Assembly (NCBI RefSeq): GCF_035083965.1
Contig: NC_089738.1
Coordinates: forward strand, 10,690,734 to 10,754,733
DNA: 64,000 nucleotides
Direction of reading: 5' to 3'
Origin: Branchiostoma lanceolatum
Lineage: Eukaryota; Chordata; Leptocardii; Amphioxiformes; Branchiostomatidae
The notes under the pieces are model-generated. The model was not told the DNA's origin and ran no database searches. It saw nothing but the letters and a program-made list of their open reading frames with translations. The stretch's first letter is position 1. Each line of letters opens with the position of its first letter. Below, piece by piece: positions 1-64,000 of the stretch. The translations under genes were made by a program, and so were the position numbers.

Positions 1-59
1 TGCAAATATCGTTCTTAGTTTTATTAACAAATTTGTCGTATTGTTTTCTCTTTATCTAG

Positions 60-134
60 ACTTTGGTGGTTGTTCCCAAGTCTCCCAAGAAGTTCAAGTT
101 GGACGTATCCAAGAGTCCGAGCAAGAGTCTATAA
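60..134 (+). CDS. Terminal exon of an upstream gene (partial)
   Basis: The sequence shows a pyrimidine-rich acceptor ending in CTAG at 56-59, then an open phase-0 stretch of 24 codons that ends with TAA at 132-134. The encoded tail is Thr-Leu-Val-Val-Val followed by a Lys/Ser/Pro-rich end with two KSP-like motifs (SPKK and SPSKS). The rest of the gene lies before position 1, so the product cannot be named. The basic SPxK-type tail could be a phosphorylation or nuclear-localisation segment, but that is only a guess. The splice site and stop in one frame support a real terminal exon; a chance match cannot be excluded at this length. Confidence 0.5.
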   Translation, partial: TLVVVPKSPKKFKLDVSKSPSKSL

Positions 135-210
135 CACATCATCATAAACACTACAAATCTTCATTTTCTATGCAGAGCCTTGCCTGCAGACTATACAATT
201 TACCTTGAGG

Positions 211-491
211 GGGCTCTGCTAAACCGGGCTGAGGTTTCCTTATTTGTGGGTTTGGCCTAGCCTCTACCAGGCTCCGCGGATCGCTGGGAAAATAGCCTAG
301 AAATCGGCCAAATAGAGTGAATAGTATGCCAGGGGTACTCCGCTATACAGGGAAGCTCAATAGGCAGATTGGACCCTCTCTCCGTAGCTAACTCCCTTGG
401 CACACTATTCACTCTATTAGGCCAATTTCTACTATTTTTCCAGCCATCCCGCGGGGCCTGGTAGAGGCTAGGTTTGGCCTTTAACAGAGCT
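211..491. repeat. Foldback (MITE-like) element with long inverted arms
   Basis: Two arms of about 80 bases are inverted copies of each other: roughly 249-332 (GCCTAGCCTCTACCAGG..., then AGAGTGAATAGT) and 398-480. The outer ends also pair, with GGCTCTGCTAAA near 212 matching TTTAACAGAGC ending at 490. The arms carry several mismatches and the loop is about 65 bases. There is no coding capacity, so this is a non-autonomous foldback element. The open frame across it is a by-product of the repeat. Confidence 0.75.
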
Positions 492-539
492 GTCAGCCAA
501 CACACCGGTCTATTTTTGTACTACATGTAAATGTAATGT

Positions 540-1900
540 AGCTAAGAAGTCATTGTGGAAGAAGATATTCAGTAGTTTTCAAGTATCTGTTGTTTGCTGG
601 TAATGTACAGTTAACTTGTTGTTTTAAAAAGTTGATGAAATAACAAAATAGCAGTTTCGCCAAGATGGTTTGAAACATGTGCCATGCATATCTATTTTTT
701 TCTCGCTTTGGGACTTATCTTACATATTATACTTTCCATCCTCCCCATATAAAGGTACACAAAACTTATTGAATCTTATCATACTTCAATGGTTTTGAAA
801 ACAAAAAGTACTGAGTTTTGAAAACTTATAGAAGACGAAACTGAGAAGAAGGGAAAGTTTAAGCATCTGTTATGCTTTTTTTATCGTACCAAGCGTTAGT
901 ATGTGAACTGGAATACCTTAGAGGTAGACAGTTAACAATGTTAAGTACAGCATTCAATCAACAGTTTGTACCTTACATGTAAATGAGAAGTCTGTTGATG
1001 TTGTATATTACAAGTATTTCAAAGCGAAATCCCTCGCTTTTCAGTAGGTGTAGTTAAGAATTAACTGTTGTGTGAATATATGGAAGATACTGATGTTATT
1101 TTTTTCTCATGAAAAGAAAGGAAAAGAAAACACAGCTATTTGTTTTATGGACATTTACAAATGTCAGTACATGTATTAGACTTTTTCTGAAGTGTAGGTT
1201 GTACTGAAACTGTTGCTAAAAGAATTACATAGTACATACATGTTACTAGTATGTAAAAGAAAGCAACATTTCCTTTAATAAACACTACATAACTTTGTGT
1301 ACATACATTGTATGGTTGTTTGATTGGAATACAATCCTGACATGTAGTTGCTACCCAGTGAAAGACAAGAATGCTGTAGCTAAAGATTAGCTTCTGTAAA
1401 GGAGTCTGTTTTTCCGTGAAGAAATACAGCTGCTGTTTTTCCTGAATGGAACTTACTAACGTCACAATAAAGGTACACATGTGTTCCAACTATAGGTTAT
1501 ATTGGCGTGGTTGCTCAAAATGACATATGCATATACCAGTAGATACAAAGTATGCACAAGAAATACTTTTTTGCTATGAATAAACAGTGGATGGTGTCAT
1601 TCACTAACATTAGTTGGAAAAGTTGTCTCTTAGTAAAAGTGTAAAATCATACAACTGATAGTCATCACCATGGTGATGTTCTTTGAACAGTTTTTGTTCA
1701 ATGCCGTGGCTTTTTACCTTCATTACAAGTATACTGGTGCAATGGTTAGAGGGGCTCACTCAAAACTGGGACAAATATCATCAACAAGGGTGTGACAAGT
1801 GATGGGATTTTTTAAAGCAAAAGCTGTCCATCAAAATTAGCAATTCGGCCAATAAGCGATGGAGTTGATGATGGTTTTACAAATGTTTGCTTCTCTATGT
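540..1900. repeat. Duplicated 3' flank of lectin unit 1
   Basis: This gene-free stretch downstream of the first lectin gene has diverged counterparts at about 8940-9730 and 14450-15790. Shared landmarks in the same order are a GCTGGTAATGTACAGTTAAC-like block, a block around 'gaataaacagt', a short 'taacgttagttggaaaag'-like block, and the 'tgtccatcaaaattagc' block about 60-200 bases before the lectin stop codon. The last block also recurs near 6675 before unit 2. It marks duplicated units rather than a mobile element. I see no gene here. Confidence 0.6.
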
Positions 1901-2016
1901 ATTTTGTTTATAGGTTTTGACGGAAGTAGGCTGTGTTGTGAGATCGGTGCTTGGATGTGTTACATACATAGAGGAGTTTGAATCCTCCTTGCACCCATGG
2001 CCAAGTATTATTCATC

Positions 2017-3765
2017 TCATGCACAGGCCATCCAGTAGACACTGGCAAGGTACAACCTTGACTCCTCCCAAGTCTCAATACACACCGTCAGACCTGTTGT
2101 TGATTTAGACTGTACTTTGCTTCGGATTCTTGTGTTTTGATGACGATAAGTGTCCAGATACATAAACCCGATCGTGACCACGGGAGTTGTCCGGAAGGCC
2201 TTGCTGAACGTTGCGGTCATTTCTTGGTAGCGGGTACCTGATCCGTCTTTGAGAATGTTAACGTCGCGAGGTGTAGACAACACACCGGATTCACCTAAAG
2301 GGATGCAATTTGTCAACATTCAGCACGAAATTCAATCCAAATCACAGCATTTGAATCAATTTTCAGGAAAGAAATTGCAGAAGAGAAAAAGAACAGCAAA
2401 GATAATTTTGGATTCAACTCCAAAATGCAGGAATTCCATGTACAATTTTGTAATAGTATGTTTAATCTACTCAATTAATTTGAATGTTACATTTTAAAAC
2501 TAGCTTGGCTATAAGTAACTATAACGTACAGCGTTCGATGTAGTTTCTCTGTTCCAACACCTGGATCCTTTGTTCTTTAGCCGCCCTTTCTGTCTGAAGC
2601 TGATCTATTTCGTCTTGTAGTTGTTGGTACTTTTGGTCTTTGGCCGCCATCTCGGCTGGATCGAAACAAGGCAGTATCATAAGAAGTACTCGGGATCGCG
2701 GGGGTCTTATGGTCAAAGTTCACGATACATGCCGTACTGTATTACGTTGTTGGCAAAGCTGCTTCTGGGATGTTGGAAAATATCATATATATTATATAAT
2801 TACCTCAATCAAATATCAGCAGCGTTAGCGTATCGCTGCAATGGTGTTCAACAAGATAACTCGAGAACGGCTGGATGGATGGATATCATATTTTGTGTGC
2901 TGGTAGGATGTGGCGAAAACTAGAAATGTTAGATTTTGGGTCCCCTGGCGGCTTCCCTAGTAATTGCAGCAGAACTTCCGGTTTTGAAATCTCGTGTTCT
3001 GGACATAACTTGGTCACAATCTTTTCGTGGTAGATAGCTCTGGTGCTCGGAAAAACACGCATCAATTTGGGCCTTCTAGCGGCGAGTTCAGGAATTGCTG
3101 GGGCGTTTTTATCAAAATGTTCCAAAGAGGATAACTTAAGAAGGGACAACGGATTTTCGTACCTTTTGGTATGTAGGTAGCTTAGACAAAGATACATAAA
3201 ATAAACACACAGATTATGCAAAAAAGGAGGACATTTGCATAATAATGAGAAAATTGGCATTTAATTTTAATGAAAAATGTACATACTTTCCATATCAGCC
3301 ATCTCTGCAGACAGTTTGGCCATCTCCTCAGAAACACTGAAGACATTAACTGCAGTATAAAAGCAGTTGAAGTGGATAAGTTACGCAATGATACACCCAA
3401 AATGAATCCATTATTACCTAACCTAAATGAAAACGTCATATCTGATTTAAAAATGTAAGATGACTAACCAGTCAGATACGACAACATGGTGACTACTACC
3501 AAGCCGACCACAAGGCCGGCGGTTAGCAATAGCCTCTTGCAGACACTGCGACGGTTCGCCTTGTTGTTGGCGTCCGCATCATAAGTTGCATCTGTTTTAA
3601 CACAAGAAATGGAACCATTTTAGAAAGGTATGGGTAATGGGGTATGGTCGATTATACATTCGTTGTTACAGCTTCTTAATCGGCATTATAAAAATCGTTG
3701 GGACACTTGATTATCATTCTATTCAACAATATAGCGTTTCTTACTTTCGCCAAGATCGTTATATA

Positions 3766-3836
<71 letters not shown>

Positions 3837-5074
3837 TTGTGTATGTATGTTTGTTTGTATGTATGTATTTGTGTATGTATGTGTGTGTCTATGTGCGTAT
3901 GTGTGTGTGTGCGAGTGTGTGCACATGTGTGTTTGTTTCGTTGTGTGTGTGTGTGTGTGTGTGTGTGTACTAGCTAGTGTCGCATATTCCTGTGCGCTCT
4001 TTAATCAGAAATCGATAAGAGAATGGATCACAGATCATTAAAGAACAGACTTGTAATACAGATAATTCAAGGTAACGTCACATTGTATAGTTTTAATGTC
4101 TTTAAAATCCATTGGGCAAGCCATCAATCTCGCGTAATTTACCTAATAAACATCAAGGCAAAAAGTACTTTTCTTATCACCATATCAAGATGGAAAAAGC
4201 AAGATGATATCTAAGATTAAAGATCCGGTAAAAAAAACACTTACCTGCTTTGGTGGCGTATATAGGGTTGTGTATGTTCGCAGCGGCGTCCGCACGTGAC
4301 TGCCAATCAGTCTGAGGCTGCTGCATGGGCGTGGTGCCTGGAATGAATATGAAACATAGATCTTCTCTCATTTTACAGGTAAAATAATATCTAAAAAAAT
4401 CAATATTGGCCCCAAATAATTCACATGTTTCAGCCAAACTGCAAATATTGGCAAAATGTATGTAGGATATTTCTGACGAATTTATAGTATTCTAGTAGAC
4501 ACCAATCTAGCGTGACGCCCAAGGGGTCCAGCCATTGTCTTTTCTATTTTACATATACATTTTGTTGTAAGTCTTATATTTTCATAAAGGACGTTGAATG
4601 GCGTGGACAATCTTTCAGGAACGTCCATATAAAACTTGGCTAAATTTGAATTTTCTCCTTGCTCTTCTTCCGGCTGTTTGTAAAACCCGGTTTGGTGAGT
4701 TATCAAATTCACATCGGACGTCAGTCAGCCATTTTGTCGTCACTACAGAATTAACCAACAAACGGTGGTCAAGCCTAAAACAAATTAAAGACAAACAAAC
4801 ATGAGCATTTTCATTTAAACAAGTCCCAACTACCTGCCTTGAATGATGATAAAGTATTCTATTTGGGAAAAATACTTGTTTACCGAGTGAAATCGTTCCC
4901 AAATATTGAAATAGCCAAGCAAGCCTACTTGGCAAATTACAACTACAATGGAAATTTTCAAGGACAGCAACAGGGAAAACTTTTTGTCTTTTTCGAAAAG
5001 AATAGAAGGCCAAAAACTAGCAAAAAAGTGTTACCTTCGGTGTTAGTCTGGGACTGCTGCTGGCCTCCCGGCAT
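2017..5074 (-). CDS. Type II membrane protein with coiled coil and C-terminal H-type lectin domain (unit 1)
   Basis: Six coding exons: 5035-5074, 4245-4337, 3469-3591, 3287-3349, 2530-2655 and 2017-2294. Together they make 723 nt and 240 aa, and every intron is phase 1 with GT-AG ends. The protein starts MPGGQQQSQ. It has a hydrophilic N-terminal segment (1-64), basic residues just before a single hydrophobic helix (about 65-84, [14 protein letters not shown]), a heptad-like coiled coil (about 88-146) and an H-type lectin domain (about 150-240). The domain shows the family pattern [24 protein letters not shown], then TTGLTV and a terminal VYWMACA. Basic residues before the helix and no cleavage site suggest a signal anchor with the lectin outside the cell. 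H-type lectins bind GalNAc/Gal-type glycans, but specificity cannot be read here. The start was chosen because it is the first ATG of an exon with a good donor and it keeps phase through all six exons. Four tandem relatives follow in the same orientation. Confidence 0.85.
2935..3180. repeat. Dispersed repeat copy A (intron of lectin unit 1)
   Basis: The block reads roughly 'gggtcccctggcggcttcc', a short spacer, 'agcagaacttccggttttgaaatctc', then 'ggtcacaatcttt' and 'gtggtagatagct'. Related copies occur at 12540-12760 (same strand, shorter), 17085-17200 (opposite strand), 35765-35930 (same strand), and as a fragment near 7797-7860 (opposite strand). No terminal repeats or coding capacity were recognised, so the family is not named. 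Confidence 0.6.
3764..3970. repeat. (GT)n microsatellite with interruptions
   Basis: A pure GT run of about 55 bases starts near 3769. It is followed by interrupted GT, GTAT and GTTT units and a second pure run ending near 3968. It lies in the intron between exons 2 and 3 of the first lectin gene. The Cys/Val-rich open frames across it are low-complexity artefacts. Confidence 0.95.
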
Positions 5075-5914
5075 GATGTCACTTGTCACATTTCTGCACA
5101 CTGAGCAAAGACACGTCCTATACCAGGCAAGACGCTCCTCGATTTGAGCGTCCAATACCCAAATCAATGTGTACGTTTGATTGCCGAAACGTAAAGAAAA
5201 CAAAAGATTAAAGCTTATCGTGTTGGATTGGCTTCAATCGTCACAGTCGAGACAAATTGCGTACGAGCAGAAACTTCAAAGCTTCATTTCATACTGAATA
5301 TTGCTTCAAAGTAAATATCATTTCAATCATCTCTGACTGTATACATGTATGTAGGGCTTATTATGTATATCAATCATGTAGGCATATGTTGGAGAAAAAC
5401 TGCTTGTTTAACAGATTTCTACATTGTCATCGACTGAAGTAAGAAATGCGTCTTAGATGAATATTGTTCAGCACACCACGTTTTATTTAACATCAAACTG
5501 TTATACCTTATTTTGGTGTCATGCATGTCTTGTGTATTGTTTTGTTTATAAAACCAATAAAAAATGATTGAAAAAAAAACATCAAACTGTTCCATGATCG
5601 ATAATGGCAGACCTAGATTGTTAACCTGATAGAGAATTGAGAAGCTATGTAAAATCTAATTCTTTACCTATTAAACCGAAATGAAACTTATATATTTCCT
5701 ATTGAACGTTATGCTTAACGGTTACTCGTGCACATCATATATGTTCTGATCATTAGCCCATGTTTTGTTTTGATTTTAAATTCGCAATTCACAACTAGCG
5801 ATGAACATGTTTGGCTACCTACTGTTAAACCAAGACCGTAATATACCATCAGTTCAGTCGAAAGTGAAAAAAAAGATTACGAGATATATTTCTCCAAACT
5901 TTTTTATTCAGAAC

Positions 5915-6357
5915 TGAACTCTAATGGTAAAAACGAAAATCAAGGAAACAAACTAAGAACGTATAGAAAGTTCAAACACACATACGAAAGAGAAGAGTAG
6001 TATTTAAATATTCCAAATTTTAGCCATCGCTGAGCCATGGCTAAATTAAGAATTAGTGATCACCCCTTACAAATCGAAGTAGGTAGATACAACCGGACTC
6101 CTCCGAACGACAGACTTTGTACACGCTGTAACTACAACCGTATAGAAAATGAAGTTCATTTTGTGTTAGAGTGTACGTTATACAGGGACATACGTAATTC
6201 TTTTATTGGTGCCCTGAATTTAGATGCACGGTATAAACAGTCAGTAAAAGACGAACTATTTGTATATATAATAACATCCTCTGACAACATTAAACAACAA
6301 AAACTCTGTGAATTCGTACACACCTTTTTTAAGAAGAGGGAAGAGACATGTCAATGA
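5915..6357 (+). pseudogene. Degenerate non-LTR retrotransposon fragment, C-terminal end
   Basis: One frame reads NKLRTYRKFK, later HR-A-MAKLRISDHPLQIE, then a cysteine/histidine cluster (CTRC, EVHFVLEC) and a terminal helix. This matches the C-terminal zinc-knuckle-like tail seen on many reverse-transcriptase ORFs of invertebrate non-LTR elements. Two in-frame stops (TAG at 5998 and TGA at 6031) interrupt the conserved run, and no reverse-transcriptase core is visible upstream. It is therefore a short decayed 3' fragment. The open frame from 6037 is not a gene in its own right. It sits between lectin units 1 and 2. Confidence 0.7.
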
Positions 6358-6863
6358 TAGCATAGCATTGTATGTTTGATTATTGTGTAATCGATAGATA
6401 CAGTATAGCATAGATTTAGTTGCTTTAATTATTTCACTTTTTAAGAACGCTTCATGAAATTTTTAAACGATTCGCTACACTGAATACATTTCATGTGATA
6501 TTGAAACTACTGCATTTAGTCCATGTGAGCAGGAACGTGCAAATAACGATCATTGTCATTGTAATTATGGGAAAGGGAGACGCAGTAATATCACGGGCTA
6601 AATAGGATAAGAACCAGATACAATTGTATATGCAGAGCTCAAAATTTGCTATTACTAGGCAATGGACCAATCCTGGCTGTCCATCAAAATTACCGATTGA
6701 GCCAAGAAGTGATCGAGTTGATGCTGGTTTTACAAATGTTTGCTTCTCTATGCATTTTGTTTATAGGTATTGACGGAAGTAGGCTGTGCTGTGAGATCGG
6801 TGTTTGGAGGTGCTACACACATGAAGGAGTTTGAATTCTCCTTGCATCCATGTATGAACCACC

Positions 6864-7635
6864 TCATGCACAGGCCATCCAGTAGACACTGGCATAGTAC
6901 ACCCTTGACGTATCCCAGGTGAAAATACGCACCGTCAGGCCTGTTGTCGATTTAGAAGTTACTTGGCTTCTGACTCGCGTGTTTATACCATAATAAGTGT
7001 CCAGATACGAAAACCCGATCGTGACCACGGGAGTTGTCCGGAAGGGCTTGCTGAACCTCGCAGTGCTGTCATGGTAGCGATTTCCCGATCCGCTGCCGAG
7101 AGCAAGGTGAGGTGTAGACAACACGCCGGATTCACCTAAGGAGATACAATTTGTGGTACCCAATTTGTCGCCATTGAGCATGAAATTCAACTTTAAGCAA
7201 AAATCATAAGTAAACCATATGAATTGATTAATGAATAGGAATTGCATCAGAAAAACAAGTACGAACAGAAAAAAAAGTTTTTTTATTCAACTCCGAAATG
7301 CAGACTTAATTAAAAGGAAATTTCTCACACACTACCGTGACACGATGCTTTCTCTGCGGGACTTAATTGATGCTAGTAGTAACATGATCAAAATGCTTTG
7401 TTTATAAGTAACTATAACGTACAGCGTTCGATGTAGTTTCTCTGTTCCAAAGCTTGGATCCTTGTGTCTTTAGCTGTCATCTCTGTTTTGAGCTGTTGTA
7501 TTTCGGTCTGGATCTGTTGGTTCTCTGCTGTTGTCTCGTTCTGAAGCTGGTTTATCTCGTCGTGAAGTTGCCGGATACTTTGGTCTTTCGCCGTCAACTG
7601 TTGATAGATCTGGCCGATGATGTTTATGAGGGAAG
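6864..7635 (-). CDS. Coiled-coil / H-type lectin gene, unit 2 (5' end unresolved)
   Basis: Two exons are clear: a coiled-coil exon at 7423-7635 and a lectin exon at 6864-7135, joined in phase 1 at an invariant cysteine codon (T|GT). The coiled coil starts after CCAG with SLINIIGQIYQQL, contains two degenerate copies of the roughly 39-residue module, and ends with the family signature EQRNYIERC. The lectin domain is intact: [43 protein letters not shown] and a stop. The preceding exon must end in phase 1, and I could not find it with confidence. A signal-peptide exon at 8077-8310 is the only nearby candidate, but its donors do not give the required phase. The gene may be 5'-truncated or have a small missed exon. 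The function is expected to be glycan binding, as in its paralogs. Confidence 0.75.
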
Positions 7636-8076
7636 CTGGATTGAAGAAGAAGGGCACATCAAATCATTAATAGTACCGGGTGTATTTAGGGCTAGCTGTA
7701 CTAGCCTATAGAATTATGTTGTTTGCAAAGCTGCTTCTGGGTGGTTGGGACATCCCATAACCCTTATCTAATTCGAAAATGATGACCAGAGCAAACCACT
7801 TGGGGACCCAAAATCTAATCATACTGAGTTGTTGCCTGCCACATCCTACCAACACACCAAAATATAAACCTAATCCATCAATGCCCTTCTTCAGTTATAT
7901 TGGTGACCAAAAAACACACAGACACGCAAACGCTGCCTGAAATGTATAGTATTATGATAAGATATTCACACACTTCTATAACTTAATCGACCTCAGATGA
8001 AATTACAAGTACCTGAGGCTTCATAATTAGTCAGCAATTAATCCTGACACTGAGAGCTAAGGTTTCACAGATTCAC

Positions 8077-8310
8077 TCAAGTGGACTTGCCATCAGCTCC
8101 ATTCGCCCTTGTCTGCGAAAGTTGCTCCACGGCGATTTTGAGCTGCGTCAGCTCTGCTTTAAGTGAGTCGTCATTCCCATAGCTCACCACCGGACTATAC
8201 GTCACACATTTTTCCTCTAACGGTGGTTTCCAGACCGGCTGGGCAGAGCACAGGGACACAAATGTCACAAGGAACGCTGAGAGACGTCGACAAGAAGAAG
8301 GCGACACCAT
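8077..8310 (-). CDS. Small secreted-protein ORF, possible 5' exon of lectin unit 2
   Basis: An ATG at 8310 in good context (GCCATGG) opens a 77-codon frame that ends at a TGA at 8077. Residues about 10-24 form a hydrophobic segment ending at SLCSAQP, like a cleavable signal peptide. A short charged region and a leucine-rich amphipathic stretch (SLKAELTQLKIAVEQLSQ) follow. Its position and orientation suit the 5' exon of the unit 2 lectin gene. However, the frame runs into a stop, and the best internal donor (after ...SPVV, GTGAGC) is phase 0, whereas the next exon needs phase 1. It may be an orphan exon, a small gene of its own, or an exon that lost its donor. Confidence 0.4.
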   Translation of the reverse strand: MVSPSSCRRLSAFLVTFVSLCSAQPVWKPPLEEKCVTYSPVVSYGNDDSLKAELTQLKIAVEQLSQTRANGADGKST

Positions 8311-8814
8311 GGCGTTAAAACGCTTCTCCGTGCGCGAAAAACTGCCCACAAGGAGTGAACAGAAGTTGAAGCGTTATTCAATACCGTGTCATTGTGTTCT
8401 CTTAGTAATCCATACGACTGACGTCCAGGTCAAAACAATACACAGGGAAAAATTAGATTTTGCGTCGCAAGCTGGAAGAACAAACTGTATAATGGCGACC
8501 AGGAAAAGGTTCCGCTACATGAAATTTAAATTATCAATGATATTTGATTGAATAATTAGTTGATAGAAAACTCATATAATATGTCATTACAACAAGATTG
8601 GCATGTTAAAAAAATTCAGTGTGAGTTTGATTTATGTGTATGTTTACGAATCTGCTATAGGTGCACGTGATGTATGAATTTTCTTCTTGTCAACAAGGAT
8701 CGAGTGCTTGTCAAAGTTATCGTAGGAAGGTCCCTGTTGTAAGAAATGGAGAAAGGTTATGTCGGTCTTCTTAAAAGGTCCGCCAGTATCGGTATATCCT
8801 CTCACAGCGTTCAG

Positions 8815-9730
8815 GAGCGGTACGGTTCTTACAGGGTAGGATCAGGGTAAATTCCAACTTTCAAGACCGTGCCAAGACCAGTGTTAAATATCCGTGTAGA
8901 GGTAGTAATTACATCGTACAATGTCATGGCCATCAGTCTATCAATAGATCACATGAAGCTTTTAGATAAAACAAGATTATTTACCAGTAGTCTTGATGTA
9001 TCCTTTATTTGCTGGTGACGTACAGCTAACTTCATGACAGTTGAGCAAATTAAGAAATGATTGTGATCTGAAGACCACATTGAACTTTCCACCTTCACTA
9101 GAAAAGACACACAAAAATTTCAATAAGGAGGCCATTAACATTCATATAATTTCAAAAGTTGTATCACAGCGTCAAGAAATCTGCAAAAGCACAGATTTTG
9201 TTCTTTAAAATCTCTAACTGTCATGCTTTATATTAGTATAGCATGGTTCAGTCTTTCAATATAGATAATATAGATGGATGAAGAGTTGTGCTGTAGACAA
9301 TTTCAACAAACTATGCAGAAGTATGAATGTGTTTATTCCTCTATACTGCTTTTGAATATCATGGCATGTTGGTGAGAAAAGGGATATTAAAACTTGAGTT
9401 TCTTTAAACATGGTTTAGCTAACAATTGGCTCTTAGTTGTGATTATGTAGTCTGCTTTCCTATAAATATACAGATGCTGTTTTCTTATGTGTTATATAGG
9501 TAAACACATGTTCCAGGTGAAGGTTATACTGAAGCCGTTGCTCAAAATATATGTTAGTAGATACAAGATATATAAAAGAAAACTAATGCATTTTTCATTT
9601 TTCTATGACTAAACAGTACATAATGCCATGTACTAACAATAAAATTGTATCTTACGGTAAAAGAAACGTTTACCACTGCTGCTCATCGTCATTGCAATTG
9701 TGACGCTCCCCGAACATTTCTTGTTCAATG
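8815..9730. repeat. Duplicated lectin-unit flank (second copy)
   Basis: The stretch 8815-8960 ('ttccaac', 'aagaccgtgcc', 'acatcgtacaatgtcatggcc') matches 14386-14510 in order. What follows, to about 9730, matches 540-1700 and 14520-15480. No open frame here looks coding. It is a segmental duplicate linked to the lectin cluster. Confidence 0.6.
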
Positions 9731-10904
9731 AAGTGGTGTTTTAATTGAGGTCTAGATCTGTTACTAAATATACTGGATTATATACTATAGAGTCGCATCG
9801 ATATCGGTAGCAGCTACCAAGCTACGCTTGTCACAGTTGAAATCGATAGTAGGGGGTGGATAAGTAGCGTGAAAATTAAACCTCGAAGCTTTAATTACTG
9901 TGTGTTGTTAGCCACAAGGACAGGGAAGTATGTGTAACGTTACATGTACGTCACCTGAAACGCAGGCTGGGAAAATGTGCAATCTGTGCCTCATGTCATA
10001 TACTGTGCTGGGAATGTTTGCTGGGAAAAAAACACGGGCCTGTTCTCATGATAGTAGTATGGTAACGTATATGAAACAGAGCAACAGTCAACCAGTGCAA
10101 TATGTTTGTATGTAGATTTCCTGTTCTTCTTTTTTGTGGTTTTGGGCATTTTTAGGCAACAATTACATTTTGGGCTCCTGTGCCCTGGCGATCGAGTTGA
10201 TGCGTGTTTGCTGTCTTTTGCTTTTAATGTCGACATTTGGACGGAATAAGGCGGTGCTGTGAGACTTTTTTTGGAGATGTTACATTTGTCGAGGAGTTTC
10301 AATGTTCCTTGGACCCATCTCATGCACAAGCCATCCAGTAGACGCCCGCAACATGCAACTTTGTGTCTGCCCAGGTGCCAATACGCACCGTCAGGCCTGT
10401 TGTCGATTTAGACATTATGTCGCTTGTGACTCGCGTGTTTATAACATGATAAATGTCCAGCTGCATTAAGCCGATCGTGACCACGGGTGTGGTCCGGAAG
10501 GGCTTGCTGAACGTTGCGGTCATGTCTTGGTAGCGGCTACCTAATCCGGAGTCGAGAACGTTGTAAGGATTCACCTAAAGAGATACAATTTATCAACATT
10601 GAGCATGAAATTCAACCTTAAGATAAACTCAAAAGTGCAGCATTTAAATCAATTTTAAGGAAAGAAATTGTTGCAGAGAAAATCACGAACGGAAAAGGTA
10701 CTTTTTTTATTCAACTCCAAAATGCAGAGCAGAGTTAGAATGAAGGAATTCCACATGCAATTTTGTAACAGGATATGTACGCATGTTAACTCTACTCGAT
10801 TCATTTGAATGTTACATTTCAAAACTCGCTTGGATATGAGTAATATAACGTACAGCGTTCGATGTAGTTTCTCTGTTCCAAAGCCTGGATCCTTTGATCT
10901 TTAG

Positions 10905-11560
10905 CCGCCTTTTCTGCCTGAAGCTGATCTATGTCGTCCTGCTGTTGTTGGATCCTTTTGTCCTTAGCTGTCATCCCTGTTTTGAGCTGTTGTATCTCAG
11001 CCTGGGTCCGTTGGCCCTCGGCTGTTGTCTCCTTCTGACGCTGTAGTATATCGTCCTGCTGTTGTTGGATCCTTTTGTCCTTAGCTGTCATCTCTGTTTT
11101 CAGCTGTTGTATCTCAGCCTGTGTCCGTTGGCCCTCGGCTGTTGTCTCCTTCTGACGCTGTAGTATATCGTCCTGCTGTTGTTGGATATTTTTGTCCTTA
11201 GCTGTCATCTCTGTTTTGAGCTGTTGTATCTCAGCCTGGGTCCGTTTGCCCTCGGCTGTTGTCTCCTTCTGACGCTGTAGTACATCGTGCTGCTGTTGTT
11301 GGATATTTTTGTCCTTAGCTGCCATCACTGTTTGGAGCTGATGTATCTCAGTCAGAATCCTTTGGCTGTCGACTGTTGTCTCCTTCTGAAGTTGCTTCAT
11401 CTCGTCCTGTAGTTGTTGGATCCTTTTGTCTCTAGCTGCCATTCCTGTTTCGAGCTGTTTTTTCTCAGTCTGGGTCCTTTGACTGTGAGTTGTTGTCTCC
11501 CTCTGAAGTCGGTGTATCTCCTCCCGCAGTTGTTGGATACTTTGGTCTTGAGCCGCCATC
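10905..11560. repeat. Coding tandem repeat, 117 bp (39 codons)
   Basis: Within the unit 3 coiled-coil exon a 117-bp unit is repeated about five to six times. Copies between about 10960 and 11320 are almost identical, while the outer copies have diverged. The period is a multiple of three, so the frame is kept. Each copy encodes a module with KETTAEGQRTQAEIQQLK at its centre. Unit 1 carries about one degenerate copy, unit 2 about two and unit 4 about three, so the stalk length differs between paralogs. Confidence 0.85.
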
Positions 11561-11612
11561 TCTGTCTGCAACTGTTGAAAGATCTTGTCCATGACGGCGT
11601 TTAAGGGGGAGG

Positions 11613-13382
11613 CTGGATCTGGACAGAATACTAGTTAGTAGTACATGATACCTGTCTGGACCCATTACTGCAGTTGATACCTAATATCAGTAATAAAGGC
11701 AGCTGGTAGGGTACAAACGCCGGTAAGGTTTTTCAAAATCACTGTTGCGGAGATATGCATAGGTGCCTGCACATGATCAGTACGTCTACTTATGGACTAG
11801 ACCTTCATGTAGCTAACTACAAAGTCGGAGTACGTGTTGAAGTTTGGTAAGACCAAGAAGATACAGACTGAAACATTTGCATCAGTTTGACGCCTCCCCG
11901 AATTCAGTGCGGAGGTTGACGAGCGAACTTGTCGAGAACACGGCCTTTGGAACTCTTAGATTATTCATCGTAAAATACGACATGTGATAAGATGCCGCCA
12001 CATATATATGGAAGAATATCTATTAGACTCCCTCTAAAACGCAGCTACGCCATGTCTTTGCCTTTAAAGTTGGAGAATCGTAGCTAAAATGACGCTGCAA
12101 CGTTCATCCAGTCGCCCCGCCCTCTTTACCAATCACCTGATGAAGGCAGCCTAGGCATGCTCAACACGATAAAGTTAGCGGGTAGAGCACCGAGGATTCC
12201 AGAAATTTTAACCCTGTCGACTAAAAAAAAAAATAAATACTGTTCCCATTTGATCTTCAATACTGCCGCCAAAAACAACGTTGAAAAAAACAGAAAGGAA
12301 GCCGAAAGCGAAAATGTGTAATCACAGGCGGACGTATATGTGCCGCCGTTTCGTTTGTTGGTTGCAGGTTGATCTTTCTGTATTTTGAGATTTTTTTATG
12401 GATATATATATATATTGTTTTGAGCGTGTTTGTGTGCGTGTTTGCGTGCATGTTTGTGTTTGTGTCCAGATGCTTGTAGTCAGCATAACTCAAGAACGTC
12501 TGGATGGAGTGTAAAGATATGTGATAGGTGGGTAGATGTTGGGAGAACAAAGGTCAAGTTCGTTTTTGAGCCCCCTGGTATGTGACTCTGGAACTGCATT
12601 GGCGTTTTTGTCAAAATCTTCCAAGGAGAATACCTGAACAAAGGAACGACAGATTTCCGTGTTATTTAATATGCAGGTAGCTTAGACAGAGATGTACATA
12701 ATGAAGTGCAAATTATGCAAATTGAGACTTAATTTGCATATGTAATCTATATTTCCATTCTAGGCATGTTGTGGCAGCTGGCACCTGTTAGTTTCGAAAC
12801 TGGGACAAGTATTCCCCAGGGGCCCACAGCTAGGGATATACAACTGTTCTAATCTAGTCTCTACCAGACTAACTACACTGGCTACATAAAAAGGGGAAAT
12901 TATCCACCATGTGGTTCGGAGGGGAAATATTGCATCATATTGGCCTTCCCGCAGACTGCCGTGTCCTGGTCTCTATAATCATTCCGCCTCTTGCCGAATT
13001 CGACGATCCAGTATATGTGCCCTCGTATAAAGGTCTGGCACGGGCTAGTCCTACTCCCAACGGCCATTGCGCCGAGCTATATCTCCGTGACAAGAACACG
13101 GAAGTAACAACTGATGCGTGTCGCGCGGACAACACTGTATGTGTCGTTCCAACAAAAACACAGGAGAACTGTGTGCTAAGTGCATGATTGTCGATCCTCT
13201 TTCAGTGGACCGAGTACTTTTTTAGTGTACAAAGCAACAACGATTTCAACAAAAACTAATTAAGTGGCCTATTGCCCATATAGCTAGAGTACACAATGTA
13301 ATAACGTTACAGTATTCACGAGTCTGACGACCTACATTCTGTAAATATATCCTGAGATCTATATGATCATGACGTTCCTTAC
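11613..13382. other. Unit 3 intron without recognised coding exons
   Basis: This is the interval between the signal-peptide exon and the coiled-coil exon of unit 3. It contains a short dispersed repeat copy (12540-12760, 'gagccccctgg' through 'caaattatgcaaatt'). Open frames on both strands at about 12909-13187 overlap each other, have no family resemblance and lack splice support. I see no gene here beyond the host intron. Confidence 0.5.
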
Positions 13383-13609
13383 TTTGCAGAAAAGTTCCAC
13401 ACAGAACGATCACGAGCAAGATGTAAACTGGCGTCTCCATGGTGATGATGGTTTATGGACAGACCAACCTGACGACTACCAGTTACTACGGTGACGACGT
13501 TGACTGGACCGGTGTAGAGCCAAATCCTTGAGCTGCCAAATACGTGAGGGGTCAGGTACTGCGCCTGCGTGCAGTTAGGGCTGGGCAGTCGATGGGGACA
13601 GGGCAAGAT

Positions 13610-13712
13610 TCAAATTGAGGATTAGGGTTAAGATTAGGGCTAGGGTTATGATTAGGATAAGGAAAGGGGTTTGGGCTAGAGTAAGAGTTATGATTAGGGT
13701 TAGGGATAGAAT
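13610..13712. repeat. Degenerate TTAGGG-like (telomere-like) tract
   Basis: The + strand reads repeated variants of GATTAGGGTTA, GATTAGGGCTAGGG and GGTTATGATTAGG over about 100 bases. Many units are TTAGGG or one change from it. The tract lies about 170 bases upstream of the unit 3 signal-peptide exon. It is too degenerate to be a functional telomere. Confidence 0.7.
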
Positions 13713-13854
13713 TATGCTTGAAAATTACCACGTCCCACGAATGTTTTGCACTTAAAGTACTCCTCTCACGTATATACTGGAATTCCCCAAACGTGTCGTG
13801 CAGTAGCTGACCTCTCACGTATTTAGCAAGCTCAGAAATTTGGCATGACACTGG

Positions 13855-14160
13855 CTTTTATGTGTTAACTTTGACCTCTGACCTGTGACCATGACGTCTG
13901 AACATCGGAAGGTTACTCAAGTTCGTCCAAGTTCTTTCCAGTTCTTATCAATAATAGGTACAGAATTGGCACGGTCGTGAATCTAGCTTTGATTATCTTG
14001 CCAAGATTACTTTATGTTTCTGTACATGTGAACTGAAACGTGCATGCCTAGTGGCACAGCACATAGCGTGTTTTGTAGCATGATTTTGGTACACATAGCG
14101 CTACTACTACTACTTGAATTTCCCCATTCCTGAAACGATCACAGCATATATTAGACTTTG
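13855..14160. repeat. Upstream flank of unit 3, duplicated at 19676-19890
   Basis: The blocks 'gacctgtgaccatgacgt', 'aggtacagaattggcac', 'gtgaatctagctttgatt' and 'tccccattcctgaaacgatc' recur in the same order and orientation at 19676-19890, upstream of unit 4. In each case the block lies 5' of a signal-peptide exon of the METP/METQ type. The duplication therefore included the promoter region. No gene is seen in it. Confidence 0.65.
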
Positions 14161-14216
14161 ACGATGTTTATCTACTATGCAGCATCCTCTCAAAACGGTC
14201 AGTAGTCACTTACCCG

Positions 14217-14382
14217 GGCACGAAATGGCCCCGGATCCCGGTGGATACGTACAGAGATTCCTCCGGAAATATTCCAAAGCCCGTGCGGATTTAGTCGGAT
14301 CCGTCAGTATCCGTCAGTATCCGCCAAAAATACAGAAAAATCCCTGTACGTATTCGCCGGGATCCGAGGCCATTTCGTGCAG
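14217..14382. mobile_element. Foldback MITE with about 46-bp inverted ends
   Basis: The left arm begins GGCACGAAATGGCC and runs through CGGATCCCGG and TACGTACAG. The right arm is its inverted copy, ending CATTTCGTGC at 14380. The interior has a short direct repeat of 'gtcagtatcc'. It has no coding capacity. It lies between duplicated flanks of units 2/3 and 4. Confidence 0.75.
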
Positions 14383-14385
14383 TGG

Positions 14386-15790
14386 TACCGTTCTTGTATG
14401 GTAGGCTAAGATACATTAATTCCAACTTCTGAAACCGTACCAAATGCAAGACCTGTGTTAAAATCTATCTAGAGGCAGAAGCTACATTGTACAATGTCAT
14501 GGCCTTCAGTTTATTTTTTGTGATGTATATTTTAGATAGACCAAGATGATTTGTCGTTAGTTTTTAAGCATCCTTTCTTCGCTAGTAATGTACAGTTAAC
14601 TTTGACAGTTGAGACAATTAGGAAATGAATCTTCGGCCAGGATACTGTAAAAGGTAACACAAATGCCTCAAATTGTACCATGCATGTCCAATTACTTCCT
14701 CTGGGTCTTATTGTATCTATATATAGATATAGATTGTGATCTGAGGACCACATTGAACTTTCCACCTTCTCTTTCACCAGAAAAGACACATTAAACAAAT
14801 GTCAATAAGGAGTCCATGAAACGTTATACCAACTTTGTTCTGCTTTTTTATAGTTGTATCACAGCGTCAGAAATCTGCAAAAGTATTTTGCTCCTTAACT
14901 CTTTACAATGCTATGTTAATGCAAAGCATAACATAACAGTTAAAAAAAATTGTTCAGTATATGAATATAGATGATATAGATGGATACAGAGTTGAACGGT
15001 AGACAGTAATAACAAACCTTGGAGGTATATATAAAATGTGTTCTTCTTGTTCGGTATGGTTCAAGAGGTCTATTCCTGTACTGCTTTTGACCAACGTTTG
15101 ATAGCATGTTGGGGAGAAAAAGGATAGAAAGGTTTCGACAGTTTTGCTCAAAAAAATACATAGACGTAAATGCATGGTAGGTAGAAGAAGAAATTTCTTG
15201 CTAAGAATAAACAGAACCGAATGGTAAAAGATACATATGAATACACTGGTACGTAGAAGAAGCCATTTTTCTATACATCAACACTTACTGGTTGCTAAAA
15301 AGATACATAAGAATAAAATAGCAAATACTTGGTGTGTGGAAGAAGACGTTTGTTTTTATGAATAAACAATACATGGTGTCAGGTACTAACGTTAGTTGGA
15401 AAAGTTTGCTCTTAGTAAGCAGTAAAAAAATTTACGATTACTAGTCATCACCATTGCAACGCTCCTGGAACAGTTCTTGTTCATTGGGTTTCTATTATTA
15501 TTAAGTTCTGTAACTACTATACTGGCGGGGTTTTGGTCAAAAGGACACTCTCAGAACGAATGAGTTGTAACAAAAAAAGCATCAGCAAGGATTTTACAAG
15601 TTTTGTGAGCAAAAGCTTTGGCATTAATGGACCAGTGCTAGCTGTCCATCTAAGTTAGCGATTAAACCAATGAGTCGATGCAGGCTTGACAAATGTTTGC
15701 TGCTGTATGTCTCTTATCTTGAATTTCTAAGCTTTGGGGGTAGGCGGCGCTGTGAGATCGGATCGGAGGTGTTACATACATGCATCCATG
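14386..15790. repeat. Duplicated lectin-unit flank (third copy)
   Basis: This stretch is homologous in order to 8815-9730 and 540-1900 and leads directly into the 3' end of the unit 4 lectin exon. Small open frames in it are not conserved between the copies, which argues against coding function. Confidence 0.6.
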
Positions 15791-15801
15791 TATGAACCAT
15801 C

Positions 15802-18113
15802 TCAAGCACAGGCCATCCAGTAGACACTGGCACGGTACACCCTTGACGCATCCCAGGTGCCAATACGCACCGTCAGGCCTGTTGTTGACTTAGACCTTAC
15901 TTGGCTTGTGACTCGCGTGTTTACACCATTATAAGTGTCCAGATACGTGAAGCCGATCGTGACCACGGGAGTTGTCCGGAAGGGCTCGCTGAACGTTGCG
16001 GTCATGTCTCGGTTACGGGCACCTTTTCCTTGGCTGAGAGCGCCGTACGGTGTAGACAGCACGCCGGATTCACCTAAAGAGATGCAATTTGTCTACTTTG
16101 AGCATCAACTGTACGGGAAGGAAATGCAGCAGAAAAAAAGCACGAACAGAACATATATTTTGATTCATCTCTCAAATGCATAATTAGAAAAAGAGGAATT
16201 TTGTAACAGGATGCTAGACTCGTTTGATTGTAAAATTTCACAACTGTCTTGGATATAAGTAAATATAACCTACAGCGTTCGATGTAGTTTCTCTGTTCCA
16301 ACGCATTGATCCTTCGTTGTTTAGATGCCTCTTCTCTCTGAAGCTGACGTATGTCGTCCTGCTGTTGTTCGTCCCTCGCTGCCATCTCCGTTTTCAGCTG
16401 CTGTATCTCAGTCTGGGTCCGTTGGTTCTCGGCTGTGGTCTCCTTTTGAAGCTGGTTCATCTCGTCCCGTAGTTGTTGAATCATTTGGTCTTTGGACGTC
16501 ATCTCTGTCTTCAACTGTACAAAGATCTGGTCGATGATGGCGTTTAGAGAAGAGGCTGGAACGAAACCGAGTGGCATACTGTTATCAGTACAGGGTAGGC
16601 TTGGAGCTACCTGATACCTTACATCACAGAGGTGCTGGGACAAGGTCACCGTGGGTTTTTTTAAGCTGGATTATCTCGTCCCTCAGTTGTTGGATACTTT
16701 GATCTTTCGCCGCCATCTCTGTTTGCAACTGTTGAAACAGCGACATCTGGCGGAATATGGCGTTTAGGGCTGGACCAAAACGGAAAGCAACGTTTCGGAA
16801 ACAACCGTTAGAAAACCTATCCATGCACGAAATATTTCAAATTGTTGTAAATTTCTTTTTTTTTTGTCTTGTGTCATTGATGATGCAAATTTGATAAGGC
16901 TGTAACTAGCATAATCTATTTCAAACGACTCCCTTCTCCACCAAAATCATATAAATTGCATGTGTGAAAGTCCTCTCCGTTCGCGGAATTAGATGTTTAC
17001 CTCTCATTATAAATTATGCAAATACTTCAGTTCGGGAAAAGCTGCGGGGGGGGGGGGGGTGCTAAACATACACCACTTGCTTCCTGCCCCAAGAGCTCTC
17101 TACCACTCAAAAAGCACGACCATAGCTTGTCCAGATCAGGAGGTATCGAAACCGGAAGATTCCGCTGCAGTACCGTAACAGGCCACAAGGAGGCCCAAAA
17201 TCTAATGATTTTGATGTCTCATCAAAAAATCTAATAATTTTGATGTCTCATCGAGGTCCACCCACATTCCAAATATCAAGACAATCCACCCAGGTCTTCT
17301 CGAGTTATGCTGTTCATCCATCTACATACATATAAACATACATACATACAAACGCTGCCAAAAGCTTAACCCTCTTAGCGAAGGTAAAAAATACATACCA
17401 GCCGTCAATAAACCGCTGGGCTCATCTTGGTTGTTGCCATTCTCGCTACCCGCCTCTGCAGTGCAGACGCCACCGGGTTCTGCACAGTCTGTACCTTCAC
17501 GAGAGAACACGAAAACAAGCACTAGTTATCTCTTTTGAAACATCTTCTCAGTCACAGAAGAAATCTTAGGAGAATTTTTGTTATAAAATGGACAAGTAGG
17601 AACGTGGGATTTGACTCAAATTCTGAGTTTGAATAGTTTTGAAGTGTGAACGGAAAAAACTGAGTGAACTGGTCAAATTTCTATATGCCAAGATGTAGGT
17701 AATGATCTTTTAAACAGCTTCTTGTCTGTGAAGATAACGACGGACTACTCTATCAAGGCACAATAGCTTTCAATCAATAGTGCCTGACCTGTACGTTGTG
17801 AAGAGGAATAGTCTTCGGCATCTGGTTGGGCTCCATCTCGCAGGGTGCTGCCAAAGGCTGAAGAAATGATGGAACATAATGGTGGAACATAATGGTGGAA
17901 CATAATGGTGGAACATAATGGTGGAACACAACACCTTGAAGTGGCCTTTTATGTCTACGTGATGACCATTGAGTAACAACAGACTTATTTACGACCCTTA
18001 TCGTAATTGTAATTCGATCGTGACCTGGCCTATGAGATCTGTATACGTGTCTTACCTTGCGGAAAAGCTCCACACAGAACAATCAAGACCAAGATGTAAG
18101 CTTGTGTCTCCAT
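15802..18113 (-). CDS. Secreted coiled-coil / H-type lectin gene, unit 4 (intact)
   Basis: Six exons: 18056-18113, 17789-17857, 17399-17488, 16650-16769, 16274-16555 and 15802-16073. They total 891 nt and 296 aa, with all introns phase 1. The first exon is a signal peptide (METQAYILVLIVLCGAF) that is a close paralog of the unit 3 leader. Exons 2 and 3 encode hydrophilic linkers; exon 3 has two cysteines (DCAEPGGVC), possibly a disulphide. Exons 4 and 5 both encode coiled coil starting with the LNAI motif, so one is a duplicate of the other. The last exon is a complete H-type lectin domain (residues about 208-296): [46 protein letters not shown]. Expected to be a secreted oligomeric glycan-binding protein; oligomerisation through the coiled coil is inferred. 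It is the only full-length secreted member in the window. Confidence 0.85.
17085..17200. repeat. Dispersed repeat copy (opposite orientation)
   Basis: The block 'gagctctctaccactc' through 'gaaaccggaagattccgctgcag' and 'ggaggcccaaaatctaat' is the inverse of the repeat described at 2935-3180. It lies in an intron of lectin unit 4, next to a poly-G run at about 17045-17059. Confidence 0.55.
17871..17930. repeat. 13-bp minisatellite in a lectin-gene intron
   Basis: The unit GGAACATAATGGT is repeated about 4.5 times without a mismatch. It lies only about 15 bases upstream of the acceptor of unit 4 exon 2 on the transcribed strand, where it reads as repeated CCACCATTATGTT and overlaps the branch-point region. 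Confidence 0.9.
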
Positions 18114-21108
<2,995 letters not shown>

Positions 21109-24100
21109 ATGTCTTCACGCAGACGACTTTCCTCAAGAGCGGGAAAACGCGACCGCAGAAATGTTATCGTGGTTGGGGCAGGCCTCAGTGGTGAGTGGTT
21201 ATCGTTAACTTTGAACCTGGCCGCTATCAAAGAAATGTGTGGGAGGGCGTGAAGTGAGTAGCCACCAACCCCACTGGAAAGTGTACACTGGTTAATCTCT
21301 GTTTACATATCGGCCATAAAAGAGGGCCTGTAACTGGGTACTAAGTGCCTAGTCATATACTACTCATGTACTGTAATTTTTTTTAACAAAATATGTTGGT
21401 CGTTCAATTAAGATTGTCTAAATGGGGGGGGGGGGGGGGTAATAGTTATCAAGGTTCAATTAGCAACTCTCAAATGACATTTGCAGTGACTGTCTAAGCA
21501 AATTATTAACGATTTAGACAATTTTTACATCTTTCAGTTGCAATAGTAGATTATCTTAGACCAGAAAATGTTGCATAATCGCCCATGGCTACACGTTAAG
21601 TGCGTTAACGGTAGACCAGCTGTCGTTCATACAGGCTATTGTAGTTTCATAGCGTAGGTACTTAACAATAAATACGTCAAATTTAACGTGCCGTAATATA
21701 AGGGCCTTCTGTAACCTAGTATTCGAAAGCATATGCTTCTATTTATTTTGCCGTATTGAAGTGCTGTACTAGCTGTATAGCCTAATAGACTGTAAAATGC
21801 TGAGGACTGGAGCGCACTGTCAAAGTTTTTTCTTAGGTTTGTTCCACTATTTATTGCCTTTTTGTTCAATCCATCTGTCTTGTGTGAATCATTTTGGTAA
21901 GGACATGACATTTCTTTTACAAGTTTTGGTGATAAACTCATGAATTCTAATTCTCCATTATTTAATGCTGACTATGCACGTTTGTTCAAGCTCAGGGTTC
22001 CAAATATCCCCGTCAGGGTCAGGACAAGGTTTGTTTTCAAAACGACATGATGACGTTACTCTGACCTTAGCAAATGAAAGGTTCAGATCGATAAACCGGA
22101 CCTTACAAAGGTGAAAAGTTCTACCAAAAGAGAAATGTTGGTAATCTCCAAGTCGATATTGGATGGGCACTGGACCTAAGAAAAACGTTACTACGACCGT
22201 ATCTCCCAATAGACTAAATGTTTGGTACTAAGTTTCGGTGTAATCCTGTAAATGCAGAAATGTTCGCGGGGGTTTAATTTCACGGTAGGGAGAGAATGTG
22301 GTGCTCGCGGTGGTTTCGAGTTCGCGTTTGAAACAGTCGTAGCAATACAGCCACACAACGGAGCGGCTTTTCGCGGTGGTTTAAGTTCACGGTAAAGAGT
22401 TCACCGCGAAAAGCGCGAACATAAAACTACCGCGAATATTTCTACATTTACAGTATGCATGTATAGACAAGGTCTCATTGTTGTATACCTGGTGACAACA
22501 AAGGTCAACAGCATAATTATACAGCCAAGGCTGCCATTTCTCCTTCATATAACAACTCAAGGTCTGTCCCAAAGGCTATCCCCACCGGCAAGGGCAGATA
22601 TTAGAATGTCTACTATCTGCCGAAGGGTAGATATTACTCATAGAAACCATTGCGATCCGTAGCTTCTTCTTATCAATAGCATCATATATATTTCGAACTG
22701 ATAGAAGAAATATTTTTATCATACATTCAGAGAGTGTGCACATATTGAGATACCGTTATCCCCAAGCTTGTTTTGCTCAACTCTTTGCGAATGATTCATT
22801 TATTTCTTCATTCATTTATTTTATGAGATTCACCACAATAGTGGAAGGATTGACATAACAGGTGACTACCACCTTTTCAAGATAACAAGACTGTAAAATT
22901 TGATCCACTCACACCGGGATAGACTCCTACCATGCCTACTATTTTAAGTGTGGTGGGTTCTTTGACGTGCTTGGGGTGTGTTTCAACGGGACACCTATCC
23001 GAGGGGATGTCCTTGACCAAAGATAGGTACTCATTTTAACCTGAGTCCAGTGTGAGGAAAGAAATACTAGTCGTAGTAGATGTTAAGTGCCTTTCCCAAG
23101 GACACAGCACCGGGGTAAATGCTAAGGATTCGAACGCAGAACATTGACCACATGATTAACCTAGACCTGAGAATCAATAGAATTAACCATCCTAACCACA
23201 GGACGACCTTGTCACCTGTCACCTGATTGGAACGTAAGCGTCTCTCTTAACGTGCACTATTCTCTGTTAACACCCTATCCTTGATCCATAAACTAGTTTA
23301 GGTGCTACTGGAAGGACTACCACAACGCTTCAAAAAGCCGCAGGCCATACATGTGCATCTGCTTGGAGATCAGGGACTAGGGCATGTAGAATTTTATTCT
23401 TATGATCTTCAAAAGGGAAACTTTTCACTGTTAAAACGTTGTACAGGTTTGTCTGCCGCCAAGAAGCTTCACGAAGAAGGTCTGGACGTGGTGATTTTGG
23501 AGGCACGTGACAGGGTGGGAGGGCGCACACTGACACTTCGGGTGAGTTCCCTCGTACCGAGATGTCAATCTTATCTATAAGGCTAAACTCGAGTCGGATA
23601 TTGCGGAGATATCATCGGCAACGAACAACTGCCCTTAGCAAAATATCAGTACTGAAATACGGCCGTCGGTAACTTAACACTTACTCACAATTGCATTTCA
23701 GTAACATTTCAGCGAGTCAGCTTTAATTACTGTCACCCTTTTGGTGAAACTGACAAGCACTTGCGGGTTTCTATGTATTTTGTAAATTTCAAAAGGGATT
23801 CGAAACGTATGAAGAGAAAGCAACGTGCACCAAAAAGACTATAAGATAGATAAGTACAATTTCTCTAAGTACTAATTACTGTGAGTATTCAACTGTTGCT
23901 GTTTCAATTTTTCTCAAGCATCGTTTGAAAATCAGGGTGAGTGTTGATCATCGATATATCTGGTCTGGAAAGACCGTTTAAAGATGGATCGAGCAAGTTG
24001 GCGACACCTCAGGAGCGGAGCCGTTAGCATAGTACTACATCCGTCTTTGCAAATATTCTAGGAAATCCACGAACGTATTCCCTAGGGAATTTTTTTTTTT

Positions 24101-27100
24101 TTTGCTACACCTTGTTCTTCCTGTTCTTCCCCAGAACGAGAATGTGGGGTACGTAGACGTGGGCGGTGCGTACGTGGGTCCTACCCAGGACCGGGTGTTC
24201 CGTCTGGCCCGGCAGCTGGGGCTGCAGACATACCGCGTCAACGAGACAGAGAGGGTCGTCTTCTACACAAAGGTTAGCTATTTGATGTGTTGTATGTGGT
24301 ACACTGTAAACTCTTAATTAAACTGCTTAACTGTGCTTTCCCAGTTGACTAGAGCTCTGGGAATGAGATTGAAGTGTCGTAAGCGCTTGCGTGGCTGAGT
24401 GGCTATGCTAGCGCACACGAGATCGAGAGGTCACTGATTTGATTCCTAGCGTTCCTCGCTAGACTTTTGTCTTTGAGAAAGGCTTTCCTCACTCCACCCA
24501 GGTTTCAAAATTGGCACCTGACTTCGGCTATTGAGGTAAAAGGCGGTAGAAGGAGAGGGGTGGACTCCCCCTTCCAACCCCTACGGCCTCAAACACGTTA
24601 TGGGACTTCCTGTGCTTCCTTTAAGCGCTTGTAAGTGAAAGGAAGTGAAAGTGAAAGAAGAGAGCGGCCGCAAACGTGACTGATGATCAAGTCGTAAAGC
24701 CCTTCAGTCAGATGTCGAAAATAACACTCAAGGGTGATGATACTATCACATCCGTGGATTTAAATTAAACACACACGGCTAGATAACGGCGATGTAAAAG
24801 TGATGTTTTTTTTTTACTAGTCATCATTGCTGATTACATCGTACTCTTTTACGGTGTTTCTCTGTAGGGTGAAAGTCGACCTTACAACACCGTACTTCCG
24901 CCCATGCGCAACCCACTGGTTCATTTGGACTGCAACAACTTCTTCCGAAAAGTGGACGAGTATGGAGATATGGTAGGGATGATTTGTCTTGTATTTCGAA
25001 ACACCTCGAAACTTCATCATTCAATGGATACCACTCAGGTCCCCTTTGATCTGAGCCTTATTTTGCTTCTATTCGACACAACAGACTTTTAAAAAAAGAA
25101 AACGTTCACTGTATAAAAACGGTATGGGACATTGTGTAACTTGATGAGTGTGAACATGTTGTGGCCTCATTCGCAGACTTCTTGGAGCGGCGGCGTTTAT
25201 TTTTTGGGGGAGCGCTGATACGCGATTTTTTTTTTATACGGGCCGGCTCAGGGAGTTATGTCGCCGAGGGAGGATCGCCTCTCCAACAACGAGAGAGAAA
25301 ACCTTGGTCTGTGTAAAATTCGCGTAACAGCACTCCCTAAGAAATAAACGCCGCCCCTCCAAGAAGTCTGCGAAGGAGGCTAACATTTTTAAGATAGCCA
25401 TGGGTTTTCAAGTTAAAGCTTACTCTTTATCTTTCTCTTACCAGCGGCACCGGCATATTTTTGTAAATAGTCCTACAGGAATGCTCGAGCCTTTATCAGT
25501 CTCGTGATGTGAACTTTGTGCGTGTATTTTAGAGATACTTGTTGTGTTTGCTAAACTTCATGGTCACCAGAGGGTGTGGCTGATATCTTAAACCTTATCC
25601 TTATGTCTTGTACTTTGGCAACGCCCCCATGTTTTTAGCGTTATGGACTTGAGTCCCTGAATGAATCGATTAATGAATTAATCAATCAATAATTGGATCA
25701 ATGAATGAATGAATCAATGAATTGCGCACAATATCGTAAAGACAACACAGAGCTGTTCCTGCAATACTGTTCAGATCCCACAGGAGGCGCCCTGGGACTG
25801 TCCGCACGCCGAGGAATGGGACCGCATGACCATGAAGGACTTCTTCGACCAGGTGATCTGGACGGAGGAGACGCGGACCTGGGCGGAGATGTTCGTGCGG
25901 CTGAACGTGTGCGCAGAGCCGCACGAGGTCTCCATGCTGTGGTACCTGTGGTACGTCAGGCAGTGCGGCGGTAAGTCGCTAGAAAGCGTTAATGTTTCAT
26001 CGTTTTAAAGTTCAAAACGCCGGTCGCAGTAAAGCATTAGGTGGGGATACAAACATAGCAGCACCAATTCAATAAAGAACATAGAACATCTCCATATTCA
26101 TAACTCGTCGGAGTTTAGTAAAGCTTTTGACCCCCAAGCTTTTCGATCCCCTAGCGTTTTACATTGACATGTGCATAAACTCTCATAAACATGATCTCTT
26201 TTTCCTAACCCCCTATACAGGGAGCATGCGCATCACAGCAGTTAGCAACGGCGGTCAGGAGCGGAAGTTCGTGGGAGGCTCTCAGCAGCTGAGCGAAAAG
26301 ATAGCAGAAATTCTGGGAGGTACGTCACACCCTCGATATCAATCAATCAATCAATCAATCAATCAACCAACCAACCAAGCAACCAATCAATGATATGCTC
26401 ATTCAACCAATCAATGTGTTAGGTAGTTGACTCGTAGATTTGTTGAAGATCACACGTTTAGCGACCCTCACAATGCCGAGTGACGGAGTGTTATTATGAC
26501 GATTATTTTTTTCCAGACCGAATCGATTTCTCCAGTCCGGTCCTTCGGATCGAACAGCGGCGAGACAAGGTCGTGCTGTACACACAGGACGAGCGGAAAC
26601 ACGAGGTGCGCATGCGTCAACAACTTTTTTAGTACCTTTAACTTTGCTCCTTCGGTCTGTGTGTGGTTAAAATAGAAAATCATTTTACCCTTTTTCTCCC
26701 ATACTTTAGGCTGAGTACGTGATCCTTGCGATCCCCCCACCTCTACTCCAGAAGATCGTCTTCTCTCCTGATCTTCCATCCTCCAAGTTGCAACTAATCA
26801 AGCGCATGCCCATGGGCTCCGTCGTCAAAACCTTTATGTACTACGAGAGCGCCTTCTGGCGAGAAAATGGTAAGGTGCAGACTTATCATTTGATTCACAG
26901 ATGTAAAACAAGCGTCAAAATTGTTTGTAAAAGTTGAACAACCATTGCTTGAGGAGATAGCCACGCAACTAGACAGTTAATCTACACACTGCAGTACTTA
27001 CCGGTAATGCATAAGAGTAGAGACTTCAAGTTAACAAGGTAACTTCCAGGTTTGACCATCCAACATGGTGGACAAATTACTGACGTCATAGAACTAGTCA

Positions 27101-29987
27101 CGTGAGTACAGACAGCCAATGGAAAGACTTGGCACGTCTTCCACCCCTGCAGATTATTGTGGGTTCGCTGATATTGACGACCCGACCTACCCTGTGGCCA
27201 ACACCGTGGACGATACCAAACCGGACGGCGCCTATCCTTCCATCATGGGGTAAGAAAATAACATTTCACATCAAACGTGGTATTATCATGAAAAACAGTC
27301 ATCAAATCACTTTCAACAAATTACTCTGGAATTTGGCAACATTCTGATATATGGCAACTTTATATTTTCGTAAATTCGTCACATTTTCTTCATTGTAATT
27401 CTACTGTTTTCAGATTCATCTTGGCAGACAAGTCCAGGGAGTTTCCACACTTAACACAAGAAGAAAGGTAACTACAGTTTTAATTTTGATCTTCTTATCA
27501 AAAACGTGTTTATTAGGAACTTTTGATAACTTATCTGTCTCCCTTTTCCCTCCAGGAAGGAAATTATTTGCCAGAGCTACGCCAAAGTCTTCAAGTCAGA
27601 CAAAGCTCTTCATGTATGTATGACCCCCGTTTTTATGCTGATACGCCTTTAAAACCTATGCAAACAAATTATCATGCGTATTGTTTGATAATTAATCTTT
27701 ATTGTCACGAAAAAAATGTACGGCAAACTTTAACCTGTTTTTTCTATATGCTTAAATAGACTCAGCACATTTCATAGCTCAAGCCTTCTTGACTCATTGC
27801 TTACGTCACGTATATAAAATCACGTGATCAAAAGCAATCGGGTCATTTATTCTGAAGAAGACCGGAATTGCAATGAGTGTATTTACGTCTGTTCTAACAA
27901 GTGTACGTGTGCTAAAATCATAATGTATCGTTATCTTTTCCCCCCACATCAGCCTGTTCACTACGTGGAGATGAACTGGAACAAGGAGGAGTGGACGGGC
28001 GGGGGGTACACGTCATTCGTCCCGCCGGGCGTCCTCACCACATGCGGCAGGTGAAACATCCGCCCTATATCTTATCAGTCAGGATTTTGATTTAACTCAG
28101 ATAAACTATATCTTGATAGAAACTGTGTATGGCCAAGTAGGTCTATATAAAAACCTCCTTGGTATGGCAAAACATTTGTTAACAACCCAAGGTATATTCA
28201 TGATCCGGAATCTAAACCTTTGACGTAAATAGTTAGCAAAATACTACAAAACATGAACGTTGATGAAGGTTAGACATCCAGGTAAACAATACTGATATAC
28301 AATTTAAACTCTACTACTGGATAAATTATGGAGATTATTTCCGGACGTTTCGGGTGACACTCTTCTTCAGCGTTACTAGAATAAACGAATGAATGGATGT
28401 CACCCGAAAAGTCCGGAAATAATCTCCGAAATTTATCCAGTAGTAGAGTTTAAATTGCATATTACAGAACACGTAAGTAACTGTCATAATGGCTGCACCA
28501 TACTTATTTTCCAGGGAGTTGAGGACGCCGTTTGGGAGGATATTCTTCGCCGGTACGGAGACTGCAGTAGGCTGGTCAGGCTACATGGAGGGGGCGATAC
28601 AAGCGGGGGAGAGAGCTGCTGCTGAAGTAAGTGGGACTTGCTTAACAGTATCTATGTATGTGATAATACTTTACGTTTGGGACCGCATTGTTAGCAGCGA
28701 CGCCTAGCTGCAATGTAAAGTTACCATTGCCAGTTATCAATACACTGAAGAAGATGACAGATAATTTCCTTGGTTGTGAATAAAGACATTTGCTATTCAG
28801 TAATAAGTAGGGCTCTTTAAAGAAAGGTACGATGTTGCACTGGTGTAAGGTTGCACTGTATCAGTTGAGGTCTAGATATAGTTTTCCGTATTTGACGGCT
28901 GATCTATAACGCTATAGTGCAACTGAGAGCACGTCGTTCTGCTGTGCCATTCTCTGGTCTATAGAGATCTCTCTTTCGTGTTCAGCTGACCGTCTAGTGC
29001 CATATACGTATCAGCATGGTTATTGACTTACAGTAAGCAATAAACACTGAATGTTCAACAAATTAACTTATAGATGGGCTGTAAAGCTCTGTTAGTACAT
29101 GTACAACATGATCAATGGCTCACATGTCCAACAGCGAAGGTCCCCTACATGTATGTTGCAGATCCTTTGTCAGATGGGGAGGCTTGAGCCGTCTGAAGTC
29201 TGGACCGCAGAACCAGAGAATGAGGTAAAAAGAGATTACATGAACACTTAAAGGCTTGAAAACGTGGTAAACTTTGTAAAAAAACATGAACACTTAAGTT
29301 AGGATGTCTATTTAGGACGCTCACGTTAAACAATTATGTCTTAGTCTTAGGAAAGGGAAGTCGTTTAGAATTCTGATGATCGAGATTTTGATGTACTGCA
29401 TTCCACATTATCATCAAAGGAAATAGAACGTCTTGATTGTGTACAATCTCTTACAAGATGAGTGAAAAAATTCCCAACCTATCTTCAAGATGACACGGCT
29501 ATAAAAAGAATTTCTTAAGAGTTTAGAAGTTTGCCTACAACCGGTTTTCTTTCCTCATCAATCGCAGGATTGCATAGCTCTCCCGTTTGAGAGCTCGCTG
29601 ATGGAGAGGTACCTCCCGTCTGTTCCGGGCCTGCTGAAGATCATTGTCGGCGGTTCTCTGTTGAGCGTCACGGCGCTTGGCCTGCTCTGGAAGTTCCGCA
29701 ACCGTCCGGACAGCGCCACAGTCGCTCTCCACCACTCTTACCAGTTACTCCGCTCAGCAGCGCCACCCTTCAAAGCGATTGCTTCCGGAATTGCAGGCTC
29801 GGCCAGAAAGGGTTTCCCTAGTATTGCCGTGTTTACCTACGTGTACCACTGTGACTATAGGCAGCGTGTGCGAATGGAAAGAAGAGCAAGGATCGTAGAC
29901 AATTGGCAAGCGGAGAAGAACAGGAATTCGGCCAAAAAGGCACCGCGAAGCGTTAGGGTATGGAAAAGGGCTGGTTCAAGAAGATAA
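21109..29987 (+). CDS. Monoamine oxidase-like flavoprotein lacking the FAD-linking cysteine
   Basis: Fifteen exons: 21109-21190, 23447-23541, 24135-24272, 24868-24972, 25775-25970, 26221-26319, 26517-26605, 26710-26869, 27153-27249, 27414-27467, 27556-27613, 27953-28050, 28515-28626, 29162-29224 and 29568-29987. They total 1866 nt and 621 aa, with GT-AG introns and phases that match throughout. Family marks: the dinucleotide motif VVGAGLSG (G23, G25, G28) with E46 at the end of the second strand, [32 protein letters not shown]-like [12 protein letters not shown]308 (counterpart of the flavin N5-contacting Lys), the aromatic cage Y410 and Y447 in WSGYMEGA, and a C-terminal YLPSVPGLL followed by a hydrophobic helix (about 503-523), as in outer-mitochondrial-membrane MAO. 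Where human MAO-A/B have the cysteine bound to FAD (SGGCYT), this gene reads TGGGYT, Gly409 (codon 28004-28006). The known proteins are about 520-527 aa; here a basic tail of about 90 aa follows the membrane helix. It is expected to oxidise amines, but substrate and flavin linkage are untested. Confidence 0.92.
22246..22453. mobile_element. MITE with CTGTAAATG inverted ends (copy 1)
   Basis: The ends are CTGTAAATGCAGAAATG on the left and its inverse (ATTTCTACATTTACAG) on the right, followed by TA. The interior is itself palindromic: 'gttcgcggtggttt' blocks pair with 'aagttcacggtaaag' and 'gttcaccgcgaa' blocks. Two relatives sit at 40515-40685 and 45688-45899. A TA target duplication and short inverted ends suggest mobilisation by a Tc1/mariner- or Harbinger-like transposase. 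It has no coding capacity. Confidence 0.75.
22905..23200. repeat. Dispersed repeat related to copies at 42940-43190 and 57128-57340
   Basis: The three copies share, in order, 'gttcttt(g/a)acgtgct', 'catttaa'- or 'acctatcc'-type blocks, 'aggtactcatttt(a/c)', 'taagtgcctttcccaagg' and a 'gattcgaac'-like block. The last block resembles an inverted tRNA B box, suggesting a tRNA-derived SINE in reverse orientation. The copies are strongly diverged. Confidence 0.55.
24383..24658 (+). mobile_element. tRNA-derived SINE in a MAO intron
   Basis: The 5' part resembles a tRNA with an A box (GCGTGGCTGAGTGGC) and, about 40 bases later, a degenerate B box (GATTTGATTCC). A non-tRNA body follows ('aggctttcctcactccaccc', 'cacctgacttcgg', 'cttccaacccctac') and then a purine-rich GAAAGTGAAAG tail. 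No stable tRNA cloverleaf with a proper acceptor stem can be drawn, so it is a SINE head and not a tRNA gene. Confidence 0.65.
25164..25380. mobile_element. MITE with about 60-bp inverted ends
   Basis: The left end begins GCCTCATTCGCAGACTTC and continues TTGGAG, GGCGGCGTTTATTT. The right end is the inverse, with AAATAAACGCCGCC, CTCCAAGAAGTCTGCG and AGGAGGC. The interior is about 100 bases with no coding capacity. It lies in MAO intron 4. Confidence 0.8.
25660..25735. repeat. AATC/AATG tetranucleotide tract
   Basis: Imperfect runs of aatcaatcaat and gaatgaatgaat lie just before MAO exon 5. A longer related tract (AATC, then AACC) is at 26337-26395, immediately after exon 6. Further short tracts occur at 34722-34740, 35045-35060 and 35105-35215 in GFM1 introns. 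Confidence 0.8.
26337..26412. repeat. (AATC)n / (AACC)n microsatellite
   Basis: About six AATC units are followed by AACC units and a further short AATC run. It starts about 18 bases after the donor of MAO exon 6 (26319/26320). It has no coding role. Confidence 0.85.
28301..28456. mobile_element. Foldback element with 58-bp near-perfect arms in a MAO intron
   Basis: The arms 28301-28359 and 28399-28456 are inverted copies: AATTTAAACTCTACTACTGG pairs with CCAGTAGTAGAGTTTAAATT at the outer ends, and GGGTGACA with TGTCACCC at the inner ends. The loop is about 39 bases. The preceding 'gttgatgaaggttagacatccaggta' also precedes the repeat at 43890, so the two may belong to one larger family. It lies between MAO exons 12 and 13. 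Confidence 0.8.
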
Positions 29988-31710
29988 GGAACCAATCTTA
30001 AGAAAAAAACTTTACTTTTGATCCAATCTTACCCAAAAATGTTAGAGATACGGTCAATAGTATTTATTAGTTGTATCTGATTTTCAAATGATTTTGAATT
30101 TCCTTTGTCTAGCCTCTGTAAGGAGCTAAATACTAAGTACTAGTACTGACAAGAGTTGGTTGGTTGTTTTTTTAAATTGCTTGGTTTATGGAGGGGAAAG
30201 CTAGAAAAAGTTTACAAAGATTATCATCATTTTTGCTTAATAGGAGCTATAATTGCTTTTGTTTTTCCTTTTTTTCTGTTACATACATTCAGTATTTTCT
30301 TCGGGTCTTAAACTTTAGGACAGCCAGACGTTTCAAACATGTAGGGACTGCACAATATATGTTTACAACTCTGGGGTTTGTAATGAATGTAGATACAGGC
30401 TAAAAAGAAGTGACACTCAGTTGCATGTTTTCTCCAAGTAGCAGTTAAGACAAACTATGAATGTCATCTCTTTGTACAGTCAAGTTACCATATTTTTCAT
30501 TAAACTTCAACTCATGCTGTCTGTGTAACAGAGTTATCAAGTGCATGTTTCAAAGAATTATGTAGACATACGATCCTTACTCTGTAATGACAGATGTAAT
30601 CTAGCCTTTGAATGTGAAGAAAACCACATTGACACTTGAGTAAAAAAACTCCTCTTGACAGTTTCACCATGTATTTCAGCAAGCATTTTCATTCATCTGA
30701 AAATCCATCTGAACACCCGTCAATGGTTCTCTCTACAGTACAGCATAGCATCAGATCTATAGATAAAACCTATCGACAACATTAACTGACCCAGAGAGAT
30801 TAGCTATTACATGTATTGTAGACAGGACTGTATAGAAACATACATGACTACTAATTACATAAATAAATACATAGAGTGCTGTTTTAAAAGTTCCTCCCTG
30901 GGTGCTATTTCACAATACAACAACATCAACAAAATTGTCAGACACAGTCCTTGGAGCTATAAAACTTATGCAAGTTTATCCTACATCATTTGATCTGCCT
31001 GGGTCAAAAACTGATTTCACTTATAAGTTACACATATTTTATAACCTTAATCTGTCTCCAATGAAATCAACTATACAGTTTGTCCATAAAGTTCCTTTAA
31101 AGATTCACTTCTGCAACAGAAAGTCATTTCTAAAAGACGCTGGCTTTGTCATATAACTTAGAAGAACATTATCCGTGCGTACAATGTTGTGTCAGGGGAG
31201 GATCCAAAAGAGAAACTGAGAGAGGGGCAGTGAGAAGATTTTTCAAAATAAAAGGCAGATTGGTAGGTAGTATAAACCACACATGTACATGTATCCAATA
31301 ACGATATAGTGGTGCTAGAAGTCAACTTCAACTTACACTTCGGTCACAATTGGAAAAAGCGGCCCAGCCGGGTAGTTTACGGACTGTTTTTGTGCACTTT
31401 TGGGCATGACCCCTACGGCGCCCCGTGAGAGACCATTCGGCTACCAGACTATTTTTGGGTACGGCGGGGCCCAGGGATGTTTTTAACTTGGAGCTAAAAT
31501 CAACCTGGGACCCGTAGCAAATAGGCACTGTAAGCTAATTGTGACAACACCGAGAGGTGACCCCCAGTATCCTGCAGTCCACACGACAAATTTGTGCATC
31601 AGGCATTGGCGCAAATGTAACCGTAGCATAAAAAGGACAAAAAGTAGGAGAATTCCTTAACTGCCCCCCCTCCCTTTACAAAAAATGCCCTACAATTTGA
31701 CTTTTAGTCA
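29988..31710. other. Convergent intergenic region between MAO-like and GFM1 genes
   Basis: This stretch should contain the MAO 3' UTR and the GFM1 3' UTR. Possible poly(A) hexamers on the + strand include an AATAAA near 30860, but none is decisive. A stretch at about 31330-31545 has weakly inverted ends ('tcggtcacaattgg' and 'ctaattgtgacaac') and GC-rich internal halves that partly pair, suggesting an old foldback element. Short open frames lack motifs. Confidence 0.5.
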
Positions 31711-41784
<10,074 letters not shown>

Positions 41785-43627
41785 GACTGTAACTATCCTG
41801 ACCCGATAAATGTCCAGAAATAAACCTCAGAATTATGGAGAAAACAGCGTTGTTTCGTCGTCTTCGTTTCCTTCGAGCAGCCGGCAAAGGTCATCTGAGC
41901 GCGCAACTGCAGTGAACTTTGGGTATTACCATTGATTGTTTCAGGGGGAGTGCATTAATTAATGTTCCATTCAATCACTTTATTTCACTTACAATATCTG
42001 TTTTGATAATATGATAAGTATTTATTTTACTTCAATGTATATACCTAATCTTCAATTTATTAAAATCGTCCCAATTTGAAGCTCAAAGATATTTGAGTCG
42101 CGTAAAGTGAGTGGAACATTCCCATCCCATGACCCCTTTCACCACTTGACCTCGGCGCGCCTTTTTGGTAAGTCTGGTGTGAATTTACTCTGACAATTTG
42201 CACGGTTTTGAGGACTTTTCGACTCAAATGAGACACTAAGTGTTTGTTCATTTGCTTTACTGTTCCTCATCTCATGTTTGAGCCATATCCTAACAGCCAA
42301 AATAACAGACGGTAGCGTTTTTGTTCAGACACATGGTACCAGCTAATTTCTTGACCGCATTTCTTGACTGCAGTAGGAAATGCAAACATTTTTAATATCC
42401 ACTTATACAATGCATTTTCCCTTGTTCTCAAACAGGTGTGCCTCTGGGCTGAAGACCAAAATTCTTAGGCCAAATCTGAGCGCCACAACTGTGTGGTGCG
42501 GTGAAGACAACCCTAACCGAGAGCGTAAAAATATTTCCATCTATCCCCTCTCTTCGATCACCCTTCTCTTGTTCATACCCTAATTCATACCTCCTCTAAA
42601 CCCCACTCCCTCCTTCCCCCATTCTTTCCTTCCCTTCTTTTTCCATCCCTCCTTCCTCAGAGCAATGATGAAAGCTACAAGAGTATGTAGGGTGAATGCA
42701 CACAATGCATGCCATCCAATGTCACTTCTACACTTGATCTGAGCTCTGATTTGACCCCATATAAACATTGAGTTAAATGTTGCACCTACCTAAACCAATA
42801 AAACAATTTTAATCTTACGTCATTGCTTGGTGAGACTCATTTAAAGATACAGTGCCAAGAACAGAAGGCACATTTTGACGTTACTTAAATAGTTTATAAG
42901 CCGTTTTTTTGGTTTGTTTGTGCTGCATGCCTGGTACTGGTACATGCCCTACTCTTTCCAATAAGTGTCGTAGGTTCTTTAACGTGCTCGAGGTGTGTCT
43001 CTCCTCAAACACAAGCTCCATTTAATGTCCTATCCGTGGGACATCCCTAGCCAAAGCTAAGTACTCATTTTCACAAAAGTAAACTCAAGTGATGAAATTT
43101 GTGTTAAATGCCTTTCCCAAGGGCACAATGTCAATGGGGCATACCAAGGGATTTGAGCCTAGGGCCTCAGGTTTTTTAGGCAAACAGTCTTATTCTGCAA
43201 CGCGTTACCTCTACTACCGCTGAAGAGATGCTTTCTTCCCACTTTTTACGGCCTTATTACGGTGAAAACTCAAGCAACTTTAGGTTAGCTAAGTCTTTGT
43301 ATTAGCATCATTCCTACAAATTGACGAGCAAGAATGTAGGACCACATACAGTTTGAGAGACAAGTCTGGTTTTGCATCATCGTCAATGGTTTATTGCTCT
43401 TATGTACAAAATTTGGCTGACAATATGTACACTATGTTACATAGATATGATGTATTCAACTGATTTATTCTTGTCTTTGCAAAATATTTTCATCATGATA
43501 CATGTTGCATTAATATCTGTACAGGTACATAAAAAAGTAATTCATGGAATGATACGCATGTATACAATGCATAGTTGTCTAAATGATTGCAGGTCCAATT
43601 CGGCATTATTATGACTGAGTTGTGTTG
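41785..43627. other. Region between GFM1 start and the 3' end of the coiled-coil gene
   Basis: It should contain the GFM1 promoter and the 3' UTR of the next minus-strand gene. A CAAAGGTCA half-site at about 41885-41893, roughly 100 bases before the GFM1 ATG, resembles binding sites of nuclear receptors such as ERR; this is a weak match only. A dispersed repeat occupies 42940-43190. An AATAAA hexamer (+ strand) is near 42798, and TTTATT (minus-strand AATAAA) occurs near 43391 and 43462. No gene was recognised. Confidence 0.45.
42940..43190. repeat. Dispersed repeat (second copy of the 22905 family)
   Basis: It contains 'ggttctttaacgtgctcgag', 'aagctccatttaatgtcc', 'gccaaagctaagtactcatt', 'aaatgcctttcccaagggc' and 'gggatttgagcc', in the same order as the copy at 22905-23200. 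The last block could be a decayed inverted B box. Confidence 0.6.
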
Positions 43628-46600
43628 TTATTTCTGTTTGCTAGTCACAAAGAGCAGAGGTAGAACTGTCCCCTGGTCCCTGTTCTCCTGAACCTTGGAG
43701 GTACTGAGGGTGCCTTTTGCACGTTTGCCCTGTAGACCATGACGAGTAGGCTTCAGAGTTGGGAGGGGGAAAGGCAGTCCTGCTGCCAGCGCTAGGTGGG
43801 GTTCCACTTCCCTGGGTCGAGATTTCACTTGAGCCTTCCTCATCGGCCTGCTGAATGTTTTAGGCTAGAAGACAAAGCACACAGTTACGTTGATGAAGGT
43901 TAGACTTCCAGGTAATACAATATGCCAAATAACAGTTACTCAAGCAACTGGATATGATTTTGGAAACGGTCAGACGTTTCAAGTAGCATCCACTACTTTT
44001 CGTCAGTGACTCTGAGCAAGATATGTTGAACAGTAGTTTTTAATCACGAACTATGAATTGATATGCAAATAAAGAGATCCCAATAGGGAAACAAATTAGA
44101 CATTGTCAAGACAAGGTTGATGTAAAAGAGACAATAGCTCCTATTGTTTTGATATAGGAGGTCTTATTTGTTATGGGGTTCTCTGTTGTAATTGCCTATT
44201 TGTTGTTCATCAGTAGAACTGTATGAAAAGACCTCCAATTCTAAGTATCAGTAAGATTATTGAACTGAACAATATTGCCATTTTTCAAAAATACAGTCAA
44301 AACTGCCCAAGAAGACCACTCAGGGGACCGATAAAATCTGGTCTATGTAGACAGGTGGTCACTACAGACAGGTTTCTTAGTGATTGTGTCAATGTGGAAT
44401 ATACTCTAAGGGGCCACCAAAATGTTGTCACATTGGCCAGGTGGTCTTAATGAAGAGGTAGTCACTTGTACTGCACACGTAGCTACTCTTCACCAACATC
44501 CATTGAAAGTTTCAATTAAAGTTGTCATATATTGTCATTAGGTATGTTTCTAAGCACATGTATGTGTACTACATCTGTGACCTCACCTCTGGTTCCTTGA
44601 ACTTCATTGGAACAGCAAATCCTGAGCCCAGCTTTGTCGCTGCGACCTTTGCTCCTGGCTTGGCCATCCTGTATGTTGGGTCCAGGGCAGTCATTTTATA
44701 GAGGTGACTGTCCCTCCATGGTTGTATACTACGTTTCCTGGCCGGTGGATAGGTGGTTTGAGCTGCTATATAGGTGAAAAAGATGTCGATGTTTAACAAA
44801 CATACAATCTACTTAAATCTTTCACTAGTAGCCCCACCTCCCCATAAACATCTCCTTTCCCCCCACCCCCAGAATCTGCCTCCTAGGTCATGAAGTATGA
44901 GGGGGATGTGCCACTGTTCAGAACAAAAACTTTCATATTACAGAACAACAAAAAACCTCTATGTACATGTATAGGACTGCGTACCGGTACACAGTACACA
45001 CTGGTACTGTACCATGAAAATCAATTAAGTACCAAAATGTCAGATCATGAAGTACCGGTACTGTACCGATTTCAATCTACACCAAGTACATGTAACATTG
45101 TATATGCTTATTTGGTGACTGATCTCCTAGCCTCATGCCAGTCATGGCCTCATGCAACACCAAACGTGACCAAAGTGACACCTAGGGACAGAGTTAGTAA
45201 CTAATATGCAGCAGATCTTTCAGGCGAGCTGGGAGTTTTGACAGTAAGGCCAAGGGAGTTTTGACAAGTTGTCAATAGTTTAATCAATGTTTCTGTTATT
45301 ATTGATGAAGTTCAGAAGAATACAATCATATAGATTTGTAAGATTGTTCAGGTACTGAGGTCTGTACCTGTATCTAAACCTCTGTACCGGTCCTGATGTT
45401 AGGTTTAGGTACACAGCTCTATACATGTAAGTTGAAGATGTATTGTTCTAGTACCTTTCCTATTGCCCAGCCCCACCACTAGTACAGGTAGTCCGGCCCT
45501 AGGAGCTGTGGCCTTGGGGATCTCAAGTTCATGCCTGTGATCCGACGCTGTAGTGCCCACGCGTGAAACCGTGCTGCGGAGTTGGACAAAGCTCTTGGAC
45601 AGCACCAATCTGGGTTCCTGGGTATTTAAGTTCAAAACAAAAGAACCGCAAGATCAAGTCCTTGTAAAAATAACTAAATTTGCAGTACTGTAAATGTAGA
45701 AATGTTTGTAGTGGTATTATGTTCGGGTTTTCGTGGTGAGCTCTTTGCCGCCAACTTAAAACCACTGCGAACATTTTGCCTGTGTTTCTGTAGCACTACT
45801 ATTGTTTCAAACACAAACTTAAAACCATCGCAAACACTCCATTTGCTACCTATCGCGAAATTAAAGCCATAATGATTGTAAACTTCAATGCATTTACAGT
45901 TACTGTATCTTTTGGCAGGGATAATCTATACAAGATTTCACTTGTCTTAGAAATAACAGAATGCCGGTAGCCTATATTTTGTGCATGAGGACAGGGAATT
46001 AAATCAAGCCTTAGATCTTTTCTACAGCTAGTTGGTATCAAAAGTAGGACCTGTTGGGAATCCGTGGCTGGCCGAGGAGGAGTGTCTAGTTTGAAGCCAC
46101 TGCCCATGGTTCTCAGCCCTTTCACCTGCATGGTCTTCCTCAGCCTCTGTTCCATACGATTGTCCTGGGGGAGGGGGGTGTATGTCAGAATGGGAAGAAA
46201 TTATCATTGTGTTGTGGGTTATTTTTAACTTGCCTTGTCTCAAGGTCCAAAGCTAACATCCTTTTTTAGAGTGTTAAAAATTCCTCCTTTTCTGAGCTTC
46301 GTTTGTAATGAAGGGAGTAATATGATTGAGACTAATGACAACATTGAGTTTTTAGTTCATGTGACTATTGACTCAAAATGAACGTCTTTTTAGTCTTGCT
46401 TTTGGATATGAAAACCTCACATTTCCTGCACTTGCCAAAAAACTGATTGAGCCATTTTCCTGACAGAGACTATAACAATTTACGTTATGAAAGTAATCCA
46501 AGTGCAGTTTCTGGTCATTGTTGCAATTCTCTACAGCTTTGGACGTAAATGACCAAAAAATACATGTAGAGGCTAGTTATTAAAAGACAGTAGACTCACC

Positions 46601-49600
46601 AGGAAGTATTTGTGTAGGATGGATGATCTTCTCCTTGAGCCTTTGTACATTAAATCATCTTCGTCATCATCATCATCTTCTACCTCCAGCTGAGAACAGA
46701 AGTTGTAACAATTGTTAAGTACACAGTGGCATTAAAAATACCCACCACTGCAAATCATACAATGGATAAACAATCATGGCAACAAAGTATAGAATCATCT
46801 TTGACATTATGCAACAGTTGTATCATGATTTAGGTTTATGTATTTCACTGAGTTTTTAAAGTGCAGACAGTACAAAGTATTAAGATGAATGATGGTATGA
46901 TAAAACTGAAATGTCTGGGCAGTTTTATAACCCATAACTTAGTATCTTAGGCATATGAATCTTTACGCTATACTGTTCAATGAGCAACTTCTGATTTCTA
47001 TCAATTAATAAGCTACTCCAGACAGTGCTAGAATTAAATATTTTTGTTGACATTTTTATCCTAATATAATACATGGAGAGCATGGGCATTACATGGCATC
47101 ATCATCCACTGTTTTCTGCATCTGCCGTAATAGAAACATCCTGCAGCTGTATTCAGTATTTCTGCATCCTGTTCCACTGTGTCTTTCGTCTTGTGAGCTC
47201 CCTTAGCTCTTGGAGTTTCTTTGGCATACTCATTAACAACTAGGTAATGATTAATTAGCCTCCATAGCAGGCTCTCTGGGCCTTTTTTGGGGCTTATGAT
47301 ACACTTTTTGTTGATGACTTCTTTTCGTACTGGGTTGTTTGTGGGATCAGGCCTAATGGTTACGAGCTGGCTGCACAAAGGACCCAGTACAAAAAGAAGT
47401 CATCAGCAGAAAGTGTATAATAAGCCAAAAAAAGGCCCAGAGAGCCTTCTATATATGGAGGCTAATGGTTAATGGTGTGCTTGTAACTTACCAGATTCAT
47501 TAGTTCCTTCATCTGCTGCCTGTGTTTGGGCTTCATCACCTTGTGCAGGTGCACATAGTCCTGGAACTGTGGACACAGAAAGTACAACATCAAGGGCAAG
47601 GTCATCACCAGTATCTACAACACAATACCAGTAATCTGTGTCATGATGTAATGCACTTACTGCAATTCTTAATTTTAACTGTATTACTAACTTTATTTTA
47701 GCTACTTTAACAGTCACTACTCAATCGCTAAAATTTCATCATCACAAATATTTGATTACTAACATTTGAGACAGTGATGTTTGTTGAACTACTCCCTTTC
47801 CCCCAACTGCTAAAATTACCAGCCGCAATATCAAATGGATTTACAGTAAAGTCAATAAGAAACAGTCTGAAAGTTTTCAATATAACAAAAGTGTGGGTGG
47901 GTGAGAGACTTACCTTGAGCAATATTACTCAAGGCATGTCTCTCAATGAACATGAACCGAAGGTTTAAAACCCTCTCCAAAAGACTACAACCCCTTCTGT
48001 ATAAACTTGTTTTTAACCTTCTCCCTACTGCTTAACTCTGTAACCTGTAGAAAATGGGGTACCAAATGGCTACTTCATGTGCTAAAGGTTAAGAATCAGT
48101 ATTTTGCTACACAGAACCAATCTCAGTGCTAGCACAGTGGTGTACCTTCACCTCCCCACTTGACACAGAAGAAAGGTCACAATTCTCTGCCTCTGAACCA
48201 TGACCTTGGATTTATTATTAGTCATAGACCCGTACCCGGGGTCTAACGGTGCTTCGACTTCAAAGACAGGATTGTTGTGCTACTGTATAATGATATAGAT
48301 ATAGATGTAGTAGCCCTCAATACGAAAGTCGCTGTACTTATGTTGTGTCAATAAAGATCTCTCTATAATCTGTAAAAGTTGACAAGTAAAACTAGGGGTG
48401 TCTTCTTAGTAAGTCATTGCTGACTGTCCAAAATGACAATGGAAGCCAGAAATTGCATGGCTGAAAACACCAAATTGCTGAGGTACTGAAAAACTCTCGC
48501 CATAATTATGAAAGTGAAAATGAATGCAGTTACATGTAATGCAATTACTATCGATGATATCATTTTGTAAATGGCCTTTTCAAACAAAGAAGATCATGCA
48601 CAAATGTGTGCAATACAAATGATGCTAGTCCCATTCCTAAAAGGTAATGAGCACATTTTGTTAGACTAAGATAAAGAACCTTTGTCCTAAAACAATTAGT
48701 TTTAACACCTTGTGAGTAATTATCTTGCACATCAGGATGAGCAGATTGATAACAACCAAGAAGTGAGTCAAAAAATATCCCCTTCTTGTGTTATAATCAT
48801 AACAAAAATGAACCTACAACAGGTGCTACCAGCTGGCTGCTACAGAAATCAGATTTCTAAAAAGATATGTGGTAGGATTCAAAATCAACTCTGGGGAAAA
48901 TGTTCGATGACAACTAAGTTAAGAGAAAATTAAGGCATTTAGGTGCCCTATGGTAGTCTCACATGTAGTTTCAACAGACAGACCTAATAGAAACATTCAG
49001 TTGCACTTGTCAACAAGACTTATCTTACTGTAGTACGCTTAATGGAACATTGAATGTTGAGAAAAAAACTTACCTCTGTCTACTCACAGCCTCCCATTTG
49101 AACCAACTGTTGCAAGTAGTTACAACACATAATCCTTCCAGCTCACAAATGTTGATCAGTTGCTATGGAATGCCGTGTAGCTTAAGGCTTTTTAAGCCCC
49201 GACTCTAATGATGTATATATTGTAAGGCTTGCCTTGTTGGTGCCCCAGTGAAGATAATGGCCCAAACTGGACGAACCACCTCAAAACGATTGTTTCTCTC
49301 AACTCATAGATTAAATCATTACAGAGTTGCGAACATACACAATATGTAGAATCAAGGCATGGTGCTAAGTGATCACGTCTAGGAAAGTGTTTGTGCAATG
49401 TTGGAACGCCAAATCTCCCACCAACAGAGAAAAGTGATATGTGACGAGTTGACAGGACTCGTAACACAAGGAGATTTTCATTGTGACTGATGGTCTTTAA
49501 TTTCAAGGTGCGGTTGCTATGCTGAAGACTGACACGCGTACGTGTAAAAGTCCTACAAACATGTATGCATTTTCTTAAGACCAGGGAATCGTGCTAAGCC

Positions 49601-52600
49601 TTGTAGTCTTAAAATCATAAGTGTGTTCAAATACCTTTACTTAAATCATAAATCCAAATTTAGGCCTTTTCTATTGTAATGCATTCATCAAATGAAGAAA
49701 AGGTGGTGTGTTTTATTTCTTTCACTCGGAAATAAAGTTGGCATGAAAGTGTATGATCACTCAACGATTCTTGCTCTACAATGTTTCTCCTTTTTCACTT
49801 AACAGATTTCTAAATCTTAAAAGATCATTTAACAAGAGTGACCTGCATTGTACAGTAAACCATGGTGCGAGTAGGTCCTGACCCCAAATCCTAACAACAC
49901 AGCCGGTAACTAGACACCTGGCCGATTGATTGATACAGGTGATATTCCGCTCTACTTGTTAAATACGCAGGATAAAGGGACAACAAAGGCCGAGAATAAG
50001 CCCACAGGGCAGGGGGTTGGTGCTTAATCACACTGTTTACATGTAGCCAGTCTTGGGAGGTATTCCCTGGATAGGGATATGCTAGTATTTACATTTAAGT
50101 CTGGAGATCTCCATTGTGTACACTATTACAGAGAGGTCAAGTCTTGTGTTGATTGCAATGAAGGATTGATACTGTATCTGAATGACAATGATCTGATAAT
50201 TCTGTTGACTGTATGCAGCAATTGTAAACTCCAAGCAGACGTAGCAGTCAGGTGGGGACACTGTGTTTCATATGTTTTCATCTGGAGATGTTTTGTACTT
50301 TTTCTTGAGGTGCTTGCTGTGTCAGTTGGGTGTTTCTGTAAAATGTGCATACCTCCTGCAAAACGTACAAAACACCAGCTCCAGAAAAACAGCACCAAAT
50401 AGACTCAGAACAAACTCAACTGCTACATCTGCTTGGAGATTAACCTTATGATAGTTCTGAAGATACATAAGGTTACATTCCACATTTTTTGCATTTTCTA
50501 CAAAGTTTTTGGATTCCCTTCCACCTTTACTTTTTCTCATTGCATGATTCAACGCATAGCTTAATCCTCAAAACACTTTCCTAACACATTTGGTATACAC
50601 TAGGTTCGGGAAGTTACATTTGGGACTGCATCTCTTAGCAGCGACACCTAACTTCAGTGCAAAAAAAAACAGTCAGAATTGCCCTGAGGAAGGTGACAGA
50701 CGGTCACTGAATAAAACACTTGGTTGTGTGCAAGACTTTATTATTCAGTGACTTACCAACCTGATGAAACTACATTAATTTGTCTTTACAGAAGATATTT
50801 TGATCGATTATATTAGCACAATAGCCGTCCAGCACCCAACACAGAGTTAGGCAGCAGGGAGAAGGTTAAGATGTATACAATGTCATTGTAGATGATCAAT
50901 ACCTGATACTTGACGGTAGCATAAGCAAGGTTCATCATAGTCCCAAACACGTCCACAGCATGTTGTCCCAGGGCCCTCAGCTTCTCCTTCATGGCCGCAC
51001 CAGGCTCTGCCGCAGCCTCCTCCTCTTCAGGATCTTTCTCTGTTAGCTGCATGCAGTTTGCACCAGCTTGCGATACCCTAGAGGACAAAAAAAATATTCA
51101 AGCTTTACGGGCATCTACTTATACAGCAGTTAAGCACTGAAAAAGCCATTAAGACTGTTTTTTAAAATCCATGTGATGCAAGTTTAATAGATATGACAAC
51201 ATAATCGCAAATCATATCTGAGGGCTTGATAACTTCAACTTGATAAATGCATCATATACATTTGTGCACGGAATTATACTGTAATTTTTTTTTTCAGTAG
51301 AACTTCAGTTGTAGTGGAATATAGTTTCCATTACCTGTATTTAAAACCTGCTCCTCCAATCAGCGCTGGGTGTTTCATCAGCAGCGCATCTTCCTGAAGA
51401 GTAAAAGAGTTTTCAATGACTCTGTCAAACAATGCCTCATTATGTGTGAAGAAGGAGATTTTTTCAGTCAATAATCAACATCATTTCTTTAAGGAATTGT
51501 CTTTTATTGACATTTCCTACCTAAAACTAGAGGAAGACCAAAACTTGGACGTAATGTTTTTTAAAGTACTTTTTTGTTTTGGTTGAAATAAAAAAGGCAA
51601 ACAGTACAGTTGCATGCTTACATCCTCATTTTGAACCCCTGCCAGTGATGTGTCTGAAATGTTCCCCCTGATTTTGGAGTTTGCTGTCTTCATGGCGCCT
51701 CCTTCCTTTGACACAAAGTTCATGGCCTCCTTTGTCATGACCAAGATGTGGGCAGTGATGTCATCCAACTTGTGAAGGGGAAAATTAAAAGAGAACACTG
51801 TTATTGTTCCATTCCTCTACAAAACATTGGAGGTTTGGTCCAGCTTGTTTTTGACATCTTTTTTGGCACTTTTATCAGGCTTTTTTTGGGCTGGCTGACA
51901 AGAAAGAAACCTGACAAAATAGAAAGCCTGATAAAAGTGCCTAGAAAGATGTCATGAACAAGCCGGAGCCAAAACTCACACAATGATATACAGCAACACC
52001 CCTACATTACAACATCCCTATGTTAGTGTTTGAGCGGATGTCTGAACATATACGGTGTTGGAACAAAGGGGTGTCGGAACATATAGGGGTGTAGCCAACA
52101 TAACAATTAACTTAGAAAAAACTCTTGCATTGATAGTTTGCAATGTTAGACCGACAATCAACACGATACATCTGAAAGCATTTCGCTGCTTTTCTACAGA
52201 CATTTTACTGGATTACATGTACCTTCCTCTGTAGCCTTTTCAGTGAGGCCGTAGTTTCCCACTCAACCACTGTTGGCTCCTCCCCATTCAGCATGGCAGT
52301 AGCTGTCTCTGACTTCAGGAATTTTCTCGCAGCCCTAAGAAACCAAAGAAGGCGATACTCACAAAAAAGTCTAAGGCATCTTAGCCCCAGTAGTGAGGAT
52401 TTTCAAGTTCTCAAACTGCTGTTAAAAGAAAACAGTAGCTATTTGAATAATTGCTCTTCCTTGCTATGGTTAAGAATACTTAGAAAATATAGAATGTCTG
52501 GAGTTTGAACCCAAACCCAATCTTACAATGTCTCTAACAGGACATAAGGTCTTCTCTTCTACCCTACTCTCTAAAAAAAATGTTCTTGAAACTTGCCTGC

Positions 52601-55600
52601 CACTTATTCAAACTCACCTTGGGATGGTATCAGAGGAAGCCAGCCCTTTGTTTTCTTCCCTTAATGTATGCAGCAACTGTTCAGACTCCTGGAAGCCACC
52701 TGTGACAATAATTTATTCACTTTGGTCAGGTCTACATGTACACTGTTTTTACAGTATTGTGCTGCTAAATGTGTTACTGTAACAGGAGTAGCTCTTTTTT
52801 TCAATTTAAACTTAAGCCTGGGTACCATCCCCATGAGTTACCACTCCCATGTGCATAGCGTATGCTCTTTCCAGCTTACTAGTCTGTGAGTTGTACATTT
52901 AAATGAGGATGTTACTTAAAGCTTTCTAGTGCAAACTGATGAGGGAGGCTGTCAAGCTCTGGCTATAGAACAATACAGGGTATACTGGCTTCAGCAAGTT
53001 CTAAATAATTCAATCAAATTTAATCATCTTGATCTATTTTCTTGGAAACGTATTTAGAGGATACCGATGCAAGCAGTAAGTGGGAAATTTATATGTACCT
53101 TGGCTCCTAAAAATGCTGGGCCGAGAGGCTGAACCTGTCTGATGCGATGTTCTCCTTGTCTGCAGAACTGGTGGCTGCAGGTCACACTGTACCCCCTGTA
53201 GAAATTCAAATGATGTACTATGATTATAGTCTAGTATTAGGCTAGCCCCTGGGGTGTGGCCAAAAAAGATCAACACTTTTGGTTTTTACATCTGAGTCTG
53301 TCTTCAATGTGTATTTTTATCACCTGACCTATATATATATGATAAGTCTTCTCTTGAAAGCAATCTGAGAAAAGGTATATTCAATGGATGTTTGCAAATG
53401 CATAAAAATGTACATTCAACAAAGGCGAAATAATATTAACCAACGAATAATGTCTGACATAAAATTTTAGATTATAATACTTTTAGCACTCTTACTTGAA
53501 TAAACATAGAATTTTGATCATACATTAGACCAAATTTTGATCAGGTGGATCAAAACATTTCGTCAAACTCTCTCAGCGACCATTTTATGGCATCTTTTTG
53601 TATAAATGCTCATCAAACAATCAATGAACCAGGGCTTTGCAATTCTCAGACCCCTTGAAAGACTCCCCAAGTGATTGAACGATCAGATCATTAAAGACAG
53701 GGTACTGAGTTTAGAGGCAGCAGAATATATGGACCATGCAACATGAAGGAACATTATGAAGATGTCTCAGCAAGGGGCCAGTCCCTGACCTAGGCACTTA
53801 GTCAGACAGTAATCAATCAATGAATCTTAATAGCCTTTAAGACATTTTTCACCTTGTGTTTGACAAGAAACTCCTCCACCACCAGATTCTCATGACTGGG
53901 CTCCTCCTCAGGTGACAGGTGTTCCTCGGGTGCATGTGACAGGCGCTTCATCAGGGTGGTGCTGCGGGTGGGGACTGGCAGGTGGCTGTCAGGCTGAATC
54001 AGGTGCACTGACACTTCCTTTTCTGAAAGAGAGACTTTCTTCAAAATCTGGTCTCCTTTTTATTTACAATAACTTTGTATGTGCATTGTTTGTTTTCAAT
54101 GTGATTGCAAAGACAGACAGAACATTCTTACTCCAATGCGCCCTTTGTTTACCCTGAGAATATTATTATAATGTGTTTTTGGAGAGTGTTGGTGTTATAA
54201 AAACTGATTATAATTTTTGAACTATATGACGTTATAAAAACTGATTATGATTGTCCATAAAACTGATTATTATTTTGATATTAAGATGGTGCTGAGAATC
54301 AAGTCAATGTCATGTCATCAGAAATATCTTCACAGCTACAAACCTGACCAAAAGCTTTTTTTCCCTATCAAACTCAAAGTATAATGCGTTTGGAGTTCTA
54401 GAAATCCAGAGAAGACTAACCTCTGCTGCTGTCATCTCTCTCTGCAGTGCTGGGTGGACATGGGCTGGCATCTCCCCCCGGCAGGAGAGACTCGGGGTGG
54501 TAGGGTGACTTGGTGGGCAGGGTAGAACCTCGGCCGTCACGCAGGCCACTCTGGTCAGGGGCAGCAGCTCCAAACTGTGCAAACAACCACCAGGGGGCAC
54601 AAGGTCACACACCTTGACCTTTGTTGTCCAAAATACCTACCCATAATGATTCATCCAGTGGTTCTTGAGTTACATGTATGCTGACCACAAAATGTGGAAG
54701 CAACCACAGACGGACACACAGACAGACACACCGGCACAAAAATTCCATTTTTCATGGAATTGGTTTGACAGAAATCTGAATCACACAACTGATAACCCGC
54801 CATGAAATAGCATACAAATTTGATTGGTAACAAGCAAACCTACATGTAGCTAAGACGTGTCAACACCTTAAGCCCTCTATTGGTTTCTATTCAAGTGCAG
54901 TTCACTTTTGAACAAAGATACTCAGAACCTGATTTACCTGATTTTTTAACTTGCTTTGTAGGCCAAGGGAAGAAGGATTTTATATTTAATCCTCCTTGCA
55001 ACCTCCTTTCAGACTGCATTTCTTCCTTTCAAATTTCAAATTAGAAATATTGACATACTAAAAAAGAGTCTTTAATCTATAATGCTTGGTAAAAGATCTG
55101 TTGTATTTTTGTGTGATATCACCTCTGACTCCTGGATGGTGTGTAGACTCTGCGTGTCCTCTCTAGTGTAGTCCTGATGCATGATTTCTATCTCCTCATC
55201 ATCAGATATGTCCATCACCATGCCAGCATCAGGACCCATGTAGTACTGGTCCTGACCCTGGCGACTCTTCAGGTCCTCCAGTTCAGCTTTCAGTCTCTCG
55301 ATTTCCTGGATCATAACAAAATCAATGAAAACCACACCAATCAAACTTTCTTCAGTTGGTTTTTGTGTTCAAGGGAAATGTGTGTTCAGTGGTGCAGTGT
55401 TATGCGTAGCCTGATTGAATTGCGCTTATAGCGGCCGCCCGTAACCGGTCAGCCCCTAGAAGCTTGATGGCTAGGTAGGGGCCATCCTGGACAGCAGGAG
55501 TTTGCGTTATACAGACTATGTTGTGCACCTCTCACCACATCTGGTTCAAATTTTGCCTGAGTTTGCGCCCAGACCTTGACACGACTGGAAAAGAGTCCCA

Positions 55601-58600
55601 TCGTCCTATCGGAGGGGGACGTAAAGTCTCAACAAACCTCCAACGCATGGTCCAGGTTGTTCTTTGTCATCTTCAGGTTCTGTTTGAATTCTTCATTCTC
55701 CTGGGTCAGTGCAGCAGTGACTTTCAAATTTTGATCCTTCTCGGGAGCTGGCTGCACGTGTACTTGTGTTGCCGGCACCGGTACCCGCCCAAAGACATTA
55801 TCCTGTAAACATGAAGAAGTTTATCAATTATGACTTTTAAAATGGAGAGCAGATATCTAACATAAGTAAGAATTATTTACTTTTGAAATACTTAATAAAA
55901 ATTAATCACTTAACGTATACCTGTCCTCCCTTGCTGGCTGGGGAGGCTGACGTGTGGTCTTGTCCTGACCGTCCACATTGACTGCATGCTCCCGGGCTTT
56001 GTACCATCTCAGTTGTCTCTGACCTGAAGAAACAAATGAGAACTTTAATTAAGGGATCCATCCCAGTGTGAGTGGATCAAATAAACCTATCTAGATACGC
56101 AGCTTGTACTGTTCTGTAGAAATTTGGCGTGTTATGGCATGAGGGGGTATATACTAGGTACTACAAACAATCAAACAAATAGATAGACTGACAGAAACAA
56201 GGCTTTATATTTGCTGAGAAACACACCTGACTGTTGTTGTTGTGTGCTCTACCTTCACTTTGGACTTCATCACTTTGGGCCTGCACTTAAGCTGGATCAT
56301 CAGAGCATCATTTTCTGTTTCCTGTGATATGATATGGAAGAAGCATTACTAAACGTTAGAAGACTACTACTCGGCTACAAAGTGTTAACAACCCTGTAAC
56401 AAAACATCAGGCATAGTATACATGGCTTTGACATCATTTTCCCAGTGCGCTTTCTTTTTCTGAAGGGAGCTAGTCCCACAGGTCAAAAAAAGATTGAGAG
56501 GTAACTTTTTTAGAACCATGGTTTAACCTTTAGCACACTGAAGTAGCCGATTGGCACCCAATGCTCTATTGCTTTTAGAGTTAGGCAGCAGTGAGGGAGA
56601 AGCTTAAGCATTGGTCTGTGGTATTGTTTTATTGCCAACAAGGCTGCATGAAATTGTCATCTTCAAATGACCAAATTCTACAAGAAAAAAATCTGGTTGA
56701 CAAGTTATACAAGTTATACCTTCCTGATAAAAAAAATGACTGCATACCTTGAGCTCTAGAGCTGCCTTCACCTCTCCCAGTTTAACTTTCAATCTTCTGG
56801 TTTCCTGTTGTAAGAACAAATACTATGAGTCTTGAGATATCCACCGTATTTTAAATCTCATGGCTTAATTCACAGTAAATGTTACTACTCCACCAAGAAC
56901 TCATCACACTTATGTATTGAGAGATTGCAGCTTTGCTGGACACTTGTTTGACACAATGATGCCATATATTCACTCCCTGATTGTCATTCTGCAAGTTATC
57001 GTCAACATGATTGAAGCATTGTCCTGTTACATTTTCTTCATACCCGTTAAACCACCTCATGAGGTAACACACCAGGTTTGAACTGAGTACAAGCTGCATA
57101 TCTGGACAGATTCATTTTCATCCACTCACACCAGGAAGCACCCTAAGGCTTACTCTTTTCAACATATAAGTGTGTCGGGTTCTTCACAGGACCTCCATTT
57201 AACATCCCATCTAAGAGATGTACCTAGCCAGGGATAGGTCTTAGTTTTCACCTGAGTGAAGAGAGAAAATTCATGAAAGTGCCTTTACCAAGGGCACAAC
57301 ATCTGGCATATCAGGGAAAGGAAAGTGATCACGATCCAGTTTAGCTCAAATGAATTCAATTAACAGATGAGCTAATCTTCCTCTGGTCATGACAGAGAAG
57401 ACAGACGCTATGTACAGTATTTACAGGTTCATTGTACCGGGGAAATTCCCCTAGCTCTTTTCGACAAGCATAATGAACAGTGGACCACGGCTTAACGTCC
57501 CGTCCAAAGACTGCGACACTTTCCGGTAGCGTGCATGCCGGGTGAGCGACACAGCCGGGATCGAACCCCGGGCTTCTAGTTCCAGAGGCAAGATCGCTAA
57601 CCACTGGACTACACACGCTACCAGGGGATTCAAACCAAGGACCTCAGGGCCAAACACCCGGCCTACCATCACGCCATGTGACATATTGAGTACCTTAATA
57701 ATGCCTTACCCTTTCACTCTCTGCACCCCTCACCCTCAGGCCTCTCAGTATCACAATTAGCGTTGCTGGCTCATACCACTTTCCATCTTCATCTTGCCAT
57801 TTGCCCTCCTAGGAAAAATTAAAGAATACATTTTTTGTAGGTTGAAAGGGAAACAATTGATGGGATTTCATTCATTGAAACCTCTTGTGATCTGTATACA
57901 CTTACCACTGAGTTTTCAGTACCATGGTTTTCAGTACCCTACAGTATTTACCTTAGTGAAGATAGGTAGGATAGTACTGACAGCTGTTTGTATTCAAATC
58001 CAAACCTGATGAAAATTGGGATTGAAATCCTACCTTGACATTGACTTTCATCCCTGCTGATTCTTCAACTTGACCCTGGGCTTTCATGGCCTGAAAAGTA
58101 CAAGTTTTAAAATTTGAATTTTCTCCAATCTGATTAATAAGTTCTTAGGTTCTTAGTCATAGATGACTGACCTTAGTCTATTGATTTACACTAAAATGTA
58201 ACTCTGGGAACTTTACTCTACAAAAGTTAATCAAAGCTGTATTTGTTCCTTTGTTTGTTTATCTTGCTTTCCATTGCACAGTTCTTCTGTGGATTTCAAC
58301 ATCTATTCAATGTATCTAATCAAACTTGTTTTTATGCTCGATCTTTTCCTTTTACGTATATGTCCTTCAGTGGAAAACTCCACACCAAGAGATAGATAAT
58401 GATGTAGTAAAACCCCTGAGCAGACCTTTCTGAGCCTGACCACCTCATCCAGGGTCTTCTCCATCCTCTCTTGCATCAGAAGCTTCTCATTGGTCAGCTT
58501 GGTGTTCTCCTCCATCACTTGTTGGTACATCTGCAGTGGACATAACGTTACATAAGTAGGGAAAGCTGCTAGCTCATTTTAACCTTTAGCACACTGAAGT

Positions 58601-61600
58601 AGCTGTTTGGCACCCCATTCTCTATCTGTTACAGAGTAAGGCAGCTGGGAGAAGGTTAAATTGATGCCCTTGTTCATTCTTTAGCAAGAAAAAAAGAAAG
58701 AAGTTGAGACCTTTTAAAAGTTGATGAACTGTCCCAGTGCCTTGTTGGCAAATTTTGAAATTTGCAAAGTGATAGACATGACTCACCAATTTCTTCTCTT
58801 CCAGCTCAGCAGCCATCCTGTGTATTAAATATGATTATTATTTTTGGCTCTTCAACTTGAAAAACAGTGGAGTTAACTTGATTATTAAAGAAAATATTAT
58901 AGTGTTTCATCAGTTCAATTTTTGTCCTTGCTATGGCCATGATTGTGTTTTACATGCAGCTGACAATGTCCTTTGAGGTTATAATTGGAATTCGTAACAT
59001 GACAAGATAGTGTGAATCCTCACATGTTCATCTTGACAGTTTGTTCCTCCAGCTGTGTTAACAGCTTCTGTAGCTCTGCCTCCAACACAGCAATGGCTGT
59101 ATTAACATGAATATACCATCCGATCACAGTCAGATAAACACTAAGTACAGTCAATGAGGGTCAGTCAATGAGATGCCAAGCGCCACCTACATGTTCCAGC
59201 TAGTTGATTTAGTCCAGTGATTACGTCACGGGACATCACGTGACCCTGTCCGCCATTGTAGTTCTACCTGTGAGTTGCTTGAATAAACTGCTTCGGTCAT
59301 GTACCTTTTGTCAGTCTTTAAGTCATCAGCTGTGCTACAAATGGCGAAGACTACAAAATTCAACTTTATATCCCTAGAATCAAGGGCTTTGAAAGAAATA
59401 TTTGAATTGGACTTCAGTGCAGTAGAGGTTTCTTCAAAAGGTTACTCCTATCAAGGATTAAAGAAGCACAGTTTGATGTCGTTGGACATAGCGGTAATAA
59501 AGCCAGTGACTACAATGTACTGATTCTAATGTTACGCAGATTAGCCAGCAATTATGCTAGATACACAAAATGCATTAATTTTGCCTCATCTAAAAGACTG
59601 GTTCAAACAGTTTACTGACCGTCCTCTCCCTCAGTTCTGATCCGTTTCAGCAGGTCGTTGACCTCTGCTGCAGCATGTTTCAGGACAGCTCCCTCACTCT
59701 GGTCTATCGGCTTCTGCTTCACTGGAGTTATAGAATAATTCCATTAGGACTACCTTACCAGTACTATACTATTTTCAATCTGGCAATGTTTTTGAATGTT
59801 TCCTTTCATTACTAAAAGGGCAGATACGTGTGTGGTACACTATACATGTATACACTGTGAAACGTGGTATTTAAGTATACTGACCCTGTTTGAAGGCATT
59901 GATAACCTGCTTCTGTAGGTTCTCTTTTTCCCTGTAAAAAGAGAAGCAAGATAGAAATGTATGAGCTTAAAAATCCACAACAGACAGTCCTAAAACTTAC
60001 CCCCCCCCCCTTTTTCAATATAATCAAACTGTACAGTTATTTTAGTGCCATGTGAATTCCTGATTTTCATTTATGATCAATCAAAAGAAGTTATCATAAA
60101 TGGTGTGAACTTGAAAAGACGGAATGATGAGCCAGGTGTGCATGGGTATAAACATGTGTATCACACAACTTTGCTATGGTTTCACTATGATTGACAAGTA
60201 TGGGAACAAAAATGTGGGAAGTTGGGCACTAAACTGGATTATCTGGATTAATAACACAGTCAACAGTCCTTCAGCACCAAGGACAGGGACATCATGGTTC
60301 TAACAAAATATCCTGGAAAACTTGTTTCCTGTGTCCTTTTTATTGTATTGGTTGGGCTAACATGCAGAAAAGGTTTCCCTACTAACAATGGCAACTTAAT
60401 GAGTTTCGCGCTGATAGTATTGACCATCACACATGTACTGTATACCACCTGACTGTAACCCCTTACCAATGGTGCTAGCATGCATTAATCTTTAAGTGCA
60501 GTGATAGAATTGAAGATAAAGACTTACATCGTCAAATGGCCGATTTTTCTCCCCTGCTGTTTTAGCTTCATCATTTGTTCATTCATGTTCTTCAGTTTCT
60601 CAGAGGCAACCTTGGCAGTCACCAGACCTTCCCTAGAACAAAAGTACACACTTCTTCACTTTCTATATAACCTCCATTAACATTAATTCGCCAGGTTACA
60701 TAAATCTGCAACTTTTAAAAACAGTGGGTTTGAGTGATCTCCAGTGCTGCACCCCCTAGGTATGCTCAGTCTAGACAAGGAGGTTAAAATCAGACGTTGG
60801 TTTAGATAAACAGGATTGCATTATACCAAGGAGTTTAAAATCCTTGATTGTACTGGGGGACAATATCTATTTGGAGATGTCTTTTTAGGGTGGCGGAATT
60901 ATGTACTCTGGTGGAATTATGTTAGTAGATGTTACATATACTTTTTTGTTCCTTACAATATGACTTTTTCCACTTGAAAAGTTGACAAAGTACCGAAAAC
61001 CTTAATTCTTGATTATTGTCATAGTCAAGGATGACAAGTTCAAGAGCATTTTTAACTTTGAACTTACCTAAATGTGCTCCCTGATTCCTCTGCCTCTTGA
61101 AGACTGGCTTCAAGGTTGTCCCATTCCTTAAAGAAAGACAAAATGAGAAAAAAAGCTGAATCTCACATTTTGCCATATTTAGAATGTCTTACATGATATA
61201 TCACTGTTATGACAACATAACAATTTTGTTTTGTTTTGTTATGTCGATATCCCATCAGTTATCTTGTGATTAATTCAATTTCAAGAGGATATTGTGTAGT
61301 CGTACCAATGACACTAAAAAGCTTAGAATCTGACAGCACAGAAATACAATATTCTATGATATGTCTAGTAGCATAATTAATGTGTACAGGTATACATGTA
61401 CGTGTCTATCTTTAAGTGAACCAGATTCAGCTTAGAATAGAATTTGAATATTTCTACTTACTGTGCCCATGTCATATAGATGATCAGTGCTAAACCACTG
61501 GAAAATAGAGTTGCACGAGAATCAACTATAGAATACAGACATTGCAGGTAGAGTAGGCAGGTAAATGCAAAGGAAATAAAACAAAAATGCACTTAACACA

Positions 61601-63729
61601 TGTAATGTACATTCACAAAAATTGAAAGAAAAGGGAATTTCAGACTGTTTTAAAATAGAGAATCCTGGTGTTGAATACTTACATCTGAGAGTGACATTAA
61701 GATCTGAAATCAAAGAAAAGGGACCATTATTTGTACTGTCTGTAAGGAAGTCAAAGTATGTTAGGAATAGCACACGTGCATATGTATAAGAGTATCATCT
61801 TAGTATCGTGAGAATGGCAAAACCAGTCATACGAAATGTGCATGAAGGTAATCGTTTTCCACATGTAAACAAAACAGAAACACTTGTCAGGCAGTTTACT
61901 CGCCTCTTCACGCTCTTCATTCACTTCCTCCACGTGGGCCATCATCTCTCGATAACGCTCGATAAATGTCTTCATCTCAACACGAACCTAAACACAGAAC
62001 AACTTTGAGAACCACATGCAGATTACGTACGTCTTGTTCAATGCATTAAATGTTAGAAGAGTAGAGCATCCAATTAGCACACATTTGTAAGTATAAGAAA
62101 ATAATCTCATTTAGTTTTTGTTACAGTTTGCGATCGTGTCTAACTGAATTCTCACCTCTCCATCATCAATACTGTCGACTTTGGCACGAAAATCATCCAG
62201 AGAATCCTGAAACAAGGAAAACAAAAACTTTTAAAACTGATCAGGAGACTATGGCCAAACAATACATAAAACAACACTTGCTGTAAATCAAGTCAAGTTA
62301 CAACTTGTCTTAGCACTGATTATTATACAAATTCAAGTAATTAAGGATATTCCCTCCTTAAGACATGAAATCTGATATTCCTTGTCCTTACATAATTGTT
62401 CTGTAAAGGTCTTTTGTTTTTTGCAAATGTTGATTACCAAATCACCTCATCATCTTCCACATAGTCAAATGCAGTCTCAAAAGTGTTCAGCGCCTGTGAG
62501 GAAAAACAACCATGTTCAACTTGTTATTGATAAAACAGGTATTTTTATCATTTATTGCTGCCTAAGGTCCCCCACATTCTCTTTCTTAGCAAAAATTACC
62601 CTTGCACATGTGTTAGGAACAAGAAGTAGATGAACTTTCATTTAAATTTTTGTTGGTATTTTGTGTGTGCTGATTAACTTGTCCTCGGTGACCTGTAGTT
62701 AGCTCATAGGGTACAAAGGCCTGTTGTTATTGCTTTTATTAAAGCTCATTCTTTCTTTTCAACTTCTTGAATCAATGCTAGTATAACCAATCAGAGATGG
62801 TAGACTTTATTCCCTTCATTTTCAGACACCGAGGAAGTGTCTGAGTCAGGGATAAGCGCCCTCTGGCAAGGCATACAGAAACTGCAACGCAGAAACGCCA
62901 GGACAAGCAGCTTTACTTCTTTGGGATAGGAACATCCACTCACCATAGACATCCTGGATGTGATGTCCCCCACCCTGGCCATAAGCCGTGCCGACTTCTT
63001 CCCCTCCACCCTACTCACAGTTAGCCAGCCCACGTCAGGGCTGACCCTCCCCCTCTGCAGAATGGGAGAGGCCGACCGGTGCCCACATGTATTACATACT
63101 CCATCCGCACCCGAAACCTGTGGAAAAGATAACGAAGTACTATCGTAAAGCAAAATTCCCTCATTCTTATGACTGTAATCTCTTGCAATCCTCATGTGTG
63201 TAATACAAGTGTCAACGATTACATATAGCTGAATGTTAAGTTTGTGTTGCGTGAGCAACCAAGTTGCGAGTGCTTTGATTTTATCCAGGATGGTTTTTGA
63301 TACTTTTTGTTGGACTATTTTAAAAGTTAGATGTAAAAGTATACAGCTTCAATAGAAATTAAACACAGAAAGTGTGAGGATTGCTAATGTTACCTCGTTG
63401 GAATCCGGTTTTGCGCTGAGACGGCGCATAACCCAGTGTCTGGAGCCACCATCTTCTAAATCGCGCGAAAATTCCTCTTGTTTCGGGTTCACTAGAACGA
63501 CCCGCCTCTGGACGAATTTTCTGCTGTTTCCCTTCCGTTTGTATCTTCGGTTGCTGAAGGACTCTGGTGATTGGTTGCTGATACGGCCCTTCTGGTTGGC
63601 TAAACGTTGTTGGCGGGCTTGTTGTTGCTGTTTTGCCGCCGGGGTATGAGGCGGTGTTTCTTCCCAAACCACACGCCCCTTAGGAGAACGGCTTTCCGCG
63701 ACTTTAACCTGTTGCGGTGCAGAAGCCAT
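43628..63729 (-). CDS. Large coiled-coil protein of unknown family (1294 aa, 35 exons)
   Basis: Exons: 63394-63729, 62944-63117, 62446-62493, 62156-62206, 61904-61987, 61683-61703, 61462-61497, 61068-61126, 60528-60632, 59885-59931, 59620-59721, 59024-59096, 58787-58817, 58426-58530, 58034-58090, 57710-57808, 56748-56804, 56227-56321, 55921-56023, 55638-55802, 55123-55305, 54421-54574, 53853-54022, 53099-53195, 52618-52699, 52223-52334, 51622-51768, 51335-51393, 50903-51077, 47492-47566, 46600-46689, 46051-46164, 45455-45617, 44587-44765 and 43628-43864. They total 3885 nt and the phase matches at every junction. The N-terminus is basic and Gln/Arg-rich (AKQQQQARQQR), followed by a CNTCGH pair of cysteines. 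The middle third is predicted coiled coil (EKLKNMNEQMMKLKQQ, LEAELQKLLTQLEEQ, NTKLTNEKLLMQERMEKTLDEVV, EIERLKAELEDLKSRQ). Then come a CSQCG pair, acidic stretches (DISDDEEIEI, EDDDDDEDD) and a basic Pro-rich C-terminus. I do not recognise the family; a cytoskeletal, centrosomal or ciliary role is only a guess from the architecture. A missed exon is possible in the 3.3-kb gap 47567-50902. Confidence 0.8.
43890..44160. repeat. Dispersed repeat, inverse partner of 34795-35045
   Basis: It reads 'gttgatgaaggttagacttccaggta', then 'caactggatatgattttgg', 'gtcagacgtttcaagtagc', 'cagtgactctgagcaag', 'tatgaattgatatgcaaat' and 'cctattgttttgatatagg'. All but the first block are the reverse complement of the GFM1-intron copy. 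It lies in the last intron of the coiled-coil gene. Confidence 0.7.
45688..45899. mobile_element. MITE with CTGTAAATG ends (copy 3)
   Basis: The left end is CTGTAAATGTAGAAATG after TA, and the right end is GCATTTACAG. Internal blocks ('tcgtggtgagctctttgccg', 'ttaaaaccatcgcaaac') are relatives of copy 1 at 22246. It lies in the intron between exons 32 and 33 of the coiled-coil gene. Confidence 0.7.
46690..47491. other. Intron with a large inverted repeat
   Basis: The intron between exons 30 and 31 of the coiled-coil gene holds a hairpin with arms at about 47254-47335 and 47382-47466. ATTAGCCTCCATA pairs with TATGGAGGCTAAT at the outer ends, and GGCTCTCTGGGCC with GGCCCAGAGAGCC inside. The arms differ by small indels. 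Open frames here are shadows of the repeat. Confidence 0.75.
48013..48092. mobile_element. 80-bp mini-MITE with TTAACCTT ends (copy 1)
   Basis: It starts TTAACCTTCTCCCTACTGC and ends with CACATGAAGTAGCC-type sequence in inverse, then AAAGGTTAA. The two halves do not pair over their whole length, but the terminal eight bases are inverted repeats. Other copies lie at 56523-56607 and 58579-58659 (opposite orientation to this one), with a truncated one at 50812-50872. Confidence 0.75.
50190..50460. repeat. Foldback region with nested inverted arms
   Basis: The outer arms are AACTCCAAGCAGACGTAGCAG near 50226 and its inverse CTGCTACATCTGCTTGGAG near 50420. Inner arms pair 'ggagatgttttgtac' with 'gtacaaaacaccagctcc'. 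Open frames on both strands mirror each other, as expected for a palindrome. It has no coding role. Confidence 0.65.
50812..50872. mobile_element. Truncated TTAACCTT mini-MITE
   Basis: It contains the right part of the family ('agcacccaacacagagttag', 'gcagcagggagaaggttaa') but its left end is missing or diverged. It lies about 30 bases downstream of the exon 29 donor. Confidence 0.6.
51839..51966. repeat. Hairpin with about 45-bp arms
   Basis: The left arm 'gcttgtttttgacatctttt', 'ggcacttttatcaggcttt' pairs with the right arm 'aaagcctgataaaagtgcc', 'aaagatgtcatgaacaagc'. The loop is about 35 bases. It lies in the intron between exons 26 and 27 of the coiled-coil gene. Confidence 0.8.
55405..55637. 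repeat. Dispersed repeat, SINE-like body
   Basis: The stretch carries 'gtcagcccctagaagcttg', 'gtaggggccatcctgg', 'gactggaaaagagtccc' and 'tcggagggggacgtaaag'. The last two blocks are typical of SINE bodies in invertebrate deuterostomes, from memory of the style and not from a search. It abuts the donor of exon 20. Confidence 0.45.
56523..56607. mobile_element. Mini-MITE with TTAACCTT ends (copy 2)
   Basis: It begins TTAACCTTTAGCACACTG, followed by 'aagtagccgattggcaccc', and ends 'ttaggcagcagtgagggag' then AAGCTTAA. It matches the copy at 58579 base for base over most of its left half. Confidence 0.75.
57128..57340. repeat. Dispersed repeat (third copy of the 22905 family)
   Basis: It contains 'gtgtcgggttcttcacagg', 'acctccatttaacatccc', 'gccagggataggtcttag', 'tttcacctgagtgaagag' and 'agtgcctttaccaagggc'. 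Order and orientation match the copies at 22905 and 42940. It lies directly upstream of the tRNA-like unit at 57440-57622. Confidence 0.6.
57440..57622 (-). mobile_element. tRNA-derived SINE with intact A and B boxes
   Basis: Read on the minus strand from 57622: GGTAGCGTGTG, then an A box (TAGTCCAGTGG, 57611-57601) and 34 bases later a B box (GGTTCGATCCC, 57567-57557). The tail continues 'cgggacgttaagccgtgg', a block common in SINE bodies. Spacing of the boxes matches a tRNA, but the 3' half of an acceptor stem is missing, so it is a SINE head and not a tRNA gene. Confidence 0.7.
58579..58659. mobile_element. Mini-MITE with TTAACCTT ends (copy 3)
   Basis: It begins TTAACCTTTAGCACACTG, has 'aagtagctgtttggcaccc' inside, and ends 'ggcagctgggagaaggttaa'. 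It is 81 bases long and sits between exons 13 and 14 of the coiled-coil gene. Confidence 0.8.
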
Positions 63730-64000
63730 AAAATCTGAAAATTAGGGGGTAAAACTACCGAAAATCATTTTCTGTGCGCAACCTTAACCGCCCGACGTGG
63801 TTGCCCTGGGCTGCTAAGCATATTTTTTGTATCGTTTGATTATGACGTCACTATGAAATATCGTCAGTTGTATCAGCGCATGCGTATAGGAAGTTAATTG
63901 AGGACAGCGGGTTGTTTACAAAAGCATACTATACAAGCACGCGAGATATGATCGACATTTATGCTTTAGACATGCTGTTACAGGGGAGTACAGGTAAAGA
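63730..64000. other. 5' flank of the coiled-coil gene
   Basis: The start codon of the minus-strand gene is at 63729, in the context AGATTTTATGG. The 270 bases beyond it should hold the 5' UTR and promoter. I see no TATA box at a sensible distance and no other gene in this stretch. Confidence 0.4.

Follow-up and report, generated by a model that had tools for sequence, protein, structure and literature searches.

A lancelet monoamine oxidase gene with glycine at the position of the FAD-linking cysteine

Introduction

In the monoamine oxidases (MAO), Cys406 of MAO-A and Cys397 of MAO-B bind FAD through an 8-alpha-thioether bond, and why mammalian MAOs attach the cofactor in this way remains a matter of debate. 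The lancelet locus described here raises a question on this point, as an earlier reading of the DNA (hereafter the sequence-only reading) had claimed that it encodes a MAO-like protein with glycine in place of that cysteine. Is the glycine genuine, and what kind of enzyme would carry it?

The gene and its surroundings

The window, by which we mean the whole 64-kb stretch of DNA that was analysed, contains a MAO-type gene at 21109-29987 (+). Its 15 coding exons give a protein of 621 amino acids in one open frame that runs to the stop codon, with no internal stop and no frameshift across the spliced frame. All 14 introns have GT/AG borders (GT after exons 1-14, AG before exons 2-15) and consistent phases. 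The FAD site lies in exon 12 of 15, an arrangement that may match human MAOA and MAOB, with their 15 exons and the FAD site in exon 12. The exons and the two codons at the FAD site are the following:

21109..21190, + strand, exon 1: N-terminus; the dinucleotide motif VVGAGLSG begins here
23447..23541, + strand, exon 2: columns 45-54 invariant in the alignment
24135..24272, + strand, exon 3
24868..24972, + strand, exon 4
25775..25970, + strand, exon 5
26221..26319, + strand, exon 6: carries Thr211, the gate residue matching MAO-B Ile199 and MAO-A Phe208
26517..26605, + strand, exon 7
26710..26869, + strand, exon 8: carries Lys308, MAO-B Lys296 by alignment
27153..27249, + strand, exon 9: carries Asp328 and Asn338, MAO-B Ile316 and Tyr326 by alignment
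27414..27467, + strand, exon 10
27556..27613, + strand, exon 11: carries Lys385
27953..28050, + strand, exon 12: exon of the covalent-FAD site
28004..28006, + strand, GGG codon: Gly409, replacing MAO-A Cys406 and MAO-B Cys397
28007..28009, + strand, TAC codon: Tyr410, retained Tyr of the aromatic cage
28515..28626, + strand, exon 13: FAGTETA...WSGYMEGA; carries Tyr447
29162..29224, + strand, exon 14
29568..29987, + strand, exon 15: hydrophobic tail segment 504-522, then a C-terminal extension of 99 residues

A tblastn search of the window with the whole protein (E up to 10) returned only these 15 exons and four chance-level matches (E of at least 1.6), with no second MAO copy and no other exon 12 within the 64 kb. 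An alternative exon 12 carrying the cysteine, an objection that the sequence-only reading had itself raised, was rejected for the window on this result.

Elsewhere in the window, two H-type lectin domains (Pfam H_lectin) were identified on the minus strand, at 10320-10574 and 15802-16092. Each has an upstream open reading frame (ORF) on the same strand (10819-11634 and 16074-16670, respectively) that looks coiled-coil by eye and gave only sub-threshold Pfam matches. An ORF at 36594-36938 (-) resembles part of mitochondrial elongation factor G by eye; it gave no Pfam match.

The residue at the FAD-cysteine site

Codon 409 of the spliced frame is GGG, and the protein reads TGGGY where human MAO-A and MAO-B read SGGCY. 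In an ungapped phmmer alignment Gly409 falls on the Cys of the MAO-B motif SGGCYT, and a MAFFT alignment puts it opposite Cys406 in MAO-A and Cys397 in MAO-B; the MAO-A reference sequence agrees with PDB chain 2bxr over 527 residues. Both alignments, together with the spliced frame, confirm that glycine stands in place of the covalent FAD cysteine.

The codon is located inside a run of six G (28001-28006), after GGC, and the sequence-only reading had remarked that at least one base change separates it from a cysteine codon. This is true but loose: GGG is two substitutions away from TGC and likewise from TGT, so a single miscall cannot yield it, and a single-base miscall was rejected as its origin. 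A length error in the six-G run would break the frame, and the intact frame argues against such an error; that the frame around GGG is intact had been stated before and is borne out by the reading frame and by the splice phases on both sides.

The 12 residues to either side of Gly409 include neither Cys nor His; the nearest are Cys422 and His394. Because there is no thiol at position 409 and neither residue within this distance, the usual thioether is impossible there.

Family membership and conserved residues

The Pfam domain Amino_oxidase (PF01593) was found at residues 26-463 with 276.8 bits against a cut-off of 19.8 (E 5.5e-82), and this domain above the curated cut-off makes the protein a member of the flavin-containing amine oxidase superfamily. 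Identity amounts to 54% with human MAO-A and 56% with MAO-B, compared to 35-38% with seven plasmid-borne prokaryotic relatives. A quick 90-row tree (the lancelet protein, MAO-A, MAO-B and 87 prokaryotic rows) unites the lancelet protein and the two MAOs in a three-row clade with 100% SH-aLRT support; the protein belongs to the animal MAO clade, apart from the prokaryotic relatives. A "MAO-like" animal clade has also been described (PMC10244343), and our assignment to MAO rather than MAO-like follows from the identity values and from this small tree, in which the "MAO-like" clade has no row.

Sixty columns are deeply conserved, being common to MAO-A and MAO-B and to at least 90% of the 87 prokaryotic rows, and the lancelet protein keeps 59 of them. 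The sole miss is Lys385, at a site that is Gly in MAO-A, MAO-B and all 87 selected prokaryotic relatives; a lysine at this universal Gly site may hint at relaxed constraint. At a looser threshold of 80%, 84 out of 90 columns are kept; of the 347 columns in which MAO-A and MAO-B carry the same residue, only 230 are.

Lys308, Trp400, Tyr410 and Tyr447, which we take to be the catalytic positions, are all retained in the alignment. As the sequence-only reading had proposed, Lys308 aligns to MAO-B Lys296, and the aromatic cage is preserved, with Tyr410 and Tyr447 aligned to MAO-B Tyr398 and Tyr435 and 37 residues apart. Roles of the Tyr pair and of the Lys are also given in PMC11833248. What the sequence-only reading took for a membrane tail was found again as a hydrophobic segment (residues 504-522, mean hydropathy 2.02), a candidate for the C-terminal helix with which animal MAOs sit in the mitochondrial outer membrane. 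The protein thus shares with human MAO-A and MAO-B its clade, the Lys/Trp/Tyr-Tyr set and a hydrophobic C-terminal tail, but differs from them in having Gly409 instead of Cys406/397 and in its 99 residues beyond the hydrophobic segment. These residues, encoded in exon 15 (29568-29987), appear Arg/Lys-rich near their end by eye; human MAO-A stops soon after its own segment.

The aromatic cage and the Lys had been described as kept, which holds, but the sequence-only reading overlooked a polar change at the substrate gate. The gate pair Phe208/Ile335 of MAO-A and Ile199/Tyr326 of MAO-B, singled out as such in PMC4945635 and PMC11833248, is replaced by Thr211/Asn338, and Asp328 is found at the position of MAO-A Ile325 and MAO-B Ile316. 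Polar gate residues would favour a more polar or cationic amine, and the change therefore suggests a substrate more polar or cationic than serotonin or benzylamine.

The same site in other amine oxidases

A scan of genome contigs with a single protein as query gave six pattern matches, none of them related, while a later scan with an alignment as query gave at least 560 relatives. The 87 prokaryotic relatives considered here comprise the best 80 of these (at least 560) genome matches and seven plasmid-borne sequences, the latter chosen among the first 11 entries in a list of 108 plasmid records with a match. Viral contigs contributed three distant loci (26% identity), in two of which the site is gapped and in the third of which it is beyond reach; they were excluded from tally and tree. 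In phages no match was found with MAO-B as query.

All of the 87 selected relatives retain the Lys. At the site itself 48 have Cys, 33 Gly and six Ala, so that 39 carry a residue other than Cys in this selection (best 80 of at least 560, plus seven from plasmids), whose rows are not independent, many of the Gly-Pro rows being close Streptomyces relatives. In 25 of the 33 Gly rows the next residue is Pro, and these are a looser precedent because Pro, not Tyr, follows the Gly. Gly followed by Tyr was found in eight of the 87, six of which also retain the second cage Tyr, and GGY is read as well in a Rhodococcus plasmid gene outside the tally (L091). Bacterial GGY oxidases such as L049 (Acinetobacter dispersus) and L061 (Brumimicrobium oceani) resemble the lancelet protein in the Gly-Tyr pair, the second cage Tyr and the Lys; they differ in being only 35-37% identical to it.

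On the 90-row tree the site has undergone at least 19 changes of state. With 99% support, B. oceani (L061, GGY) has B. glaciale (L074, GCY) as its sister row, and in Acinetobacter L049 and L005 show the same GGY/GCY-type difference with 88% support. Exchange among Cys, Gly and Ala at the FAD-cysteine site is recurrent among these relatives.

Gly also occupies the position of MAO-B Cys397 in the cyclohexylamine oxidase of Brevibacterium oxydans (4i58), which reads WAKGGPVTYMPPG (WAKGGP) and was aligned to MAO via the common query L091. In phmmer it scores 268 bits against the lancelet protein, compared to 667 bits for MAO-B. Further matches were obtained with Rhodococcus putrescine oxidase (about 217 bits) and Aspergillus MAO-N (about 80 bits), presumably two amine oxidases of this superfamily with non-covalent FAD, whose similarity to the lancelet protein is lower. 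According to PMC3608611, the active site of cyclohexylamine oxidase contains FAD and has an aromatic cage, and the enzyme is thus comparable to the lancelet protein as an FAD-dependent amine oxidase with Gly at the site; it differs in being bacterial, in having Pro rather than Tyr after the Gly and in lacking a C-terminal extension (PMC3608611). The available main text of that paper never uses the word "covalent", and the FAD linkage is unstated there.

PMC7576179 reports a Ser at the matching position of maize polyamine oxidase, strongly conserved across polyamine oxidases, and a plant clade in which Cys stands there but forms no covalent bond. Taken together, the prokaryotic survey, 4i58 and this plant study indicate that, across the wider family, a residue other than Cys is nothing unusual at the FAD-cysteine site and can go with a working site, and that Cys at the site does not guarantee a covalent bond. 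The strong surprise that the sequence-only reading implied for the glycine is accordingly weakened: with 39 of the 87 selected relatives and a solved cyclohexylamine oxidase lacking the Cys, Gly409 is less surprising.

Discussion

We consider it probable that this gene encodes a functional, tail-anchored member of the animal MAO clade without covalent flavinylation, with FAD most likely held non-covalently in a MAO active site that is standard in other respects. A MAO-fold enzyme with non-covalent FAD, or alternatively one that may show altered redox behaviour, had already been proposed; the exclusion of the usual Cys-FAD thioether and the retained catalytic residues agree with the first of these proposals, whereas we infer the non-covalent state itself, as we do FAD binding, activity, location and substrate of the lancelet protein. 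FAD would occupy its normal pocket, where the conserved dinucleotide motif and the remaining FAD contacts would keep it in place; Gly409 would leave a small gap at the place of the 8-alpha-thioether. The Tyr410/Tyr447 cage would orient the substrate, amines would be oxidised at the flavin, and O2 would react near Lys308, like in other MAOs.

Alternatively, the enzyme may be dead or degenerating: the gene would be transcribed, but loss of the Cys would destabilise FAD binding in a paralogue under relaxed constraint. Such a course could account for Lys385 at a Gly site common to all 89 compared enzymes (MAO-A, MAO-B and 87 prokaryotic ones) and for the non-conservative gate changes, and human MAOs mutated from Cys to Ser reportedly lose their activity. 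We nevertheless regard it as unlikely, as the 15 exons show neither stop nor frameshift, GT/AG is found at 14 of 14 introns, and the catalytic residues are retained together with 59 of the 60 deeply conserved columns. An error of sequencing or of assembly in this G-rich stretch, or else a rare allele, would mean that the usual protein of the species carries the Cys. The position of the codon in a six-G run after GGC, and its being read in one sequence only, speak for this explanation; the two substitutions that separate it from either Cys codon, and the frame and splice phase intact on both sides, leave it rather improbable.

That Gly409 is the older animal state, with Cys having arisen or been regained later on the vertebrate line, would fit the unrooted tree, where L041, sister to the animal clade with 94% SH-aLRT support, has Ala. 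By path length L026 comes closest, and this row has Cys; as the tree is unrooted and these two rows differ, it is compatible with a change in either direction. Cys is, moreover, the commonest state among the selected relatives (48 of 87), and other invertebrate MAOs probably carry Cys at the site. Carp MAO is reported to have the motif Ser-Gly-Gly-Cys-Tyr as well (PMC6152983), and we give the idea of an ancestral glycine very little credence. As for the FAD being covalently attached via another residue, the 385-450 region holds only His391, His394 and Cys422, none of which adjoins the site in sequence, and Cys422 aligns with a Tyr of both MAO-A and MAO-B. Other flavoenzyme families do attach FAD via His or other residues, yet attachment by a neighbouring Cys or His was rejected here for want of one close in sequence, and attachment via another residue is hardly credible.

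Returning to an enzyme that works without the covalent link, we tentatively propose, at somewhat less than even chances, that covalent flavinylation was lost secondarily and that the polar entrance (Thr211/Asp328/Asn338) would admit a different substrate. Among the literature matches listed (titles and abstract openings, with few subscription journals), there was no report of a lancelet MAO sequence and no Cys-less enzyme of the animal MAO clade; Gly at the FAD-cysteine site within this clade, together with a polar substrate gate, looks new.

Conclusions

The lancelet protein is real and intact, and is most likely a variant of animal MAO with non-covalent FAD, within the known kinds of amine oxidase. 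In bacteria, Brumimicrobium oceani and B. glaciale provide a matched natural pair differing at the FAD-cysteine site. If the proposed reading of the lancelet protein is true, it would offer a test case from nature for the purpose that the Cys-FAD bond serves in mitochondrial monoamine oxidases. With a natural relative that lacks the Cys, is about 55% identical and has a membrane-type tail, one could measure how the bond affects stability, redox potential and membrane assembly, using a naturally adapted protein as the comparison instead of a point mutant.
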